Positions 1 through 64,000 of a DNA stretch of 64,000 bases are shown here, one piece after another. The DNA comes from Betaproteobacteria bacterium (GTDB taxonomy: Bacteria; Pseudomonadota; Gammaproteobacteria; Burkholderiales; CAIKXV01). Position numbers and translations under genes: made by a program. The number at the start of each line of letters is the position of its first letter. The stretch's first letter is position 1. The notes below the pieces were generated by a model. It saw only the letters and a list, made by a program, of their open reading frames with translations, was not told the DNA's origin and made no database searches. Location: positions 124,001-188,000 of the forward strand of contig JAJTHE010000037.1 of NCBI GenBank assembly GCA_021298815.1. The letters are read 5' to 3'.

Positions 1-500
1 CCATTGCCCGACGAGGCATAGATCAGTTCGCCCGGCCGTGCCCTCGCCAGCCTGACCAGGTCCGCCACCGTCTTCGCCGGCAGCGACGGATGCACGACGA
101 ACACCATCGGCGTCGAGGCGATCAGCCCGATCGGCGCGAAGTCGCGCAGCGTGTCGTAGTTGAGCTTCGCGTACAGGTTCGGGTTGACCGCGAGTTCAGT
201 CGAGGAGCCGAGCAACAGCGTGTAGCCGTCCGCCTTCGCACGCGCCGCGACCTCGGTGCCGATAGTGCCGCCTGCGCCTGGGCGGTTCTCGACGAACACC
301 TTCTGGCTCCAGCGCTCTCCCAGCTGCTGGCCGATGATCCGGCCGGCGGTGTCGGAGGCGCCGCCGACGGTGAACGGCACGATCATGCGCACCGGGGATG
401 CGGGCCAGGATTGGGCGGACGCGCTGCCGGTCGCGAGCGCGGATGCGGCGGCAGCAACGACGATCAGCGGGATGGCGGTTCGATGCGCGAGGCTATACAC
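1..500 (-). CDS. Bug/TctC-family solute receptor (3' end cut by window edge)
   Basis: Periplasmic receptor of the tripartite tricarboxylate transporter type (Bug family). These proteins bind small, often carboxylated, solutes for a TctAB carrier or as sensors; the ligand here is unknown. The visible 166 residues hold a signal peptide ending near ATGSASA, then the family marks PVRMIVPFTVGG, VENRPGAGG and GYTLLLGSS. I place the start at a GTG (498-500) because a GGAGGAG-like ribosome site (505-512) lies just upstream and no ATG fits the signal peptide. The C-terminal half lies outside the window. It diverges from the mntA-like gene across a gap of about 120 bases. Confidence 0.9.
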   Translation of the reverse strand, partial: MYSLAHRTAIPLIVVAAAASALATGSASAQSWPASPVRMIVPFTVGGASDTAGRIIGQQLGERWSQKVFVENRPGAGGTIGTEVAARAKADGYTLLLGSSTELAVNPNLYAKLNYDTLRDFAPIGLIASTPMVFVVHPSLPAKTVADLVRLARARPGELIYASSGN

Positions 501-621
501 GGATGCTCCTCCAGTGGCGTTGTCTGGCGGCATACAGGACCAGAATCCCGCGACCAAAGCAATAACGACGCCAGCCAGTCTGCACGCCGTCCGCGCACGC
601 TATCATCCTGGGAGTTTTCCT

Positions 622-936
622 GTGCTCGCTCCAACTGCCGCCCGCATGGACCTGCCCCTGATCCTCGAGACACTGGTGAAACACAAGCCCGACCTGAAGC
701 GCCGCTTCGGCGTGACGCGGCTCGCCGTGTTCGGATCGACCGCGCGCGGCACCGCACGGGCTGACAGCGATATCGACATGCTCGTGGCCTTCGACGGACC
801 AGCCACGTCGGATCGTTACTTCGGGCTGCAGTTCTTCCTCGAGGATCTCCTCGGGCGCCCTGTCGACCTGGTGACGGACAAGGCGCTGCGCAGCGAACTG
901 CGGTCCTCCGTCGAGGCCGAAGCGATCCATGTCTGA
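622..936 (+). CDS. mntA: MntA-like minimal nucleotidyltransferase antitoxin
   Basis: Minimal nucleotidyltransferase (MNT) that would act as antitoxin to the overlapping HEPN gene. In characterised MntA-HepT pairs the MNT protein transfers AMP to a tyrosine beside the HEPN active site. Numbered from the ATG at 646, the GSX10DXD catalytic motif is visible (G30, S31, D42, D44) with a third acidic residue at D74. A GTG at 622 has a GGGAG ribosome site seven bases upstream and is preferred; the ATG at 646 has none but matches the usual family start. The stop overlaps the next start by 8 bases, as expected for a coupled pair. The assignment is strong; activity is inferred. Confidence 0.85.
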   Translation: MLAPTAARMDLPLILETLVKHKPDLKRRFGVTRLAVFGSTARGTARADSDIDMLVAFDGPATSDRYFGLQFFLEDLLGRPVDLVTDKALRSELRSSVEAEAIHV

Positions 937-2107
937 GCCCGTGCCGCCGCGGGCTGACCGGCAATGGCGGTTCTACGTTGAAGACATGCTTCGCTTTTCG
1001 CGCAAGATCATGGAGTACAGCGCGCAGCTCGACTTCCAGGCGTTCGATTCCGGCGGACAGGCCTTCGATGCCATCCTTCGCAACCTGGAACTGATCGGCG
1101 AGGCCGCAACGCATGTCCCGGAAGATGCACGTGCACGGAATCCGGGGATTCCGTGGCGGCGACTGGTGGCAACGCGGAACCGACTGATCCATGGCTACCT
1201 CGGCCTCGACAACGACACCCTGTGGAGCCTCGTGCGGTCGGATGTACCGGCGCTGGCAGACGCACTTGCCGGCCTTCAGGAAGGAAAGACTGTCCCTGCA
1301 GGCGCGCCCACTGCGTTCCGACGCTATGTCGGCATCGACTACTCGGGCGCACAGACGCCAACCAGCAGCCTGAAGGGGCTTCGCGTCTACCTGGTCGATG
1401 GTGACGGGACAGCAGCGGAAGTGGCGCCGCCCCCCAGCCCCCGCAAGTACTGGACGCGGCGCGGGATCGCTGAGTGGCTGGCGGCCGTACTGAGCGAGGA
1501 CCGCTCGACGATCGTAGGCATCGATCACGGATTTTCCTTCCCGCTGCGCTATTTCGAGTCGCACCAGATACCGCCGGAGTGGCCCGCCTTCCTCGAAGAC
1601 TTCCAGCGCCACTGGCCGACCGACGAAGACCACGTGTATGTCGACTTCGTGCGCCATGGGTCTGTCGGAAACGGCGATGCGCGCGGCGGCAGCAGCCGGT
1701 GGCGTCGAATCACCGAAATGCGCGCCCGATCGGCAAAGTCGGTGTTCCATTTCGACGTCCAGGGATCGGTCGCGAAGTCGACGCATGCCGGCATTCCCTG
1801 GCTGCTGTACTTGCGCCAAAGATGCGGCGACCGCCTGCATTTCTGGCCTTTCGACGGTTGGCAGGTGCCGGATGGCCACTCTGCGGTCGCCGAAGTCTAT
1901 CCGTCCCTCTGGAAGCATCTGTACCCGGGCGGGGACCGTACGCCTGACCAGCAGGACGCCTACACGATCGCCTGCTGGCTGCGCGACGCGGACAGGTCCG
2001 GGCAACTTGCGTCCTTCATGCAGCCGCCCCTGAGCCCGCAGGAACGAACGATCGCAACCGTGGAAGGCTGGATACTGGGCGTCAAAGACCTGCCGCGCGT
2101 GAAGTGA
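929..2107 (+). CDS. HepT-like HEPN toxin fused to an RNase H-fold (DUF429-like) domain
   Basis: A 392-residue protein with two parts. Residues 1-115 are a HepT/DUF86 HEPN domain carrying the RNase motif RX4HXY (R83, H88, Y90; seen as RNRLIHGY). Residues 131-392 resemble the RNase H-like fold of DUF429-type predicted nucleases: strands YVGIDYSG (D137) and IVGIDHGFSFP (D199), then AEVYP (E322) and DQQDAY (D343), a plausible set of four metal ligands. Ordinary HepT proteins stop after about 110-145 residues, so the second half is an extra domain. The frame is continuous with no stop between them. The gene overlaps the MNT gene, whose product would modify Y90. The HEPN call is firm; the C-terminal fold is assigned from motif pattern only. 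Confidence 0.8.
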   Translation: MSEPVPPRADRQWRFYVEDMLRFSRKIMEYSAQLDFQAFDSGGQAFDAILRNLELIGEAATHVPEDARARNPGIPWRRLVATRNRLIHGYLGLDNDTLWSLVRSDVPALADALAGLQEGKTVPAGAPTAFRRYVGIDYSGAQTPTSSLKGLRVYLVDGDGTAAEVAPPPSPRKYWTRRGIAEWLAAVLSEDRSTIVGIDHGFSFPLRYFESHQIPPEWPAFLEDFQRHWPTDEDHVYVDFVRHGSVGNGDARGGSSRWRRITEMRARSAKSVFHFDVQGSVAKSTHAGIPWLLYLRQRCGDRLHFWPFDGWQVPDGHSAVAEVYPSLWKHLYPGGDRTPDQQDAYTIACWLRDADRSGQLASFMQPPLSPQERTIATVEGWILGVKDLPRVK

Positions 2108-2116
2108 CGCAACGCT

Positions 2117-3892
2117 TCAGGAACGCGGGATCACCGGCAGCAACACATACGGCGCACGCTCACGGTCGAAATGCAGCGTATTCACCCCGCCGAACACCTC
2201 GGGTGGACGGTCGACCGGATCGACGTGCAGGAACGGCCCCACACCCTTCATCGGATACGGCCCGTTCGGCGGCGAGGCATCGGTGCCGTCGTATTCATAG
2301 TCGCGCCCGAGCACGGTCACCGCGAGGCGATAGCCCACCGGTACCACGATCGATGTCGGCCAGACCTCGACGTCCAGCTCCACCGGAACGCCCGGCTGCA
2401 ACGGCCACGCCTCGTCATGGGGATGCCACGGCCGCCACGGCCGGCTCTGGCCCGGATCGAGCTTGCGCTGCGACGCGCGCAGCCAGCCGATGGCCACCGG
2501 CACGCGCGGATCGTGGGCGCCGATGAAGGTGACTTCCCGGCCCTGAGGATCGAACACGCGCACGACCAGGAACACGTCGGCATCGCGCGTGCGCGACGAC
2601 AGCCAGAGCTTCGCGCCCGCCGGCCCGGTGATCTCGAGGGGCGCGTCGAGCGGCGGCGTGGTGAAGGTCAGGCCTTCGCCCATCGCTTCGTATTCGAGGG
2701 TGGTGTGCGCATCCGGACGCGTCGTGGTGAGCGTGCGGCTCGCCGGGTCCAGGTAGAAAGGCGTGAACCGGGTGCCGGCCAGCGGCCATTCCTGCTCGGC
2801 ACGCAACTCGAAGCGCTCGCCCGGGTGGCGCACGTTGACCGACACGCGCGGCTGCCTGTCCCAGCCGGTGTCCTCCCCCTTCAGGAAGTGGCCGAAGAAG
2901 CGCTTCTGCAGGCCGATGCCGTAGTGCGTATAGAAGTGGGTGAAGTGCGTGTCGCCGTGGATCTCGAGCCACTTCTGGCGCGAGCCCGCGCGCTGGAACC
3001 CCTCGAAGTTGCCGCGCGTATGCAGGCCCATCCCGCCCCAGTTGGCGCACGAGACGAAGGGCACTTCGATGTCCTCGAGGCGCGGCATGCGCGCGCGGTA
3101 GTAATCGTCGACCATCGGCCGCGCGAGGGCCTCGCCGCCGAGGTCTGCGCGGTTGGCGGCGAGTTCGGCGTCATTCAGTTCGATCGGGCCGGCGACCGGC
3201 TCGCCGGTCACCCTGCTCTTCGGTCCGCGCATTCCGAGCCCGTGCTGCACCGACTTCACCTGCCGCCGGTACCAGTTGTCGAGGAAGCCGGACAGGATGC
3301 CGCCGTGGCGCGTGAGCTCCCGGTAGTAGTCGGACGAGCCCTCCCACAGGCACATGGCCGCGAGGTGCTTCGGCCGCAGCGCACCGACCTGCCACTGGTT
3401 CATCGAGTAGTACGAGATGCCGTTCATGCCCACCTTGCCGTTGCTCCACGGCTGCTCGCCGGCCCACTCGATGCACAGCTTCAGGTCGAGCGTCTCGCGC
3501 GGCGACCAGCAATCGATCAGGCCGGGCGAACGTCCGGCGCCGCGCGAGTCCACGCGCACGCAGGCATAACCATCGGGCACCCATTTCTCGGGGTCGATCA
3601 GTTCCCAGTTCTTGTACTTGCCGGACGTTCCTTCGAGGATCTCCGGCGCGGCCCTGACCAGCCGAGCCCAATGGCTCGGATACCCGTCCTCGAAGTCGAG
3701 ACCCTTCGCATACGGACCGCTGGAGAGGATGACCGGATGCCGGCCCCCGCCCGGTGGACGGAAGACATCGGCGCGCAGCACCACGCCATCGTCCATCGTG
3801 ATCGGCACATCCCAGTCGACCTGCATGCCGTCGCGCACCTCGCTGCGGCAGTCGTTGCACCAGGGATCCTCCGGGGGCGGGGTCGTGCTCAT
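2117..3892 (-). CDS. CocE/NonD-family alpha/beta hydrolase (X-Pro dipeptidyl-peptidase type)
   Basis: A 591-residue serine hydrolase of the CocE/NonD group, which cleaves esters or acyl-amide bonds; the substrate cannot be told from sequence. After PITMDDGVVLRADVFRP, typical of the family start, comes the nucleophile motif GISYYS (S160), then a region ending IHGDTHFTHFYTHYG that probably supplies the histidine. The last 200 residues form the jelly-roll domain of the family, with GAKLWLSSRTRDADVFLVV and a late GYRLAVTVLG. No signal peptide is present, so it is probably cytoplasmic. The ATG at 3892 starts 16 bases after the stop of the upstream Bug receptor gene, so the two are probably cotranscribed: receptor first, hydrolase second. 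Confidence 0.88.
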   Translation of the reverse strand: MSTTPPPEDPWCNDCRSEVRDGMQVDWDVPITMDDGVVLRADVFRPPGGGRHPVILSSGPYAKGLDFEDGYPSHWARLVRAAPEILEGTSGKYKNWELIDPEKWVPDGYACVRVDSRGAGRSPGLIDCWSPRETLDLKLCIEWAGEQPWSNGKVGMNGISYYSMNQWQVGALRPKHLAAMCLWEGSSDYYRELTRHGGILSGFLDNWYRRQVKSVQHGLGMRGPKSRVTGEPVAGPIELNDAELAANRADLGGEALARPMVDDYYRARMPRLEDIEVPFVSCANWGGMGLHTRGNFEGFQRAGSRQKWLEIHGDTHFTHFYTHYGIGLQKRFFGHFLKGEDTGWDRQPRVSVNVRHPGERFELRAEQEWPLAGTRFTPFYLDPASRTLTTTRPDAHTTLEYEAMGEGLTFTTPPLDAPLEITGPAGAKLWLSSRTRDADVFLVVRVFDPQGREVTFIGAHDPRVPVAIGWLRASQRKLDPGQSRPWRPWHPHDEAWPLQPGVPVELDVEVWPTSIVVPVGYRLAVTVLGRDYEYDGTDASPPNGPYPMKGVGPFLHVDPVDRPPEVFGGVNTLHFDRERAPYVLLPVIPRS

Positions 3893-3908
3893 GCGCGGGC
3901 CTGCCAGC

Positions 3909-4946
3909 TCATTCCTGCTTGTTGCCGCCGGCCTTCGCGATGCGCGCCGCCAGCGCGCGCATCTGCGCCAGGTCCTGCGCGACATAGCGCGCGAACGCAT
4001 CGGTGCTCATGCCGCCGGGCAGCAGGCCGAGCTCGTCGAACCGCGCACGGATGTCGGGCTCGGCCACCGCGCGCTCCACCTCGGCATGCAGGCGGGCGAC
4101 GATCTCGGGACGCGTGCCGGGCGGCAGCCACAGGCCGAACCAGCCGATCAGGTCGAAGTCGGGATAGCCGACCTCGCGCATCGTCGGCACGTCGGGCAGT
4201 CCCTTCCAGCGCACCGGGCCGGTGATCGCCAGCGGGCGCGCCTTGCCGCCCTTGATCAGCGGCAGCGCCACCGGCGTGGTCATGAACAGCATGTCAATAT
4301 GGCCGCCCATCAGGTCGTTGGTCGCCTGTGCACCACCCTTGTACTGCACGTAGCGGATGTCGGTACCGGACAGCGCCTTGAGCATCTCGGCGCCGATGTA
4401 GAAGATATTGCCCACGCCTGCGGAGCCATAAGTGAGCTTGCCCGGATACTTCTTCGCCAGCGCGACGAACTCCTTCACGCTGCGCGCCGGGATCGACGGA
4501 TGGATCATGTGCACCATGCCGTAGGTGCGCGCGATCTGCGTGACCGGCGTGAAGTCCTTGATCGGGTCGTAGGGCACGTTTGCCGCATTGAACGCCGTGT
4601 TCGACGTATGCGAGCCGGTGGTGATCAGCCAGGTGTGGCCGTCGGGGGCCGCCTTCGAGACCAGGCTGCTGGCGACGACGCCTGCCGCACCGACACGGTT
4701 CTCGAGGATGATCGGCTGGCCGAGCGCCGCCGACATCTTCGGCATCACCAGCCGCGCCACCAGGTCGACGACGCCGCCTGCGCCGAAGCCTTCGATCAGG
4801 CGGATCGGCTTGGCGGGGAAGTCCTGGGCCTGCGCTGCGGCGGGCAGCGCGGCCGCGAGCGCGGCGGACAGCACGAAGGAAGCGGCAAGGGCGGACGGCA
4901 GGCGCGAAAGGCGCTGGCGTCCGCGGCGCGGACTGTTCTGGGACAT
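3909..4946 (-). CDS. Bug/TctC-family solute receptor
   Basis: A 345-residue periplasmic solute receptor. It has a long basic N-terminus (RRGRQRLSR) and a hydrophobic export signal ending in AAAQA, then AKPIRLIEGFGAGG and ENRVGAAGVVA. The usual VENRPGAGG is thus altered to ENRVGAAG, and the first loop reads EGFGAGG rather than VPFAAGG, a divergence in the carboxylate-binding loops that may mean a different ligand. The ATG at 4946 follows a GGAGGAGAAC ribosome site. It is the first gene of a pair with the CocE-type hydrolase, whose substrate or product it may bind. Confidence 0.93.
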   Translation of the reverse strand: MSQNSPRRGRQRLSRLPSALAASFVLSAALAAALPAAAQAQDFPAKPIRLIEGFGAGGVVDLVARLVMPKMSAALGQPIILENRVGAAGVVASSLVSKAAPDGHTWLITTGSHTSNTAFNAANVPYDPIKDFTPVTQIARTYGMVHMIHPSIPARSVKEFVALAKKYPGKLTYGSAGVGNIFYIGAEMLKALSGTDIRYVQYKGGAQATNDLMGGHIDMLFMTTPVALPLIKGGKARPLAITGPVRWKGLPDVPTMREVGYPDFDLIGWFGLWLPPGTRPEIVARLHAEVERAVAEPDIRARFDELGLLPGGMSTDAFARYVAQDLAQMRALAARIAKAGGNKQE

Positions 4947-5121
4947 CGGGGTTCTCCTCCGGACCGTGGCCCCGTCTGTCGCAGGGTCTGGTGATCACAC
5001 TGGGCGAGGCGCAGTGTAGGAAGGCCGGGGAGGGGGCGTCAAGGCCGAGTGACCGGCCGAGTGACGGGCACCGGCCGCGCAACCTGCCGCGCGACCGATG
5101 CCGACGCCGATCGACCGCCGG

Positions 5122-6066
5122 TCAGGACGCCAGCGGTGCGCCACCCCTGCCCAGCTCGGCGGCGCGCCCACCGACCAGCTTGTCGAAGGTGCTTTCAGGG
5201 TTGATCAGCCCCCGCTCGACCATGAAGTCGTAGGTGCGCTGGAACTCCGCCGGCGCGTAGAACTCCGGATGGTTGTAGCGCAGGCGCGGCAGGTGCAGGT
5301 CGGATGTCTCCAGCTTCACGATGTCGGCCGGCACTTCGGCGGTGAGGTGGTGCAGCCAGGGCCGGATGTCCTGGTTGATCTTGTCGACCGCGCGGATGTG
5401 CGCGCGGCGCAGCGCATCGAACAGTTCGGCGTCCACCGACGGGTCGGCCACTTCGAGCCCGTTGTAGAACGCCTCGCAGATCACCTTGCAACCGAGCTTC
5501 TCGGCCGCCGAGATCCACGGCTCCATCACGGCTGCGGCCTGGATGCGGCCTTCCAGCACCGCCTTGAAGCGCTGGTTGGGCACGCCGATGTGCACGGTCT
5601 TCACCTGGTCCTGCTTCATGAAGCCGGCGAGCATGCCGAGCGTGATGTAGTGCGAGCCGGCATGGTAGTTCACCGCGACCTCGACGTCGGCGAGGTCCTG
5701 CGGCACGTTGTACGGTGAATCGCCGCGCACGATGATCGCCTGGGTCGACACCGCCGCGCGCTTGGTGATCACCTTCACGCCGGCGCAGGTGTCCTGGGTG
5801 CGGCGCATCTGTCCCCATTCGCAGGCGTGGTAGACCGAGAACTCGCCCTTCTCGATGCCCTCGTGCCAGAGGAACGACTTGATGGCCGAATGCTGCGTGA
5901 TCGGCGCATCCGCGGCCGCGATCATGGCCTTGCGCTTCTCGGGAAGGACCAGCTCGACATCGACGCCTTCGTCGATGAAATAGCCTTCCTGCTTGGCCAC
6001 GATGTCGGGCAGCGAGAACACGGCGTTGTTGAGTTCGATGCGGGTGTGCTTCAGCGGCGTGGACAT
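5122..6066 (-). CDS. NMT1/THI5-like (SsuA-type) substrate-binding protein without an export signal
   Basis: A 314-residue protein of the NMT1/THI5/SsuA periplasmic-binding fold used by ABC importers of sulfonates, pyrimidine precursors and aromatic acids. Seen: IELNNAVFSLPDIVAKQEGYF at the start (glide into the first lobe), GVDVELVLPEKR, VAVNYHAGSHYITLGML in the hinge region, and VLEGRIQAAAVMEPWI. It begins MSTPLKHTRIELNN with no hydrophobic export signal, unlike the neighbouring receptors, so it is probably cytoplasmic or a secondarily soluble relative. The ATG at 6066 follows AGGAG with eight bases of spacing, so a missed upstream signal is unlikely. It lies 63 bases downstream of a Bug receptor gene on the same strand; no ABC permease or ATPase is near. 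Confidence 0.82.
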   Translation of the reverse strand: MSTPLKHTRIELNNAVFSLPDIVAKQEGYFIDEGVDVELVLPEKRKAMIAAADAPITQHSAIKSFLWHEGIEKGEFSVYHACEWGQMRRTQDTCAGVKVITKRAAVSTQAIIVRGDSPYNVPQDLADVEVAVNYHAGSHYITLGMLAGFMKQDQVKTVHIGVPNQRFKAVLEGRIQAAAVMEPWISAAEKLGCKVICEAFYNGLEVADPSVDAELFDALRRAHIRAVDKINQDIRPWLHHLTAEVPADIVKLETSDLHLPRLRYNHPEFYAPAEFQRTYDFMVERGLINPESTFDKLVGGRAAELGRGGAPLAS

Positions 6067-6129
6067 GATGCAGGTCTCCTGTCGATCAACATGGGGGTCA
6101 TTGCGGCAAGGAAGGGCTGGACCCTCGGG

Positions 6130-7164
6130 TCAGCCCGGTTTCAGTCCGATCGACCGGATCACTGGCGACCAGCGGCCGATCTCGGATTCGATGAAGCGCT
6201 GGGCGCGCTCCGGCGTATCGTCCGCGGACATCTCCAGGCCCGCGTTCACCAATAGCTTCACCAGCGCCTTGTCGGCGACGGCGACCCGCAGCGCATTCGA
6301 GATGCGCTCGGCCGCGGCGGCCGGTGTCGCAGCTGGCGCGAACAGCCCGGCGAAATTGAGGGCGACCATGTCCGGCAGCCCGGACTCGATCGCAGTCGGG
6401 ATCTCGGAGGCGCTGCCGGCACGCTTCGCCGTCGTCACCGCGAGGATGCGCAGCCGTCCAGAGCGGTGGTATTCGATCATCTGGCTGCTGATGTTCAGCA
6501 CGCCGACGGGTACATGCCCGCCCAGCAGGTCGGTGGCGGCCGGACCGCCGCCGCGATAGGGCACATGGGACAGGGACGGCAGCCTGGCGAGCGACTTGAA
6601 CAGCTCGGCCCCCAGGTGCGTCGCCGACCCGGCGCCGGCCGACGCATAGGAAAGCTGGCTCGGCCGGTCACGGGCGAACGCGATGAACGCCTGCAGGTTC
6701 TTCACCGGCAAGGAGGGATGGACGATGATCGCCAGCCCGCTGACCGCGATGATGCCGATCGGCGCGAAGTCCTTGACCGGATCGTAGCCGGGCGCGTTCG
6801 TCACCAGCGGCCCGACGATGTGGGTCGCGGCACTGCCAAGCAGCAGGGTGTTGCCGTCCGGCTCGGCGCGTGCCACGGCCGCCGCACCGATCGTGCCGCC
6901 GGCACCGGCGCGATTCTCGACCACGACATTGCCGAGCAACGACCGCATGCGTTCCGCCAGTGGCCGCGCGACGGTGTCGTTGATGCCGCCCGGTGCGAAC
7001 GGAACGACCAGCCGTACCGGACGTTCCGCAGAAGCACCCTGCGGCCAGGCGGCGCCCGCGGCCAGGAGCAGGCCGCCCCCGGCCAGGCTGGCCAGCGAGG
7101 ATGAACGGCGCGCCCACTTGCGCAGGACGCGGCTGGCATGCATGTGAACCCATCGAGCGAACAA
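6130..7164 (-). CDS. Bug/TctC-family solute receptor (TTG start)
   Basis: A 344-residue periplasmic receptor. After a basic start (RVLRKWARR) comes a hydrophobic signal ending WPQGASA, then RPVRLVVPFAPGGINDT, VENRAGAGGTIGAA and GNTLLLGSA. The start is taken as TTG (7162-7164) because an AGGAGG ribosome site lies five bases upstream; the in-frame ATG at 7143 would be too far from it. It is followed by the NMT1-like gene. Two different receptor folds side by side may serve related solutes. The ligand is unknown. Confidence 0.92.
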   Translation of the reverse strand: MFARWVHMHASRVLRKWARRSSSLASLAGGGLLLAAGAAWPQGASAERPVRLVVPFAPGGINDTVARPLAERMRSLLGNVVVENRAGAGGTIGAAAVARAEPDGNTLLLGSAATHIVGPLVTNAPGYDPVKDFAPIGIIAVSGLAIIVHPSLPVKNLQAFIAFARDRPSQLSYASAGAGSATHLGAELFKSLARLPSLSHVPYRGGGPAATDLLGGHVPVGVLNISSQMIEYHRSGRLRILAVTTAKRAGSASEIPTAIESGLPDMVALNFAGLFAPAATPAAAAERISNALRVAVADKALVKLLVNAGLEMSADDTPERAQRFIESEIGRWSPVIRSIGLKPG

Positions 7165-7333
7165 GCCGCCCTCCTCTGTCGACGCTGCGGGTGTGTCCCC
7201 GCTCGCGTAATCGATCGAGCCTTGCGGAAAACGGTTTCAGGATGAAGGCAGCCGATTGCCGCGTCAACTGCGGCCGGCCCCGGGGCGGGGTCCGCCGTGC
7301 AAGGTGCATGGCGAAAGCGCCATGGCGCGACGA

Positions 7334-8317
7334 CTACTCGCGTGCGATGCCCGCTGCCTTCACCACCTTCGCCCACTTCACCACTTCGGAGCGGATGAGC
7401 GCTGCGAACTCATCCGGGGTATTGCCCACCGGGTCTGCGCCGCTCGATACCAGGCGCTCGCGCGTGCCCGGATCCTGCAGCGCGAACACGACGCCCTTGT
7501 GCAGTCGCGCGACGACCTCCCTCGGCGTACCCGCGGGGGCCACCATGCCGTACCACTGCACCGCCTCGTAGCCAGGCACGCCCTGCTCGGCGATGGTCGG
7601 GATCTCCGGCGCGCTCTTCGAGCGTGCGGCACTGGTCACGCCGTAGGCGTGCAGCCGCCCCGACTTCACGTACTGCGTGCCCACGATCATGTTGTTGACC
7701 ATCAGCGGCAGGTGGCCGGCCACGACGTCGCCGATGCCGATCGTCGCGCTCTTGTAGGGGACATGCACCATCTTCAGCCCGGCCATGCTCAGGAACAGCT
7801 CCATGCTCATGTGCAGGCTGGACCCGGTCCCTGCAGAGGCGAACTCGAGCTTGCCCGGCCGCGCCCTGGCGAAGGCGATCAGTTCCTTCACGTTCTTCGG
7901 CGGCAGCGACGAATGGCCGAGCAGGATATTCGGCAGGGAGACGTACTGGCTCACCGGGGCGAAGTCGCGCACCGGATCGAACGGCAGGTTCTTCGCGATC
8001 GACGGCTGGATGGTCATGCTGCTGATGGCCGTGAGCAGCGTGTAGCCGTCGGGCGCCGAACGCGCGACCACTTCGGTGCCGACGATCGAACCCGCACCCG
8101 GGCGGTTCTCGACCAGCACGCGCTGGCCGAAGAACTCGTCGAGCTTCGGCGCGACCATGCGCGTCGTGCCGTCGGTACCGCCGCCCGCGCCCGAGGGCAC
8201 GATCAGGCGGATCGGCTTCACCGGGAATTCCGGCTGAGCGGCTGCCTCGAGTGCGAGGCCGGTGAGGGCGATGCCCAGCAGTCCGGAAACGCTGCGGACA
8301 TGATGACCGAGTGCCAT
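7334..8317 (-). CDS. Bug/TctC-family solute receptor
   Basis: A 327-residue periplasmic receptor with a hydrophobic signal (VSGLLGIALTGLALEAAA), then VKPIRLIVPSGAGGGTD, VENRPGAGSIVGTE and GYTLLTAISS, with the C-terminal half reading YKSATIGIGDVVAGHLPLM and IPTIAEQGVPGYE. All family landmarks are present. The start at 8317 has GGAGGAG upstream; a longer reading frame to 8401 is not needed. It stands alone: 169 bases separate it from the next receptor gene downstream, and it diverges from the deacetylase gene at 8482. Confidence 0.93.
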   Translation of the reverse strand: MALGHHVRSVSGLLGIALTGLALEAAAQPEFPVKPIRLIVPSGAGGGTDGTTRMVAPKLDEFFGQRVLVENRPGAGSIVGTEVVARSAPDGYTLLTAISSMTIQPSIAKNLPFDPVRDFAPVSQYVSLPNILLGHSSLPPKNVKELIAFARARPGKLEFASAGTGSSLHMSMELFLSMAGLKMVHVPYKSATIGIGDVVAGHLPLMVNNMIVGTQYVKSGRLHAYGVTSAARSKSAPEIPTIAEQGVPGYEAVQWYGMVAPAGTPREVVARLHKGVVFALQDPGTRERLVSSGADPVGNTPDEFAALIRSEVVKWAKVVKAAGIARE

Positions 8318-8481
8318 GCTGTTCTCCTCCTGCCATCCGGAACGTTGCCGGAAGTCGTTCTTGCGGTGCGCCACCCGGCGCCAGACGTCAATGTACAGCA
8401 TGAACGACGTGCCGACGCCTATTGAGCGCGGACGCCACTACCGGCTACAGTGCGCCATCCTCGAAACGCCTGGAAGACGAC

Positions 8482-9402
8482 ATGGACCATGGCCACTACC
8501 CGTTCTCGGCACTGCCGACCCGGCCCAGGCTGACCTGGCCGGGTGGGGCCCGGCTGGCTGCGTTCGTGCTGCTCTATCTCGAGCACTGGGAACTGCGGGC
8601 GCCTGCGCCGACCTTGCGCGACCCGAGGTTCGTCGGCGAGTTCGGCAGCTTCGAGCCCGACTACCGGTCCTGGACGCAACGCGAGTACGGCAACCGGGTC
8701 GGCGTCTTCCGGGTGCTCGACCTGCTCGACGCGGCCGGCATCGTTCCGGCAGTGGCCGCGAGCGCGATGGCAGTCGACCGGAACCCTCGCCTGGTTTCGA
8801 TGCTCAAGGCCCGCGGCTGCGAGTTCATCGCCCACGGGATGGCAGCCGGCCGGATGATCTCGTCGCGCATGGCCGAGCACGAAGAGCGCGAGTTCATCGC
8901 GACTGCGATCGATATCCTAGAGCGGGCGACCGGCATGCGACCGCGCGGCTGGTGCGGCCAGGACCATGGCGAGTCGGCGCATACCCCCCAGCGCCTCGCG
9001 GACGCGGGCATCGAGTACGTGCTCGACTGGCCGAACGACGAGCAGCCGTACTGGATGAGCACGCAGCCCAGGCTGCTGGCGGTGCCCACGCAGCCGGAGT
9101 GGGATGACGTCGAGGCCCAGTGGTTGCGACGGGTGCCGGTGACCCGCTATCCGGCGCTCGTAGACGAGGCCTTCTCGACGCTGCATGCCGAGGGTGAGGT
9201 CTCCGGCCGCACGTTCTGCCTGGCCGTGCACCCGTGGCTGTCCGGCATGGCGAGCCGCGTGCGCTACCTGCGCGAGACGATCGAGGCCATCCGGCGCCAT
9301 CCGGGGTTGTGGTGGACCCAGCCCGGCCAGATCTCGGCGCACCTTCATGCCCTGGGCGATGGCGCCGGCCGGCCGCCCCGCGGCGCGGCAGGAACCGGTT
9401 AG
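8482..9402 (+). CDS. Polysaccharide deacetylase-family protein (PuuE-like)
   Basis: A 306-residue NodB-fold hydrolase of the polysaccharide deacetylase superfamily, in the branch that contains the cofactor-independent allantoinase PuuE and related amidohydrolases. Seen: RLTWPGGARLAAFVLLYLEHWE at the first strand, SWTQREYGNRVGVFRVLDLLDAAGI, CEFIAHGMAAGRM and the late FCLAVHPWLSGMASRVRYL. No export signal, so it acts in the cytoplasm, which argues against cell-wall deacetylation. The start at 8482 is preferred over an in-frame ATG 60 bases upstream because it has GGAAG before it and matches the sister gene at 10129-11064. It converges on the isochorismatase-type gene, overlapping it by four bases. 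Confidence 0.85.
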   Translation: MDHGHYPFSALPTRPRLTWPGGARLAAFVLLYLEHWELRAPAPTLRDPRFVGEFGSFEPDYRSWTQREYGNRVGVFRVLDLLDAAGIVPAVAASAMAVDRNPRLVSMLKARGCEFIAHGMAAGRMISSRMAEHEEREFIATAIDILERATGMRPRGWCGQDHGESAHTPQRLADAGIEYVLDWPNDEQPYWMSTQPRLLAVPTQPEWDDVEAQWLRRVPVTRYPALVDEAFSTLHAEGEVSGRTFCLAVHPWLSGMASRVRYLRETIEAIRRHPGLWWTQPGQISAHLHALGDGAGRPPRGAAGTG

Positions 9403-10097
9403 CTGGCGAAGCCGAGTTCGTCCAGCACTTCTGCCGTCGAACACACCCGGCCGAACAACCTGCGGAAGTTCTTGAGGGTCGATTCATGCAGGTCGGCATG
9501 CGTCGTGCCGCAGGCATCTTCGATCAGCGTCACCGCGTAGCCTCGGTCTGCCGCCTCGCGTGCCGTGGTCTCGACGCACATGTTCGTCGACACTCCGAGC
9601 AGGTAGAGCTGCCTGCGCCCGAGCGCGCGCAGCGCGCTGTCGATGCCGCTCGAGGCAAAGGCGCCGATCGTGGTCTTGTTCAGCACGAGTTCGCCCGGGC
9701 GGGGGGCGAGTTCATCCAGGATCTCGTGTTCGCAGCTGCCCACGTGGTTGTCGAGGTCGATGAACATCGCGCGCATGTGCGCGGGGGCGTCGGAGGCATC
9801 CGGCAACTGTGCGCCGATCGTCACGTACGTCACGCATTGACGGGCAGCCCGGAACGCGGCGAGCAGTCGCTGCGCGTTGGGCAGGACGAACCGCTCGATA
9901 CGGTCGAAGCGGTAGTCGCCCACGGTGGATCGCTGTGCCGCCAGCTTGCGTCCGAGTGCGCCCGAGCGGGCGCCGGTCGCGTACTGCATGTCGATCAGCA
10001 CCAGCGCGGCCTGCGCAGGGTCCGGGGCGACACGCGCAGCGTACGCGCCAATGTAGTCTGTGGCAGTGCTGTCGGCAGGGGCTGTGGGTGCGGACAT
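9399..10097 (-). CDS. Isochorismatase-family cysteine hydrolase
   Basis: A 232-residue cysteine hydrolase of the isochorismatase-like fold, which includes nicotinamidases, N-carbamoyl amidases, ureidoacrylate and biuret hydrolases. The catalytic triad is visible: D36 in LVLIDMQ, K141 in NKTTIGAF and C174 in STNMCVETTAREA, the last being the signature helix of amidase members. It is the last gene of a three-gene unit (Bug receptor, deacetylase-like amidohydrolase, this gene) with 31 bases before its ATG. Such deacetylase plus isochorismatase pairs occur in ureide and pyrimidine breakdown, so a C-N bond in a ureide or amide is the likely target; this is inference. Confidence 0.87.
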   Translation of the reverse strand: MSAPTAPADSTATDYIGAYAARVAPDPAQAALVLIDMQYATGARSGALGRKLAAQRSTVGDYRFDRIERFVLPNAQRLLAAFRAARQCVTYVTIGAQLPDASDAPAHMRAMFIDLDNHVGSCEHEILDELAPRPGELVLNKTTIGAFASSGIDSALRALGRRQLYLLGVSTNMCVETTAREAADRGYAVTLIEDACGTTHADLHESTLKNFRRLFGRVCSTAEVLDELGFAS

Positions 10098-10128
10098 GTC
10101 GGCGGTCTCCGGCTCAGGTGCTGCAAGG

Positions 10129-11064
10129 TCAGGCAGGACGCGACCGGGCCGGATGGGATTCGGCAAGATGGGCTTGCAGCCGCGGCTGATGGTTCGCGAT
10201 GTACCAGTCGGCGATCTCCTCGCCGGTCGCCACCCATACGCCCGGGTGCGCCAGCACGTGGCGGAGCGCAGCGTCCAGGTGACGGATGTTGTGCGGCTGC
10301 CCCATGATGAAGGGATGGAGCGCGATGCACATCACGCGACCATGCACGGCGCCATCGGCGTACAGCGTATCGAACTCGTCGCGCACCATGCGCGCGAAGT
10401 CTTCGCCATCGTCGCCGCGCCGCCAGGCGATCGCGTCGTTGATCTCCATCGTGTAAGGCAGGCTGATCAGCTTTCCAGTGCGGGTGTTCACCGGAAACGG
10501 CTGGTCGTCATGGTAGAAGTCGCAGTAGTAGCGGAAACCCGCCTCTGCGACCAGGTCGGGCGTGTTCAGCGTGTTGGAGACAGCGGGCGAGAACCAGCCA
10601 GCCATCTGGCGACCCGTCAGTTGCTGGTGGATCGCCTGGCACTCGGCAATCGCGGCCCGCTCCTCTTCGATCGACCAGCCCCAGTGATATCGCGTGTTGT
10701 ACAGCCCGTGCGACATGTACTCCCAGCGCCGGGCCTCCATGGCCGCCAGGATCTCCGGATACATCTGCAGCACCGACAATGACAGCGAAACCGTGCAGCG
10801 GATGCGGTGCCGGTCGAGCACATCGATCATCCGCCACAGCCCGACACGATTGCCATAGTCGCGAAGGCCGTAACCGAGGACATCCGGGTGCGGCATGCGC
10901 GGCCACGGATCGCGCACGCCGATCTTCTGCGGCAGGTACTCGTAGTGCTCGATGTTCGGCACGACCCAAAGCGCGACGCGGGCACCACCGGGCCAGGCGA
11001 GCGGTGGCCGGTCGATGATCGGTGAGCTTGCGAAGCGTTCCTGAACGGCGGTCGCGTCCGACAT
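10129..11064 (-). CDS. Polysaccharide deacetylase-family protein (PuuE-like)
   Basis: A 311-residue paralogue of the protein at 8482-9402: it shares LAWPGGARVALWVVPNIEHYEY, YGNRVGLWRMIDVLDRH, EYMSHGLYNTRY and the late MCIALHPFIMGQPHNIRHLDAAL. The metal-site pattern follows the PuuE-like branch rather than the chitin deacetylases. No signal peptide, so cytoplasmic. The ATG at 11064 lies five bases after the Bug receptor stop, so translation is probably coupled. Its product probably acts on the solute the receptor binds, with the isochorismatase-type hydrolase next. Confidence 0.86.
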   Translation of the reverse strand: MSDATAVQERFASSPIIDRPPLAWPGGARVALWVVPNIEHYEYLPQKIGVRDPWPRMPHPDVLGYGLRDYGNRVGLWRMIDVLDRHRIRCTVSLSLSVLQMYPEILAAMEARRWEYMSHGLYNTRYHWGWSIEEERAAIAECQAIHQQLTGRQMAGWFSPAVSNTLNTPDLVAEAGFRYYCDFYHDDQPFPVNTRTGKLISLPYTMEINDAIAWRRGDDGEDFARMVRDEFDTLYADGAVHGRVMCIALHPFIMGQPHNIRHLDAALRHVLAHPGVWVATGEEIADWYIANHQPRLQAHLAESHPARSRPA

Positions 11065-11069
11065 GACGG

Positions 11070-12053
11070 TCAGTCCGGCTTGAACCCGCCCTCGAGCACG
11101 ACCTTGCGCCAGAAAGCGATCTCGGAATGGACGAACCGGGTGAACGCCTCGGGTGAACTGGGTGCCGCCTCCGCCCCTTCGGCGTCGAAGCGATCGCGCA
11201 TCTCGGGGGTGCGCAGGATCTTCGCGACTTCCTCGTTGAGCCGCATCACCACCGGCCGCGGCGTACCGCCCGGAACGAACAGGCCCCACCAGTGATTGAC
11301 CCGGTAGCCCGCCACGGTTTCGCCGATCGTCGGCACGTCGGGCAGGTAGGGGGAGCGCTTGTCGCCGGAGACGCCGAGGAAGCGCAGCTTCCCGGCCTTC
11401 ACCTGCGGCAGTATGGTCGGGATATCGCCCAGCACGTACTGCAACTGGCCACCGACCAGCGCCGCCACTGCCGGGGCCAGGCCCTTGTAGGGAACATGGA
11501 CCGCTTCGATCCGGGCCATGCGTCCGAGCACTTCCGTGCCGAGATGACCGACGGTTCCCGTGCCGGCCGACCCGAAGTTGAGCGAACCCGGTTTCGCGCG
11601 GGCGAGCGCGATCAGGTCGCCCATGGTCTTCGCCGTCGAGCCGGCCGGCACCGCCATCACCAGCGTCCCGGCGCCAAGCTGGGTCACCGGTTGCAGGTCC
11701 TTGAGGGGATCGAAGGCGAGCTTCGGCTGGATCGCGACGCTGGTCGTGAACGAGGCCGAGTGGACCATCAGGTTGTAGCCATCCGGTGGCGCCCGGGCGA
11801 CGATTTCGGCGCCGAGCAGGCCGCCGGCGCCGGGACGGTTGTCGACCAGCACGGTCTGGCCGAACGCATCGGCCAGTCGCGCACCGAGTACCCGCGCGAT
11901 GATGTCATTGCTGCCACCGGCGGCGAACGGCACGACCAGGCGCAGGGGACGGTTGGGAAAGTCGCCCTTGCCTTGTGCGTGCGCCGCCACGGGGAGCAGG
12001 CAACCGGCCATCAGCAGAAGAACGGTGGGTTTGGTCAGGGCGGGGACAACCAT
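11070..12053 (-). CDS. Bug/TctC-family solute receptor
   Basis: A 327-residue periplasmic receptor heading a three-gene operon with a deacetylase-type hydrolase and an isochorismatase-type hydrolase. Signal peptide KPTVLLLMAGCLLPVAAHA, then NRPLRLVVPFAAGGSND, VDNRPGAGGLLGAE and GYNLMVHSAS. The ATG at 12053 has GGAG six bases upstream. The context suggests a ureide-, amide- or carbamoyl-type solute, but this is only inferred from the two hydrolases that follow. Confidence 0.93.
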   Translation of the reverse strand: MVVPALTKPTVLLLMAGCLLPVAAHAQGKGDFPNRPLRLVVPFAAGGSNDIIARVLGARLADAFGQTVLVDNRPGAGGLLGAEIVARAPPDGYNLMVHSASFTTSVAIQPKLAFDPLKDLQPVTQLGAGTLVMAVPAGSTAKTMGDLIALARAKPGSLNFGSAGTGTVGHLGTEVLGRMARIEAVHVPYKGLAPAVAALVGGQLQYVLGDIPTILPQVKAGKLRFLGVSGDKRSPYLPDVPTIGETVAGYRVNHWWGLFVPGGTPRPVVMRLNEEVAKILRTPEMRDRFDAEGAEAAPSSPEAFTRFVHSEIAFWRKVVLEGGFKPD

Positions 12054-12211
12054 GGAATGCTCCGGAAGCGGGAACCTGAGCGACGCCCCTCCCGGCGAAC
12101 GGCGCACGCAAGTGCGCCTACATCAACCAGCGGCGTGCAGGCATCCGCACGCTACGGGAAACCGGCGATCAGGTCCAGTCTGATCTTCACAGCGACCGCC
12201 GCTGGCCGCCG

Positions 12212-15200
12212 ATGTACAGCATTGTCTGCAGCCGCTACATTGCTCCTCTGCCGCAACACAGAACCGGAACTGCCCTGGACTCCCCGCCACCCGCCGCTGC
12301 CGCCCCCGCCCCCGCCCCCGCCCTGCTCGACCTCGCGATCGACGCCGACGCGATCCTCGGCTACGCCTCGATCCAGTGCGGGGTACCCGTGGTCCGCGCG
12401 CTCCGGCTGACCAACGCCAGCCACCTGCCGCTGGAAGACCTGCAGGTCGAGGTCGCGTGCAACCCGCCGTTCGCGCGCGGGGTGACGCTGCGTTTCGACC
12501 GTCTGCAGCCGGGCGAACGTCGACAGGTCGCGCCGCTCGACCTGCAGCCGGACCATGCGTTCCTCACGACCCTGGGCGAAGCGGTACAGGCCAGCATCAC
12601 CGTCGCGGTGACCGCCGGGGCGCGGGAACTCGCCCGCGCCACCCATTCGGTGGAAGTACTCGCTTACGACCAATGGGCTGGTACACGGTCCCTTCCGGAA
12701 CTTCTGGCAGCGTTCTGCATGCCGAACGACCCGGCGGTCGATTCACTGGTGGGCAAGGCTTCGCAGCTGCTGAAGGCGACCCGGCCGACGCTGTCGATGG
12801 ACGGCTACCAGTCGAAAAGCCGGGAAGTGGTATGGCAGCAGGTCTCGGCGCTTTACGCGACGCTGTGCAACGAGGCGCTGCACTATGTCGAGCCCCCCGC
12901 CTCGTTCGGCACGGACGGACAGAAGATCCGCACGCCGGGCCGCATCCTCGAGCACCGGGTGGGCAGCTGCCTCGACCTGGCGATGCTGTTCGCGTCCTGC
13001 CTCGAGCAGGCGGGCCTCGGTGCGGTGGTGCTGCTGAAGGAAGGCCATGCCTGGATCGGTGCGTGGCTGCACGACACGTCGTTCCCGGATCCGCTGGTCG
13101 ACGACGTGCAGTCGGTTCGCAAGCGGGTGGCGAGCGGCGAGCTGCTGGTGTTCGAGACCACCGGCGTCGCGCAGCATCCCGCGCAGCGGCCGTCGCTGCG
13201 GATCGCACTCGAGCGGGGACAGTCGTACCTCGCCGACGGCGGGCACTTCCTTTATGCGATCGACATCCGGCGCGCGCGCGCAGTGCATGTCCGGCCGCTG
13301 GCTTCACGATCGGCCGGGATGGCCGGAAGCGCGACCGACGCTGCCGCCGCCGGAACGACCGGCGGCGCGTCCTCGGCTTCGACGGCGCAGGGCGGCCTGG
13401 CCGGTGGCGGCACTTCGCCGGCATCGGCTGCCGCCGCACCGCTGGCGGCGATCGAACCGATGCCCGACCTGCCCCCGCTCGACCCGGCGCTGCTGAAGAT
13501 CGTCGACGCCAGCCCGGACGACACGCCCGAGGGCCGGCTGGCGAAATGGAAGTCGAAGCTGCTCGACCTGACGCTGCGCAACCGGCTGCTCAACTTCAAG
13601 CCGTCGAAGTCGACGCTGCGCGTCGCCGCACCCGACCTCGCGGCGCTGGAAGATGCCCTGTCCGACGGCAGCGAATTCCGCCTGCGCGCCGAGCCGGAGA
13701 TCATGGAAGGCAAGGACCCGCGCTCGGCCGAGGTGCATCGCAACCGCACCGGCCAGACGCCGTGGGACGAGATGGCGCGCACGGCGCTCGCCGGGCGCGA
13801 ACTGCTGGTGAAGCTCGCGCCGGAAGACCTGAACGCGACGCTGACCAACCTGTTCCGCAAGGCACGCGAAGGGCTGGAGGAAGGCGGCGCGAACACCCTG
13901 TTCCTGGCGTTCGGCCTGCTGCGCTGGACCGATACCGAGCGCGCCGAGGCGTCGCACCTGGCGCCGATCCTGCTGGTGCCGGTGACCCTGCTGCGCCAGT
14001 CGGTTCGCTCCGGCTTCCGGCTGGTGCGCCATGACGACGACGCGATCGTCAATCCGACCCTGCTGCAGATGATGCGGCTGCGCGAGGAGATCCGCATCGG
14101 CGACCTCGGCAACCTGGGGGCCGCCCCCGGCGGCGCCGAAGCCGCGACCGAAGCCCTGCCCACCGACGACAAGGGCATCGATGTCGCGCGCCTGCTGCAG
14201 GCGTTCCGCCTGGCCGTGACCGAGATGAAGCAGTGGGAGGTGCTGGACGAAGCGCACCTCGGCCTGTTCTCGTTCACGAAGTACCTGATGTGGAAGGACC
14301 TGCAGGACCGCACCGCGCAGCTGAAGGCGAACCGCGTGGTGCAGCACCTGATCGACCGTCCGGGCGAGGCGTTCGTGCGCGATGCGCCACTGCCCGGCCT
14401 CGATCGCCTCGACGACACCTACGCGCCGCAGGACATCCTGGCACCGCTGATCGCCGATTCGTCGCAGCTGAAGGCGATCTGCACCATCGATGCCGGCCAC
14501 GACCTGGTGCTGGAAGGACCGCCCGGCACCGGCAAGAGCCAGACCATCACCAACCTGATCGCGCACCAGCTGGCGAAGGGACGCACCGTGCTGTTCGTGT
14601 CCGAGAAGCTGGCGGCGCTCGAGGTGGTGCAGCGGCGCCTCGAGCAGATCGGCCTCGGTCCGTTCTGCCTCGAGCTGCATTCGGCCAAGGCGAAGAAGGC
14701 CGAGATCGTGCGTGCCCTCGGCGCCACGCTGGACATCGCGGCGCAGAAACCCTTGGACGAGTGGCAGCGCGAGGCCGACCGCCTCGGTGCGCTGCGCCAG
14801 TCGCTGAACGGGCTGGTCGAGGCGCTGCATCGCGGCTATCCGAACGGGCTCACGGTCTACGACGCGATCGGCAGCTGCATCGCCGCGGAGGCGCGCGACG
14901 ACGCGGCGCCCGCCTCGCCGATGTCCTGGCCCGATGCGCAGGTGCACGACCGGGAAGCGCTCGACGCGCTGCGCGAGTTGGCGCGCCGGATGGCGTCGCT
15001 GGCCGACCCGGTCGGACGCATCGATGGCCATCCGCTCGCCGCCATCGGCCACACCGAGTGGAGCCCGAGCTGGCAGGACGCCCTGCTTGCCGCGGTGCGC
15101 ACGCTCGAAGCGGCGATCGCCACGCTGCACCGGAAGGCCAGGGCCGTCGGCGAACAACTGAAGCTGCCCGGCAGCGGGTGGTCGATGGACGGCTGGCGCA

Positions 15201-17677
15201 CCCTCGACCTGCTCGCGGACCTGCTGCTCGCCGCACCGAAGGTGCCGGTCGGCCTCGCCCGCGCGGCACACGATGCAGGCGCCCGTGCCCGCATCCAGGT
15301 ACTGGCGAAGTGCGGCCAGGCGCGCAACGTACACTGGGACGCGCTCGGCCCCGGCTGGACGCCGCTGCTAGCGAAACTGAACGCGGTCGAACTGCAGGCC
15401 GAGTGGTCACAGGCCAGCGCCACCTGGTGGCCGAAATCGGTGCTGGACAAGCGGTCGATGCGCAAGCGGCTGGCTGCGTTCCGGGACGACGCCATCGCGC
15501 CTTCGGACGATCGCATCGCCGCGCTGTTCGTGCCACTGGCCGCGGTGAACGAAGAAGACCAGATGCTGCGCTCGATGCAGGCCGATGCGCAGGCGCTGCT
15601 GCAGGAGAGCTTCGACGGCCTGGCCACCGACTGGTCGCGGGTCGCGGGCCATGAACAATGGGCGCAGCAGTTCGCCGAGGTCGTCACCCGGGTCGCCGGC
15701 GCCGACGCGAGCCGGGCCGACGCGCTGCCCGCCATGCTGCAGCCGCTGGTCGCCGAGAACCGTGCATTGCTTCGGCCGGACGGGCCGGTGGGCAAGGCGC
15801 TGGTCGAACAGCGCGCGGCCTGGCGCGAACTCGAGCGCACGCTGCAGGCGGTCGAGGCGCTGGCCGGCCTGTCGTTCGCGGACAGCGCGGACGGCGCCCT
15901 CGAACGCATCGGCAGCACGCTCGCAGGATGGACCACCGGCCAGCGCCGGCTTCAGCCCTGGTGCCTCTGGCGCAAGGTGCGCGAGGCGGCGATCGGCAAA
16001 GGACTGCAGGGCATCGTGTCGTCGATCGAAGCAGGTACCGTGCCGCTCTCGGCGATCGCCGGCCACTTCGAATACAGCTACCGCCACTGGTGGGTGAAGA
16101 AGACCATCGATGGCGAGCCGCTGCTGCGCGGCTTCTCCAGCGCAGACCACACGCGCTCCATCCTCGAGTTCCGCGATTGCGATGCACGCTTCCAGAAGCT
16201 CACCCAGGACTACATCGCGGCGAAACTCGCCGCCGGCGTGCCATGGTCCGGCCTGTCGCTGCCGGGCGCGGACGCCGAACTCGGCCGGCTGCGCCGCGAG
16301 ATGCAGAAGCAGCGCCGCCACCTGCCGATCCGCCAGCTGGTGCAGGCGCTGCCGACGCTGCTGCCGCGGCTGAAACCCTGCCTGCTGATGTCGCCGCTGT
16401 CGGTCGCCCAGTACCTCGACGCCGGCTATGCGCCGTTCGACCTGGTCGTGTTCGACGAAGCCTCGCAGATCACCGTCTGGGACGCGGTCGGCGCGATCGC
16501 CCGCGGCCGGCAGCTGGTGGTGGTCGGCGACCCGAAGCAGCTGCCGCCGACCAACTTCTTCAACAAGTCCACCGACAACGACGACACCACGACCGACGAG
16601 GAACAGGTCGAGGACCTGGAGAGCATCCTCGACGAATGCCTGGGCGCAGGGATGAACCGCAGCAGCCTGCAGTGGCACTACCGCAGCCGGCACGAGAGCC
16701 TGATCGCGTTCAGCAACGTCACCTATTACGAATCGAGCCTGGTCACCTTTCCGTCGCCGGTGACCAGCGACGCGGCGGTGCGCTACGAGAAGGTCGACGG
16801 CGTGTACGACCGCGGCGGCTCGCGCACCAACCGCATCGAGGCCGAGGCGGTGGTCGCCGCGATCGAGCGGCACTACCTGGACGCACAGGCCGCGAAGGAA
16901 GCCCGGCCCCTTTCCATCGGCGTGGTCACCTTCAACCAGCCGCAGCAGGCGCTGATCGAGACGCTGCTCGACCAGCGGCGCAGCCGCAGCGCCGAGCTAG
17001 ACCGCGCGATCTCTGCCGCCAGCAATGAGCCCCTGTTCATCAAGAACCTCGAGAACGTGCAGGGCGACGAGCGCGACGTGATCTGCTTCTCCACCACCTT
17101 CGGGCTGGACGCCGCAGGCCGGATGACGATGAACTTCGGCCCGCTCAACGGCGAGGGCGGCCATCGGCGGCTGAACGTGGCGATCACCCGCGCGCGCGAA
17201 GCGGTGCGCATATTCAGTTCGCTCGACCCTGGCCAGATCGACACCTCGAAGGTGCGCGCCGCCGGCGTACGCGACCTCAAGTACTACCTCGACTTCGCGA
17301 TCAAGGGCCCGCGCGCGCTGGTCGCTCGGTCGGTGCCGACCGGGCGCGAGCCGGAGAGCCCGTTCGAGCGGGAGGTGATGCAGGCGCTGCGCACCCGCGG
17401 CTGGGACGTGCACTCGCAGGTCGGCTGTTCCGGCTACCGCATCGACCTCGCCGTGGTGGACCCGAAGGCACCCGGGCGCTACCTGCTGGGCATCGAATGC
17501 GACGGACGCACCTACCATTCGGGAGCGACCGCGCGCGACCGCGACCGTCTGCGCCAGTTCGTGCTGGAGAACCTGGGCTGGAAGATCGCGCGGGTGTGGT
17601 CGGCGGACTGGTGGCGCGATCCGGAAGACGAAGCAGGCAAGCTCGTGGCCGTGCTCGAAAGGTCCGCGTCAGCATGA
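12212..17677 (+). CDS. DUF4011 helicase-nuclease, probable single-gene phage defence protein (Hhe-like)
   Basis: An 1821-residue multidomain protein. Residues 240-290 look like a transglutaminase fold (C253 in GSCLDLAML, H279 in EGHAWIGAWL). DUF4011 begins near 445 (LAKWKSKLLDLTLRNRLLNF). A superfamily 1 helicase follows: Walker A GPPGTGKS with K775, Walker B VVFDEAS with D1415 and E1416 after an insertion of over 600 residues, then VVGDPKQLPPTNFF, WHYRSRHE and LNVAITRAR. The C-terminus is a Vsr/DUF559-like nuclease (D1745, E1762, D1764 in GIECDGRTYHS). This order matches the DUF4011-helicase-Vsr defence type. It probably acts on invading DNA in the cytoplasm. The ATG at 12212 lacks a clear ribosome site and the first 20 codons use low-GC third positions, so the true start may be slightly downstream. 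Confidence 0.85.
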   Translation: MYSIVCSRYIAPLPQHRTGTALDSPPPAAAAPAPAPALLDLAIDADAILGYASIQCGVPVVRALRLTNASHLPLEDLQVEVACNPPFARGVTLRFDRLQPGERRQVAPLDLQPDHAFLTTLGEAVQASITVAVTAGARELARATHSVEVLAYDQWAGTRSLPELLAAFCMPNDPAVDSLVGKASQLLKATRPTLSMDGYQSKSREVVWQQVSALYATLCNEALHYVEPPASFGTDGQKIRTPGRILEHRVGSCLDLAMLFASCLEQAGLGAVVLLKEGHAWIGAWLHDTSFPDPLVDDVQSVRKRVASGELLVFETTGVAQHPAQRPSLRIALERGQSYLADGGHFLYAIDIRRARAVHVRPLASRSAGMAGSATDAAAAGTTGGASSASTAQGGLAGGGTSPASAAAAPLAAIEPMPDLPPLDPALLKIVDASPDDTPEGRLAKWKSKLLDLTLRNRLLNFKPSKSTLRVAAPDLAALEDALSDGSEFRLRAEPEIMEGKDPRSAEVHRNRTGQTPWDEMARTALAGRELLVKLAPEDLNATLTNLFRKAREGLEEGGANTLFLAFGLLRWTDTERAEASHLAPILLVPVTLLRQSVRSGFRLVRHDDDAIVNPTLLQMMRLREEIRIGDLGNLGAAPGGAEAATEALPTDDKGIDVARLLQAFRLAVTEMKQWEVLDEAHLGLFSFTKYLMWKDLQDRTAQLKANRVVQHLIDRPGEAFVRDAPLPGLDRLDDTYAPQDILAPLIADSSQLKAICTIDAGHDLVLEGPPGTGKSQTITNLIAHQLAKGRTVLFVSEKLAALEVVQRRLEQIGLGPFCLELHSAKAKKAEIVRALGATLDIAAQKPLDEWQREADRLGALRQSLNGLVEALHRGYPNGLTVYDAIGSCIAAEARDDAAPASPMSWPDAQVHDREALDALRELARRMASLADPVGRIDGHPLAAIGHTEWSPSWQDALLAAVRTLEAAIATLHRKARAVGEQLKLPGSGWSMDGWRTLDLLADLLLAAPKVPVGLARAAHDAGARARIQVLAKCGQARNVHWDALGPGWTPLLAKLNAVELQAEWSQASATWWPKSVLDKRSMRKRLAAFRDDAIAPSDDRIAALFVPLAAVNEEDQMLRSMQADAQALLQESFDGLATDWSRVAGHEQWAQQFAEVVTRVAGADASRADALPAMLQPLVAENRALLRPDGPVGKALVEQRAAWRELERTLQAVEALAGLSFADSADGALERIGSTLAGWTTGQRRLQPWCLWRKVREAAIGKGLQGIVSSIEAGTVPLSAIAGHFEYSYRHWWVKKTIDGEPLLRGFSSADHTRSILEFRDCDARFQKLTQDYIAAKLAAGVPWSGLSLPGADAELGRLRREMQKQRRHLPIRQLVQALPTLLPRLKPCLLMSPLSVAQYLDAGYAPFDLVVFDEASQITVWDAVGAIARGRQLVVVGDPKQLPPTNFFNKSTDNDDTTTDEEQVEDLESILDECLGAGMNRSSLQWHYRSRHESLIAFSNVTYYESSLVTFPSPVTSDAAVRYEKVDGVYDRGGSRTNRIEAEAVVAAIERHYLDAQAAKEARPLSIGVVTFNQPQQALIETLLDQRRSRSAELDRAISAASNEPLFIKNLENVQGDERDVICFSTTFGLDAAGRMTMNFGPLNGEGGHRRLNVAITRAREAVRIFSSLDPGQIDTSKVRAAGVRDLKYYLDFAIKGPRALVARSVPTGREPESPFEREVMQALRTRGWDVHSQVGCSGYRIDLAVVDPKAPGRYLLGIECDGRTYHSGATARDRDRLRQFVLENLGWKIARVWSADWWRDPEDEAGKLVAVLERSASA

Positions 17678-17742
17678 GGCCAGGGCTGGCAGCGCTGCAG
17701 CGTGATAGCCTTTCGCACCGCCTGCAAACGAAGGGACAGCCC

Positions 17743-19203
17743 GTGACCATCGCCCGCCGCTTCACGACCCGCGGTCTCGTCGTCGCCTGCACCCTCGGCC
17801 TGCTCTCGGCCTGCGCCTCCACGCCGCAGCCGGCGACCGAAGTGCTCGCACGCGCTGCAACGGCGATGGGCTCCTCGCAGCTGCGGACGCTGCGCTACAG
17901 CGGCGAGGGCATCGGCTACACGTTCGGCCAGGCCTATGCGCCGGGCACGGCATGGCCGAAGATCAACATGCATTCGATCACCCGCAGCATCGACTACGAG
18001 GCCGCGGCCTTCCATGACGACATCGTGCTGAGCCGTGCCGAGCCGCTCGGCGGCGGGGGATACCCACTCTCGGGGCAGCAGCGCAACAACCAGTTCATCG
18101 TCGGCGACATCGCCTGGAACACCGTCGGCCCGCTGGTGGTCCCCGGTCCGCGCTTCGTCGCCGATCGCATCCACCAGCTCTGGATCACCCCGCACGGCGT
18201 GCTCAAGGCGGCGGCCGCCAACGGCGCGACGGCGCGCATGCACGCCGACGGCAGCGCGACGGTCTCGTTCACCGTGCCCGGCCGCCTATCGGCGAGCGTG
18301 TCGATCGGCGCCGACGGACTGGTCAACCAGGTCGACTCGGTGGCACCCGATCCGGTGCTGGGCGACACGAAGACGGTCACCACCTACGGCGCGTATCGCA
18401 CGTTCGGCGGCATCCGGTTCCCGACGCAGGTCCGGCAGTCGATGGGCGGCTTCCCGGTGCTCGACGTGAGCATCAAGGACGTGCAGGCCAACGTCCAGGT
18501 ATCCCTTCCGGTTCCGGACCTGGCGCGCAACCAGGGCGAACGGGTCGCGGCCCAGAAGGTCGCCGAGGGCGTCTGGTTCCTCGCCGGCGGTTCGCACAAC
18601 AGCGTCATGATCGAGCAGAAGGACCACCTGATCGTGGTCGAGGCGCCGCTGGGCGATGCGCGCACGAAGGCGGTGCTCGACGAGGCGAAGAAGCTGGCGC
18701 CCGGCAAGCCGATCCACTTCGTGGTCAACAGCCATCCGCACTTCGACCACACGGGCGGGCTGCGGGCGGCTGCGGCCGAGGGCGCGACCCTGGTGGTCGC
18801 CGCACCCGGGGTGCCGTACCTCGAGCGCGCGTTCGCCAACCCCAACGCGATCCGGCCCGACCTGTTCGCCCAGTCCGGGCGCACCGCCACCTTCAGCGCG
18901 GCGGGCGAGCGGCTCGACATCGGCGATGCCTCTCGCCCGGTGGTGGTCCACCGCTTCGTCGGTGGACCGCACAGCAACGCATTCCAGATGGTGTACCTGC
19001 CAAACGAGAAGCTGCTGATCCAGGCGGACGCCTACACGCCCGGCGCACCGGACTCGAAGCCGACGCCGCATGCGAACAACCTGAGCCTGGTCGACAACAT
19101 CGAGCGGCTCGAGCTTCCGGTCGACCGCATCCTGCCGCTGCACGGCCGGGTGGTGCCACTGTCCGAGCTGTACAGGACCGCGGGAAGGACGATGCCGCGC
19201 TGA
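17743..19203 (+). CDS. Metallo-beta-lactamase-fold hydrolase, predicted lipoprotein
   Basis: A 486-residue protein with an N-terminal lipoprotein signal (LVVACTLGLLSACAS, lipobox LSAC), a beta-rich region of about 240 residues, then a metallo-beta-lactamase domain with the metal motif HPHFDH in VVNSHPHFDHTGG, and later GGPHSNAF and LIQADAYTPG. It would be anchored in a membrane facing the periplasm and hydrolyse an ester, thioester or lactone; the substrate is unknown. The GTG at 17743 has a GAAGGGA ribosome site and sits directly before the signal peptide. An ATG at 17674 overlaps the helicase stop but adds 23 unlikely residues. It follows the helicase gene by 65 bases; a functional link is not evident. 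Confidence 0.83.
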   Translation: MTIARRFTTRGLVVACTLGLLSACASTPQPATEVLARAATAMGSSQLRTLRYSGEGIGYTFGQAYAPGTAWPKINMHSITRSIDYEAAAFHDDIVLSRAEPLGGGGYPLSGQQRNNQFIVGDIAWNTVGPLVVPGPRFVADRIHQLWITPHGVLKAAAANGATARMHADGSATVSFTVPGRLSASVSIGADGLVNQVDSVAPDPVLGDTKTVTTYGAYRTFGGIRFPTQVRQSMGGFPVLDVSIKDVQANVQVSLPVPDLARNQGERVAAQKVAEGVWFLAGGSHNSVMIEQKDHLIVVEAPLGDARTKAVLDEAKKLAPGKPIHFVVNSHPHFDHTGGLRAAAAEGATLVVAAPGVPYLERAFANPNAIRPDLFAQSGRTATFSAAGERLDIGDASRPVVVHRFVGGPHSNAFQMVYLPNEKLLIQADAYTPGAPDSKPTPHANNLSLVDNIERLELPVDRILPLHGRVVPLSELYRTAGRTMPR

Positions 19204-19216
19204 GTGCCGAGCGAGG

Positions 19217-19239
19217 CGGCCTCCCGCTAAAGGAGGCCG
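19217..19239. terminator. GC-rich hairpin between convergent genes
   Basis: Perfect 8-base arms CGGCCTCC and GGAGGCCG around a 7-base loop lie between the ends of the metallo-hydrolase gene and the TAXI receptor pseudogene, and include the stop codon of the latter. No T-run follows on either strand, so it is only a candidate bidirectional terminator. Confidence 0.4.
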
Positions 19240-20182
19240 ATCTCGCGCATGTATCGAAGCACGCCGGGATGGATGAGGTCCTGCCGCGGCGCGGCAACCA
19301 GCGTGTTGGCCAGCGTCGACTCCTTCGCCTGCGCGAGTTTCTCGCCGAGCATCGACCCGCCCTTGTGCAGCGCCCGTGAAAGCCGGTATGCCACGTCGTC
19401 GGGCAGCGACGCCCGTGCGAGCACGAACGGCCATGAGCCGAGGGAGGCCACCGTCGCCTCCTGGGCGGGATAGCTGCCGGCGGGCAGGCTGATCGGCTTC
19501 AGGAACGGGAACTTCGCCGCGATCCGCTTCGTCTCGGCCGGGTCGGGCGCGATGAAGCGTGCCCCGGCCGGACCCTTCGCGATCGCGGCGAACGGCGGCC
19601 AGCCGATGCCGCCGCCCCACATCGCCGCCGCGCGGCCGCCGAGCACCCGCTCCGGTCCCTCGGCGGCCTTGTCGAGGTAGACCGCCTCGAAGTCCCGGTC
19701 GAGGTCGAGCCCGAGCCCGCCCAGGATGTAGCGCGCAAGCACGACGAAGCCCGAGCCCTTCGCACCCCACGCGATCGGCCGGCCCCGCAGGTCGGCGATC
19801 GACCGGTACGGGCTGTCCGCTCGCACGATGAACATGCCCGACTGGGAATACATGGCGTTGATGATGCGGATGTTCTTCGCCGGTGGCTGGCCGATACCCG
19901 CGATCGCCTCGTAGGTAACCTCGCCGGTGGCCTGGGCGAGGTCGAGCCGGCCTGCCTCGATCAGCGGGGCATTCTCGGTGCTGCCCATCGTGTTCACCGG
20001 CTGCACGTCGAGCGTCGGGTCCATCGCGTTGATCGTCGCCGCGTAGGCCGCGCCGTAGACCGGGAAGCCACCGCCCGGCGGGCCGTGCCGAGCCGCACCA
20101 CTGTCCTGTCCTGCGCCATCGCCACGCCCGAGGCAGCGATCAGCGCGCCTCCGATCCATGTCCTCCGGTCGATCCCCATCAT
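19227..20182 (-). pseudogene. TAXI-family TRAP solute receptor, frameshifted
   Basis: A TAXI-type periplasmic receptor of TRAP transporters, normally about 320 residues. The N-terminal part, from the ATG at 20182 with an AGGAGGGG ribosome site, gives an export signal (RRTWIGGALIAASGVAMA) and VVRLGTA. The rest continues in another frame as PGGGFPVYGAAYAATINAMD and runs intact to the stop, including IRADSPYRSIADLRGR-like sequence. One missing base between about 20078 and 20081 explains the break; restoring it gives LGTA-x-PGGGF, the usual TAXI start. No other damage is visible, so this is a recent mutation or a sequencing error. No TRAP membrane subunits are near. Confidence 0.85.
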
Positions 20183-20292
20183 GTCCCCTCCTGTAGGCAT
20201 TCGATGTGCGGCATTATGGGTGGTGTTCGTTGCGCCGCGCACAACCCCGGGAGTATGCTGATCCCGCATTCACAACCCCCTGGACGAAGCCA

Positions 20293-21075
20293 ATGACCTT
20301 CAGCATCGTCGGTCGCTGCAAGCGGACGGGCCATCTCGGCATCGGCATCGCAACCAGCTCGCCAGCGGTGATGAGCCGCTGCGTGCATGTCAGCCGCGAC
20401 GGCGCGGTCGCCTTCCAGTCGGTGCCCGATCCCCGGCTGGGCAAGCTGGGGCTGCAGCTGGTCGAATCGGGCTGGTGGCCGAAGAAGGTCGTCGACGAAC
20501 TGGTGTCCACCGACCAGTGGCCGGGCAAGCGCCAGATCGGCGTGGTCAACGGCGACGGCCACGTGGCCGCGTTCACCGGCGACGGCAACGCCCCCTGGGC
20601 CGGGCATGTGATCGGCGACAACCATGTCGCGCTGGGCAACGTGCTCGCCGGCCCCGAGGTGGTGCAGGCGATCTCGGAACAGTTCCTGCAAGACGCCTCG
20701 TTCGACCTCGAGGAACGCCTGCTGCGGGCGATCGAGGCCGGCCGCGACGCCGGCGGCCAGAAGGAAGGACAGACCTCGGCCGGGCTGCTGGTATACGGCA
20801 GGGCCACGTATTCGCTGTGCGACCTGCGGGTGGACGTGTCCGAGGAGCCGGTCGCCGAACTGCGCCGCATCTTCGACTGGTACCAGCCGCTGATCCCTTA
20901 TTACGAGGAGCGCAGCCGCAATCCGCTGGTGCCGCGGGTCAAGGATTTCGTCGCCGCGCAGGGGCTCGAACGGCAGTTCGGCAAGCCGGTGCCCGTGGCG
21001 CGGGGCCCCAAGGCCGGCGATGCTGCCGCGGCCGGCATCCCTTCCACCGCCCCCCCCGCGAAAGGCCAGCCATGA
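20293..21075 (+). CDS. DUF1028 (Ntn-hydrolase-fold) protein
   Basis: A 260-residue DUF1028 protein. The family has the N-terminal-nucleophile hydrolase fold and starts, as here, MTFSIVGR with Thr2 as putative nucleophile after loss of methionine. Seen after it: GHLGIGIATSSPAV, FQSVPDPRLGKLGL, QIGVVNGDGHVAAFTGD and a later LLVYG. The start at 20293 is chosen because it exposes this Thr; an upstream reading frame extension lacks family sequence. The stop overlaps the start of the next Bug gene (ATGA), so the two are translationally coupled. DUF1028 genes are often found beside peptide or amide breakdown genes; the reaction is unknown. Confidence 0.86.
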   Translation: MTFSIVGRCKRTGHLGIGIATSSPAVMSRCVHVSRDGAVAFQSVPDPRLGKLGLQLVESGWWPKKVVDELVSTDQWPGKRQIGVVNGDGHVAAFTGDGNAPWAGHVIGDNHVALGNVLAGPEVVQAISEQFLQDASFDLEERLLRAIEAGRDAGGQKEGQTSAGLLVYGRATYSLCDLRVDVSEEPVAELRRIFDWYQPLIPYYEERSRNPLVPRVKDFVAAQGLERQFGKPVPVARGPKAGDAAAAGIPSTAPPAKGQP

Positions 21076-22046
21076 TCCGTGCAATGCGACTCGTCGCGCT
21101 CCTCGCCGTCGCCGCGTTCGCCGCCCCTGCGATCGCCCAGCCCTATCCGAGCAAGCCGATCCGCTTCGTCGTGCCGTTCCCCGCGGGCGGCGACCTCGAT
21201 CCGATCGCGCGCGGCCTGGGGGACCACTTCCAGGCCACCTGGGGGCAACCCTACGTGGTCGAGAACCGGCCGGGCGCGAACGCGATGATCGGCACCGAGT
21301 TCGTCGCGCGCGCGACGCCGGACGGCTATACGCTGCTCATCTGCTCGCCCGGCGCGATGACCATCAACCCCAACCTCTACGCGAAGGTGCCCTACACCGT
21401 CGGCAAGGACATCACGCCGGTGTCGATGGTGGCCACCGCGCCGATGGTGCTGGTGGTGAGCCGCAAGATCCCGGCGACCACCTACCCGGAGTTCGTCGCC
21501 CACCTGCGGGCGAACCCGGGCAAGGTGTCCTTCGCATCGGCCGGCCGCGGCAACGTCACCCACCTGGTCGCCGAGCTGTTCATGCGCGAGGCGAAACTGT
21601 CCGCGGTGCACGTGCCCTACAAGGGCGCGCAGGCGGTGATCGCCGACCTGCTCGGCGGCCACATCGAGATGTACTTCAACCCGCTGCCCTCGGCGCGCGG
21701 CTATGTCTCGCAGAACGTGGGCAAGGTGAGTGCGCTCGCGGTCACCACGCGTGCGCGCTCCCCGCTGCTGCCCGAGGTACCCACGCTGGACGAACTCGGC
21801 CTCAAGGGCTTCGACGTCTACTCCTGGTACGGCCTGTGCGCCCCCGGCGGCACGCCGAAGGAGATCGTCAACCAGCTGAGCGCCGAGGTCGGCCGTGCCC
21901 TGAAGACCGGCCCCCTCGCGGAACGGCTGCGCGGCTTCGGCACGAACCCGCAGGCGAGCACCCCGGAACAGTTCGCCGAGGACATCCGCAGGGAAACGGC
22001 GCAGTGGGCGAGGATCATCCGGGACAACGACATCAAGGCCGAGTAG
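21072..22046 (+). CDS. Bug/TctC-family solute receptor
   Basis: A 324-residue periplasmic receptor, middle gene of a tight three-gene operon (DUF1028, this gene, amidohydrolase). Signal peptide MRLVALLAVAAFAAPAIA, then KPIRFVVPFPAGGDLDP, VENRPGANAMIGTE and GYTLLICSPG. The loop reading PGANAM rather than PGAGG is a small departure from the family norm. The ATG overlaps the DUF1028 stop by four bases, and four bases separate its stop from the amidohydrolase, which implies a single transcript and matched output. Confidence 0.93.
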   Translation: MIRAMRLVALLAVAAFAAPAIAQPYPSKPIRFVVPFPAGGDLDPIARGLGDHFQATWGQPYVVENRPGANAMIGTEFVARATPDGYTLLICSPGAMTINPNLYAKVPYTVGKDITPVSMVATAPMVLVVSRKIPATTYPEFVAHLRANPGKVSFASAGRGNVTHLVAELFMREAKLSAVHVPYKGAQAVIADLLGGHIEMYFNPLPSARGYVSQNVGKVSALAVTTRARSPLLPEVPTLDELGLKGFDVYSWYGLCAPGGTPKEIVNQLSAEVGRALKTGPLAERLRGFGTNPQASTPEQFAEDIRRETAQWARIIRDNDIKAE

Positions 22047-22050
22047 CGCC

Positions 22051-23394
22051 ATGGCAGCAGCATCCGTCGTTCCCGACATCGCGGGCGGCATCCCTGCGAT
22101 CGACCATCACTCGCATGCGTCGATGAGCAAGGCGCGCACGGTCGAGCAGATCGAGCGCAGCTTCGCGACCGCCCATTTGGAAGCCAACGTCCCGCACGCG
22201 GTCTACCTCGCGTACATCGCGGCACGCAACGCCGGCGACGATGCGACGCTGGCACGCCTGGATGCCGAGCACGGCACCGAGGCGCTGATGCAGGCCGGGC
22301 TCGCCTTCCGCTCGACGACCTTCTTCACGCGGGCGCTGAAGGAAGGCTTCAGCCGGCTCTACGGCTCGGGCGGAGGCCACGGCGACCCCGCCACGTTGGC
22401 GGCGACCGCGCGCGACTGGGCGGCGAAGGGCCCGTCGTTCGCCTACGACCGCGCGATCACGATCGCCAACACGCCGATCGTGCTGACCGACATCCCGTTC
22501 ATCGATCGCACGACCTGGGACGCCACGCACTACCGGCAGATCGCCCGGATCGATCCCTACCTCTACCCGTTCCATTCCGGCGAGCCGCCGGGGCGTGGAA
22601 CCGAGTTCCAGCGCTTCCACGGCGGCTTCGCGAACATCCTGGCCGCCGAACTGAAGCGCTACGGCCTCGACCGGCCGCCGGCCGACTTCGACGCCTACCT
22701 GCAGTTCGTCGATGCCTCGGTGCAGCGGCGCCTCGGCGAAGGCGCGATCGGGCTGAAGATCGTGTCCGCGTACGTGCGCTCGATCGACTTCGATCCCGCA
22801 ACCTATGCGGATGCCTCCGCGGTCTATGCGGCCCTCGCCTCCGGCAGGCCGGTGCCCGGCACCCCGATGGAGAACTTCATCGTGCGCCGGCTCGCGCAGC
22901 ATGCGGCCGACAACGGCATCCCGATGCAGGTCCATGTCGGCATGGGCCATCCGGAGCCCGGCATGCGGGTGGCCAACAGCGCGCCCTTCCTGCTCGAGAA
23001 GCTGCTCGACACGCCGTCGCTCAACCGGCTGAGGGTCTGCCTGCTGCACGGCGGCTATCCGTTCTCCAGCCATGTCGCCGCGCTGGCGCAGACCTACGGC
23101 AACGTGTTCGTCGACTTCTCGTGGATGCCCTACCTGCACCACTACTACCTGCGCACCAAGCTGGCCGAATGGCTGGAGATCCTCCCGGCGAACAAGCTGC
23201 TGTTCGGCACCGACACCAGCGCGCCGGAGTTCCATGTGGCGGCGGCGCGTTATGCACGCGAGGCGCTGAACCATGTGCTGCACGACGGCCATGCGCGCGG
23301 GGTGTGGGACGCGAAGCAGGTGGAGTGGCTGGCGCGGCGGATCCTGTTCGAGAACACGGCGGAGGTGTACGGGATCGAGGCGGCCGCCGGATAG
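22051..23394 (+). CDS. Amidohydrolase-family metal-dependent hydrolase (TIM barrel)
   Basis: A 447-residue amidohydrolase-2-type enzyme. The first metal pair is in IDHHSH (H20, H22); later come VHVGMGHPEPGMR, LLHGGYPFSSHVAAL, VFVDFSWMPYLHH and LLFGTDTSAPEF, the last giving the conserved aspartate of the barrel. Members decarboxylate or hydrolyse aromatic acids, lactones or glutamine-synthetase-like substrates; this one is longer than simple decarboxylases (about 300) and cannot be placed further. It starts four bases after the Bug receptor stop and ends the operon. Cytoplasmic, no signal peptide. Confidence 0.83.
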   Translation: MAAASVVPDIAGGIPAIDHHSHASMSKARTVEQIERSFATAHLEANVPHAVYLAYIAARNAGDDATLARLDAEHGTEALMQAGLAFRSTTFFTRALKEGFSRLYGSGGGHGDPATLAATARDWAAKGPSFAYDRAITIANTPIVLTDIPFIDRTTWDATHYRQIARIDPYLYPFHSGEPPGRGTEFQRFHGGFANILAAELKRYGLDRPPADFDAYLQFVDASVQRRLGEGAIGLKIVSAYVRSIDFDPATYADASAVYAALASGRPVPGTPMENFIVRRLAQHAADNGIPMQVHVGMGHPEPGMRVANSAPFLLEKLLDTPSLNRLRVCLLHGGYPFSSHVAALAQTYGNVFVDFSWMPYLHHYYLRTKLAEWLEILPANKLLFGTDTSAPEFHVAAARYAREALNHVLHDGHARGVWDAKQVEWLARRILFENTAEVYGIEAAAG

Positions 23395-23524
23395 GCAGAC
23401 ATCAGCCCCGGGTTTCCGGCGCCCGCGCCCGCGCGTTTCCAGGCCGACGCAGCGTTTTCCCGGCCGTCTCCGGGACGAGCGGTAGTGGATGCTTCACTCC
23501 CCCAACCACCGCAGCACCGCGTGT

Positions 23525-23545
23525 AAAGTAAGGGATCCTTACTTT
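23525..23545. promoter_or_regulatory. Perfect inverted repeat, probable AbrB-type operator
   Basis: Two 9-base arms, AAAGTAAGG and CCTTACTTT, are exact reverse complements around the 3-base centre GAT. The site sits 12 bases before the ATG of the AbrB-like antitoxin gene, in an AT-richer patch, and overlaps where its promoter must lie. Autoregulation by the antitoxin or the toxin-antitoxin complex is the likely role. Confidence 0.75.
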
Positions 23546-23557
23546 CGGAGCCGTGCG

Positions 23558-23842
23558 ATGCTTGCCAAGATGACGAGCAAGAACCAGTTGACGCTGCCCA
23601 AGGCCGTGACGCAGGCCATCGGTCCGACCGAGTACTTCGACGTCGAGCTCCGCGCAGGGCAGATCGTGCTCACCCCCGTCCGCTTCCAGCGCGCCGACGC
23701 CGTGCGAGGGAAACTGGCGGAACTCGCGTTGGACGATGCCGACGTGGCCGACGCCGTAGCATGGGCCCGCCGCGCCGCGCCAGTGCCCGAGCCCGCCGAC
23801 AAGGCCGGCAGTCCGGCCAGGAAGCGCCGTGCCCGCCCATGA
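23558..23842 (+). CDS. AbrB/MazE-fold antitoxin
   Basis: A 94-residue protein with an N-terminal swapped-hairpin (SpoVT/AbrB) DNA-binding domain: MLAKMTSKNQLTLPKAV, then FDVELRAGQIVLTPV. The C-terminal 45 residues, with basic KRRARP at the end, would be the toxin-neutralising tail. The ATG at 23558 has GGAG eight bases upstream and follows directly on the palindromic operator. The stop overlaps the PIN toxin start (ATGA). The pair is a classic antitoxin-first operon. Confidence 0.88.
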   Translation: MLAKMTSKNQLTLPKAVTQAIGPTEYFDVELRAGQIVLTPVRFQRADAVRGKLAELALDDADVADAVAWARRAAPVPEPADKAGSPARKRRARP

Positions 23843-24303
23843 CGCGGCGAAGGGCCGGCCCAGTTCAGGCCCGACCCTGGCGCGTCGTGCTTGACACCAA
23901 TATCGTCGTTTCGGCGCTGGTCTTCGCGTACGGCCCGGCAGCACGCATACGACGCGCGTGGCAGGAGGGCCTGATTCTCCCGCTCGGCAGCAGGCCTACG
24001 GTCGCCGAGCTGATGCGCGTACTGGCCTATCCGAAGTTCAGGCTTTCTGCCGCAGACCAGGCGGAGTTGCTGGCTGACTACCTGCCCGCGCTCGCGGTCG
24101 TGACGGTTCCGCAGCCGCTCCCCGCCGTGCCACATTGCCGGGATCCGCATGATCTGCCATTCCTGCACCTGGCAGCCGCGGGTCAGGCGGATGCGCTGGT
24201 GACTGGCGATGCAGACTTGCTGGCGCTGGCTGATGCGGTCCCCTGGCGCGTGCTTTCGCTCGCCGAGTTGCTGGAGCACTTGCCGGCAATCTCCGACAGC
24301 TGA
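23839..24303 (+). CDS. PIN-domain toxin (putative RNase)
   Basis: A 154-residue PIN-domain protein of the COG1569-like group. The four acidic positions of the active site are visible: D19 in VVLDTN, E57 in VAELMRVLAYPKF, D105 in RDPHDLPFLHLA and D124 in VTGDADLL. It would cut RNA in the cytoplasm unless bound by the AbrB-fold antitoxin just upstream, with which it overlaps by four bases. Full length and apparently intact, unlike two other toxins in this window. Confidence 0.88.
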   Translation: MTRRRAGPVQARPWRVVLDTNIVVSALVFAYGPAARIRRAWQEGLILPLGSRPTVAELMRVLAYPKFRLSAADQAELLADYLPALAVVTVPQPLPAVPHCRDPHDLPFLHLAAAGQADALVTGDADLLALADAVPWRVLSLAELLEHLPAISDS

Positions 24304-24413
24304 CCCCGCTGGCTCCCGGTGGGCAAAGGTGGCGAAGGACTCGGGGGCCAAAGCGGACTAGCATGCGTCTTGCTTCCCTGCAGAGGCCCCTGAACACCCC
24401 CACAAGGAAGACG

Positions 24414-25370
24414 ATGAAGCGCTTCACCCTGCTGCTCACCCTGCTCGCCCTGCCGGTCCTTCCGCTCACCGCCGCAGCCCAGTACCCGTCCAAGCCGATC
24501 CGCGGCATTGTCGCCTTCGGCACCGGTGGCGCCACCGACGTCATCGCCCGCATCGTCGCCGCCTCGATGTCGCAGTCGCTCGGCCAGACAGTGATCATCG
24601 ACAACCGCCCCGGTGCGGACGGCATCATCGCGGGCGAGCAGCTGGTCCGCGCCGCGCCGGACGGACACACCGTGTTCTTCGGCAGCTCGACGCAGATCTC
24701 CGCGCTGACCTCGCTGCGCCGGAACGTGCCTTTCGATCCGCTGAAGGACATGACCCCGATCGGCGGCATCGGCGTCAACAGCTTCTTCTGGGCGGTGCAT
24801 CCGGACGTGCCCGCGAAGACGCTGAAGGACCTCGGTGCCTGGGGCCGCGCCAACCCGGGCAAGGTGAACGCCGGCAGCTCGAGTGCCACCGCCACCATCG
24901 CGCCGACGCTGTTCGCCGCAGCCGAGAAGTTCGACCTGCAGGTGGTCCCGTACAAGAGCGAGACGCTCGCGCTGAACGACCTGATCGCAGGCCGCGTGCA
25001 GATCGTGCTGATCACCGGCACCCTGGCGCAGCATGTGCGCGACGGCCGCATCCGCGGGCTGGCGACCCTGCTGCCGTCGCGCAGCAGCGCGCTTCCCGAC
25101 CTGCCGACGATGGCCGAGTCGGGCCTCGCGCCGTTCCCGGCCATCCCGTGGATGGGACTGTTCGGCCCGGCGAAGATGCCCGCCGAGATCGTCGACCGCC
25201 TGTCGAAGGAACTGCTGGCCACGCTGCAGCGGCCGGAGGTACGCACCCGCATCGAACAGCAGGGCATGGACCTCAACCCGCTGACGCCGCAGGCGATGGA
25301 CACGCTGGCGCGCGAACAGGCGCCGGTCTGGCAGCGCCTCACGAAGGCGGCCGGCATCGTGCCGGAGTGA
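24414..25370 (+). CDS. Bug/TctC-family solute receptor
   Basis: A 318-residue periplasmic receptor with signal FTLLLTLLALPVLPLTAAA, then KPIRGIVAFGTGGATDV, IDNRPGADGIIAGE and GHTVFFGSS. The binding-loop wording AFGTGG and PGADGI differs from the VPFAAGG/PGAGG standard. ATG at 24414 has AAGGA upstream. It leads a forward series of five genes: receptor, deaminase-type amidohydrolase, receptor, dehydrogenase, lactone hydrolase, with the amidohydrolase starting 24 bases after its stop. Confidence 0.93.
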   Translation: MKRFTLLLTLLALPVLPLTAAAQYPSKPIRGIVAFGTGGATDVIARIVAASMSQSLGQTVIIDNRPGADGIIAGEQLVRAAPDGHTVFFGSSTQISALTSLRRNVPFDPLKDMTPIGGIGVNSFFWAVHPDVPAKTLKDLGAWGRANPGKVNAGSSSATATIAPTLFAAAEKFDLQVVPYKSETLALNDLIAGRVQIVLITGTLAQHVRDGRIRGLATLLPSRSSALPDLPTMAESGLAPFPAIPWMGLFGPAKMPAEIVDRLSKELLATLQRPEVRTRIEQQGMDLNPLTPQAMDTLAREQAPVWQRLTKAAGIVPE

Positions 25371-25394
25371 CCGGTTGAAGCGAGTCACCGCGCC

Positions 25395-26774
25395 ATGACA
25401 CGCAGCGTCATCTCGGCGAAGTACGTGCTGGGCATGCACGACGGCCACCAGGCCATCCTGCGCGACCACTACGTCTACATCGACGGCACGCACATCGAGG
25501 CGGTCACGCAGGATGCGCCCGCATCGAGCGACCGCGTGCTCTGCTACGAGCACGGGCTGGTCACGCCCGGTTTCGTCAACCTGCATACGCACTGCATCCG
25601 CGGCGGACTGTTCCGCGGCATCCCCGACGACCTCGCGCTCGAGCCGTTCGTGCCCAAGCTGGTCTACCAGGTACTGCTGCCGCTGACCTCGCTCGCCAGC
25701 AAGGTGTTGAGCGCCGAGGAACTGCGCGCCGTCGTGTCGCTCGGCCTGCTCGACCTGCTGCGCGGCGGCTCGACCACGGTGATGGACCAGTTCCACCACG
25801 GACAGGACGTGTTCTTCGACGTGGCGAAGGAACTCGGCCTGCGCGTGGTCGGTGCACCGTTCATCATGTCGGCGTCCAATGCACGGCTGGGCGATGATGG
25901 CTATCCCGTATGGGACTTCGAGCACGACGGCCTGTCCGAGCTGCAGCGTTCGATCGACACCTTCACGGCGCGCGACGAAGGCCGTGACGGACTGGTGCAG
26001 GTGGCGATTGGCCCGCATGCCACCGACACCTGCCTGCCCGAGCTGCTGCGCGAATGCCGCAAGGTCGCAGACGACCTGGGCTGCGTGCTCACCACCCACT
26101 TCGCCCAGACCGAGCAGGAAGTGGCGCTGCTGCGCAGCCGTTACGGCAAGGGACCGGCCGAGTACGCGCGCGACAGCGGCCTGCTCGGACCCAACGTGGT
26201 GCTCGCCCATGCCGGCTGCGCGACCGACGACGAGCTGAAGCTGCTGGCATCGACCGGCACGCATGTCGCCAACTGCGCCTTCAGCTTCGTGCGCGAAGGC
26301 GTGAGCTTCCCCTGGTCACGCTTCGCGCGCGCCGGCATCAACACCGGCATCGGCACCGACTCGCACGGCATGGACATCGTGGCCGAGATGCGCATCACCG
26401 GGCTGCTGTCGAAGCAGCACTACGGCAAGGCGCATGTGGGCACCGCGCACGAGCTGTTCCATGCGGGGACGCTGGCCGGTGCGGTCGCACTCGGACGCCC
26501 GGACCTCGGACGCGTGCAGGCCGGCGCCAAGGCGGACCTGCTGGTGTGGGACCTGTTCAAGCCACACCTGCAGCCGGTGTGGGACCCGATCAAGAACGTC
26601 CTCTGGAAGGGCCATGCCGGCGACATCGCGCTCACGATGGTGCATGGCGAGGTCGTCGTCGAGGACGGGCGGCACACGAAGGTGGACGAGGCGGCGATCA
26701 TGCGCATGGCGGCGACGGCGGCAGCGAAGATCTGGGCAGTCGCGGAGGAACGGGGCATTCTTCCGCCGAGGTAG
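25395..26774 (+). CDS. Amidohydrolase of the deaminase/chlorohydrolase (SsnA/TrzN-like) group
   Basis: A 459-residue metal-dependent hydrolase of the cytosine deaminase/adenosine deaminase-like branch (SsnA, MTA/SAH deaminase, atrazine chlorohydrolase relatives). Metal ligands are visible: HTH in NLHTHC, H in TTHFAQTEQEV, H in VLAHAGCATDDE and D in IGTDSHGMD. The small beta-sandwich at both ends is present (VISAKYVLGMHDG; GAKADLLVWDLFKP). The typical HxAET turn reads HFAQT here, so the exact substrate (aminopyrimidine, guanine analogue or triazine-like) cannot be fixed. It lies between two Bug receptor genes, which suggests uptake and hydrolysis of a nitrogen heterocycle. Confidence 0.85.
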   Translation: MTRSVISAKYVLGMHDGHQAILRDHYVYIDGTHIEAVTQDAPASSDRVLCYEHGLVTPGFVNLHTHCIRGGLFRGIPDDLALEPFVPKLVYQVLLPLTSLASKVLSAEELRAVVSLGLLDLLRGGSTTVMDQFHHGQDVFFDVAKELGLRVVGAPFIMSASNARLGDDGYPVWDFEHDGLSELQRSIDTFTARDEGRDGLVQVAIGPHATDTCLPELLRECRKVADDLGCVLTTHFAQTEQEVALLRSRYGKGPAEYARDSGLLGPNVVLAHAGCATDDELKLLASTGTHVANCAFSFVREGVSFPWSRFARAGINTGIGTDSHGMDIVAEMRITGLLSKQHYGKAHVGTAHELFHAGTLAGAVALGRPDLGRVQAGAKADLLVWDLFKPHLQPVWDPIKNVLWKGHAGDIALTMVHGEVVVEDGRHTKVDEAAIMRMAATAAAKIWAVAEERGILPPR

Positions 26775-26838
26775 CGGTCGGCATTGACAGCATCCATCCT
26801 GCTTCACAGAATGGCCGGTCCCGCAGGAGGAGAAGAAC

Positions 26839-27804
26839 ATGCCCATAAGAACAGCGGCCACCGGCGTCGCGCTTGCCCTTTGCATGACTACGGCTGGCGC
26901 ACAGTCGTTCCCGAACCAGCCGGTGCGCATCCTCGTCGGCTTCGGCGCCGGCGGCAGCACCGACATCGTCGCGCGCACGCTGGCGCAGAGCCTCACCACC
27001 GACTGGAAGCAGAACGTGCTGGTCGAGAACCGGCCCGGCGCGAGCGGCATGATCGCCGCCGAGCTGGTTGCGAAAGCGGCGCCCGACGGGCATGTGCTGA
27101 TGATCACGCCGCAGACCAGCCTCGCGGTCGCGCCGGCACTGTTCGGCAAGGCACCCTACGACACGATGCGAGACTTCACGCCGATCACGCAGATCGGCTA
27201 CACGCCATTGCTGATGGTGGTGCATCCGTCGTTCCCGCCGCGCAACTTCAAGGAGTTCCTCGCGCTCGCGCGCAGGACGAAGGAGCCGATCACCTTCGGT
27301 TCGGGTGGCATCGGTTCCTCGCCGCACATGGCCGGTGAACTGATGGCCGCACAGCTCGGGATAAAGATCACCCATGTGCCTTACAAGGGCGAGAACCCGG
27401 CGCTCACCGACACCATCGGCGGCCAGATCCCGATCATGTTCGGCAACCTGCCGGTGGCGGTGCCGCATGTGAACAACGGCCGGCTGCGCGGCCTCGCCAA
27501 CACGTGGAGCACGCGATCGGTGCTGGCGAAGGACATCCCGACCGTCGCCGAATCCGGCTTCAAGGACTATGCGATCGCCACTTGGTTCGGCCTGCTCGGT
27601 CCCGGCAACATGCCGGCGGACCTGAGCCTGCGCATCCAGCGCGATACCGCACGCGTGCTGAACGTACCCGCAACCCGCGAGAAGCTGGTCGGCATGGGCG
27701 TCGATCTCGTGCTCGACACGCCGGAACAGTTCCGCGAATACCTGCGCAGCGAGGTCGCCCGCTATGCCAAGGTGATCCGCGACGCCGGCATCAAGGGGGA
27801 ATAG
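26839..27804 (+). CDS. Bug/TctC-family solute receptor
   Basis: A 321-residue periplasmic receptor with a short signal (VALALCMTTAGA), then NQPVRILVGFGAGGSTD, VENRPGASGMIAAE and GHVLMITPQT. ATG at 26839 with AGGAGGAGAA before it. Its TAG stop shares a base with the GTG start of the dehydrogenase gene, so the two are translationally linked. It is the second receptor within one gene series, so the cluster handles either two solutes or one with two receptors. Confidence 0.93.
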   Translation: MPIRTAATGVALALCMTTAGAQSFPNQPVRILVGFGAGGSTDIVARTLAQSLTTDWKQNVLVENRPGASGMIAAELVAKAAPDGHVLMITPQTSLAVAPALFGKAPYDTMRDFTPITQIGYTPLLMVVHPSFPPRNFKEFLALARRTKEPITFGSGGIGSSPHMAGELMAAQLGIKITHVPYKGENPALTDTIGGQIPIMFGNLPVAVPHVNNGRLRGLANTWSTRSVLAKDIPTVAESGFKDYAIATWFGLLGPGNMPADLSLRIQRDTARVLNVPATREKLVGMGVDLVLDTPEQFREYLRSEVARYAKVIRDAGIKGE

Positions 27805-28667
27805 TGCAGGTGCCCGACCTGCGCATCGGCGTCATCGGCCTGGGCGCGCTGGGCCGGCCGATCGGCGAGCTCTTGCTCAAGGCCGGCTATCGTACCGCCG
27901 TGCATGACGTGCGCAGCCCGCCGATGCAGGAGCTGGCAGCGCTCGGCGCGCAGGCGTGCGAAACGCCCGCAGGCGTTGCGGCGCACAGCGACCTGGTCAT
28001 CAGCCTGGTGTCGGATGCCGCGCAGACCGATGCCATCGTGTCGGGACCTCGCGGCATCCTCGATACCCTCGCGCCCGGCAGCATCTTCGCCACCGGCAGC
28101 ACACTCGGTCCCGAGGTGGTACGGCGCGTCGCACGGCAGATCGCGGCGAAGGAGGGCGAAACGCTCGACATGCCGATCTCCGGCGGCATCCTCGCCGCGA
28201 AGGAAGGTGCATTGAGCCTGATGGTCGGTGCGAGCGCGCTGACGCTCGAACGCGCACGTCCGGTGCTTCGCGTGTTCGCGCGCGACATCACCCACTGCGG
28301 TGCAGTGGGCAGCGGCCAGGCGGCGAAGCTCGCGCACCAGCTGGTGTTCGGCACTAACGTGGTGGCACTGCTCGAAGGCCTCGCCCTGGGACAGGCGGGT
28401 GGCGTCGATCCCGAAGTGATGAAGGCGGTGCTCAAGCAGGGGCTCGCCAACAGCACGGTGCTGCAGGTCTGGCACGACCTCGGCCCGCGCTGGAAGGGCA
28501 TGCTGCAGCCGACCGGACCCGATGTGCCGCTGCCCAACCTGCGCAAGGACCTGCACCTGGTGCTCGAGATGGCGGAGTCGCTCGGCGTATCGTTGCCGGT
28601 GGCGCGCCATGCGTCCGAGGTCGCCGATTCCGGCGCGGCAACGGGGCATGACGATCCGGCGCTCTAG
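27804..28667 (+). CDS. 3-hydroxyisobutyrate dehydrogenase-family NAD(P)-dependent oxidoreductase
   Basis: A 287-residue beta-hydroxyacid dehydrogenase. The Rossmann motif is IGVIGLGALGRPI near residue 8, followed by the family marks MPISGG and VGSGQAAKLAHQLVFG, which carries the catalytic lysine. Members oxidise 3-hydroxyisobutyrate, tartronate semialdehyde or similar 3-hydroxy acids with NAD(P). The start is GTG at 27804, overlapping the Bug stop by one base; a second GTG at 27810 would lose only two residues. It probably works on a product of the neighbouring hydrolases. Confidence 0.87.
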   Translation: MQVPDLRIGVIGLGALGRPIGELLLKAGYRTAVHDVRSPPMQELAALGAQACETPAGVAAHSDLVISLVSDAAQTDAIVSGPRGILDTLAPGSIFATGSTLGPEVVRRVARQIAAKEGETLDMPISGGILAAKEGALSLMVGASALTLERARPVLRVFARDITHCGAVGSGQAAKLAHQLVFGTNVVALLEGLALGQAGGVDPEVMKAVLKQGLANSTVLQVWHDLGPRWKGMLQPTGPDVPLPNLRKDLHLVLEMAESLGVSLPVARHASEVADSGAATGHDDPAL

Positions 28668-28715
28668 CGCCGCGCGCGCGGCCCGCATGCCTTCATCCAC
28701 CGACGGACCGTCCCC

Positions 28716-29555
28716 GTGATCGATACCCGACCCCGCCTGCCCGCGCCGCCCGGCACGTGCGACACGCACATGCACATCTTCGAGCCGGGCTACACGATGC
28801 TGCCCGGCGCGAACCAGCCGTCGATCCCCGCGGGCGTGGCGGAGTATCGCCAGCTGCGCGCGCGGCTGGGCATCACCCGCACAGTGATCGTGCAGCCGGC
28901 CGCCTACGGCAACGACAACCGCTGCACGCTGGCCGCGATGGCGTCGCTCGCCGATGAAGCGCATCAGACGCGCGGCGTGGCGATCGTGCTGCCCGAAGAG
29001 AGCGACGCGCATATCGCAGCGCTAACCGCCGCCGGCATCCGCGGCATCCGCTACCACCTGCTGCCGTCCGGCTGCGTGACCTGGGACACGCTCGGCACGA
29101 TGGCCGCACGCGTCGCGCCGCATGGCTGGCATGTGCAGATACAGACCGGCAGCCGCGAGCTGGCCGAGCATGCCGCACTGCTCGAGTCGCTGCCCTGCGA
29201 CATCGTGGTCGACCACATCGGCCGGTTCGACCAGCCGGTCGTGGCCGATGACCCGGCATGGAAGGCGTTCCGCCGCCTGGTCGACCGCGGACGCTGCTGG
29301 GTCAAGCTGTCGGCGCCGTACCATGGCTCGAAGACCGGGGCGCCGGCCTATGCCGATGCGGCTGCGTCGGCGAAGGAACTCATCCGCGCGGCGCCCGAGC
29401 GCATGCTGTTCGGCACCAACTGGCCGCACCCGTCACTCAAGGCGAACCTGCCGGACGATGCGGCGCTGCTCGACCTCGTGAACGAGTGGGCGGGCAGCGA
29501 GGCGGTGCGGCAGGGGATCCTGGTCGGGAATGCGGAGAGGGTTTACGGGTTCTGA
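28716..29555 (+). CDS. Amidohydrolase of the 2-pyrone-4,6-dicarboxylate hydrolase (LigI-like) group
   Basis: A 279-residue barrel hydrolase in the group of LigI and D-galactarolactone/4-sulfomuconolactone hydrolases. Marks: CDTHMHIFEPGY near residue 15, IVQPAAYGNDN, IRGIRYHLLP, IVVDHIGRF and LFGTNWPHPS. LigI-type enzymes open a lactone or pyrone ring by water; the electrophile is usually a lactone of a di-acid, which fits a carboxylate-receptor setting. Start codon is GTG at 28716. It ends the gene series that began with the Bug receptor at 24414. The exact lactone is not determinable. Confidence 0.84.
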   Translation: MIDTRPRLPAPPGTCDTHMHIFEPGYTMLPGANQPSIPAGVAEYRQLRARLGITRTVIVQPAAYGNDNRCTLAAMASLADEAHQTRGVAIVLPEESDAHIAALTAAGIRGIRYHLLPSGCVTWDTLGTMAARVAPHGWHVQIQTGSRELAEHAALLESLPCDIVVDHIGRFDQPVVADDPAWKAFRRLVDRGRCWVKLSAPYHGSKTGAPAYADAAASAKELIRAAPERMLFGTNWPHPSLKANLPDDAALLDLVNEWAGSEAVRQGILVGNAERVYGF

Positions 29556-29556
29556 G

Positions 29557-29574
29557 GCGGCGCAGGGGCGCCGC
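29557..29574. terminator. GC hairpin between convergent genes
   Basis: Perfect 7-base arms GCGGCGC and GCGCCGC around AGGG, in the 18 bases separating the LigI-like gene from the HigA-like antitoxin gene, whose stop begins at the end of the hairpin. No T-run; candidate bidirectional terminator only. Confidence 0.4.
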
Positions 29575-29852
29575 TAGACCAGATCGATCCGGACCCTGCG
29601 GCCAACGAGCGCGGCGGCACGTTGCAACGTCGTGAGCGTCACGTCTCGTGTAGGGTCGAGCAAGCGATCGACCTGGGATCGGCTGGTGTTGAGCAACACG
29701 GCCAGGCGAGACTTGCTCAGCGATTGTCGCTGCATTGCTTCAGTCAGCTGGTATACGACGACTTCCTTGATCGCCAATGTCTGGCTCTCATCGAAGAGGT
29801 CTACCTCCTTGAGCACGCTGTCGAGGCTGGTGCCGTGATGTTTCCTGCTCAT
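29574..29852 (-). CDS. higA: HigA-like helix-turn-helix antitoxin
   Basis: A 92-residue antitoxin with an XRE-type helix-turn-helix: SKSRLAVLLNTSRSQVDRLLDP (residues 47-68) followed by LTTLQRAAALVGRRV. The N-terminal 35 residues would contact the toxin. It is the partner of Gp49-like/HigB toxins (COG4679). The ATG at 29852 overlaps the stop of the toxin-remnant gene upstream (ATGA), so the HigB-HigA order is kept. The antitoxin looks complete although its toxin is not. Confidence 0.83.
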   Translation of the reverse strand: MSRKHHGTSLDSVLKEVDLFDESQTLAIKEVVVYQLTEAMQRQSLSKSRLAVLLNTSRSQVDRLLDPTRDVTLTTLQRAAALVGRRVRIDLV

Positions 29853-30022
29853 GATCTCAGCTCCTTCTGGCGACTTCGCGCCAACGCCAGCGCCTCGCCC
29901 GGTGTCTCTTGTGTCTTCTTGACGCTCGCGTCCAAAGCCTTGAGCCAGTCGCGAACCGGTTCGTTCCCGCCGCTGCTGCGGAAGAAGACGAGCGGCGTCT
30001 TCTGCAATGCTTTCGCTAGCAT
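29849..30022 (-). pseudogene. higB: HigB/Gp49-like toxin, internally deleted
   Basis: A RelE-fold toxin remnant of 57 residues where about 110 are expected. The N-terminus PLVFFRSSGGNEPVRDWLKAL is the normal family start, and the C-terminus VKKTQETPGEALALARSRQKEL is the normal family end (usually GFIKKTQKTP..LALARKRMKEL). The middle, which carries the beta-sheet core and catalytic residues, is absent, while the frame is kept through the junction near DAS. Start taken at ATG 30022; a GTG at 30055 is possible. Lost toxicity with a retained antitoxin is the natural reading. Confidence 0.78.
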
Positions 30023-30307
30023 CGATGCTTGATGCGCGAAGAAGGGATGTACCACATAAGGTGCATTTCAGCAAAACAGAGGAGCGTGTCCGGGGCGCAG
30101 CGCAGCAGGACGTGCCGCACGTTCTGGATGGCCTGTCTCTGATGATGCTGACCGCTTGCCGATTGTCATTCGCGCCAGGGAAGGGACTCCTGCTGCGCGA
30201 AACCTGGCTGCCCCGCTGCGGACACCCATGTCCTGATCTTCCGAAAAGCGCACCGATGGTACGGTTACGCCATCTACCCCGACGCCACTGCCCGCCAGGA
30301 GACACCC

Positions 30308-31267
30308 ATGACCCCCGAAGAACAACGCGCCCTGCTCGCCGTCGCCCTGCTCGCCGCATTCGCCGATGGCGACAAGTCCGACGCCGAGCGCGAGGAAGTC
30401 AAGCGCATCGTGCGCAATCTCGGCGGCCAGGCCGCGGGACTCGACGTCTCGGCGCTGATGCAGGACGTGCTGCTCAAGCGCATCGGCGTAGCCGAAGCGG
30501 TGGCCGCGCTGAAGGCCCCCGAGCATCGCCAGCTGGCCTACGAGCTTGCGGTATGCGTCTGCGATGCGGACGGCCTGCAGTCACCGGCCGAGCGCCATTT
30601 CCTCAACGGGCTGAAGACAGCGCTCGGCAACAACGTCGATACCGCTTTCGTCGCCCAGGCCGATGGCCTCGCACGCGAGACCGATGCGCCGGTGGCAGTA
30701 GCGGCGGCGGTGGGTACTCCTGCCGCGCCCGCCGCCGCCATCGACCGCGCGGCGCTCGACCAGCGCATCTTCAACCGCGCGGTGCTCTGCGGCGCGCTGG
30801 AACTGCTGCCGCAGAGCTGGGCCAGCATGGCGATCATCCCGCTGCAGGTGAAGCTGGTGCACGGCATCGCGCAGGCGCATGGCATCACGTCGATCGACGC
30901 CGGCATGGTGAAGGAGTTCATCGCCACCGCCGGTGTCGGGCTGACCGGCCAGTACCTGGAGCAGTTCGGCCGCAAGCTGGTCGGCGGCCTGCTCGGCAAG
31001 GTCATGGGCGGGCTCGGACGCGGCGTGGGCAGCGCGGGCACCGGCATGGCGATGAGCTTCGCGACCACCTATGCGCTGGGGCAGCTGGCCGTGCGCTACT
31101 ACGGCGGCGGGCGGCAGATGAGCACGGCGCTGCTCAAGCAGACCTACCAGGACCTGCTGGCGAGCGCGAAGCAGATCGAGCCGCAGGCGCTGCCGCAGAT
31201 CCAGCACCAGGCCCGCACGCTGGACGCGGGCAAGGTGCTGCAGATGGTGCGCCAGTCGATGGTGTGA
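30308..31267 (+). CDS. TerB-like domain protein with DUF697-like C-terminus
   Basis: A 319-residue protein. Residues 1-115 match the TerB/DjlA-like helical domain of tellurite-resistance proteins, with acidic turns FADGDKSDAEREEV and CDADGLQSPAERHFL spaced as in that fold. After a low-complexity Ala/Pro linker, residues 150-240 resemble the DUF697/YcjF helical hairpin (NRAVLCGALELLPQSWASMAIIPLQVKLVHGIA) with glycine-rich GLLGKVMGGLGRGVGSAG that may insert into a membrane. Function unknown; stress or envelope association is guessed from the TerB part. ATG at 30308 with AGGAG upstream. The gene stands alone, facing a convergent CBS gene 16 bases away. Confidence 0.75.
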   Translation: MTPEEQRALLAVALLAAFADGDKSDAEREEVKRIVRNLGGQAAGLDVSALMQDVLLKRIGVAEAVAALKAPEHRQLAYELAVCVCDADGLQSPAERHFLNGLKTALGNNVDTAFVAQADGLARETDAPVAVAAAVGTPAAPAAAIDRAALDQRIFNRAVLCGALELLPQSWASMAIIPLQVKLVHGIAQAHGITSIDAGMVKEFIATAGVGLTGQYLEQFGRKLVGGLLGKVMGGLGRGVGSAGTGMAMSFATTYALGQLAVRYYGGGRQMSTALLKQTYQDLLASAKQIEPQALPQIQHQARTLDAGKVLQMVRQSMV

Positions 31268-31282
31268 GGCGGGAAGCCCTCG

Positions 31283-31885
31283 CTAGGCCAGCGAAGCCTC
31301 GATCTCGGCAAAGGTCCGCGCCACTTCCAGCGGTTGGCCCTGCGCACCGACGGTTGCGCCCAACTGGCGTTCGATCTGCGTAGCCGAGAACACGCCGCGC
31401 ACCGCCTGCGCGCCATCGGGCAGCGTCTCCACCACCAGCGCATGCTGGCGGCCGCAACCGCGCAGGCGGGCGAGGACATGTCCGACGCGGGCGTGCCGGA
31501 CGTCATCGACGCGGAACGCTTCCAGCCGGATGCGCGGCGTCATGATGTCGCGCACCAGCAGTTCCGAGACCGGCACGGCGTTCTGGCGCGCGGCGAGCAC
31601 CGGCCGTTCGCCGAGCATGTCGTTGAGCGTCACCAGGCCCTCGATGCGACCGGTGATGTCGACGCAGAACAGCATCCGCACGCCGCGGTTGCGCATGCGC
31701 TCGCGGGCGTGGGCGACCGAGTCGCCGGCACGCACCACGACCGCGGTGGTGCGGCGCAGGTCGGTCATCGAATCCAGGGCCGGGCTCTCCAGCGTGACGC
31801 GATCGGGCAGCACCTGCGCCGGTTGCAGGATGCCGGCGCCGGGGAGGACCGTGACCACCGGCAGTGGATTGAACTCGTCGAACAT
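31283..31885 (-). CDS. CBS-domain pair protein
   Basis: A 200-residue protein of two CBS motifs, which bind adenine nucleotides as regulatory sensors. The first repeat runs through VVVRAGDSVAHARERMRNRGVRMLFCVD and IEGLVTLNDMLGERP; the second has LVRDIMTPRIRLEAF, VLARLRGCGRQHALVVET and VRGVFSATQIERQL. No enzymatic domain is attached. The ATG at 31885 follows GAAGGGA; a longer frame to 31966 lacks family sequence. What it regulates is not shown by context. Confidence 0.85.
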   Translation of the reverse strand: MFDEFNPLPVVTVLPGAGILQPAQVLPDRVTLESPALDSMTDLRRTTAVVVRAGDSVAHARERMRNRGVRMLFCVDITGRIEGLVTLNDMLGERPVLAARQNAVPVSELLVRDIMTPRIRLEAFRVDDVRHARVGHVLARLRGCGRQHALVVETLPDGAQAVRGVFSATQIERQLGATVGAQGQPLEVARTFAEIEASLA

Positions 31886-32040
31886 CGCGATCTCCCTTCG
31901 GGAAGTGCGCCAGGCGATGGCGCCGGGACCCGGTCGCGGATTCGCGACCGTGGTGCCATGACGCACATGCTGCGCCTGTGACGCTTACGGCGACCTTTCC
32001 GTCCGGGTTGCACGGCCTGTCGCAGCCCTGGCGCAGCGGG

Positions 32041-32796
32041 TCAGCCGTCGCCCTTCGGAAACTGCATCACGACGACTTCCGCACCGAGCGGCCCGGCCTC
32101 GAAGGCGTATGCAGCCTCGTCCGGATCCACGAAGACCATCGACCAGGGTGGCAGCGATTGGCCCGCAACCTCCACGCTACCGTTCGCGACGAACAGGTAG
32201 CAGCCCCCGCCCGCCTGCGGATCCAGCCCCGGCGTGGACAGGCCTGCACCCAGCCGCACGATGAACGCGGCCAGTTCGTCGTCGATCTTCGCCGGGTCGT
32301 AGAGCGGCTCCCATGCGACGTCCTTGCGATGCTGCAGCACCGGTCGCGTCGACAGCGGGATGGTCGGCGTCACCCAGTTGCGCCGCTTGCTCGGCTTCAG
32401 CGCTTCGCGGTAGCCGGGGCGGCCGATGTACACCGGATGAGAGTTGCCGGTGCGGTTGCGCAGCGAGATGAAGGTCAGCCCGTGCGGGCCGGCGACCAGC
32501 GGGCCATAGCCGGTGTGGTGGTCCTTGTACTGCAGCATCAGCGGGCGCAGCTCGGTCTTCGCGAGCGTGCCCGAACCGTCCGGGAAGAGCTGGAACTGGG
32601 TCACGCCATGGAAGTGCGGCAGGATGGTTTCGCCGGCGCACATCTGCGTCATCAGCGATTGCGGGCCGGGCGAGAGCTCGTCGCTGCTGTAGCGCGGGCC
32701 GAAGTAGGACGAACCCCAGTGCTCGACGCCGGTGCCGCGCGAGGCGACCGGGCGCAGGTTGTCGAGGACTTCGGTGCCGTTACGTGTGTGGATCAT
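32041..32796 (-). CDS. Cupin-fold protein of unknown function
   Basis: A 251-residue cupin-like protein. A metal-binding pattern is suggested by ILPHFHGVTQFQLFPDGSG and later GGGCYLFVANGSVEVAGQSLPPWSMVFVDP, typical of the second cupin motif. I do not recognise a specific subfamily. It lies last in a five-gene reverse-strand series (alpha/beta hydrolase, Bug, PRISE-like reductase, Bug, this gene), 62 bases after the receptor, and may be a dioxygenase or isomerase of that pathway; this is inference. Confidence 0.72.
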   Translation of the reverse strand: MIHTRNGTEVLDNLRPVASRGTGVEHWGSSYFGPRYSSDELSPGPQSLMTQMCAGETILPHFHGVTQFQLFPDGSGTLAKTELRPLMLQYKDHHTGYGPLVAGPHGLTFISLRNRTGNSHPVYIGRPGYREALKPSKRRNWVTPTIPLSTRPVLQHRKDVAWEPLYDPAKIDDELAAFIVRLGAGLSTPGLDPQAGGGCYLFVANGSVEVAGQSLPPWSMVFVDPDEAAYAFEAGPLGAEVVVMQFPKGDG

Positions 32797-32858
32797 GTCC
32801 AGGCCAACGGTTCAGTGTCGATGACGATGCAAAAGGCAAGACCTGACCCCAATCACAA

Positions 32859-33830
32859 TCAGTCCACCCGGATGCCGGCGCTTCGGATCACCTTGCCCCA
32901 CTTCTCGACTTCGGTGGCAAGGTAGCGCCCGAACGGCTCGGGTGCCATCACGCTCGGCTCGAGTCCCGCGGCCAGCAGCTTCTGCCGGACCTCCGGCCGC
33001 CCGACCACCGTCGCGACGCCCTCGTGCAGGCGCGAGACGATCTCGCGCGGCACCTCGGCCGGCGCCAGCAGGCCGTACCAGATGTCGACCGCGAAGCCCG
33101 GCACGCCGCTCTCGGCGACGGTAGGCAGCTGCGGCTGTGCCATCGAGCGGCGGGCGCTGGTCACCGCGAGCGCCTTCAGCCGCCCGGCCGTGACGTGCGG
33201 CATGGTCGAGGCAACGCTGGAGGCCGCGGCAACGATGCGTCCGCCGATCAGGTCGGCGAGGATCGGTGGCGTGCCCTTGTACGGCACGTGCACCAGCCGC
33301 ACGCCGGCGGACATCGCCAGCAGCTCCACCGTCATGTGCCCCGGGCTGCCGTTGCCGGACGTACCGAACGACAGTTCGCCGGGCCGCGCCCGCGCCAGCG
33401 CGAGCAGGTCCTTCATCGATCCCGCCGGCAGCGAGGGATGCACAACCAGCACGCTCGGCGAGGAGACGATCATCGACACCGGCGCGAGGTCCTTCAGCGT
33501 GTCGTAGCTGAGCTTGTAGAGCGCGGGTGCGGTGACATGGCCGGGCGAGGTCATCAGCAGCGTGTAGCCATCGGGCGCGGCGCGCACGACCGCCTCGGTG
33601 GCGATGGTGCCGCCAGCGCCGGGACGGTTGTCCACGATCACCGGCTGCCCCCACGCATCGGTGAGTGCCTGGCCGACGATGCGCGCGGTGGCGTCCACGC
33701 CGCCACCCGCCGCAAGCGTGCAGACGATGCGGATCGGCTTCGCGGGATACGCCTGGGCGAACGCGTGCGATGCGGACGACAGCACGAGGCCGGAGGCGGC
33801 GAGTTGCAACACGGGGAGCTGGATGCGCAT
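32859..33830 (-). CDS. Bug/TctC-family solute receptor
   Basis: A 323-residue periplasmic receptor: signal LPVLQLAASGLVLSSASHAFA, then KPIRIVCTLAAGGGVDA, VDNRPGAGGTIATE and GYTLLMTSPG. The first loop reads VCTLAAGGG where VPFAAGG is usual. The ATG at 33830 has no clear ribosome site but starts eight bases after the reductase stop, so translation is probably coupled. Second of two receptors in this operon. Confidence 0.92.
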   Translation of the reverse strand: MRIQLPVLQLAASGLVLSSASHAFAQAYPAKPIRIVCTLAAGGGVDATARIVGQALTDAWGQPVIVDNRPGAGGTIATEAVVRAAPDGYTLLMTSPGHVTAPALYKLSYDTLKDLAPVSMIVSSPSVLVVHPSLPAGSMKDLLALARARPGELSFGTSGNGSPGHMTVELLAMSAGVRLVHVPYKGTPPILADLIGGRIVAAASSVASTMPHVTAGRLKALAVTSARRSMAQPQLPTVAESGVPGFAVDIWYGLLAPAEVPREIVSRLHEGVATVVGRPEVRQKLLAAGLEPSVMAPEPFGRYLATEVEKWGKVIRSAGIRVD

Positions 33831-33838
33831 GGTCAGGG

Positions 33839-34894
33839 TCAGGGCAGTACCCGCTGTTCGCGGAACCGCTGCAGGTGGTCGAGGAACATCCGTTCGGTAT
33901 CGAGGCACTCGGCGAAGCCCGCCTGCCGCAGCGCGATCGTCGACGACATCACGTCGTAGCCGCGGCGGAAGTTGAAGTCGGCGTAGGACCACACGCCGGC
34001 CTGCGACAGCGGCCGCGGCAGCAAGCCATGCCGCGCGACCACCGCATCCCAGATCGCGTCCTTGCCCTGCATGAAGCCGGCAAGGGTCGTGCCTTCCTGC
34101 ACAGGACCGGTATCCATCCCGAAGAACGTGGCGAACGCCGGCCACAGGTTGCGCCAGCGCACGTAGTCGCCGTTGGTGACGTTGAACACCCGGTTCGCGC
34201 AGGCCGGCGTGGTGACGATGAAGGCGATCGCACGCGCGAGCAGGTCGGCATCGACGCTCTGGTAGAGCGCATCGAAGCCCGACTGCGTCCCCGGGAAGGC
34301 GAGCGGCTGGCCGAGTTCCTTCAGCACCGCGGCGTAGACGCCGACCATGTTCGCGATGCTGCGCGCGATCGCCTGCCGGCCCTCGCAGACGCCGTGCGGG
34401 CGGCTGGCGCTCCAGGTCCAGGCCTTGCCCGCGCTGCGCTCGACGAGCAGGTCTTCCTGCGCGTAGTACCAGTTCGACGGCGTCACGCGCGGGTCGGATT
34501 CGCGCGCCGGCGTGCGGTACGGGCCGAGGTCGGAGCCGTAGACCTTGCTGCCCTGGACGATATGGACGTGCGCGAGCCGCGGGGAGGATCGCTCGAGTGC
34601 GTCGAGCAGGTTGCGCAGCATGTCGACGTTGTCGTCGACGGACTCGCGTTTCGCCATCGAGTGGGTGGCGCGGGCGCAGTAGACCAGGTGGGTGATGCCG
34701 GCCAGGGGAGACAGCCGATCGCGCACATCGTCCGCCGAGGACAGGTCGACGGCGATCGCACGCGTGTTCGAAACGGAGGTCGCCGAGCGAGACAGGGCGA
34801 CAACGTCCCAGTCGCCGCGCTCGGCCAGCGTGCGCAGGACGGCACGGCCGACGACGCCGCTGGCGCCGGCGATCAGCGCGCAGGGGCGAGGCAT
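33839..34894 (-). CDS. PRISE-like short-chain dehydrogenase/reductase
   Basis: A 351-residue atypical SDR related to progesterone 5-beta-reductase/iridoid synthase-like enzymes (PRISE). Cofactor motif CALIAGASGVVGRAV, then LVYCARAT, HIVQGSKVYGS and NWYYAQEDLL, which matches the PRISE motif NFYYxxED holding the active-site tyrosine. These enzymes reduce activated C=C bonds of enones with NADPH. Plant PRISE enzymes are well known; bacterial members are less studied. The gene lies between two Bug receptor genes, overlapping neither but with only 33 and 8 base gaps, so an enone or unsaturated acid taken up by these receptors is a reasonable guess. Confidence 0.8.
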   Translation of the reverse strand: MPRPCALIAGASGVVGRAVLRTLAERGDWDVVALSRSATSVSNTRAIAVDLSSADDVRDRLSPLAGITHLVYCARATHSMAKRESVDDNVDMLRNLLDALERSSPRLAHVHIVQGSKVYGSDLGPYRTPARESDPRVTPSNWYYAQEDLLVERSAGKAWTWSASRPHGVCEGRQAIARSIANMVGVYAAVLKELGQPLAFPGTQSGFDALYQSVDADLLARAIAFIVTTPACANRVFNVTNGDYVRWRNLWPAFATFFGMDTGPVQEGTTLAGFMQGKDAIWDAVVARHGLLPRPLSQAGVWSYADFNFRRGYDVMSSTIALRQAGFAECLDTERMFLDHLQRFREQRVLP

Positions 34895-34927
34895 GGGTGG
34901 CCGACCGGTTGCATGGGGTTCCTCCTG

Positions 34928-35929
34928 CTATTGCGGCCGCAGCCCGGCCGCCTTCATCACCTTGCGCCACTTCGCCAGCTCGGCGCGCAGGTACTCCCCG
35001 AACTGCTCGGGCGTGCTGCCGACGACCTTGCCGCCGGCCGCCTCGAGCGCCGCACGCAGGTCGGGTGCGTCGCGCAGCATCGCGACGATCTCTGCATTGA
35101 GCCGCTGCACGATCTCGCGCGGCGTGCCGCTGCGCACGACGACGGCATGCCAGGACTCGGCTGCGAACCCCGGATACCCCTGTTCCGCGACCGTCGGCAC
35201 GTCGGGCAACGGCGCGAACCGACCGGCCGAGGAAACGGCGAGTGCACGCAACCGCCCCGCCTTCACCTGCTGCACCATGATGATCGGGGTCAGCATGCCC
35301 ATCGACACATGGCCGGCCATGATGTCGCTGGCAGCGGGGTTGTCTCCCTTGTACGGAACATGGGTGAGCTTCATGCCGGCGGCCAGGCTCAGGTACTCGG
35401 CCACCAGGTGCGTCGCGGTACCCTGGCCGGTGGTCGCATTGGTGAGCTCGAGCGGCTTCGACCGGGCGAGGCGCACCAGGTCGGCCAGCGAACGCACCGG
35501 CAGCGACGGGTTCGCGACCAGCACGAACGGGAAGGTCGCGACCAGCGTGACCGGCGCCACGTCCTGCAACGGATCGTAGACCGGCTTCTCCTGGCCGGCC
35601 GGGGTGGTGGCGAGCACGCCGGCCGCGCCGACGAACAGCGTGTACCCGTCGGACGGTGCCTTGAGCAGCGCCTCGACGCCGATCATGCCCGAGGCACCGG
35701 GGCGGTTCTCGACCAGCACTGGCCTGCCGAGCGCATCACCGAGCCGCACGGCGATCATGCGTCCGGTCGTGTCGACCGCTCCGCCTGCCGCGAACGGGAC
35801 GATCATGCGCAAGGGCTTCGCCGGCCACGCGGCCACCGGCGACTCGGCCGCCAGCGCGACCGACGGCACACCCGACGACAGGCCTGCGACAGGCAGCAGC
35901 CCGACGGCCAGCAGCGCACTCCGGTTCAT
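34928..35929 (-). CDS. Bug/TctC-family solute receptor
   Basis: A 333-residue periplasmic receptor with signal ALLAVGLLPVAGLSSGVPSVALAA, then KPLRMIVPFAAGGAVDT, VENRPGASGMIGVE and GYTLFVGAAG. The ATG at 35929 has an unusually long GGAGGAGGAGGA purine tract upstream, which predicts strong translation. First receptor of the operon that starts with the alpha/beta hydrolase, 52 bases upstream. Confidence 0.93.
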   Translation of the reverse strand: MNRSALLAVGLLPVAGLSSGVPSVALAAESPVAAWPAKPLRMIVPFAAGGAVDTTGRMIAVRLGDALGRPVLVENRPGASGMIGVEALLKAPSDGYTLFVGAAGVLATTPAGQEKPVYDPLQDVAPVTLVATFPFVLVANPSLPVRSLADLVRLARSKPLELTNATTGQGTATHLVAEYLSLAAGMKLTHVPYKGDNPAASDIMAGHVSMGMLTPIIMVQQVKAGRLRALAVSSAGRFAPLPDVPTVAEQGYPGFAAESWHAVVVRSGTPREIVQRLNAEIVAMLRDAPDLRAALEAAGGKVVGSTPEQFGEYLRAELAKWRKVMKAAGLRPQ

Positions 35930-35981
35930 CTTCCTCCTCCTCCTCGTACGGCGGTGCTTCAGGCGGCACCGCGCGTCGACT

Positions 35982-36881
35982 TCACAGGTACTGGCGATAC
36001 CAGTCGACCGTTTCCTTCATCACGACCTCGAACACCTCGGCGTTGATCTCCTGGTAGACCTCCTTGTGGTCCATGCCCGGGATGATCACCAGCTTCTTCG
36101 GCTCGCCCGCCTTCGCATGCAGGGTACGTCCTTCCTCCACCGGCACCATCGTGTCGCGCTCGGTATGGACGAACAGCGCGGCACGCGGCGAGATCCGGTG
36201 CACCACGTCCTCGGGCCGGAAGGTCATCGCGGCGTCCACGCTCTCCAGCGGATAGCCTTCCGGGTACTGGCCCTCGTAGCGCTGCCCTTCGGCATAGGCA
36301 TCGGCCTGGCGCTGCGTGATGCCCGGCCCCTGCGGGAACAGCACCTGGTAGGGGAGCCGCTTCGACTGCCCGGTCATCACCCGCCGGATGCGGTCTTCCT
36401 TCAGCTCGTCCATCAGCCTGAGCATCTCCCAGGTCGGACGCTTGCTGCGCGTCCAGCGCTCGCCGTTGGCCGGGCCTGCGACCTCCACGACGCAGCGCAC
36501 CCGCTCGTCGATGGCCGCGGCATAGGTGACGGTGGCCCCGCCGAAGCTGACCCCGAACAGGCCGACGCGGGCCGGATCGACCTCCGGCCGCTGCTGCATG
36601 AAGGTGACCGCGTTGACGATGTCGCTCACCTGTTCCATCGGGATGTTGCGGGTGCGCACGCCTTCGCTGTCGCCGAAGCCGCGGTGATAGAAGATCAGCG
36701 CCACGTAGCCATGCGCGATGAGGTAGCGGGCGAACGCCGGCATGTAGACGTCCCGGCGGCCCGAGTTGCCGTGGACGCAGACCACCGCGGGGCGCCGCTC
36801 GCCGGGCGCGAGGCCGTCCGGCACGTAGAGGCGCGCCGAGATCTTCAGGCAATCGCTGTAGTAGAACAGGTCTTCTTGCAC
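35982..36881 (-). CDS. Alpha/beta hydrolase (dienelactone hydrolase-like)
   Basis: A 299-residue cytoplasmic serine hydrolase. The oxyanion stretch is PAVVCVHGNSG, the nucleophile elbow GVSFGG (S112), the acid is in HTERDTMVPVEEG and the histidine in PGMDHKEVYQ. It resembles dienelactone-hydrolase and acyl-esterase groups. The start is GTG at 36881 with GGAGGA six bases upstream; a longer frame reaching 36983 is noncoding in character. It leads the five-gene reverse operon, diverging from the aminotransferase gene. The substrate is unknown but probably an ester or lactone handled with the following receptors and reductase. Confidence 0.85.
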   Translation of the reverse strand: MQEDLFYYSDCLKISARLYVPDGLAPGERRPAVVCVHGNSGRRDVYMPAFARYLIAHGYVALIFYHRGFGDSEGVRTRNIPMEQVSDIVNAVTFMQQRPEVDPARVGLFGVSFGGATVTYAAAIDERVRCVVEVAGPANGERWTRSKRPTWEMLRLMDELKEDRIRRVMTGQSKRLPYQVLFPQGPGITQRQADAYAEGQRYEGQYPEGYPLESVDAAMTFRPEDVVHRISPRAALFVHTERDTMVPVEEGRTLHAKAGEPKKLVIIPGMDHKEVYQEINAEVFEVVMKETVDWYRQYL

Positions 36882-37020
36882 GGCAGTTCCTCCGGTCGCT
36901 GGAGGGAAGATACGACAACTGGCCGCCGGCCGCCGTGCTTGCAGCCACGCGCGCGGCGGCGATGCGTGCCCGCGAGGGCTCACCTATACTGGTTTCCCAC
37001 TTGCCGACCGAGGTCCCCGC

Positions 37021-37911
37021 ATGGCGAACGCGCCCGAGGTGTATGTCAACGGCCGCTACCTGCCGGCCGACCAGCCGCAGGTCTCCTTCTTCGACTGGGG
37101 GTTCCAGTTCGGCGATGGCGTCTACGAGGTGATCTCCACCTGGCAGGGCGTGATGTTCCGGCTCGACGACTACCTCGACCGGCTCGACGCATCGATGCAT
37201 GCCGCGTGGCTCGACCCGGGGATGAGCCGCGCGCAGTGGCGCGAGGCCGTGGTCGAGGTGACCCGGCGCAGCGGGCTGCGCGATGCGGGAACGAAGATCA
37301 TCGTCAGCCGCGGCGCGCAGCCGCCGGGCACGAACGACCTGCGACTGTGCAAGCCCAACGTATTCATCGCCGCCTCGCCCTACATGTTCCTCGGCACCGA
37401 AGCGCAGCGCGCGCAGGGCATCCGGTTGATGATCGCGCACCAGCGCGGGATGCCGGCCGACACGCTCGACCCGCGCTACAAGCACATCTCGCGGCTGCAG
37501 TACAACCTCGCGCGGATCGAGGCGGCCGAGGCGGGTTACGACGACCTGGTCTGGCTGTCGCATGACGGCTACGTGCAGGAGGCCCCGCGCTCGAACCTGT
37601 TCGCCGTGCGCGATGGCGTGCTCTACACCCCGGCCGCCGGCGTGCTCCACGGCATCACGCGCATGACCTTCTGCGAGCTGGCCCGCGAACTCGAGATCCC
37701 GGTCGAGGTACGCCCGCTCACCGCGTTCGACCTGTTCGTCGCGGACGAGGTGTTCACGTGCAGCACCTCCGGGGCGGCGCTGGCGGTCAGGGAGGTGTCG
37801 GGGCGGCCGGTGCGGCAGGCGGTGCCGGGTCCGATCACGCGCAGGTTGCAGGAGGCGTACTGGCGCATTCGTGCAGAGGGGCGGCATGGGACGCGGGTGT
37901 ATCCGGTGTGA
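37021..37911 (+). CDS. Class IV (fold-type IV) PLP aminotransferase
   Basis: A 296-residue aminotransferase of the branched-chain/D-amino-acid group. Seen: FFDWGFQFGDGVYEVI near residue 24, the PLP lysine K154 in PRYKHISRLQYNLARIEA, E187 in VQEAPRSNLF and the late STSGAALAVREVSGRPV. It would transfer an amino group between a 2-oxo acid and either a D-amino acid or branched-chain acid; the sequence context leans to D-amino-acid transaminase but does not settle it. ATG at 37021 follows GAGGT; a -10-like TATACT lies at 36985-36990. Confidence 0.87.
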   Translation: MANAPEVYVNGRYLPADQPQVSFFDWGFQFGDGVYEVISTWQGVMFRLDDYLDRLDASMHAAWLDPGMSRAQWREAVVEVTRRSGLRDAGTKIIVSRGAQPPGTNDLRLCKPNVFIAASPYMFLGTEAQRAQGIRLMIAHQRGMPADTLDPRYKHISRLQYNLARIEAAEAGYDDLVWLSHDGYVQEAPRSNLFAVRDGVLYTPAAGVLHGITRMTFCELARELEIPVEVRPLTAFDLFVADEVFTCSTSGAALAVREVSGRPVRQAVPGPITRRLQEAYWRIRAEGRHGTRVYPV

Positions 37912-37959
37912 GGATCGGAGGAACGCTGCCACCTCCAGGGACCTTGCCGCGACCTCGAC

Positions 37960-38376
37960 CTACCTGGGAACCACCGACAGTTCGGCCCGCGCCACGCCAG
38001 TAGCGGCCATTGCCTTGAGCAGTGCACCGTCGAGCGTGGCCAGCGGCAGGTTCCTGCGCAGAGCCAGTTCGAGGTAGGCGGCGTCGTAAGCGCTCAACGC
38101 GTGCAGCGCCGCGAGGTCGTCGACCCTCCCCATCGCCACCGGCTCTCGATCGACGTTGAGGCGCAAGGCCTGGGCGCGTGCGACCAACTCACGGCGCTTG
38201 GCATCTCCGATGCGCCGTCGCCGTTGCGCGCTGAGCAGCAGGTTGCCCACTTCCAGCAGCCAGAGCGCGGGTACCCATACAGGACACTCTGCAGTCGCCT
38301 GCAGCGCAGCCTCGGTGTACGGCGTGGCCTCGTCGGGCAGGAACCACGCGGCGCTGACGGAGGCATCCACCACCAT
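37960..38376 (-). CDS. vapC: VapC-type PIN toxin
   Basis: A 138-residue PIN-domain RNase toxin. Acidic residues at D4 (VVDASV), E42 (LLEVGN), D98 (LSAYDAAYLELA) and D116 (LATLDGAL) form the usual active site. It is the effector of the Phd/YefM-type antitoxin gene just upstream. The ATG at 38376 gives the normal family start MVVDAS; a TTG at 38400 that overlaps the antitoxin stop would add eight residues and is the alternative. Apparently intact. Confidence 0.86.
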   Translation of the reverse strand: MVVDASVSAAWFLPDEATPYTEAALQATAECPVWVPALWLLEVGNLLLSAQRRRRIGDAKRRELVARAQALRLNVDREPVAMGRVDDLAALHALSAYDAAYLELALRRNLPLATLDGALLKAMAATGVARAELSVVPR

Positions 38377-38396
38377 GCCGCCTGCGCCGGGTGCAC

Positions 38397-38639
38397 TCAA
38401 CGGCGGCCCTCATTGATGAGATCACGCACCTTCAAGCCGCGCAGGCTGACGCCCTCACGCGCAGCGCGCAGTTCGGCCACGGCATCCTGGGCACGGCCGC
38501 TGCTGTCGTGGCTGCCGGGCAGGCCCAGTTGTGCGACGACCTTGCCCCTGCGGGTGATCGCGATCACTTCGCCTTGCTGCACGCGGTCGATCAGCTCGGA
38601 CAGGCGGTTCTTGGCTTCGAACAGGGCAATTTCGGTCAT
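38397..38639 (-). CDS. vapB: VapB/Phd-family antitoxin
   Basis: An 80-residue antitoxin of the Phd/YefM fold: MTEIALFEAKNRLSELIDRVQQGE followed by VIAITRRGKVVAQL, the standard DNA-binding half, then a basic tail ending LRGLKVRDLINEGRR that would wrap the toxin. The ATG at 38639 has GGAG seven bases upstream; a GTG two codons earlier is less likely because the ribosome site would be too close. A perfect palindrome lies 31 bases upstream and is probably its operator. Confidence 0.86.
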   Translation of the reverse strand: MTEIALFEAKNRLSELIDRVQQGEVIAITRRGKVVAQLGLPGSHDSSGRAQDAVAELRAAREGVSLRGLKVRDLINEGRR

Positions 38640-38669
38640 GGGCACGCTCCATGGAGGGCGGGGCTCGAT

Positions 38670-38691
38670 TATGGCTATCTAGATAGCCATA
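38670..38691. promoter_or_regulatory. 22-base perfect palindrome, probable vapBC operator
   Basis: The sequence centred on CTAG (38680/38681 boundary) reads identically on both strands across 22 bases, with arms TATGGCTATCT and AGATAGCCATA. It lies just upstream of the vapB start, where the promoter is expected, in an AT-rich patch of this GC-rich region. Autorepression by the VapB/VapC complex is the likely role. Confidence 0.78.
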
Positions 38692-38712
38692 TGCAACGCT
38701 CTGGAAGGATTT

Positions 38713-38796
38713 CTACAATCCACTCGCACGGGCGAGCTGGTCCTGCGTCATCTGCCGATACTCACGGAAGGCTCGCACTGCGGGCGTGCCCTCGAC
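38713..38796 (-). pseudogene. Remnant of an XRE-type helix-turn-helix protein
   Basis: A short frame encodes TPAVRAFREYRQMTQDQLARASGL and then stops. This is the first two helices of an XRE-family domain (compare the usual VRxWREHRGLTQ.ELAERAG) cut off where the recognition helix should continue. No start codon or rest of the gene is visible, so it is a fossil of an antitoxin-like or regulator gene. It sits between the vapBC operator and the DUF6544 gene. Confidence 0.6.
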
Positions 38797-38800
38797 TCGG

Positions 38801-39679
38801 TCACCGCGCGAACTCGAAGTCCAGCGCGGTGACCGTGCCGATGAAATAGGGCTTGCGCCCCTCGGGCCGCATCCAGGCGACTTCGCCCGTGAAGGGCACC
38901 CGCATGCCATCACGCAGCTGGTAGTTCGACCAGGCGCCTTCCCAAGGGGCCATGACCATCCTGTCGCCAACCATGCTGCCGCGCGCCTCGGCACGGAACG
39001 ATCCGATCAGGCCGTCTTCATCGAACCTGAACAGCAGCGTCAACGTGAGCGGGCCATCGGTGAAGGTGGCGTTGGCCGACTGGTCGTCGACTGCATCCCA
39101 GCGCACACCCTGGCTCGGCAGCAGTGCGGTCGGGTACCAGGCCACTTCCGCGCACCAGCGCATGAATTCACCGCGCGCGATCTCGCCCTCGCCCTGGATG
39201 TCCGCCATCGTGAACAGGCCCTGCATCGCCGCATGCAGCAGGCCATTGCCGACGATGTAGCTGTCGACGACGCGCACGTCCACGCCCGGAAGCATCGCGA
39301 TCTTCGCGTCCCACAGGAACCCGGGTCGGCGCGCGACGACACGCTGGCGCGACGTGAACGGCTTCCATTGCTCGCCGGTGGGCGACAGGTTGAAGGTGCC
39401 GGCGACATCGATGGTGGCGGCGGTGATGATGGGCTGGCCGTCCTTCAGCACCGTGCGGAAGTAGCGCTGCACGGGTGCCGGCAATCCTTCGAGTTCACGC
39501 GCGTCGTAGCGTGTCGGCAACGGGCTTGCACCTGGCTTGCCGTCCAGGCGGCCGGCTTCAAGGCTGGCCTGAAGCGCCGTCATCTCGCGTGACCAACGGT
39601 GTTTGCCAAGGGCCGTGAGTCCGGCAGCCACGGATGCCACCGCGGCCACGCCTGCACCGAGCCAGAGCAACCCTGTCAT
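38801..39679 (-). CDS. DUF6544-family protein
   Basis: A 292-residue protein of unknown function. It starts with one membrane-spanning or signal-anchor segment (LLWLGAGVAAVASVAAGLTAL), then PAPVQRYFRTVLKDGQPII, FNLSPTGEQWKPFTSRQRVV, PGFLWDAKIAMLPGVDVRVVDSY and GEFMRWCAEVAWYPTALLP, all family-typical. The conserved W and the acidic DDQSANATFTDGPLTL suggest a ligand-binding beta barrel facing the periplasm. ATG at 39679. It is next to the Acg-like gene upstream (29-base gap), so the two may be cotranscribed. Confidence 0.75.
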   Translation of the reverse strand: MTGLLWLGAGVAAVASVAAGLTALGKHRWSREMTALQASLEAGRLDGKPGASPLPTRYDARELEGLPAPVQRYFRTVLKDGQPIITAATIDVAGTFNLSPTGEQWKPFTSRQRVVARRPGFLWDAKIAMLPGVDVRVVDSYIVGNGLLHAAMQGLFTMADIQGEGEIARGEFMRWCAEVAWYPTALLPSQGVRWDAVDDQSANATFTDGPLTLTLLFRFDEDGLIGSFRAEARGSMVGDRMVMAPWEGAWSNYQLRDGMRVPFTGEVAWMRPEGRKPYFIGTVTALDFEFAR

Positions 39680-39708
39680 GCCTGCTCCTCGTGATCGACC
39701 ATCGGACT

Positions 39709-40812
39709 TCAAACCATCACAGCCTCGACCGGCCGGCGCAACGACCGCGGCAGCGTCGGCCCGCGGCCGAAGCGCACGACGAGGTCCGGGCGCAGGCCCG
39801 TGAGCCCCAGCGCAGCGGCGAACGGTGAACGTACCGCCGCCACTTCCACCGGCTGGTTGAGGAAGGCGTTGCGGATACCCAGCACTGTCGCCTGCAGCGC
39901 GAAACGCTCGTACGCACGGCCCACCTCCACCCAGTGGGCCTTGTCGGCTGCTGCGCCGACGAATACCGCGATGCCCGCCGAGTTGCGCACCTGTCGAGCG
40001 ATCTTGTCGTTCTCGCCCTTGGCGGTGAAGAACCAGCCGAAGGCGATGTCGCCCAGCCACGTCGGGATGGCCGGATTGCCCGCGGACACGCCGAACAGGC
40101 CGTCACGCGTGCGCACGGCATCGGTACCGTTGAAGCGGATCCAGGACTTGAGCTCGCTGATGAAGGCCGGGTCCGCCAGCTGGGCGGTGTTGCCCTGGAC
40201 CACGTACTCCAGCACGCGCTCCATCGCGGGGCGATCGGTCAGCAGCAGCAGGCGCACGCCGTTCGACGTCCCGGCCCGCTCCAGCAGCTTCAGCTCATCG
40301 ACGCCCAGCGACTGGCCGTCGTAGTCGCCACGGGTGCATTGCCGCGACGGGATGGCCTGGAACATCGGTGACGACTCGGCGGCGGTCGGCGTGAGCGTCA
40401 CGCGGACGAGATCGTTGGCGGCATCGAAGCGCGGGGCTGCCATCAGGCCGTGCGCCAGCGCCGCCTGCACCAGGTTCTCGGCAGCACAGCCTAGGGTCAC
40501 GAACTGGTGGTGATCGTCGGGATCGACCGCGGGACATCGCCGCGCCGGATCGGGCCGGATCATGATGGCCTTGTCCTCGACCGAGAACGTCCAGCACTGC
40601 GTGTTGTGGCTCGACGGTGCCAGTGTGGCACAGTGCACCAGTTCCCGCGTCAGCGCTACGCCCTCGACACCGGCGAGGGGGCCCGTGCGCCAGGTGTCCG
40701 CTGCGACGGCCTCGTAGCCCTCAGGGTCGGGTGCCGATGCGCACGCCGACAGGATCGATGCGCCGGCGAAGGCGGCAGGTATGCTGGAAATGAACTGCCT
40801 TCTCGATGCCAT
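39709..40812 (-). CDS. Acg-like nitroreductase-family protein, exported
   Basis: A 367-residue FMN-binding nitroreductase-fold protein of the Acg group (mycobacterial Rv2032-like), thought to bind flavin and respond to stress. After a twin-arginine-like or lipoprotein start (SRRQFISSIPAAFAGASILSACAS), it shows CATLAPSSHNTQCWTF for the first flavin site and later AERFALQATVLG-like sequence and AFLNQPVEV. LSAC could be a lipobox. Start at ATG 40812. It is on the strand of mqsRA but 195 bases downstream of mqsA, so it probably has its own promoter. Confidence 0.78.
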   Translation of the reverse strand: MASRRQFISSIPAAFAGASILSACASAPDPEGYEAVAADTWRTGPLAGVEGVALTRELVHCATLAPSSHNTQCWTFSVEDKAIMIRPDPARRCPAVDPDDHHQFVTLGCAAENLVQAALAHGLMAAPRFDAANDLVRVTLTPTAAESSPMFQAIPSRQCTRGDYDGQSLGVDELKLLERAGTSNGVRLLLLTDRPAMERVLEYVVQGNTAQLADPAFISELKSWIRFNGTDAVRTRDGLFGVSAGNPAIPTWLGDIAFGWFFTAKGENDKIARQVRNSAGIAVFVGAAADKAHWVEVGRAYERFALQATVLGIRNAFLNQPVEVAAVRSPFAAALGLTGLRPDLVVRFGRGPTLPRSLRRPVEAVMV

Positions 40813-41007
40813 GACCCCGTATCTCTGCAGTGTTTGCTGCCGTGGGGTGCCGCGGTCTGGTTCTGTCAGTCGAGTTCCTGAAGACATGGCGGTGGCAGCA
40901 GCGGCCACTGTAGAGCGACTGCTGTGCTCGATCTGTTCGTCAGCGCACGCAGCGCGATCACCGGTCTGCGCGCACCGCGCAACTCCGGCATGCCACGACT
41001 GCGCCCG

Positions 41008-41409
41008 TCACTTCGCCCTTACCTCCTCCAGCAACTCTGGATGCCGATCGAGCACCCGCAGCAGCTTCACCAGCGCGACCGGCGGCCTGGCCTTGCCGGT
41101 TTCGTACCTGGAAAACGCATTGACGCCACCGCCGAAGATCTCGGAAGCCTCGCGCTGATCGAGGTCGAGCTTCCTTCGGACACCTGCGATGAAACCGGGG
41201 TCGACGAGCGAGCCATTCACCTTCCTGCTGAAGGCCTGCATCAGAGCCATCGTGCGCTTCGACTCGGATGCATCAAGGACTGCTTCGTCGCAGGCTCGAC
41301 AGAATTCGCCCGTCACGCGCGGCAGGGTCGTCGACGCGCCCTTGTACGTGTAGATCAGGTCGCGGGTATCACGTACCAGCTTCGCGGCGCCGCAGTTCGG
41401 GCACTTCAT
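41008..41409 (-). CDS. mqsA: MqsA antitoxin
   Basis: A 133-residue MqsA with the same layout as the E. coli protein: zinc ligands C3, C6, C37 and C40 in the N-terminal toxin-binding half, and a helix-turn-helix in the C-terminal half with N97 and R101 at the positions that read the operator in E. coli. It neutralises MqsR and represses its own operon. The ATG at 41409 (family start MKCPNCG) has AAGGAG eight bases upstream inside mqsR; a TTG two codons earlier overlaps the mqsR stop and is less likely. Confidence 0.93.
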   Translation of the reverse strand: MKCPNCGAAKLVRDTRDLIYTYKGASTTLPRVTGEFCRACDEAVLDASESKRTMALMQAFSRKVNGSLVDPGFIAGVRRKLDLDQREASEIFGGGVNAFSRYETGKARPPVALVKLLRVLDRHPELLEEVRAK

Positions 41410-41411
41410 CG

Positions 41412-41708
41412 TCAAAGCTCCTTGAACGAGACGATGAGCAGATCATCGATCACCGTCAACTTGATGTACACGCTGCCCACCGACGTCGCGCCGCGATACA
41501 CGTCCTGCCACACACGATGGTCCGCATGACTGGTCATGCTCTTGTGGAAGTCGGCAGCCGTGAGACGCTTCACGATGCAAAGCATGCCTTCGAGGCTCAA
41601 CCCCATCGCCACGGCGCCCTCTCGGGCGCTACGCGTGGTTCGCACCTGGCCCGCATCGACCAGCGCCTTGACGATCGATAGCGGGCAGTGGGGAATGCGT
41701 TTTTCCAA
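41412..41708 (-). CDS. mqsR: MqsR toxin (mRNA interferase), TTG start
   Basis: A 98-residue MqsR, strongly similar to the E. coli RelE-fold toxin that cuts mRNA at GCU/GCA. The functionally important residues K56, Q68 and Y81 are all present at identical positions (FHKSMTS, VWQDVY, SVYIKLTVI). The first residues EKRIPHCPLSIVKALVDAGQ match the E. coli start, and the only codon that fits is TTG at 41706-41708. Toxin-first order and the downstream MqsA confirm the pair. Apparently intact. Confidence 0.94.
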   Translation of the reverse strand: MEKRIPHCPLSIVKALVDAGQVRTTRSAREGAVAMGLSLEGMLCIVKRLTAADFHKSMTSHADHRVWQDVYRGATSVGSVYIKLTVIDDLLIVSFKEL

Positions 41709-41715
41709 AGGACGC

Positions 41716-41733
41716 AGGTTAACCTAGTAGGTT
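41716..41733. promoter_or_regulatory. mqsRA operator (AACCT-N3-AGGTT)
   Basis: AACCT-AGT-AGGTT at 41721-41733 is the palindrome form known for E. coli MqsA (AACCT, three bases, AGGTT). A further AGGTT directly before it (41716-41720) makes a second overlapping palindrome AGGTTAACCT. The sites lie just upstream of the mqsR start, so MqsA binding here would block the promoter. Overlapping half-sites could let two dimers bind. Confidence 0.85.
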
Positions 41734-41955
41734 AGCAACGGCAAGGGTGCCTCGTCAGGCAGGCCGTCGCGGGCGGGTCAGCGCCTCGCATGTTTACTTG
41801 TCCTCGATGGTCGGTCGCGGTCGCGAACCGGCCGTTGCGCGGCCAAACTCGACCGTGCTGGCAGTTGGCCGAATGGCACGGTGCGTGCTTCGTCTGACCC
41901 GTACGGTCTGGGTCATCGCACTGGCGAGACTACGGGCCTCATCGAGGGCACAGAC

Positions 41956-43014
41956 ATGACGAGCTCGCAGCGCTTCCCACCCATGGACGGACAAGGCCTG
42001 GAGCGCGCCCTGCCTCCATCGCCAGAGCCACCCGTCACCCTGCCCCGCCGGCGCGCACTGGCGCTGCTGGCGGGCACCCTCTGCTGCCCCAGCCTCGTGC
42101 ACGCCAACACGTTCCCCTCGCGCCCGGTGCGCATCATCGTCCCGTTCGTACCCGGTGGCTCCTCCGACGTGATCGCCCGGCTGCTAGCGCCACGGCTCAC
42201 TACGCTGCTCGGCCAGCAGGTCATCGTCGACAACCGCCCGGGCGCGGCCGGCAATCTCGCGGTGGAATTGACGGCCAGGGCCAATCCCGACGGACACACG
42301 ATGCTGCTCGGCGCCCCCGGCGCGCTGACGGTGAACCCGCTGCTCTACAAGGACCTGAAGTTCATCCCGCTGCGGGACCTGGCTGCGGTCTCGATGGTCG
42401 GGCAGCTCGAACATGCCATCGTCGTGTCGCGCAACTTCCCGGCGACCGACCTGAACGGGTTCATCCAGCATGCGCGGGCCAACCCGGGACGCGTGACCTA
42501 CGGCTCGTCCGGCGTTGGCACCACGACGCACCTGGCAGGTGCGATGTTCGCCCAGCAGGCGGGCATCAAGCTGCAGCACATCAGCTACCGCGGCGCGGGG
42601 CAGGCGATGGTGGACCTCATGTCCGGCACCATCAATGCGATGTTCGACCTGCTGCCATCGTCGATCTCCCATGTGCGCAGCGGCAGCGTCCGGGTGCTGG
42701 CAACCACCGGCCCGACGCGCGCAGCCCAGTTGCCCGACGTCCCTACGGCGATCGAATCCGGCCTCAAGGGATTCGTCGCGACCTCCTGGCATGCGCTGAT
42801 GGCACCGAAGGAGACGCCGCCGAACCTGCTCGCGGTCCTGAGCACCGCCGTGGGCCGCGCGCTGGCCGAGCCGGAGCTCGTCGAGCGCATGGCATCGCTC
42901 GGTGCCGTGCCGATCCCGACGAACCCGGCTGCGACGACCGCGTTCCTGCGCGCCGACGCCGCGCGCTGGGCCGGCGTGATCAAGGCGGCCCAGATCACGC
43001 TCGAAAACCAATAG
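41956..43014 (+). CDS. Bug/TctC-family solute receptor with long N-terminal leader
   Basis: A 352-residue periplasmic receptor. The first 30 residues are polar and proline-rich before a signal with RRR in front of LALLAGTLCCPSLVHA, which may be handled by the Tat or Sec route. Then RPVRIIVPFVPGGSSDV, VDNRPGAAGNLAVE and GHTMLLGAPG. GAGG of the usual fold is AAGN here. The ATG at 41956 has GAGG upstream; an ATG at 41983 would shorten the leader. It is the first gene of a three-gene unit with a 2OG oxygenase and another receptor. Confidence 0.9.
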   Translation: MTSSQRFPPMDGQGLERALPPSPEPPVTLPRRRALALLAGTLCCPSLVHANTFPSRPVRIIVPFVPGGSSDVIARLLAPRLTTLLGQQVIVDNRPGAAGNLAVELTARANPDGHTMLLGAPGALTVNPLLYKDLKFIPLRDLAAVSMVGQLEHAIVVSRNFPATDLNGFIQHARANPGRVTYGSSGVGTTTHLAGAMFAQQAGIKLQHISYRGAGQAMVDLMSGTINAMFDLLPSSISHVRSGSVRVLATTGPTRAAQLPDVPTAIESGLKGFVATSWHALMAPKETPPNLLAVLSTAVGRALAEPELVERMASLGAVPIPTNPAATTAFLRADAARWAGVIKAAQITLENQ

Positions 43015-43047
43015 ACTGCACACGCCGACCGACAGCGGAGAACGCAG

Positions 43048-44073
43048 ATGACCCAATCCCTGGCGCCCACCTTGCCACCGATCCTCTCGGACGCGAGCGA
43101 CGAGATACCGATCCTCGACCTGGCTGCGTACCTGCGCGGCGATCCGGGCGAGCGCGAGCGGATCGCCGCGCACCTGCGGCACATCTTCGAGCGCGTCGGC
43201 TTCTACTTCATCACGAACCACGGCGTGCCGCAGTCGCTCATCGATCGCATGTTCGAGGAAGTGAAGCGCTTCCATGCGCAACCGCTGGACGCGAAGCTGC
43301 GCGTGAAGATCAACCAGCACAACGTCGGCTACATGCCGATGCGTGGTGCGACGACGCGGCACAGCCAGATCAGCACCAACAACAAGCCGAACGTGAACGA
43401 GGCGTTCTTCGCCAAGCGCGACCTGCCGCCCGACCATCCCGATGTCGTGGCAGGCAAGCCGTTCCGCTGCGCGAACCAGTGGCCGGAAGACCTGCCCGGG
43501 TTCCGCGAGACCATCGTCGCCTACCAGCAGGCCCTCGAGTCCCTGGGCAAGGCATTGCTCCCGGCGTATGCGCTGGCGCTGGACCTGCCGGCCGACACGT
43601 TCGACGAGGGCTTCCGAGAGCCCACCTACACCCTGCGCATGACGCACTATCCGCAACAGCCGCCCGACGGGGAGAACGAGGGCGAGTTCGGCCTGGCGCC
43701 GCATACCGACACGTCGTTCATGACGCTGCTTGCGCAGAACCGCATCCCCGGCCTCGCGATCCGCCTGCCGTCGGGCAAGTGGATCGATGCACCGGCGATC
43801 GAGGGCGCCTTCCTGGTGAACGGGGGCGACATGCTGCGTCGCTGGACCAACGACCGCTTCCTGGCCACGCCGCACAAGGTGGTGAACCGCAGCGGCCAGG
43901 AGCGCTACGCGATCCCGTTCTTCTTCGACTGTTCGACCGAATACGTCATGACCCCGTTCGAGAACTGCGTCGCAGCGGAACGACCGCTCCGGTACGATCC
44001 CATGACCTACGTCGAGTACATCACATGGTACAGAAACCAGAACTTCGCCCATGCGCAGTTGAAGGAAGCATGA
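43048..44073 (+). CDS. 2-oxoglutarate/Fe(II)-dependent oxygenase, isopenicillin N synthase family
   Basis: A 341-residue non-haem iron oxygenase. The N-terminal region has IPILDLAAYLRG and FYFITNHGVPQSLI; the iron ligands are H219 and D221 (APHTDTSF) and H276 (ATPHKVVN); the 2-oxoglutarate-binding arginine is R286. The usual RXS motif reads RYA, with alanine for serine, which may weaken co-substrate binding. It hydroxylates or desaturates an unknown substrate, oxidising 2-oxoglutarate to succinate. It is flanked by two Bug receptors: 33 bases after the first, and overlapping the second by four (ATGA). Confidence 0.86.
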   Translation: MTQSLAPTLPPILSDASDEIPILDLAAYLRGDPGERERIAAHLRHIFERVGFYFITNHGVPQSLIDRMFEEVKRFHAQPLDAKLRVKINQHNVGYMPMRGATTRHSQISTNNKPNVNEAFFAKRDLPPDHPDVVAGKPFRCANQWPEDLPGFRETIVAYQQALESLGKALLPAYALALDLPADTFDEGFREPTYTLRMTHYPQQPPDGENEGEFGLAPHTDTSFMTLLAQNRIPGLAIRLPSGKWIDAPAIEGAFLVNGGDMLRRWTNDRFLATPHKVVNRSGQERYAIPFFFDCSTEYVMTPFENCVAAERPLRYDPMTYVEYITWYRNQNFAHAQLKEA

Positions 44074-45062
44074 CCCGGCAATCCTGCACGGCGATGCTCG
44101 CACGGTCAGGACTGCTCGCGCTGCTCGGACCGCTCACCATGGGCGCGCTTCCCGCGTTCGCCCAGGCGTATCCCGCCAAGCCCGTGCGCATCATCGTGCC
44201 GTTCGCGGCGGGCGGTTCCGCGGATACGCTGATCCGGCAGCTCACGCCCGCGCTCTCCGAAGGCTGGGGACAACCGATCCTGGTCGATGCGCGGCCCGGC
44301 GCCACAGGCGCGATCGGCGCCGACTTCGTCGCACGCCAGCCGCCGGACGGCCATACGCTGCTGATGACCTCGAGCGCGTTCTCGACCTCACCCGCGCTCA
44401 ACCTCAATTTGCCGTTCGACATCTTCCGCGACTTCACCCCGATCATCGGCGTGTCGAACGCGCCGCAGCTGCTGATCGTGCATCCGTCGCTGCCGGTGCG
44501 GTCGGTGAAGGAGCTGGTCGCGTTCGCGAAGAAGCGCCCGGACGAGCTCGGGCTTGCCACCGGCGGCATCGGTTCGACCGGCCACCTCGGCGGCGCGGTG
44601 TTCAGCGAGCTGGCCGGCATCCGGCTGCTCCACGTGCCCTACAAGTCCAATCCGTTCGCCAACGCCGCGGTGATGGCGGGCGAGGCACCGATCATGTTCG
44701 ACCAACTGTCGACCGCGGTGCCCCATGTCCAGGCGAAGAAGGTTCGCGCGCTGGCGATCACCTCGGCGAAGCGCAACGCGCTGCTGCCCGACGTGCCGAC
44801 GATGGCCGAGGCAGGCTTCGGCGCGTACCAGGCCAGCATCTGGCAGGGACTGCTCGGGCCGGCAGGGTTGTCGAAGGACGTGGTGGCGCGGGTGAACACG
44901 GACATGAACCGGGTGCTTGCGCTGCCGGAGACCCGGGAACGCCTGGCCAGGCTGGGGCTCGATGTGTTCGGCGGCACCCCCGAGGCGCTGGCGGCACGCA
45001 TGAAGGCCGAGCTGGCGACGGCGCGCAATGCGGTGAAAGCGACGGGGATCAAGGCGGAGTAA
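44070..45062 (+). CDS. Bug/TctC-family solute receptor
   Basis: A 330-residue periplasmic receptor. Signal RSGLLALLGPLTMGALPAFA, then KPVRIIVPFAAGGSADT, VDARPGATGAIGAD and GHTLLMTSSA. VENRPGAGG is replaced by VDARPGATG. The ATG overlaps the oxygenase stop (ATGA) with AAGGA just before, so translation is coupled. It converges on the Bug gene at 45118-46083 across 55 bases with no clear terminator. Confidence 0.92.
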   Translation: MTRQSCTAMLARSGLLALLGPLTMGALPAFAQAYPAKPVRIIVPFAAGGSADTLIRQLTPALSEGWGQPILVDARPGATGAIGADFVARQPPDGHTLLMTSSAFSTSPALNLNLPFDIFRDFTPIIGVSNAPQLLIVHPSLPVRSVKELVAFAKKRPDELGLATGGIGSTGHLGGAVFSELAGIRLLHVPYKSNPFANAAVMAGEAPIMFDQLSTAVPHVQAKKVRALAITSAKRNALLPDVPTMAEAGFGAYQASIWQGLLGPAGLSKDVVARVNTDMNRVLALPETRERLARLGLDVFGGTPEALAARMKAELATARNAVKATGIKAE

Positions 45063-45117
45063 CAGGGAACAACGGCTGCCGCGTGCTCACCGCAAAAGCC
45101 AGCGCCTCAGCGGTCTC

Positions 45118-46083
45118 TCACTCCTGCCGCAACCCCAGGCTCTTCACCAGCCTGCCCCATCGGTCGTGTTCGCTCCGGATCAGTGCATCGACCGCCTGCG
45201 GGCTGCTGCCGACGATCTCCGCACCCTCGCGCGCGAGGTTCTTCGAGGTGTCGCTCTGCCGCAACACCTGGAGGATCTCGCGGTTCAGGCGCTCGACCAC
45301 CGGCACCGGCGTACCGCGCGGCGCGAGCACGGCGTGCCACTGCGTCACGGCGAAATCCGGAACACCGCTTTCGATCATCGTCGGGATGTCGGGTGCGGCT
45401 TGCGCCCGTTCCCGGCCGGTAGTGGCCAACGCCCTGAGGCGGTCGGATTTCGTGTAGGGCAAGGCCGAGGGCAGCGTCAGGATGCCGAGTTGGACCTGGT
45501 TCGCCAGAAGGTCGGCGAAGGCGGCACCTGCGCCCTTGTAGGGCACGTGGACCATGTCGATGCGAGCGGTCGACTTGATCAGTTCGCCAACCAGGTGCAC
45601 CAGGCTGCCTTCGCCCTGGGAACCGAAGTTGAGCTTGCCCGGGTTTCCCTTGGCATGCGCGATCAGGTCGCGGATCGACCTCACGGGCAACGAGGCATGT
45701 ACGACGACCGCATACGGCGCCGTGGAAACCTGGGCCACGCCGGAGAAGTCGCGCAGCGGATCGTAGGGCACGCGATACATGTGCGCTCGCACGACGAAGG
45801 TCGCGCTCGCCATCAGCAGGGTGTAGCCGTCCGCCCGTGCGCGTGCGACGAACTCAGTGGCGATGTCGCCGCCGGCGCCGGCGCGATTCTCGACGACGAC
45901 CGGCTGTCCCATCGAATCGCCGATCAGCGCGACGACCGATCTGCCGATCAGGTCAAGCCCGCCACCCGGCCCGGAAGGCACGACGAGGCGAAGCGGCTTG
46001 ACCGGAAACTGCTGCGCGCCGACGCCCGCAGCAGGCAACATCGCCGCCAGACCCATGGCGGCCGGTACGATCCATGCGTTCAT
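45118..46083 (-). CDS. Bug/TctC-family solute receptor
   Basis: A 321-residue periplasmic receptor with signal PAAMGLAAMLPAAGVGA, then VKPLRLVVPSGPGGGLD, VENRAGAGGDIATE and GYTLLMASAT. The first loop PSGPGGG differs from the common PFAAGG. ATG at 46083 with GGAGGAG upstream. It follows the CMD-like and Gfo/Idh-like genes on the same strand, 70 bases after the first, and may belong to their operon. Confidence 0.92.
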   Translation of the reverse strand: MNAWIVPAAMGLAAMLPAAGVGAQQFPVKPLRLVVPSGPGGGLDLIGRSVVALIGDSMGQPVVVENRAGAGGDIATEFVARARADGYTLLMASATFVVRAHMYRVPYDPLRDFSGVAQVSTAPYAVVVHASLPVRSIRDLIAHAKGNPGKLNFGSQGEGSLVHLVGELIKSTARIDMVHVPYKGAGAAFADLLANQVQLGILTLPSALPYTKSDRLRALATTGRERAQAAPDIPTMIESGVPDFAVTQWHAVLAPRGTPVPVVERLNREILQVLRQSDTSKNLAREGAEIVGSSPQAVDALIRSEHDRWGRLVKSLGLRQE

Positions 46084-46153
46084 CCGGACTCCTCCTGTTC
46101 AGGGACTCTGCGGCCCCTTCCCATGCCCCCTGCCCGACGGGCGGCCTGCGACT

Positions 46154-46585
46154 TCAGCCTGCCGCGTCACCTTTCCCCGATGCGGCGTCCTCCTGCCTGA
46201 TCTCTTCCATCGCCTCAAGCATGCAGGTCACGCCGTAGGTCAGGACCTTCGTTCCGCATGGATTCACGCAGACCATCAGCGCCTCTGCGATCTCCTCGGG
46301 CTTGAGGCCCAGCCTGAGCCCCTTCTTCAGATGCTGCCGCAGGTGCGGCTGGTTCACCGGGTTCGACATCTCCACCGCGAGGGCGACGATGTGGAACAGC
46401 TCGTGCATCCGCTCGTCGAACAGCCGCGGCTTCTGGCGCACGACGTAGTCCATGTGCAGGAGCATCTCGACATAGTCGGGGAAGTGCTCCGCCAGGTAGG
46501 CATGGGCCGGATAGCGCCGGCCGCGCCGGGCTGCCATTGCGTCGGCGAGCGATCGCGCGTCCGCCGGGGTGGTGGGTGTGGACAT
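46154..46585 (-). CDS. Carboxymuconolactone decarboxylase-like (AhpD-fold) protein
   Basis: A 143-residue helical protein of the CMD/AhpD fold: FDERMHELFHIVALAVEMSNPVNQP then HLRQHLKKGLRLGLKPEEIAEAL, which is the family's core helix pair. The catalytic cysteine expected near the first helix is missing (VNQPHLRQH rather than a C-bearing CxxH-like turn), although cysteines appear later (CVNPCG). Activity is therefore uncertain. Its ATG at 46585 lies 11 bases after the Gfo/Idh stop, and the Bug gene follows. Confidence 0.75.
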   Translation of the reverse strand: MSTPTTPADARSLADAMAARRGRRYPAHAYLAEHFPDYVEMLLHMDYVVRQKPRLFDERMHELFHIVALAVEMSNPVNQPHLRQHLKKGLRLGLKPEEIAEALMVCVNPCGTKVLTYGVTCMLEAMEEIRQEDAASGKGDAAG

Positions 46586-46596
46586 GCTCGTTCCTT

Positions 46597-47712
46597 TCAG
46601 GTGCAGGCGGGCTGCAAGGCGATGGCCGCCCGGGTCTTCACGGCTTCCTCGATGGCGAGCGTCACCTCGACCGTGCGGCGGGCCTCGGCCGCGCGCGGCA
46701 GGATGCAGGGTCGCCCGGTCGCGAGGTAGTCGAGCCAGCTCCGGGTCTCGTCGGCCTGCGGCCCCCAGAAATCGCCCAGCGCGAAGTCGCCGGAGGACGA
46801 GGTTCCGATGAACGCGAGGTTGATGTCGTGCCCTGGAACGTAGCCGTGGCGCACGCCCTTGTTCGTGTACAGCAGGTGCTCGCGATGCTCTTCGTCGAGC
46901 AGCAGGACGCCCTCGGTCCCGAGGAGCTCGATGCGCGGGCTCTGGCCCATGCTGGGGTACTTCTCCGGCAGCGCGTAGTCGACGCCGAGGTTCACCACCG
47001 CACCGTCGGCGAAGGTCAGCAGCGCCCAGGTGAGGTCTTCCGCGCTGTAGCCGGCCTCGTGGAAGACACCCTTCTGTCCGCGTGCAACCACCTCGACCGG
47101 CTCGTTGCCTTCGAGGAACCAGCCGATCAGGTCGACGTAGTAGGTCAGCACATCGAGAACGGGCGTCGCGTGCGCCGAACGCTTCAGGATCTGGAAGGCC
47201 TGCGCGCGCGAGTTGTAGACACGGGCGTGCCCCCCGAGCGTGCGGCCGAGGCAGCCGCGGTTGATGTACTCCTTGGCCAGCACGTAGGAGCGGGTGAAGC
47301 GCTTCGTGTAACCGATGAACAGATCGCCGGCATGCTCGGCCACGGCAGCCTCGATGGCCCGCGCGTCCTCGCTGGTGAGTGCAAGCGGCTTCTCGACCAG
47401 CACCGGCTTGCCCAGGGACAGCGCATGGATCACCGGCTCCGCGTGCGCATACTCCGGCGTCGAAACGACCACGACGTCGACATCGGGGTGCTCGATCACT
47501 TCGGCCGGCCGGACACTGCTGAACTGCGCGCCGACCTTGTCCGCCACGAAACGGGCACGGTCGGCATCCGTGTCCGCCACGGCCATGAATCGCACCGCTG
47601 CATGCATGGCGGCCACGCTGGCGCGCTGCGTCCCCATGCGGCCGGCTCCGACGAAGCCCACACCCATGCTGCGGCGATCGCGGATCGCCGCCAGGCGCTG
47701 TTCGCACTTCAT
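46597..47712 (-). CDS. Gfo/Idh/MocA-family NAD(P)-dependent oxidoreductase
   Basis: A 371-residue dehydrogenase. Rossmann motif GVGFVGAGRMGTQRAS near residue 16, the EKP motif in VLVEKPLALTSEDA, and a C-terminal sheet domain with a likely catalytic lysine/histidine region around ARVYNSRAQAFQILKRSAH. These enzymes oxidise or reduce sugars, inositols or sugar acids. ATG at 47712 follows GGAGGAG. It is the first gene of a run with the CMD-like and Bug genes and lies 192 bases downstream of jetD on the same strand. Confidence 0.86.
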   Translation of the reverse strand: MKCEQRLAAIRDRRSMGVGFVGAGRMGTQRASVAAMHAAVRFMAVADTDADRARFVADKVGAQFSSVRPAEVIEHPDVDVVVVSTPEYAHAEPVIHALSLGKPVLVEKPLALTSEDARAIEAAVAEHAGDLFIGYTKRFTRSYVLAKEYINRGCLGRTLGGHARVYNSRAQAFQILKRSAHATPVLDVLTYYVDLIGWFLEGNEPVEVVARGQKGVFHEAGYSAEDLTWALLTFADGAVVNLGVDYALPEKYPSMGQSPRIELLGTEGVLLLDEEHREHLLYTNKGVRHGYVPGHDINLAFIGTSSSGDFALGDFWGPQADETRSWLDYLATGRPCILPRAAEARRTVEVTLAIEEAVKTRAAIALQPACT

Positions 47713-47904
47713 GCTGGTCTCCTCCAGACCTGTACGGTCCGCGACACGCGTGATCGCGGTCTTGTGTTTCCGACACTCTACCATCGGCAGGACAGGAGGG
47801 CGAAGCCGGTCGATGCCCTGCGGTACCGATGCCGCCGCTCAGTCCGCCGGTGGACTCGGAAGAAGCTTCCGTGCCAGAAGCCCTCGATGTCTGCGCCGGG
47901 AAAG

Positions 47905-49128
47905 CTACCCTCCCCGGGCCCCGAAGGCTTCCTGGTCCACGAACCTTCCGAAGGCACGAAGCTGTTCGAGCAACACCTCGTCCGCATAGGGACACCCCGT
48001 CCTGCCCGGGTCGACCTGCCCGCCCTTGTTCGCAGTCTCCGGTGCATGACCGCCACCGGAAGCGACGATGCCCGACAGATCGGAATAGCCTGGCTGCCAT
48101 GCGCCCGCATCCGGGAACACTTCGCGCAGGCTGGCCAGGATCTGCATGCCGGCGAAGTCGAAGTCACCGAAGAACCTGACCGGTATCTCCGCCCGGTCGA
48201 ACAGCCAACTGCCAACCGCGGTGAGGCCCACGGACGCGGACGGTTCCAGCGCGAGCGTGTCGCCATGCCCGGCCCGCAGGTAGACGCGGCAGCCTTCGCG
48301 ATGACGCAGGCGCCGTGCGCTTCCCTTGAAGCCTGCCGCGTAGACCAGCAGGCTATGCCGCCACGCCGGTCGCCGCGTATCCGCCATGCGTTCGAAGGTC
48401 ACCAGGTTCTCGACGAACAGGGCCTCTTCGATGGCGGGGGGCACGTCGACCAGCAGCTGGATAGGCACCTCCCAGAACTGCCCGCGCGATGCGCCCATCA
48501 GCCGCAGCAGTTCCTCCCTCGCGTCGAGCACTTTCGATCGGCCGTGGAACACCCGGGCGGACGCCTCGCGCAGCGGCATCGCCACGCCGGACCGGCAGAG
48601 TTCGCGCAGCGCGTACAGGCATCGCATCGCCTCGTCCACCGGCACCGTGGCCAGCGCGGGCAGGGGACTGCGGCCGAGGTAGTCCACCAGGGCCTGCCCG
48701 GTTCCATCGCCGTCGTCGGGCCATTGCCGTTCCAGGTGCGCCACCAGCCGGCGCTGCCAGCGGCAGGCCAGGGGCTGGTGACCGGCCCACCGAGCCAGCG
48801 CATCGAAATCGACCAGCGCCAGCCGCGGGTTCCGATCGGCGAACCCGGCGAACGCGCGCGCCGGCCCGAGGTCCAGCCGCACCCAGCCCGTGCCCGCCAG
48901 CTCTCGCAGCAGCATCTCCACCCGGCGCACCACTTCGGCATCGACCTGGCCGTGAAGCTCGGGCAGTTCGCGCGCGTCCAGTCTCAGGCGCGCGCGGTGC
49001 AGCCCGTCCGTACGGTCCGCCCTGCTCAACAGGCGCATGGCCAGGCGCAGCAGCATCGGGTCTCGCTGCGGGCCGGTTCCATCGACGGCAAAGCCCGGCT
49101 CGGCCGGGACAGGCTCAGGCCTCTCCAC
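47905..49128 (-). CDS. jetD: JetD, TOPRIM-like nuclease of the Wadjet system
   Basis: A 407-residue DUF2220-type protein. The TOPRIM-like core shows VENLVTFERMAD (E) and RFFGDFDFAGMQIL (D-x-D), as in topoisomerase VI subunit A. In Wadjet, JetD cleaves small circular DNA after the SMC motor recognises it. The start is a GTG at 49128 that overlaps the jetC end by 14 bases. It is the last gene of the four-gene operon. The rest of the N-terminal half is the poorly conserved region typical of the family. Confidence 0.87.
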   Translation of the reverse strand: MERPEPVPAEPGFAVDGTGPQRDPMLLRLAMRLLSRADRTDGLHRARLRLDARELPELHGQVDAEVVRRVEMLLRELAGTGWVRLDLGPARAFAGFADRNPRLALVDFDALARWAGHQPLACRWQRRLVAHLERQWPDDGDGTGQALVDYLGRSPLPALATVPVDEAMRCLYALRELCRSGVAMPLREASARVFHGRSKVLDAREELLRLMGASRGQFWEVPIQLLVDVPPAIEEALFVENLVTFERMADTRRPAWRHSLLVYAAGFKGSARRLRHREGCRVYLRAGHGDTLALEPSASVGLTAVGSWLFDRAEIPVRFFGDFDFAGMQILASLREVFPDAGAWQPGYSDLSGIVASGGGHAPETANKGGQVDPGRTGCPYADEVLLEQLRAFGRFVDQEAFGARGG

Positions 49129-52100
49129 CTGTCACCGAACCTGCGACGTCGCTGCCGTCGAGCATCCCGTGGCCTCGTTGGACGGCCTCGTGCGCGAGGC
49201 GGCCCGATTCCCGCGCCTTCTGCGCATGCTCTGCCCAGAGCCGGGCGAGCGGATCGCGCTTGAGCGTCTTCTCCTGCACCTCGCTCACGAACAGCTCGAC
49301 GCCGTCGCGCGATGCGAGCACCTTGGAGAAGGTGAACTCCTTCTCGAACTCGGGCTTGACCGCGCCCGACTTCGAGGTCGGCATCGCCACGACCAGCTGC
49401 AGTCCGAGGCTGCGGGAAAGGAACTGCAGCACACTGCGCGATCGCGACTCGTCCATCTTCGAGAACGCCTCGTCCGACAGCATCAGGCGCAGCGCCGGCG
49501 CGCCGCGGCGGTCACGGCCGAAGTGCCCGAGCGCGTGCGCGAGCACCGCCGAGCGGATCACGTAGAACGGCGTCTCGAGTTCCCCGCCGGAGCCGGTGCC
49601 CCAGGTGGACAGCCGCGTCTGCCCCACCGGGCTGTTGCGGACGATGTCGTAGCGGCGGTAGTTGCGGTAGTCGGCCAGCTCCTTCAGTGCGCGCTCCGAG
49701 GCACCCTGGTCGTTGGCCAGCAGCAGCCGCCGGATCTCCTGCGCCGTCTGGCGATGCTCGTCGCCCAGACGGGGCGATTCGAAGATGGAACCGGTGTCCT
49801 TCTCGAGGCTGTCCACCAGCCCTTCCATCGCCTCGAAGAACTCGAACACCTTCTGCAGCCGCGGCACCCAGGCCCATTCGAGTTCGAACGTATCCGTGCC
49901 GAAGCGGATGTTCTTCAGTTCGCGGTTGAGCTTCTGCAGCGTCGATGCGCCCTGCCGGACCTCGTCGCGGACCTTGAAGCAGAAGCTGGTGGTGAACACG
50001 GCGTTGAAGCCGGACTCCGCCTCGCGCAACCGGGCGACGTTCTCCGCCAGGCCGATCGAGCGCTGGCGGCGTATCTGCTCGCCGACCACGCCCTTCAGCC
50101 GGATCACCGGCGGCAGCACTTCCTCGATGCGCTCGAAGCTGCGCGGCGGGTCCGCATAGAGGAAACGCTCCTGGTCGTTGCGCACGCCTATCAGGTAGGC
50201 CTGGACGCTTGACGAGACCTCGCGCAGCGAAGCCGGCAGCCGGTCGACCAGAACGCCCACGCGATGGCGCAGCGCATCCAGCGTGACGTCGGCGCTGTCC
50301 GCGAGCTGGCGTGACTCTTCATGCAACTGGGCCTCGGTGGCGAGCTCGGGCGCACCCCGCACGAAGCGGCTGGCCCAAGCCAGCGCAGCGGTGCGGTCGG
50401 CCTGCAGGCCGGGGATGCGCTCGAGCAGCCCTTTCTCGCGCGTGCGCAGGTCCTTCAGGGTCTTGTTGTTCTCGCCCACTTGAAGCATCTCGGCGTCGTA
50501 CGCATCCTTCGACCCGGAAATGCGGGCCTCGGTCTGCCGGCGTTGCCCCTCGAGGTCTTCGATGGAGGACAGGTCCAGCGCGGCCAGCGCGGTTGCCGCG
50601 CCGGCATACTGAGACTGGCACGCCCGCGCCGCCTCCATCAGCGGTGCCAGCGGCGTGAACGCCGCACCGTTGAACATGCGTGCCACCAGCATCAGCGACC
50701 GGTGCAGATCTTCCACCTCGCGCAGCCGGGCGGCCAGCCGTGCCACTTCCTGCACGCACCACGCCATTCGCCGCCGGCGCGTCGCCTCGCCGAAGGCCAG
50801 ATCGTGGTCGGCCACGCGGCACGCGAACATGCCGTAACCCCGGCTGCCGATGCCTTCCTCCATCAGGCCCTGCGGTGTCCGGGCGAGCTCCTCTTCGGAG
50901 TCGACCTTGCGCACCCGGCCGTACTGGGCCAGCAGGAAGGCCTTGGCGACCGGATGGATGCAGGTGAGCTCGTTCAGCACCGCACGCGCGTCCGGCGTGC
51001 GCCCCCGGGTGTCCTCGATCGCCTTGATGCCCTGCACGACCTTGGGCGAACGGACCGGGAACCTGCGCTTCACCAGCCGCGCGCAGGGCGCCTCGAACCC
51101 GGCCTCCACGATCAGCGCGAAACGATCACCGCCCATGTAGCCTTCCATCGCGTTCTGCCAGGTGCTGCCCTGCCTCGGCTCGACCAGCTGCGCCAGGATG
51201 TGCGGGCGCGCTGCGGGCAGTTCACGCTCGATCAGTTCCAGCGCCGCGCGCACGTCGTTCGGTGCCGGCGAGCGACCGGACTGGAGCAGCCGCAGTTCCG
51301 CATCGCACTGCGCACGCTCTTCCTCCATCGCGGAGCGCTGCTGCGCGGCCACGGACAGCGCCGTAAACACGGCGCCCGAGAGCGCATCGTCATGCCCGCG
51401 CAGGCCATGCTCGAGACGGCCGAGCGCAGCGTCAAAGGCCTCGAGGTCGAGGGCCGGGAACGCCGCGTCGAGCCTCGCCGCCTCGTCCAATGCCTGCTGC
51501 AACCCCGGCCATCGCCGCAGCACGCCCTCCGCGTCCGGGCGCAACTGCGCCACACCCGCATCGAGCGTCGGCGCCTGCGAGAGGTCCAGCGCGAGCAGCC
51601 GCTCGACCTGGACCAGCAGGCCGGCGAGGCCCTTCGCCGCCTGCTCGATGGCGGCCCCATGGCGGCGGAACTGCTCCTGCAGCGAGCGCACCTCGCTGTC
51701 CAGCGCGGCCTTGCGCTGCGCCACCTCGTTCGCAGCCAGCTTCGCCTTGATGCCGTCGAGCTGGTCGCCCAGCCGTGCCTGGTCCTCGCGCAGGCGCTGC
51801 AGCCGCTCCGCCAGCAGCTGATTGCGTTTCTCCTGGAACGAGGCCTGCCTGCGCACCGATTCAAGTTCGGCCTCGGCCTCGTCGAGTGCGCGGATCGCAT
51901 GCGCCATGGTGTGGACGACATAGCGGCGCGACTCGTCGATCACGCGAGCGGCTGCGTCCTGCACCCCCTCCAGCCGGTCGATGTTCTGCTGCAGCCGCTC
52001 GGCTTCGGCCTTCAGGCTGGCCATGGAGCGCATCAGTTCGCGCATCTTGTCGAGGTCGCGGCTGAAGTCGTGCGCATCGAGGATCTCGTCGCGCACCAGG

Positions 52101-52792
52101 TCGTTGACGTTGCCGAGCTCCTTGTACGCCATCGCCTTCACGATGGACTTCGCGGCGCGGAACGCCTCAGCCTCCGACAGCGCCGTCTTGCCCATCATCG
52201 CGCCGTACAGATGGGTGAGGTAGCTGCCCTTGTCCTCGAAGCGCTGCACGACCTCCGGGCCGACGCGCAGCTGGTGCTGCAGGTGCAGGTAGAGGTCCTG
52301 CAGGCGCACCGGCGCCTTCGGCACGCCATCGGCGGTGTGCGGCAGCAAGTGGTGCAACCCGATCGCCCGCCGGACGATGAAGAACAGGCTGCGCGACAGC
52401 ACTGCGCGTGCAGCGTCCTCGTGCGCCTCGACGCCGATCAGCGCGGTGAACGGCGCCGCCTTCTCGCCGGCGACGTCCGAGGCCTCGAACACCACCGCGA
52501 CGTAGCTGGTGGAGCGCTTGCGCAGGAAGACCCCGTCGGCCTGCTGGCCGAGCGCATAGGCGGCCAGCGTTCGCGGCTCCTTGCCGCCACGGCGACCCTG
52601 GGTGGACTCGTCCTGACCGATGTTGAACTGCACCAGGTGATGGTGCGCAGCGGTGAGCAGTGTCTGGATCGAATCGAGCAGGGTCGATTTCCCCGAGCCG
52701 GATTCACCCGTAAGCAGCACCGTGTCGGCGAACGGCCACTCCCGCCCCTCCAGCGTACCCCACTGCCAGGTGACGAGCCGGGCAATCTTCAC
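49115..52792 (-). CDS. jetC: JetC, SMC-like ATPase of the Wadjet system
   Basis: A 1225-residue SMC/MukB-like motor. Walker A GESGSGKS (29-36, K35) follows the first strand KIARLVTWQWGTLEGREWPF; long coiled coils with repeated Glu/Arg/Leu stretches fill residues 240-950; near the end come the signature GTGSGGELETPFYVI and Walker B LMLSDEAFSKMDE with the catalytic E. It extrudes DNA loops and, with JetABD, detects plasmids by their topology. A GTG start at 52792 overlaps the jetB stop (GTGA). Full length, intact. Confidence 0.9.
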   Translation of the reverse strand: MKIARLVTWQWGTLEGREWPFADTVLLTGESGSGKSTLLDSIQTLLTAAHHHLVQFNIGQDESTQGRRGGKEPRTLAAYALGQQADGVFLRKRSTSYVAVVFEASDVAGEKAAPFTALIGVEAHEDAARAVLSRSLFFIVRRAIGLHHLLPHTADGVPKAPVRLQDLYLHLQHQLRVGPEVVQRFEDKGSYLTHLYGAMMGKTALSEAEAFRAAKSIVKAMAYKELGNVNDLVRDEILDAHDFSRDLDKMRELMRSMASLKAEAERLQQNIDRLEGVQDAAARVIDESRRYVVHTMAHAIRALDEAEAELESVRRQASFQEKRNQLLAERLQRLREDQARLGDQLDGIKAKLAANEVAQRKAALDSEVRSLQEQFRRHGAAIEQAAKGLAGLLVQVERLLALDLSQAPTLDAGVAQLRPDAEGVLRRWPGLQQALDEAARLDAAFPALDLEAFDAALGRLEHGLRGHDDALSGAVFTALSVAAQQRSAMEEERAQCDAELRLLQSGRSPAPNDVRAALELIERELPAARPHILAQLVEPRQGSTWQNAMEGYMGGDRFALIVEAGFEAPCARLVKRRFPVRSPKVVQGIKAIEDTRGRTPDARAVLNELTCIHPVAKAFLLAQYGRVRKVDSEEELARTPQGLMEEGIGSRGYGMFACRVADHDLAFGEATRRRRMAWCVQEVARLAARLREVEDLHRSLMLVARMFNGAAFTPLAPLMEAARACQSQYAGAATALAALDLSSIEDLEGQRRQTEARISGSKDAYDAEMLQVGENNKTLKDLRTREKGLLERIPGLQADRTAALAWASRFVRGAPELATEAQLHEESRQLADSADVTLDALRHRVGVLVDRLPASLREVSSSVQAYLIGVRNDQERFLYADPPRSFERIEEVLPPVIRLKGVVGEQIRRQRSIGLAENVARLREAESGFNAVFTTSFCFKVRDEVRQGASTLQKLNRELKNIRFGTDTFELEWAWVPRLQKVFEFFEAMEGLVDSLEKDTGSIFESPRLGDEHRQTAQEIRRLLLANDQGASERALKELADYRNYRRYDIVRNSPVGQTRLSTWGTGSGGELETPFYVIRSAVLAHALGHFGRDRRGAPALRLMLSDEAFSKMDESRSRSVLQFLSRSLGLQLVVAMPTSKSGAVKPEFEKEFTFSKVLASRDGVELFVSEVQEKTLKRDPLARLWAEHAQKARESGRLAHEAVQRGHGMLDGSDVAGSVTGGEA

Positions 52793-53526
52793 CGGAGCTT
52801 CCCCTGGGGCGGGACGAAACCGCGCGATGACGTGGACGTCGACGAAGGCGCGGGCGCGAGCGAGGGCGAGGAGGACGCAGCCGCAGACACCCTGCCCGCC
52901 AGCGCAAGCGCATCCTCCAGCGCCTCGTCACTGACGTAGCTCATCACCGGCCGCAGAACGCTCAGCAGCATCTCCATGCTGCCGGCCCCGTCGCCGTCGT
53001 TGAAGCGCACGATGCGGTGCTTGCGCAGGTCGCGCAGCAGCGACAGCCGATCCGCCACCGACGACGGCAACTGGTGCGCGAGCAGCGACACCACCGCCTG
53101 CGACAGTTCTTCCAGGCTGATCACCAGCGCCTCGTTGACCAGTTCGCGCTTGCCGGTCAGGGCTTCGGTGTACAGGAAGCGCAGGGCGATGGCCGCGGCT
53201 ACGAAGTCGCGCGAAAGCCGCGCCTTCAACCGCTTCACGCCCTCTTCGTCACCGTCCCCACCTTCCCCCGGCGGGTACAGCCGGAAGATCGTCGCATCGA
53301 CGTCGTGCGCGAGCACGAAGCCAATGGTGGCGAAATACTCGCGCAACAGCTGCTCGCATTGCACCGCGTCGTCGTACAGCGTCGCCTCCGGGCGCGAGTA
53401 CTCCCGCCACAGCACGCCCGACCCGAGCAGCCGACCGGCCAGCTCGGCGAAACGCTCGGGCCGCACGTTGCCGATGCCCTCGGTCTTCAGCCGTTCCTCG
53501 ACCACCTGCTGGATCGATTGCAGCAT
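52789..53526 (-). CDS. jetB: JetB, MukE-like kite subunit of the Wadjet system
   Basis: A 245-residue DUF4194-type protein, the MukE-like winged-helix subunit that helps JetA close the SMC ring. Seen: RFAELAGRLLGSGVLWREYSRPEATLYDDAV, then FATIGFVLAHDVDATIFRLYPP and DRLSLLRDLRKHRIVRFND, the winged-helix pattern. The C-terminal 40 residues are Ser/Ala/Pro-rich and probably disordered. The ATG at 53526 lies 13 bases after the jetA stop; the stop overlaps jetC. Confidence 0.85.
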   Translation of the reverse strand: MLQSIQQVVEERLKTEGIGNVRPERFAELAGRLLGSGVLWREYSRPEATLYDDAVQCEQLLREYFATIGFVLAHDVDATIFRLYPPGEGGDGDEEGVKRLKARLSRDFVAAAIALRFLYTEALTGKRELVNEALVISLEELSQAVVSLLAHQLPSSVADRLSLLRDLRKHRIVRFNDGDGAGSMEMLLSVLRPVMSYVSDEALEDALALAGRVSAAASSSPSLAPAPSSTSTSSRGFVPPQGKLR

Positions 53527-53539
53527 CGCCGGAACCCCG

Positions 53540-54976
53540 TCAGCCTTCGCCGCGGGCCAGCGCCGACAGGTCGGCCTCCAGCTCGAAGTCGTCGGCGGAA
53601 AAGTAGGGCGTATCGAACACGTCAGGCGTCCTGCGCGCCTTGACGAAGCGCCTGCCCTCGGTAGAACGCACGGCGCCCACTGCGTGCAGCACGCGCACCG
53701 CTTCCACCGCGTTGGTGACCGGAAGCTCATGCAGGGACACCCGGCCCCTGCGCAGCCAGGGAAGAAGGCCGGCCAGCACCTCCTGGTCACTGAACGCGAA
53801 GGCCTCGGCCTCGGCCCGCCGCATCGCCGCCTCGAGGCGGCTGGCCTCGTCGACCACCAGCGGCGCGAGCGGGCTGTGGTCCACCTCACGGCCGCGCACG
53901 GTCCAGCGCAGGGCTGCCGCCGGCAGCCGCACCTCTGCTGTACCGAGGCGCGTGGCGAGCGCGTCGAGCAACGCATCGCGCTCCGGCGGCGGCCGCTCCT
54001 TCAGCACACCCATCGCACGGCCCAGCGGCGAGGCCGCACCGTAGTCCAGCGACAGGGCCTGACGCAGCAGGCTGGTGAACCGGCGCACGTAGTTGTTCAT
54101 CTCCGAGCGCAGCATCGGCAGCTTCAGGTTGCACGCCGCCTCGACCATGCCCTCGATGCGGTCGCACAGCCAGAGCGAGGGGCTGCGCTGCTGCACCTCT
54201 CCTTCCAGCCAGGCCGCGCGCTGCATCAGGTTCGCGTCGATGACCTGGCGGACCTCGTCCGGCAGCTGGCGCACCTGCTCGAGCAGCTCGACGATCTGCC
54301 CGCGGTGGCGCTCTGCCGAATCCGCGACCAGGCGCACCGCATATTCCTTCGCGAAGCGCTTCTCGATGAACTCGTTGAACTCGCTCCACGCGACCTTCTG
54401 CTCCAGCGCCTCGCGCGTGAGGCTCTGGATCAGCAGGCGGAAGTATTCGATGTCGTCCTGCAGGTCCTGCACCACGCGGGTGGCGAAGTCATGGCCGTCG
54501 AGCAGCTCGTCGACATCCTGGCTGGCCACGAAGGCCGCGATCGCCTTCTTCGCCGAGCGCATGTTCCGCTGCCGGGTTCGCGCCCGCGAGTTGTCGAGGC
54601 TGGACATCACCTCGGACACCTCCTTGCCAGCGCGGGTCATCTTCAGCGTCGGCTTCAAGTCGATCGGGTCCCGGTAGTCCTCGATCCAGCCATGCTCCTT
54701 CAGCTTGCGCAGGAGCTCGCCCGCGTAGGTACGCTCCTCCTCGGCGGAGACGGTGCGACCCGGCGCGAACACGACCGCGCGCAGCGAGGGATCGGCGAGG
54801 ACCTGGAAAACGATGGCCAGCACGAGGTCCCGGGTCAGCGCCTCGGAATAGTCGGCATTCGGACCCTGCACCCGGTCGTAAAGGCTGCGCAACACGGCGG
54901 CACAGCACTCCCGATCCGCATGCGTAAGCGGGCGGAAGAACTGTTCACGCTTGCCGGTGAAGAAGGCGTTGGTCAT
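53540..54976 (-). CDS. jetA: JetA, kleisin-like subunit of the Wadjet system
   Basis: A protein of 478 residues acting as the MukF-like kleisin that links the JetC heads. Seen: FFRPLTHADRECCAAVLRSLYDR and SEALTRDLVLAIVFQVLAD (winged helix), YAGELLRKLKEHGWIEDYRDP, coiled region SSLDNSRARTRQRNMRSAKKAI, and a C-terminal winged domain to the end. The ATG at 54976 begins MTNAFF just before the conserved FFRPLT. The frame is open to a GTG at 55072, with further ATGs at 55009 and 54997, but the third-base GC is lower there. Whether it is type I (DUF3375) or another Wadjet type is unresolved; the N-terminus looks unlike DUF3375. Confidence 0.8.
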   Translation of the reverse strand: MTNAFFTGKREQFFRPLTHADRECCAAVLRSLYDRVQGPNADYSEALTRDLVLAIVFQVLADPSLRAVVFAPGRTVSAEEERTYAGELLRKLKEHGWIEDYRDPIDLKPTLKMTRAGKEVSEVMSSLDNSRARTRQRNMRSAKKAIAAFVASQDVDELLDGHDFATRVVQDLQDDIEYFRLLIQSLTREALEQKVAWSEFNEFIEKRFAKEYAVRLVADSAERHRGQIVELLEQVRQLPDEVRQVIDANLMQRAAWLEGEVQQRSPSLWLCDRIEGMVEAACNLKLPMLRSEMNNYVRRFTSLLRQALSLDYGAASPLGRAMGVLKERPPPERDALLDALATRLGTAEVRLPAAALRWTVRGREVDHSPLAPLVVDEASRLEAAMRRAEAEAFAFSDQEVLAGLLPWLRRGRVSLHELPVTNAVEAVRVLHAVGAVRSTEGRRFVKARRTPDVFDTPYFSADDFELEADLSALARGEG

Positions 54977-55116
54977 GGTCGTGGCAGGATACTGCATCGC
55001 CGCGCGCATGAGCTCATCTCGACCTGGGGTCTTGATGGCGAACTGGATCACTTGCTGTCCTTGGGCGGGCACAGGTCGTTCCCGTACCTCCAGGTTGGAG
55101 AACGTGATCGAAGATA

Positions 55117-55153
55117 GTTTACAAACGATTATCCTGAAATTTTATTTGTAAAC
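55117..55153. promoter_or_regulatory. Inverted repeat in the divergent Wadjet / XRE-ImmA promoter region
   Basis: Arms GTTTACAAA (55117-55125) and TTTGTAAAC (55145-55153) are exact reverse complements 28 bases apart. They lie in the AT-rich gap between jetA and the XRE-ImmA gene. TTTACA inside each arm could act as a -35 element: rightwards TTTACA (55118) with TTTATT 17 bases downstream. A repressor dimer, most likely the XRE domain encoded next door, would cover both promoters. Confidence 0.6.
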
Positions 55154-55173
55154 CTGCATCCGCGGAGGACACC

Positions 55174-56241
55174 ATGATCGGAAATCGACTCAAGAGGGCT
55201 CGCGAAGCCCTCGGATGGTCGCTGCGCGAGCTTGAGACCGCCATCGAGGGGCAGGTTTCGGCCCAGGCAATCGGCAAGTACGAACGCGACGAGATGATGC
55301 CGAGCTCCACGATCCTGCTGGCATTAGCCAGGGCGCTCCATGTCTCGCCCGAATACCTGTTGAACGAGCGGCAAATCGCGCTGACGGGGGTGGACTTCCG
55401 GAAGGCGCCGCACGCAGCCGCCAGGGAGGAACGCGCCGTGGAAGCCTCAGTGCTTGACCAGATGGAGCGATACCTGGAACTTGAAGAACTGCTGCCAGGC
55501 GCCGAGCAGCCCTGGGATGCACCGGACGCAAGGGCGTTCCGGATCGACCGCATCGAAGATGCCGAGCAGGCCGCGGATTCGCTGCGCCGACTCTGGAACC
55601 TGGGCATCGACCCGATTGCCTTCATGGCGGAGCTGCTTGAAGACAAGGGAATCAAGGTGATCGCCCTGGACCTTCCGGAGAACGTGTCGGGCTCCAAGGC
55701 GTTCGTGCAGCGCCCGGATCGCGAGGACGTGCCAGTCATCGTGGTGAATGAGGGACACAACGGCGAGCGGCAGCGGTTCACGCTCGCCCATGAACTGGCG
55801 TACCTCGTACTCCGGTTCAGTGGGCTCGGCGACGCGGAACAGGAGAAAGCCGCCGACCGGTTTGCCGGCGCATTCCTGATGGCCAGGGACATGGTTCTTC
55901 GGCTGCTTGGACCGCACCGCACGTCGATTTCACTTGGGGAACTGGCCGAGCTGAAGAAGTTGTTCAAGGTCAGCATCGCGTCTCTGGTCGTGCGATGCGG
56001 CCAGCTGGGGATCATCACCAAGGCGGTCTACGGTCGACTATGGGCGCGGATCAAGGACCTTGGCTGGAACAGCCAGGCCTCCAGCGAGCCTGGCACGCTG
56101 AAGGCCGAGGTGCCGCAGCGGATGGAACGCCTGTGCCTGCGCGCCGTGGCGGAGGGCGCCATATCGGAGCCTCGTGCGGCCGAGCTCCTGCGCATCAGTG
56201 TCCGCGAGCTGGATCGCAGGCTGATGGGACAGTTCGCCTGA
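55174..56241 (+). CDS. XRE helix-turn-helix plus ImmA/IrrE-like protein with degenerate HELAY motif
   Basis: A 355-residue protein. Residues 1-66 form an XRE domain (LKRAREALGWSLRELETAI, SAQAIGKYERDEMMPSS). Residues 140-290 form the ImmA/IrrE peptidase-like domain, with PVIVVNEGHNGERQRFTLAHE. The zinc motif HEXXH reads HELAY at 206-210: the second histidine is tyrosine (codon TAC). E224 in EKAADRFAGAFLMA keeps the third ligand position. So peptidase activity is doubtful and the protein may serve mainly as a repressor. ATG at 55174 with GGAGG. It diverges from the Wadjet operon and is followed by a decayed PIN partner. Confidence 0.85.
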   Translation: MIGNRLKRAREALGWSLRELETAIEGQVSAQAIGKYERDEMMPSSTILLALARALHVSPEYLLNERQIALTGVDFRKAPHAAAREERAVEASVLDQMERYLELEELLPGAEQPWDAPDARAFRIDRIEDAEQAADSLRRLWNLGIDPIAFMAELLEDKGIKVIALDLPENVSGSKAFVQRPDREDVPVIVVNEGHNGERQRFTLAHELAYLVLRFSGLGDAEQEKAADRFAGAFLMARDMVLRLLGPHRTSISLGELAELKKLFKVSIASLVVRCGQLGIITKAVYGRLWARIKDLGWNSQASSEPGTLKAEVPQRMERLCLRAVAEGAISEPRAAELLRISVRELDRRLMGQFA

Positions 56242-56247
56242 TCGGCC

Positions 56248-56571
56248 CTGGTCATCCTGGTCTCGGAGACATCCGTCCTGATGCACCAGGAGCGAGGTGG
56301 ACTCCTCGAGGAGGCCTTCTACTGTGGTCTGACGATGGTGGTGCCGGACCTGCTGTACGAGCGCGAACTGGAGTCGGACAACGGGCCGTTGCTCCGAAAG
56401 CTGGACCTCGGCGTGGTCGCGCTCAACCCGGATGAAGATCCGATGGAAGCGTCGGGCGAGCTCAGTTTCGCCGCGCTGCATGAGGGTCTTTCGCGCATCT
56501 GGAACCACCCTCGGCGACGCCTTCCGAAGCCAGAGGTGATGGCGCGCCTCCAGCGCTGGGCGCCGGGCTGA
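56248..56571 (+). pseudogene. Decayed PIN-like partner of the XRE-ImmA gene
   Basis: The frame after the ImmA gene reads LVILVSETSVLMHQERGGLLEEAFYCG, then MVVPDLLYEREL and LDLGVVALNP, the start of the PIN-like partners normally found with XRE-ImmA genes. The catalytic aspartate of SDTSVL is glutamate (SETSVL), and no ATG, GTG or TTG precedes it; the first possible ATG at 56281 falls after that strand. The C-terminus HPRRRLPKPEVMARLQRW is the usual family end, but the core with the other acidic residues is missing, giving about 107 instead of about 165 residues. It is most likely a nonfunctional remnant. Confidence 0.65.
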
Positions 56572-56590
56572 TCGGTTACGGCGGCATGGG

Positions 56591-57577
56591 TCAGAACTCG
56601 CTCATCGGAATCTTCGCCTTCACCACGAAGTCTCCCCAGTACTTCTTCTGCGCAACGAGGAAGCTGCGGAAAGCCTCGGGCGATTCGCTGGCCACCGCAT
56701 CCAGCCCGATGTCGCGCAGCTTCGCGCTGTACTCGGGTTCGGCTGCAATGGTCCGCATTTCGGCATGCAGCCGTTGCACGACCGGCCGCGGTGACTTCGG
56801 CGGTGCGGCGATGCCGAGCCATGCGATCGCCTCGAAATCCTTGATGAACTCGCTCATCGCGGGCACGTCGGGCAGGTGCGTGGAGCGCTTGCCGGTTGTG
56901 ACGCTCAGCGCGCGCAGCTTTCCGGCACGCACCTGCGATATCGGCGACGGCAGCGAGTCGATGAAGAAGGTGATCTGGCCGCCGAGCACGTCGGTGATCG
57001 CCTGTGCGGCGCCCTTGTACGGCACATGGATGAAGTGGGTGCCACTGCGCAGTGCGAACAGTTCACTGATGAGATAGGGCGCGCTGCCCTGGCCGAACGA
57101 TCCGTACGACAGCTTCCCGGGATCCTTGCGCGCCGCGTTCACGACGTCGGACACCGTGCGCAGGGGGCTCGCCGCCGAGACAACCATCACGTACGGGAAC
57201 GAAACGATCTGCGACACCGGCGCGAAGTCGTCGATCGGATCGAACGGGAAACCCTTGAACAGGTTGGGTGCGAACGTGTGAACCGTCGCCGACATCACGA
57301 GCAGCGTGTAGCCATCGGGCTGCGCTCGCGCCACCATGGCCGAGCCGATGGTTCCGGTGGCACCGGGCCGGTTGTCGACCAGCACCTGCTGGCCGACGCG
57401 CGCGCCCAGTCGCTCGGCCAGATGCCGGGCGACGATATCGACCGTACCCGCGGGCGTCCACGGCACGATCATGCGCAGCGGCCGGTTGGGGAAGTCCTGT
57501 GCGACAGCCCCCTGCGCGAGCAGGGCGAGCAGCAGCGACGCTGCGAACGATGACGATCGAGAGCCCATACGAAACAT
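56591..57577 (-). CDS. Bug/TctC-family solute receptor
   Basis: A 328-residue periplasmic receptor with signal SSFAASLLLALLAQGAVA, then NRPLRMIVPWTPAGTVDI, VDNRPGATGTIGSA and GYTLLVMSAT. The first loop reads PWTPAGT, losing one of the glycines of AGG, a notable change in the ligand-contact region. ATG at 57577 with AGGAG eight bases upstream; GTG at 57595 is less likely. It is the last gene of the hyuA-hyuB-receptor unit, 42 bases after hyuB, suggesting that it binds a hydantoin, oxoproline or related cyclic amide acid. Confidence 0.93.
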   Translation of the reverse strand: MFRMGSRSSSFAASLLLALLAQGAVAQDFPNRPLRMIVPWTPAGTVDIVARHLAERLGARVGQQVLVDNRPGATGTIGSAMVARAQPDGYTLLVMSATVHTFAPNLFKGFPFDPIDDFAPVSQIVSFPYVMVVSAASPLRTVSDVVNAARKDPGKLSYGSFGQGSAPYLISELFALRSGTHFIHVPYKGAAQAITDVLGGQITFFIDSLPSPISQVRAGKLRALSVTTGKRSTHLPDVPAMSEFIKDFEAIAWLGIAAPPKSPRPVVQRLHAEMRTIAAEPEYSAKLRDIGLDAVASESPEAFRSFLVAQKKYWGDFVVKAKIPMSEF

Positions 57578-57619
57578 GTTCAAGTCTCCTGGCACACGTG
57601 TTCAACGAGTCGGGAACGA

Positions 57620-59293
57620 TCAGCCGGCCTTGTATCCGTAGGCTTCGGCCGCATGCGCTGCGGTGACCAGGCCGTTGCGTACGTCTTCCGCAACGGCGGC
57701 GCGGTCACGAGTCATGGGATCTCCGTAGCCGCCGCCACCGGGAATACGGCTGACGATTCGATCGCCCGCGCGCAGCATCACATGGCGTCCGGCATCGTCC
57801 GGCGTGCCGCGGATGCTGAGGAAGCCCTTGGGCGAAGCCGCGCCACCCGCGATCCCGGAAGGCGGATAGATGAAGCGCCCGCCGCGGAAGCTCGCGAGCA
57901 CGTCACCGCGCGGTCCGAGGCCGCCATCGAGCACGCGCAGCACGTAGTTCTGCCCGAGCCCACCGCGGAAGCGGCCGGGTCCGGCCGAATCGGTCCAGAG
58001 CGAGCGCTCCTCGACGATCAGCGGCACTTCGCTCTCGATCACTTCGGCGGGCGTATTGCCGACGTTGTACGGAAAGGCCAGGCAGGAGATGCCATCACGC
58101 GATGCCCGTGCACCGAGGCCGCCACTGGCAACGTTGAAGTGCGAGAAATCGGCGCCGTCGGCGCGCTTGCCGAACATGTACTGGCCCCACATCGGCGTCG
58201 CGCCCGCGCCACCGCAGACGCGTTCCGGTGCCGCTGCAGCCATCGCCTGCAGCACCATGTCGGGCAGGTAGTTGCCCACCGCCGTGCGGCCGAACACCGG
58301 CGCCGGAAAGCGGCAGTTGAGCACGCTGCCTTCCTCGGCCTTCACCTTGATCGCACGCAGCACGCCTTCGTTCACGGCGATCGGCAGGTTCAGCACGCAG
58401 ATCACGGCGAACACGGTGTAGGCGCTGGAATAGGTCAGGGTGCAGTTGATCGCCGGCTTCACCTGCGGCGAACTGCCGGTGTAGTCGACGGTGATCTCGT
58501 CGTCGCCGATGGTGACCGCGGTGCAGATCACCAGCGTCTCGCCCCCGACCATGTCGATCTTCGCCTCATGCCGGTACACGCCCTTCGGCAGGCGCCCGAT
58601 CTCGGCACGGGTCAGCGCCTCGCTACGCTCGATGATCGGATCGGCCAGTGGCTGAAGGTTCGTCCAGCCCATCTCGACACAGATGTCGCGCATGCGCTCT
58701 GCACCGACATGGCACGCGGCCACCTGCGCGCCGAGGTCGCCGATCACCGTCTCGTGCGACCGCACGTTGAGTTCGATGAAGCCCAGCACGTCGCGGTTGA
58801 TCTCGCCCCGGCGGTAGAACTTCAGGGTCGGGATGCGCAAGCCTTCCTCGTAGTTGTCCAGGCTCTCGGTGGTCGCGCGCCGGCCACCGATGTCGACATG
58901 GTGGCAACAGGTCACCACGTAACCGGCCAGGGCGCCTTCATGGAACACCGGCAGCATGATGCTCACGTCGTTGTGATGGCCGCTGCCCCGCCACGGATCG
59001 TTGGCGATCAGCATGTCGCCCGGCTCGAGCGTGTGCGGTGGATGCGCCTCGATCATGTGCCGTAGCATCGACCCGAGCGGGCCGCACAGGCCGGGCGTGC
59101 TGTCCGGGGTCTGCGCGAGCAGCCGGGCCTGCGCATCGAAGATGCCGCAGCCGTAGTCCCCGATGTCGCGCACCACCGGCGAGAACGATGTCCTGCGCAG
59201 GGTCGAGCCGAGTTCGCCGACGATCGACACCAGCCGGCGCCAGAGCATCTCGAGGGTGATCGGATCGATCGGTTTGGCCTGTACTGTATCCAT
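57620..59293 (-). CDS. hyuB: Hydantoinase B/oxoprolinase family protein
   Basis: A 557-residue HyuB-type subunit of ATP-dependent hydantoinase, 5-oxoprolinase or acetophenone-carboxylase-like enzymes. Seen: PITLEMLWRRLVSIVGELGSTLRRTSFSPVVRD at the N-terminus, LANDPWRGSGHHNDVSIMLPVF, and GGLGQNYVLRVLDGG with GGGYGDPMTRD near the end. It works with HyuA to open a lactam or carboxylate an aromatic ketone using ATP. ATG at 59293, 16 bases after hyuA. All family blocks are present. Confidence 0.9.
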   Translation of the reverse strand: MDTVQAKPIDPITLEMLWRRLVSIVGELGSTLRRTSFSPVVRDIGDYGCGIFDAQARLLAQTPDSTPGLCGPLGSMLRHMIEAHPPHTLEPGDMLIANDPWRGSGHHNDVSIMLPVFHEGALAGYVVTCCHHVDIGGRRATTESLDNYEEGLRIPTLKFYRRGEINRDVLGFIELNVRSHETVIGDLGAQVAACHVGAERMRDICVEMGWTNLQPLADPIIERSEALTRAEIGRLPKGVYRHEAKIDMVGGETLVICTAVTIGDDEITVDYTGSSPQVKPAINCTLTYSSAYTVFAVICVLNLPIAVNEGVLRAIKVKAEEGSVLNCRFPAPVFGRTAVGNYLPDMVLQAMAAAAPERVCGGAGATPMWGQYMFGKRADGADFSHFNVASGGLGARASRDGISCLAFPYNVGNTPAEVIESEVPLIVEERSLWTDSAGPGRFRGGLGQNYVLRVLDGGLGPRGDVLASFRGGRFIYPPSGIAGGAASPKGFLSIRGTPDDAGRHVMLRAGDRIVSRIPGGGGYGDPMTRDRAAVAEDVRNGLVTAAHAAEAYGYKAG

Positions 59294-59309
59294 CGCGCGT
59301 TCCTTCCGG

Positions 59310-61391
59310 CTACCGGGCCTGGGGGTTCAGACTGACGATAAGACTGCCATGCGCATCCACGGTCGCGCTTGCGCCACCCGGGACGACCGTGGTGGACTCA
59401 TTCTCCTCGATGATCGCCGGGCCGGAAAGCACGATGCCGGTCGCGATCAGGTCGCGCCGATGCACGGCGAACTGCAGCCACTCGCGCGCGCGCGGGCAGA
59501 ACGCGCGCCTTGTCCCCGAACGGCCGTCGCCATCCGCGTTCGGCCGCGCACCCGACAGGTCGGCTACATGGCGCTGCACGCTGGCGCTCAGCCGGAAGTT
59601 CATGATCTCGAGCAGCAGATGCGGGTAGACCCGCCCATACAGTCGCTCGTAGACCCGCTCGAACGAGGCACGGATCGTCTCGATCGCCTGCGCCCCGGAC
59701 AGTCCGTCCGCCAGCGGCACGCCCACGTCGTAGCCCTGGCCGAGATAGCGCATGTCGACGCTCAGTTCATAGGCGACCGCTCCGAGGTCGACTGTCTTCG
59801 GCAGCCGCTCTCGACATTCGGCCGCCATCTCGTCGCGGATCGCGTCGAGCAGTCCGGAGGTGAGGTCGCGCAGCAGCAGCCGATGGGAACGAACCGCATC
59901 GTAGGTGACCGGCGCGACGATCATCCCGAACGCGGCCGCCACGCCGGCCCGCGGGGGTATCAGCACGGTGTCTATGCCCAGGCGCAGCGCAAGGTCGCAG
60001 GCGTGCACCGGCCCCGCACCCCCGAAGGCGACCAGCGCGCACGACCTCGGGTTCTCGCCGCGCTCGCTCACATAGGCCTTGGCCGCCGAGGCCATGTTCT
60101 CGTTGACGATCGCATGCACGCCGTAGGCCGCCTCTTCCACCGAGATGCCCAGCGGCCCGGAGAGGTCCGTCTCGAGCGCGCGCACGGCTGCGGCCTGGTC
60201 CAGCTTCATGCGGCCACCCAGGAAGTGGTCCGGATCGAGATAGCCCAGCACCAGGTCGGCGTCGGACACCGTCGGGCGCAACCCACCCTGCCCATAGCAG
60301 GCGGGCCCGGGAACCGCCGACGCGCTCTCCGGGCCGACCTGCAGCGTGCCGACCTGCGTGCGCCGGGCGATGCTGCCGCCGCCCGCGCCGATCTCGATCA
60401 GGTCCACCACCGAGATGCGCACCGGGATGCCGCTGCCGCGCTTGAACCGGTGCACATGGGCGACCTCGAAGTCGTTCGTGCGCATCGCCTTGCCGTGCTC
60501 CACCAGCCCGAGCTTGGCCGTGGTGCCCCCCATGTCGAAGGCGAGCACCTTGTCGAGCTGCGCCAGGCGCGCGAAGTAGGCAGCGCCGAGCGTGCCCGCG
60601 GCCGGGCCGGATTCGATCACCTGCACCGGGAACTCGCGCGCGAAGGCGACCGAGTTGATGCCACCGCTCGACAGCATCATCAGCAGCTCGCCAGCAAAGC
60701 CCTGCGCCGCGACACGTTCCTCGAGCCGCGCGAGGTAGCGCGAGGCCACCGGCTTCGCATAGGCGTTGACCGTGGTCGTGGTGGTGCGCTCGTACTCCTT
60801 CAGCTCCGGCAGCACCTCGCTCGACAGGCTGATCGGGACGCCGGGGGCCATCCGGGCGATGATCGCGCGCACCTGCTGCTCGTGCACCGGATTGCGATAG
60901 GCGTGCAGCAGGCACACCGCGATCGACTCGCAGCCTTCGGCGACGAGCGCCGACACCGCGGCCTGCACGCTGGCCTCGTCGAGCGGCACCATCACCTGCC
61001 CGCTGGCATGCAGCCGTTCATCGATCTCCATGCGCAGGTAGCGCGGCACCAGCGGCACCGGGAATTCGATCTGCAGGTCATAGGCATCGAAGCGCTTCTC
61101 GCGGCCGATCTCGAGCACGTCGCGGAAGCCGCGGGTGGTGATCAGGCCGGTGCGCGCACCCTTGCGCTCGATGACCGCATTGATCACCAGCGTCGTGCCA
61201 TGGACCATCGCGTCGATGGCCGCAGCGGTGCGCTGCTGTCGCTCGCAGAGCGCACGCACACCCTCGTCGATCGCCCGCGACGGGTCGTCCGGGGTGGTCA
61301 GGCATTTGTAGACCTCCACGCGACCGGTGGTTTCGTCGACCTCGACGAAGTCGGTGAACGTACCGCCGATGTCACTGCCCAGCGTAATCAT
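59310..61391 (-). CDS. hyuA: Hydantoinase A/oxoprolinase family protein
   Basis: A 693-residue HyuA-type ATP-binding subunit with the actin-like N-terminal motif GSDIGGTFTDFVEVD, then DMGGTTAKLGLV and AFGGAGPVHACDLA, all phosphate-binding loops of the family, and the C-terminal part VPLADGLSGAQ. ATG at 61391 matches the family start; the longer frame to 61442 is not needed. First gene of the HyuA-HyuB-Bug unit, divergent from a LysR gene that probably controls it. The substrate (hydantoin, 5-oxoproline, aromatic ketone) is open. Confidence 0.91.
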   Translation of the reverse strand: MITLGSDIGGTFTDFVEVDETTGRVEVYKCLTTPDDPSRAIDEGVRALCERQQRTAAAIDAMVHGTTLVINAVIERKGARTGLITTRGFRDVLEIGREKRFDAYDLQIEFPVPLVPRYLRMEIDERLHASGQVMVPLDEASVQAAVSALVAEGCESIAVCLLHAYRNPVHEQQVRAIIARMAPGVPISLSSEVLPELKEYERTTTTTVNAYAKPVASRYLARLEERVAAQGFAGELLMMLSSGGINSVAFAREFPVQVIESGPAAGTLGAAYFARLAQLDKVLAFDMGGTTAKLGLVEHGKAMRTNDFEVAHVHRFKRGSGIPVRISVVDLIEIGAGGGSIARRTQVGTLQVGPESASAVPGPACYGQGGLRPTVSDADLVLGYLDPDHFLGGRMKLDQAAAVRALETDLSGPLGISVEEAAYGVHAIVNENMASAAKAYVSERGENPRSCALVAFGGAGPVHACDLALRLGIDTVLIPPRAGVAAAFGMIVAPVTYDAVRSHRLLLRDLTSGLLDAIRDEMAAECRERLPKTVDLGAVAYELSVDMRYLGQGYDVGVPLADGLSGAQAIETIRASFERVYERLYGRVYPHLLLEIMNFRLSASVQRHVADLSGARPNADGDGRSGTRRAFCPRAREWLQFAVHRRDLIATGIVLSGPAIIEENESTTVVPGGASATVDAHGSLIVSLNPQAR

Positions 61392-61530
61392 TGCGATGGC
61401 CTCCCCGTGCACTCGCCCGCATTGTGACCCCACGCGCCGCACCGGCGGAACACCATTCCCGGCTAATCGGGCTTGAACATCCTGTTCAAGGTAGCCTATC
61501 GTACGACTTCACCCACGCTGCGGCTCTGCC

Positions 61531-62523
61531 TTGGACAAGCTCCGCGCCCTACAGTATTTCGTTGCAGCCGCGCAGGCCGGCAGTTTCTCCGGCGCCGCAC
61601 GCCGGCTGGACGTCAGCGTGCCCGCCATCGCCCGGCTGGTGACGGCACTGGAGCGCAGCCTGGCCATCGCCCTGTTCGAACGTTCGGCACAGGGGCTGAC
61701 GCTGACCGGCGACGGCAACCGCTACCTCGCCGCCTGCATGCCGGTGCTGACGCAGGTCTCCACGCTGGACGAGACGGTCAGCGCCGCCGCGGCCCGGAGC
61801 ACCGGGACGGTGGTGGTCGGCGCGCCGCCCTACCTTGCGCAGCACTGCATCCTGCCCGGACTGCCGGCCTTCCATGGCGAACATCCGAACATCCAGGTCG
61901 ACCTGCGCAGCGTCGACCGCGTGTCACCGGGCGAGGTCGCGGGACTGGAAGTGCTGGTGCTCTATGGATGGCCCGAGCATGGGGGCATGGTGCAACGGCG
62001 GATCGCGCAGACCCGCTCGCTGATCTGCGCATCGCCGGACTACTGGGCGCGCATGGGCGTGCCGGTCCGGCCGCGCGACCTCGAGCGCCATGTCGGCCTC
62101 CTGTTCCGCGACCAGGAAGGTACCGTGCTCGACCTCTGGGAGTACGAACGCGGCAGCGAGAAGGAAGCGGTGACCGTCTCCGGGTGGCTGATCGCCAGCC
62201 ACCGCGACGTGATCCTGGATGCCGCGCTCGCCGGGCTGGGCGTCGCCCGCTTCACGGATCTGTCGATACGACCGTGGCTTCGCAGCGGCGCACTGGTGCC
62301 GGTACTGCTCGACTGGACGACCCGTCACTCGCCGCCGGTCAACCTGCTCTATCGAGCCAGCCAGCGGCGCACGCCGAGGGTCCGGGCGTTCATCGATTTC
62401 GTGACGGACCTGTTCCGCGAACTCGAGGCCGAGCGGGAGCCTCGATTGAGGGAGGCCGCCGCGGCGGAAAGGCCGCATTGGTATCGGCGGCGCAGGCAGC
62501 GGGCGTCGACGTCGGCCGGGTAA
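61531..62523 (+). CDS. LysR-family transcriptional regulator (TTG start)
   Basis: A 330-residue LysR regulator with N-terminal winged helix (LRALQYFVAAAQAGSFSGAARRLDVSVPAIARLVTALE) and the effector-binding domain with VVVGAPPYLAQHCILPGLPAF and late GLGVARFTDLSIRPWLRSG. The C-terminus is long and basic (WYRRRRQR). The TTG at 61531 begins MDKLRALQYF, matching the family start; no ATG or ribosome site is in place. It is divergent from hyuA across 139 bases and probably regulates the hyuAB-receptor unit in response to its substrate. Confidence 0.85.
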   Translation: MDKLRALQYFVAAAQAGSFSGAARRLDVSVPAIARLVTALERSLAIALFERSAQGLTLTGDGNRYLAACMPVLTQVSTLDETVSAAAARSTGTVVVGAPPYLAQHCILPGLPAFHGEHPNIQVDLRSVDRVSPGEVAGLEVLVLYGWPEHGGMVQRRIAQTRSLICASPDYWARMGVPVRPRDLERHVGLLFRDQEGTVLDLWEYERGSEKEAVTVSGWLIASHRDVILDAALAGLGVARFTDLSIRPWLRSGALVPVLLDWTTRHSPPVNLLYRASQRRTPRVRAFIDFVTDLFRELEAEREPRLREAAAAERPHWYRRRRQRASTSAG

Positions 62524-62649
62524 CGCATCGCTCGAGGCGCAGGCACCGGCGTTGGCAGCGTCAGGCTCCCCGCCTGTGTTCTGGCCATTCCAGTCAGAAT
62601 GGGTAGAGCCATGGGTGCGTGGCAGTGGCAGACGGCGCGCGGACAGGCG

Positions 62650-63627
62650 CTAGCTGGCCGTCAACCCCGCCGCCCGGATGATCTTCCCCCACTTGACGAT
62701 CTCGGCCTCGATGAACGCGCGAAACGCCTCCGGCGTGTTGCCCACGGGCTCCGCACCATCGGCGAGAAGCCTCTCCTTGACGGCCGGTTGCTGCAGCAGC
62801 GCCACGACCTCGGCGTGCAGCCGCTTCACGATGGGGCGCGGCGTGCCCCTGGGCGCGAGCAGCCCGTACCAGGTACTCGACTCGTAGCCCTTCACGCCCG
62901 CCTCGATCATCGTCGGGATGTCGGGCTGTGCCGACGAGCGGCGCGCACCGGTGACGGCGAGCGCGCGAAGCTTGCCGGATCGCACCTGCGGCGTCCCCGA
63001 GATGATGCTGGCGAAGGTCATCGAGACCTGCCCGCTGACCACATCCAGCAAGGCCGGGGAGACGCCCTTGTACGGCACGTGCACGATGTCCAGGCCGGTG
63101 AGGACCTTGAACAGTTCGCCCGACAGGTGCCCGCCGGTGCCGTTGCCGGCCGACGCGAAGGTCAACTGGCCCGGCTTTCCCCTGGCGAGGCGGATCAGGT
63201 CTGACACCGACTCGGCGGGCACCGACGGGTTTACCACCAGCACCAGCTGCTGCGAAGCCACCAGCGTGATCGGTTCGAAATCCTTGGTCGGGTGGTACGG
63301 CAGGTTCCGGTGCAGGCTCACGTTGGTGGCCATCCCGGCAACCGTGCCCATGATCAGGGTATGGCCGTCGGGCGAGGCCTTGGCGGCCAGCTCGCCGGCG
63401 ATGATCCCGCCCGCGCCCGGGCGATTGTCCACCACGGCCTGGTGGCCAAAGGTTTCCGAGAAGTGCTTGCCGACCAGGCGCGCCAGGGTATCGACGCTGC
63501 CGCCCGGCGTGCTCGGCACGAGGATGCGGACCGGCCGCGTGGGGAACGCCTGCGCAGACGCGAGCGTGCTCTCGAACCCGACCATGGCCACCACGGCGTA
63601 CCCCATCCACCGTAGCGTCGCCTTCAT
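62650..63627 (-). CDS. Bug/TctC-family solute receptor
   Basis: A 325-residue periplasmic receptor with signal WMGYAVVAMVGFESTLASA, then RPVRILVPSTPGGSVDT, VDNRPGAGGIIAGE and GHTLIMGTVA. The loop PSTPGGS differs from PFAAGG. ATG at 63627 overlaps the stop of the upstream isocitrate-lyase/PEP-mutase-family gene (ATGA), so the two are translationally linked and the receptor may bind a C3-C4 oxo or hydroxy acid; this is inference. Confidence 0.92.
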   Translation of the reverse strand: MKATLRWMGYAVVAMVGFESTLASAQAFPTRPVRILVPSTPGGSVDTLARLVGKHFSETFGHQAVVDNRPGAGGIIAGELAAKASPDGHTLIMGTVAGMATNVSLHRNLPYHPTKDFEPITLVASQQLVLVVNPSVPAESVSDLIRLARGKPGQLTFASAGNGTGGHLSGELFKVLTGLDIVHVPYKGVSPALLDVVSGQVSMTFASIISGTPQVRSGKLRALAVTGARRSSAQPDIPTMIEAGVKGYESSTWYGLLAPRGTPRPIVKRLHAEVVALLQQPAVKERLLADGAEPVGNTPEAFRAFIEAEIVKWGKIIRAAGLTAS

Positions 63628-64000
63628 GGCTGGAACCCCACCGCGCCGTCATACTTGGCCAGCACCTCGGCCGCCGGCAGGAATTCCTCCTCGAGCTTCC
63701 GGATCGCCGGGAAGCCCATGAACGCGTGCAGGTTGCCGACCGGGTGGTCCTTCGTGCGGGCCTCGAAGCGCTTGACCGCCTCGACGTCGTCGCGCGCGAA
63801 CTCGTCGAAATAGTCGACCATCGCCGTCGTCGAGCAGCGCAGCGCACCGGTGGCGTTGGAGACCATGGCGATGCCGATCTCGTCCAGGCGGCTGACCGGC
63901 AGGCGGGGCGAGACGCCGGTCCGGTTGAAGTGCAGCGGCCCCCTGATCTCTCTGGCGCAGCGTTCCAGCTCCGCTTCCGACGTCAACGCCTCCGGGAAGA
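63624..64000 (-). CDS. Isocitrate lyase/PEP mutase-family protein (5' end cut by window edge)
   Basis: The visible 125-residue C-terminal part reads LFPEALTSEAELERCAREI, then HFNRTGVSPRLPVSRLDEIGIAMVSN and ALRCSTTAMVDYFDEFARD, the characteristic end of the barrel plus C-terminal helix of oxaloacetate decarboxylase, 2-methylisocitrate lyase and related enzymes. It cleaves or rearranges a C-C or C-P bond; which one depends on the missing N-terminal half. Its stop overlaps the Bug receptor start. Confidence 0.83.
   Translation of the reverse strand, partial: FPEALTSEAELERCAREIRGPLHFNRTGVSPRLPVSRLDEIGIAMVSNATGALRCSTTAMVDYFDEFARDDVEAVKRFEARTKDHPVGNLHAFMGFPAIRKLEEEFLPAAEVLAKYDGAVGFQP

Follow-up and report, generated by a model that had tools for sequence, protein, structure and literature searches.

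A HepT toxin joined in frame to a predicted RNase H-like domain from a family found in defence operons

In a betaproteobacterial genome (assembly GCA_021298815.1; the window analysed is the whole stretch of 64,000 nucleotides from contig JAJTHE010000037.1), we found a small cassette in which an mntA antitoxin gene is followed by a hepT toxin gene that continues, in frame, into an apparently complete copy of a second gene. The reading we favour, and consider probable, is that of a horizontally acquired type VII toxin-antitoxin (TA) cassette whose hepT has been fused in frame to a complete, defence-associated RNase H-like gene, the second domain being an active nuclease. The cassette and its toxin-antitoxin parts are as follows.

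About 590-2125, no strand assigned: inserted cassette (mntA and the hepT fusion), borders good to about 20 bases, from same-genus alignments.
646-936, plus strand: mntA, MNT-family adenylyltransferase antitoxin, 96 aa (Pfam NTP_transf_2, E 2.4e-18).
733-777, plus strand: GS-X10-DXD motif of MntA, residues 30-44 (G30-S31-X10-D42-I-D44).
929-2107, plus strand: hepT fusion gene, HEPN RNase toxin with a predicted RNase H-like C-terminal domain, 392 aa, a single uninterrupted ATG ORF.
989-1267, plus strand: HEPN (HepT-like, PF01934) domain, residues 21-113 (Pfam E 7.5e-23; alignment with 13 standalone HepTs).
1175-1198, plus strand: RX4HXY motif (R83-X4-H88-G-Y90), predicted RNase site and AMP-acceptor tyrosine (from the alignment; role from PMC7641770).

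The first-pass annotation had predicted an MntA-HepT pair with its motif residues in place, and this was borne out: both ORFs are intact, and G30, S31, D42, D44, R83, H88 and Y90 are all present. The pair has the make-up of a type VII TA system, i.e., a PF01909 gene beside a PF01934 gene with the GS-X10-DXD and RX4HXY motifs as defined for MntA-HepT (PMC7641770), and the matches to NTP_transf_2 (PF01909) in MntA and to the HepT-like family (residues 21-113) both exceed the curated Pfam cut-offs. The 3' end of mntA overlaps the hepT fusion ORF by 8 nt. We preferred ATG 646 as the start of mntA because relatives start about 20 residues ahead of a common FGVTRL motif; GTG 622 is possible but less likely. 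In the nearest mntA-hepT operons, the MNT genes upstream of standalone hepT are 61-69% identical to MntA and the HepT proteins about 50-56% identical to the HEPN half, and R83, H88 and Y90 are invariant in an alignment of 14 sequences (the fusion and 13 other HepTs). Judged by sequence, residues 1 to about 120 of the fusion are an ordinary predicted HepT RNase toxin of the type VII TA kind. The NCBIfam equivalog cut-offs were missed (NF047752 and NF047751; 49.1 and 21.4 bits vs 60), and MntA matched NCBIfam MntA_antitoxin at E 4.1e-13 yet under the family cut-off. Hence, we name the pair MntA-HepT-type by Pfam families and motifs, not as an NCBIfam equivalog.

The remainder of the toxin belongs to a different gene family, which we call the partner family.

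1307-2104, plus strand: C-terminal RNase H-like domain (predicted), residues 127-392 (standalone relatives 65-76% identical; AlphaFold2 model; VIA and Foldseek rows).
1337-1339, plus strand: D137, predicted first catalytic acid, at the end of strand 1 (alignments, model).
1523-1525, plus strand: D199, predicted catalytic acid, at the end of strand 4 (alignments, model).
1892-1894, plus strand: E322, conserved acid in strand 5, in an EVYPS motif (alignment, model).
1955-1957, plus strand: D343, conserved acid in the C-terminal helix, in a DQ(H/Q)DA motif (alignment, model).

A peptide-pattern scan of about 85,000 species genomes picked out 438 stretches with similarity to the fusion protein, of which the best 80 match from residue ~128 on, at 65-76% identity and in many phyla; in every one of these 80, the partner gene stands by itself, joined to neither a HEPN nor an MNT coding sequence. 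The fusion keeps 106 of the 108 columns that are at least 95% conserved among 53 standalone relatives, which argues that the fused copy is a complete, apparently undamaged member of a standalone gene family of about 265 residues; the conservation of the fused domain and its motifs is far beyond chance. The four acidic positions to which the first-pass annotation had drawn attention proved invariant or nearly so among relatives: D137 is invariant in a 56-row family alignment, D343 is nearly invariant, and D199 and E322 are invariant even among distant relatives. These more remote family members (24-31%) were found on plasmids of Azospirillum and Sphingomonas as well as in other genomes. Motifs of the family's own include WTRRG, QGSVAKSTHAG and EGWILGV. 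We found no Pfam domain and no PADLOC model for the partner family, no Pfam domain beyond residue ~120 of the fusion, and no meaningful match when the fusion protein was searched against sequences of solved structures. An unknown domain of NCBIfam NF011066/PRK14495 weakly matches residues 259-385 (E 1.4e-4), far under the family cut-off; there it is joined to MobB, here to HepT.

Several individual family members deserve mention. A Nitrosospira copy (L025:1977-3248) extends about 150 residues past the conserved EGWILGV end, possibly a different C-terminal fusion. The Sphingomonas plasmid relative (L137) lies directly 3' of a rarA-type recombination gene and the Azospirillum plasmid relative (L138) directly 3' of dnaE, contexts hinting at a DNA-repair-related branch of the family. 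Copies in assemblies labelled Klebsiella pneumoniae (L015) and Actinomycetes (L017) are 73-75% identical to the fusion's domain, like Burkholderiales ones, and the HigBA genes of L017 are 94-96% identical to those of L013 (Burkholderiales); these assemblies are probably mislabelled or contaminated during binning.

An AlphaFold2 model of the C-terminal domain, based on 56 sequences, has a mean pLDDT of 81 and a pTM of 0.85. Its elements are ordered E-E-E-H-E-...-H-E-H, as expected for an RNase H-like fold, with D137 and D199 ending strands 1 and 4, E322 lying within strand 5 and D343 within the last helix. D137, D199 and D343 thus occupy the positions of the RNase H-like acid pattern (strands 1 and 4 and the C-terminal helix), with E322 in addition in strand 5. 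The fold search proposed in the first-pass annotation gave mostly RNase H-like top rows at middling scores. Foldseek returned nothing at E <= 0.001, its top rows including Tex, Argonaute, a chloroplast Holliday resolvase, Spt6 and RNase HI; against viral models, it gave weak RNase H-, resolvase- and terminase-type rows among others. VIA-align listed, at Z 6.4-5.0, mostly RuvC, Cas12i, IS621, TerL, Tex/Spt6, MOC1, IscB and RuvX, together with some actin-like kinases and Hsp70, which share the wider fold, and its best Z of 6.4 compares with the Z of 8 that the tool deems trustworthy. Because the matches agree and the residue positions fit, an RNase H-like nuclease is the best reading of the C-terminal domain, even though each match alone is weak.

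The domain had also been likened to DUF429 (PF04250), a family of predicted RNase H-like nucleases (PMC3985635). The RNase H-like part of that proposal is supported by the model and the conserved acids; membership in DUF429 is not. No significant match was obtained with Pfam, with Pfam on relatives, with two DUF429 alignments or with hhalign: the fusion protein has no Pfam match to DUF429 at E <= 1, a distant relative reaches just E 0.14, and hhalign gave a local probability of 7-8% and a global one of 28%, the latter with four motifs collinear. The shared, collinear motifs are a G-x-D at strand 1, (V/I)GxDxxxxxP, E(V/A)(Y/H)P and a D-x-x-DA in the C-terminal helix, whereas the motifs of the partner family listed above are its own. 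Kinship of the C-terminal domain to DUF429 is possible. The host genome also has a true DUF429 gene, on contig C166 (L149:1339-3751), directly downstream of an ATP-dependent DNA ligase-like gene, a context unlike that of the fused domain.

We then considered the genes around standalone partner copies, three of which serve as examples.

L017:738-2195: example partner locus.
L047:1052-5116: example partner locus.
L040:2880-4888: example partner locus.

Restriction or DISARM genes were present at 21 of the 80 standalone loci (the best 80 of 438), namely type I restriction HsdR (8 loci), HsdM and HsdS, DISARM DrmC (3 loci), or Mrr. These defence genes are nearly always upstream of the partner gene and on the same strand, often with a gap of less than 100 nt, and a serine recombinase lies 3' of the partner gene in 9 loci. 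From about 70 strong type I helicase-family matches in 100 phylum genomes (roughly 360 Mb), we estimate that about 0.15 of 80 partner loci would carry one by chance, vs 8 seen, the loci not being independent of one another. The partner copies most similar to the fused one (71-75% identical) share their loci with HigBA pairs or an MqsA/NadS-like HTH gene. The partner gene lies 17-20 nt behind a HigBA pair (HigB Pfam match, E 3.2e-31) in L013, L017 and L019, the contig of L019 beginning inside higA, and L164 also holds the HigBA genes; in L012, L014 and L036 it lies close behind the MqsA/NadS-like HTH gene, which is also found in L163. In L027, a DUF4145 domain, which belongs to the HEPN superfamily (PMC3710099), is encoded by the gene immediately upstream. 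This recurrence as the last gene of type I restriction-modification (R-M), DISARM, Mrr and HigBA operons suggests that the partner family encodes a defence-associated nuclease.

The join in the fusion falls where a standalone hepT would end and a standalone partner gene would begin.

1283-1315, plus strand: fusion junction, residues 119-129, where the standalone HepT end meets the standalone partner start.

Standalone HepT proteins of the nearest mntA-hepT operons end at fusion position ~120-123, and standalone partner genes begin M-(A)-(T/P)-A-F-x-R-Y, matching A127-P-T-A-F-R-R-Y of the fusion, which has a GCG codon at the site of the relatives' ATG start. No in-frame start codon occurs between the junction and the conserved core of the partner; the nearest in-frame GTG is residue 102, within HepT. 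The hepT stop and the partner start have thus both been lost, leaving a join in frame between the two domain ends. The fusion looks like the final step of the partner gene's tendency to trail defence and TA operons at their 3' end.

No second fusion was found in 398 phylum and 399 order genomes searched with the full protein, or among 150 relatives searched with the C-terminal domain (overlapping sets); both halves were found separately many times in those searches, and G098, G549 and G576 hold both on different contigs. The plasmid collection PLSDB has no record in which one place covers 80% of the fusion protein, and in IMG/VR no close relative of the C-terminal domain carries a HEPN fusion. 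The closest HepTs are all standalone, ending at fusion position ~120. A tblastn row over residues 18-385 at L047 was rejected as a second fusion: the extension is spurious, and the locus has an HsdR gene upstream and no HEPN. L029 was set aside as evidence of linkage, its mntA-hepT pair lying 3 kb upstream of the partner gene, not adjacent, and being only 33-49% identical. One IMG/VR entry (L092, IMGVR_UViG_2891415116_000001) has the same length (43923) and coordinates as a Gemmobacter aestuarii contig (NZ_SSND01000007.1, L056), and its virus label is therefore doubtful. As far as these searches reach, the fusion looks unique to one assembly. The first-pass annotation had proposed counting homologues with this two-domain layout, and had named a separate HEPN gene in most homologues, with the fusion unique to one assembly, as a result that would speak against its idea; that is the outcome here, with all of the best 80 of the 438 stretches standalone, the close HepTs standalone and no second fusion, and it limits the interest of the fusion itself.

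Occurrence in one assembly, the completeness and unaltered state of both domains, and the frequent position of the partner gene only a few bases downstream of unrelated TA or R-M genes, where a single event could join them, are also what an accidental, neutral read-through would leave, in which hepT lost its stop beside a defence gene and two domains now work independently on one chain. The loss of the partner start as well (GCG for ATG), with no in-frame start before the conserved core, counts against such an accident: the partner seems no longer able to be expressed separately, a loss that could persist only with a working fusion or with both halves dispensable. We regard a neutral accident as unlikely, though a serious contender.

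Two unrelated genes could also have been joined artificially during assembly or binning, given that the source assembly comprises 173 contigs with an estimated completeness of 88% and contamination of 4%. Yet genus-specific genes, syntenic in sister genomes, flank the cassette on both sides within a 206-kb contig, and the two coding regions meet in frame precisely where one domain stops and the other starts, an outcome that a random misjoin would rarely produce; we consider an artefact very improbable. In genome alignments, same-genus genomes match the window up to ~419-585 and resume from 2125-2129, and without the cassette their tctC and CocE-type genes are only ~200 bp apart. Since sister genomes show this empty site, the whole cassette, from roughly 590 to 2125, is an insertion of ~1.5 kb that, of the genomes searched, only the host genome has. 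Neither an integrase gene nor an att site was seen adjoining it in the stretch that was read. Nearby are TctC/Bug-type solute-binding-like genes (3-557, 3909-4946, 6130-7164 and 7334-8401, minus strand) and a CocE-type hydrolase gene (2117-4000), all named by sequence resemblance only.

How might the fusion act? Domain identity, motifs, the head-to-tail junction, the empty site and the standalone parts elsewhere were computed; the steps of the mechanism we infer. In the parent system, the HepT RNase is blocked when MntA attaches AMPs to its RX4HXY tyrosine (PMC7641770). AMPylation of Y90 is expected here because the motifs are conserved: MntA would place AMP on Tyr90 beside the HEPN RNase site, holding the toxin off. 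If MntA were lost, through phage infection or loss of the cassette, the HEPN half would cut RNA and growth would stop, and the appended domain would make a second cut, with the help of metal ions, in DNA, RNA or a hybrid of the two. We favour an active second nuclease because the domain retains its four acids as well as 106 of the 108 positions conserved in the family. The fused state is seen in one assembly only, so conservation gives joint function no support.

Alternatively, the appended domain might steer the HEPN RNase to its substrate. More generally, it could be a regulatory or targeting module that attaches to nucleic acid or to the HEPN-MntA complex and modulates the toxin, rather than a second effector. 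There is precedent in E. coli RNase HI, a binding partner of the HEPN toxin RnlA that RnlB requires in order to inhibit the toxin and the toxin requires in order to become active (PMC5308261), and in RnlA-family HEPN toxins that are joined to RNase H-fold domains (PMC3710099); the partner family also follows very different toxins and restriction genes, as an accessory would. A pure binding module would not, however, need the four putative catalytic acids, all of which are conserved, and we judge a regulatory role rather unlikely. Within the nuclease reading that we prefer, a wider proposal is that the partner is an uncharacterised RNase H-like nuclease family that joins TA, R-M and DISARM operons, usually as a trailing gene and in this cassette as a fusion, and serves them as a general accessory or as a second-line effector, with one AMPylating antitoxin here keeping two nucleases on one chain in check; we offer this tentatively, as a rather unlikely extension.

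The fusion alone is a single-assembly curiosity, and the larger interest lies in the unrecognised partner family, which is widespread and strongly conserved, occurring in hundreds of genomes with 65-76% identity across phyla. Should it be a nuclease, many defence systems would have in common a component that current defence finders overlook, and its fusion here suggests that it would act together with RNA-cutting toxins.

A two-nuclease toxin is not new as a concept, with precedents in PMC3710099; for the combination of an MNT antitoxin, HepT and the unnamed partner family, we found no description in the literature searched. The closest known system is MntA-HepT of Shewanella oneidensis (SO_3165/SO_3166), which shares the antitoxin-first, overlapping genes, the GS-X10-DXD and RX4HXY motifs and the sizes of the MNT and HEPN parts. 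The system described here differs in the extra ~265-residue domain of its toxin and in missing the NCBIfam cut-offs. The RnlA/RNase LS family also combines a HEPN RNase toxin with an RNase H-fold domain (of the caulimovirus viroplasmin type) within a TA system, giving "two-headed RNases" (PMC3710099). The fusion falls outside that family, its HEPN domain being of the PF01934 type and its partner an MNT protein: the HEPN and RNase H-like families are different ones, the RNase H domain is N-terminal there and C-terminal here, and the antitoxin is RnlB rather than MNT. Finally, PMC3710099 (Table 1) lists a fusion of DUF86 (HepT) with an archaeal Holliday-junction-resolvase-like REase, likewise a HepT-type HEPN paired with a second predicted nuclease; that nuclease has a restriction-endonuclease fold, whereas the one predicted here is RNase H-like.
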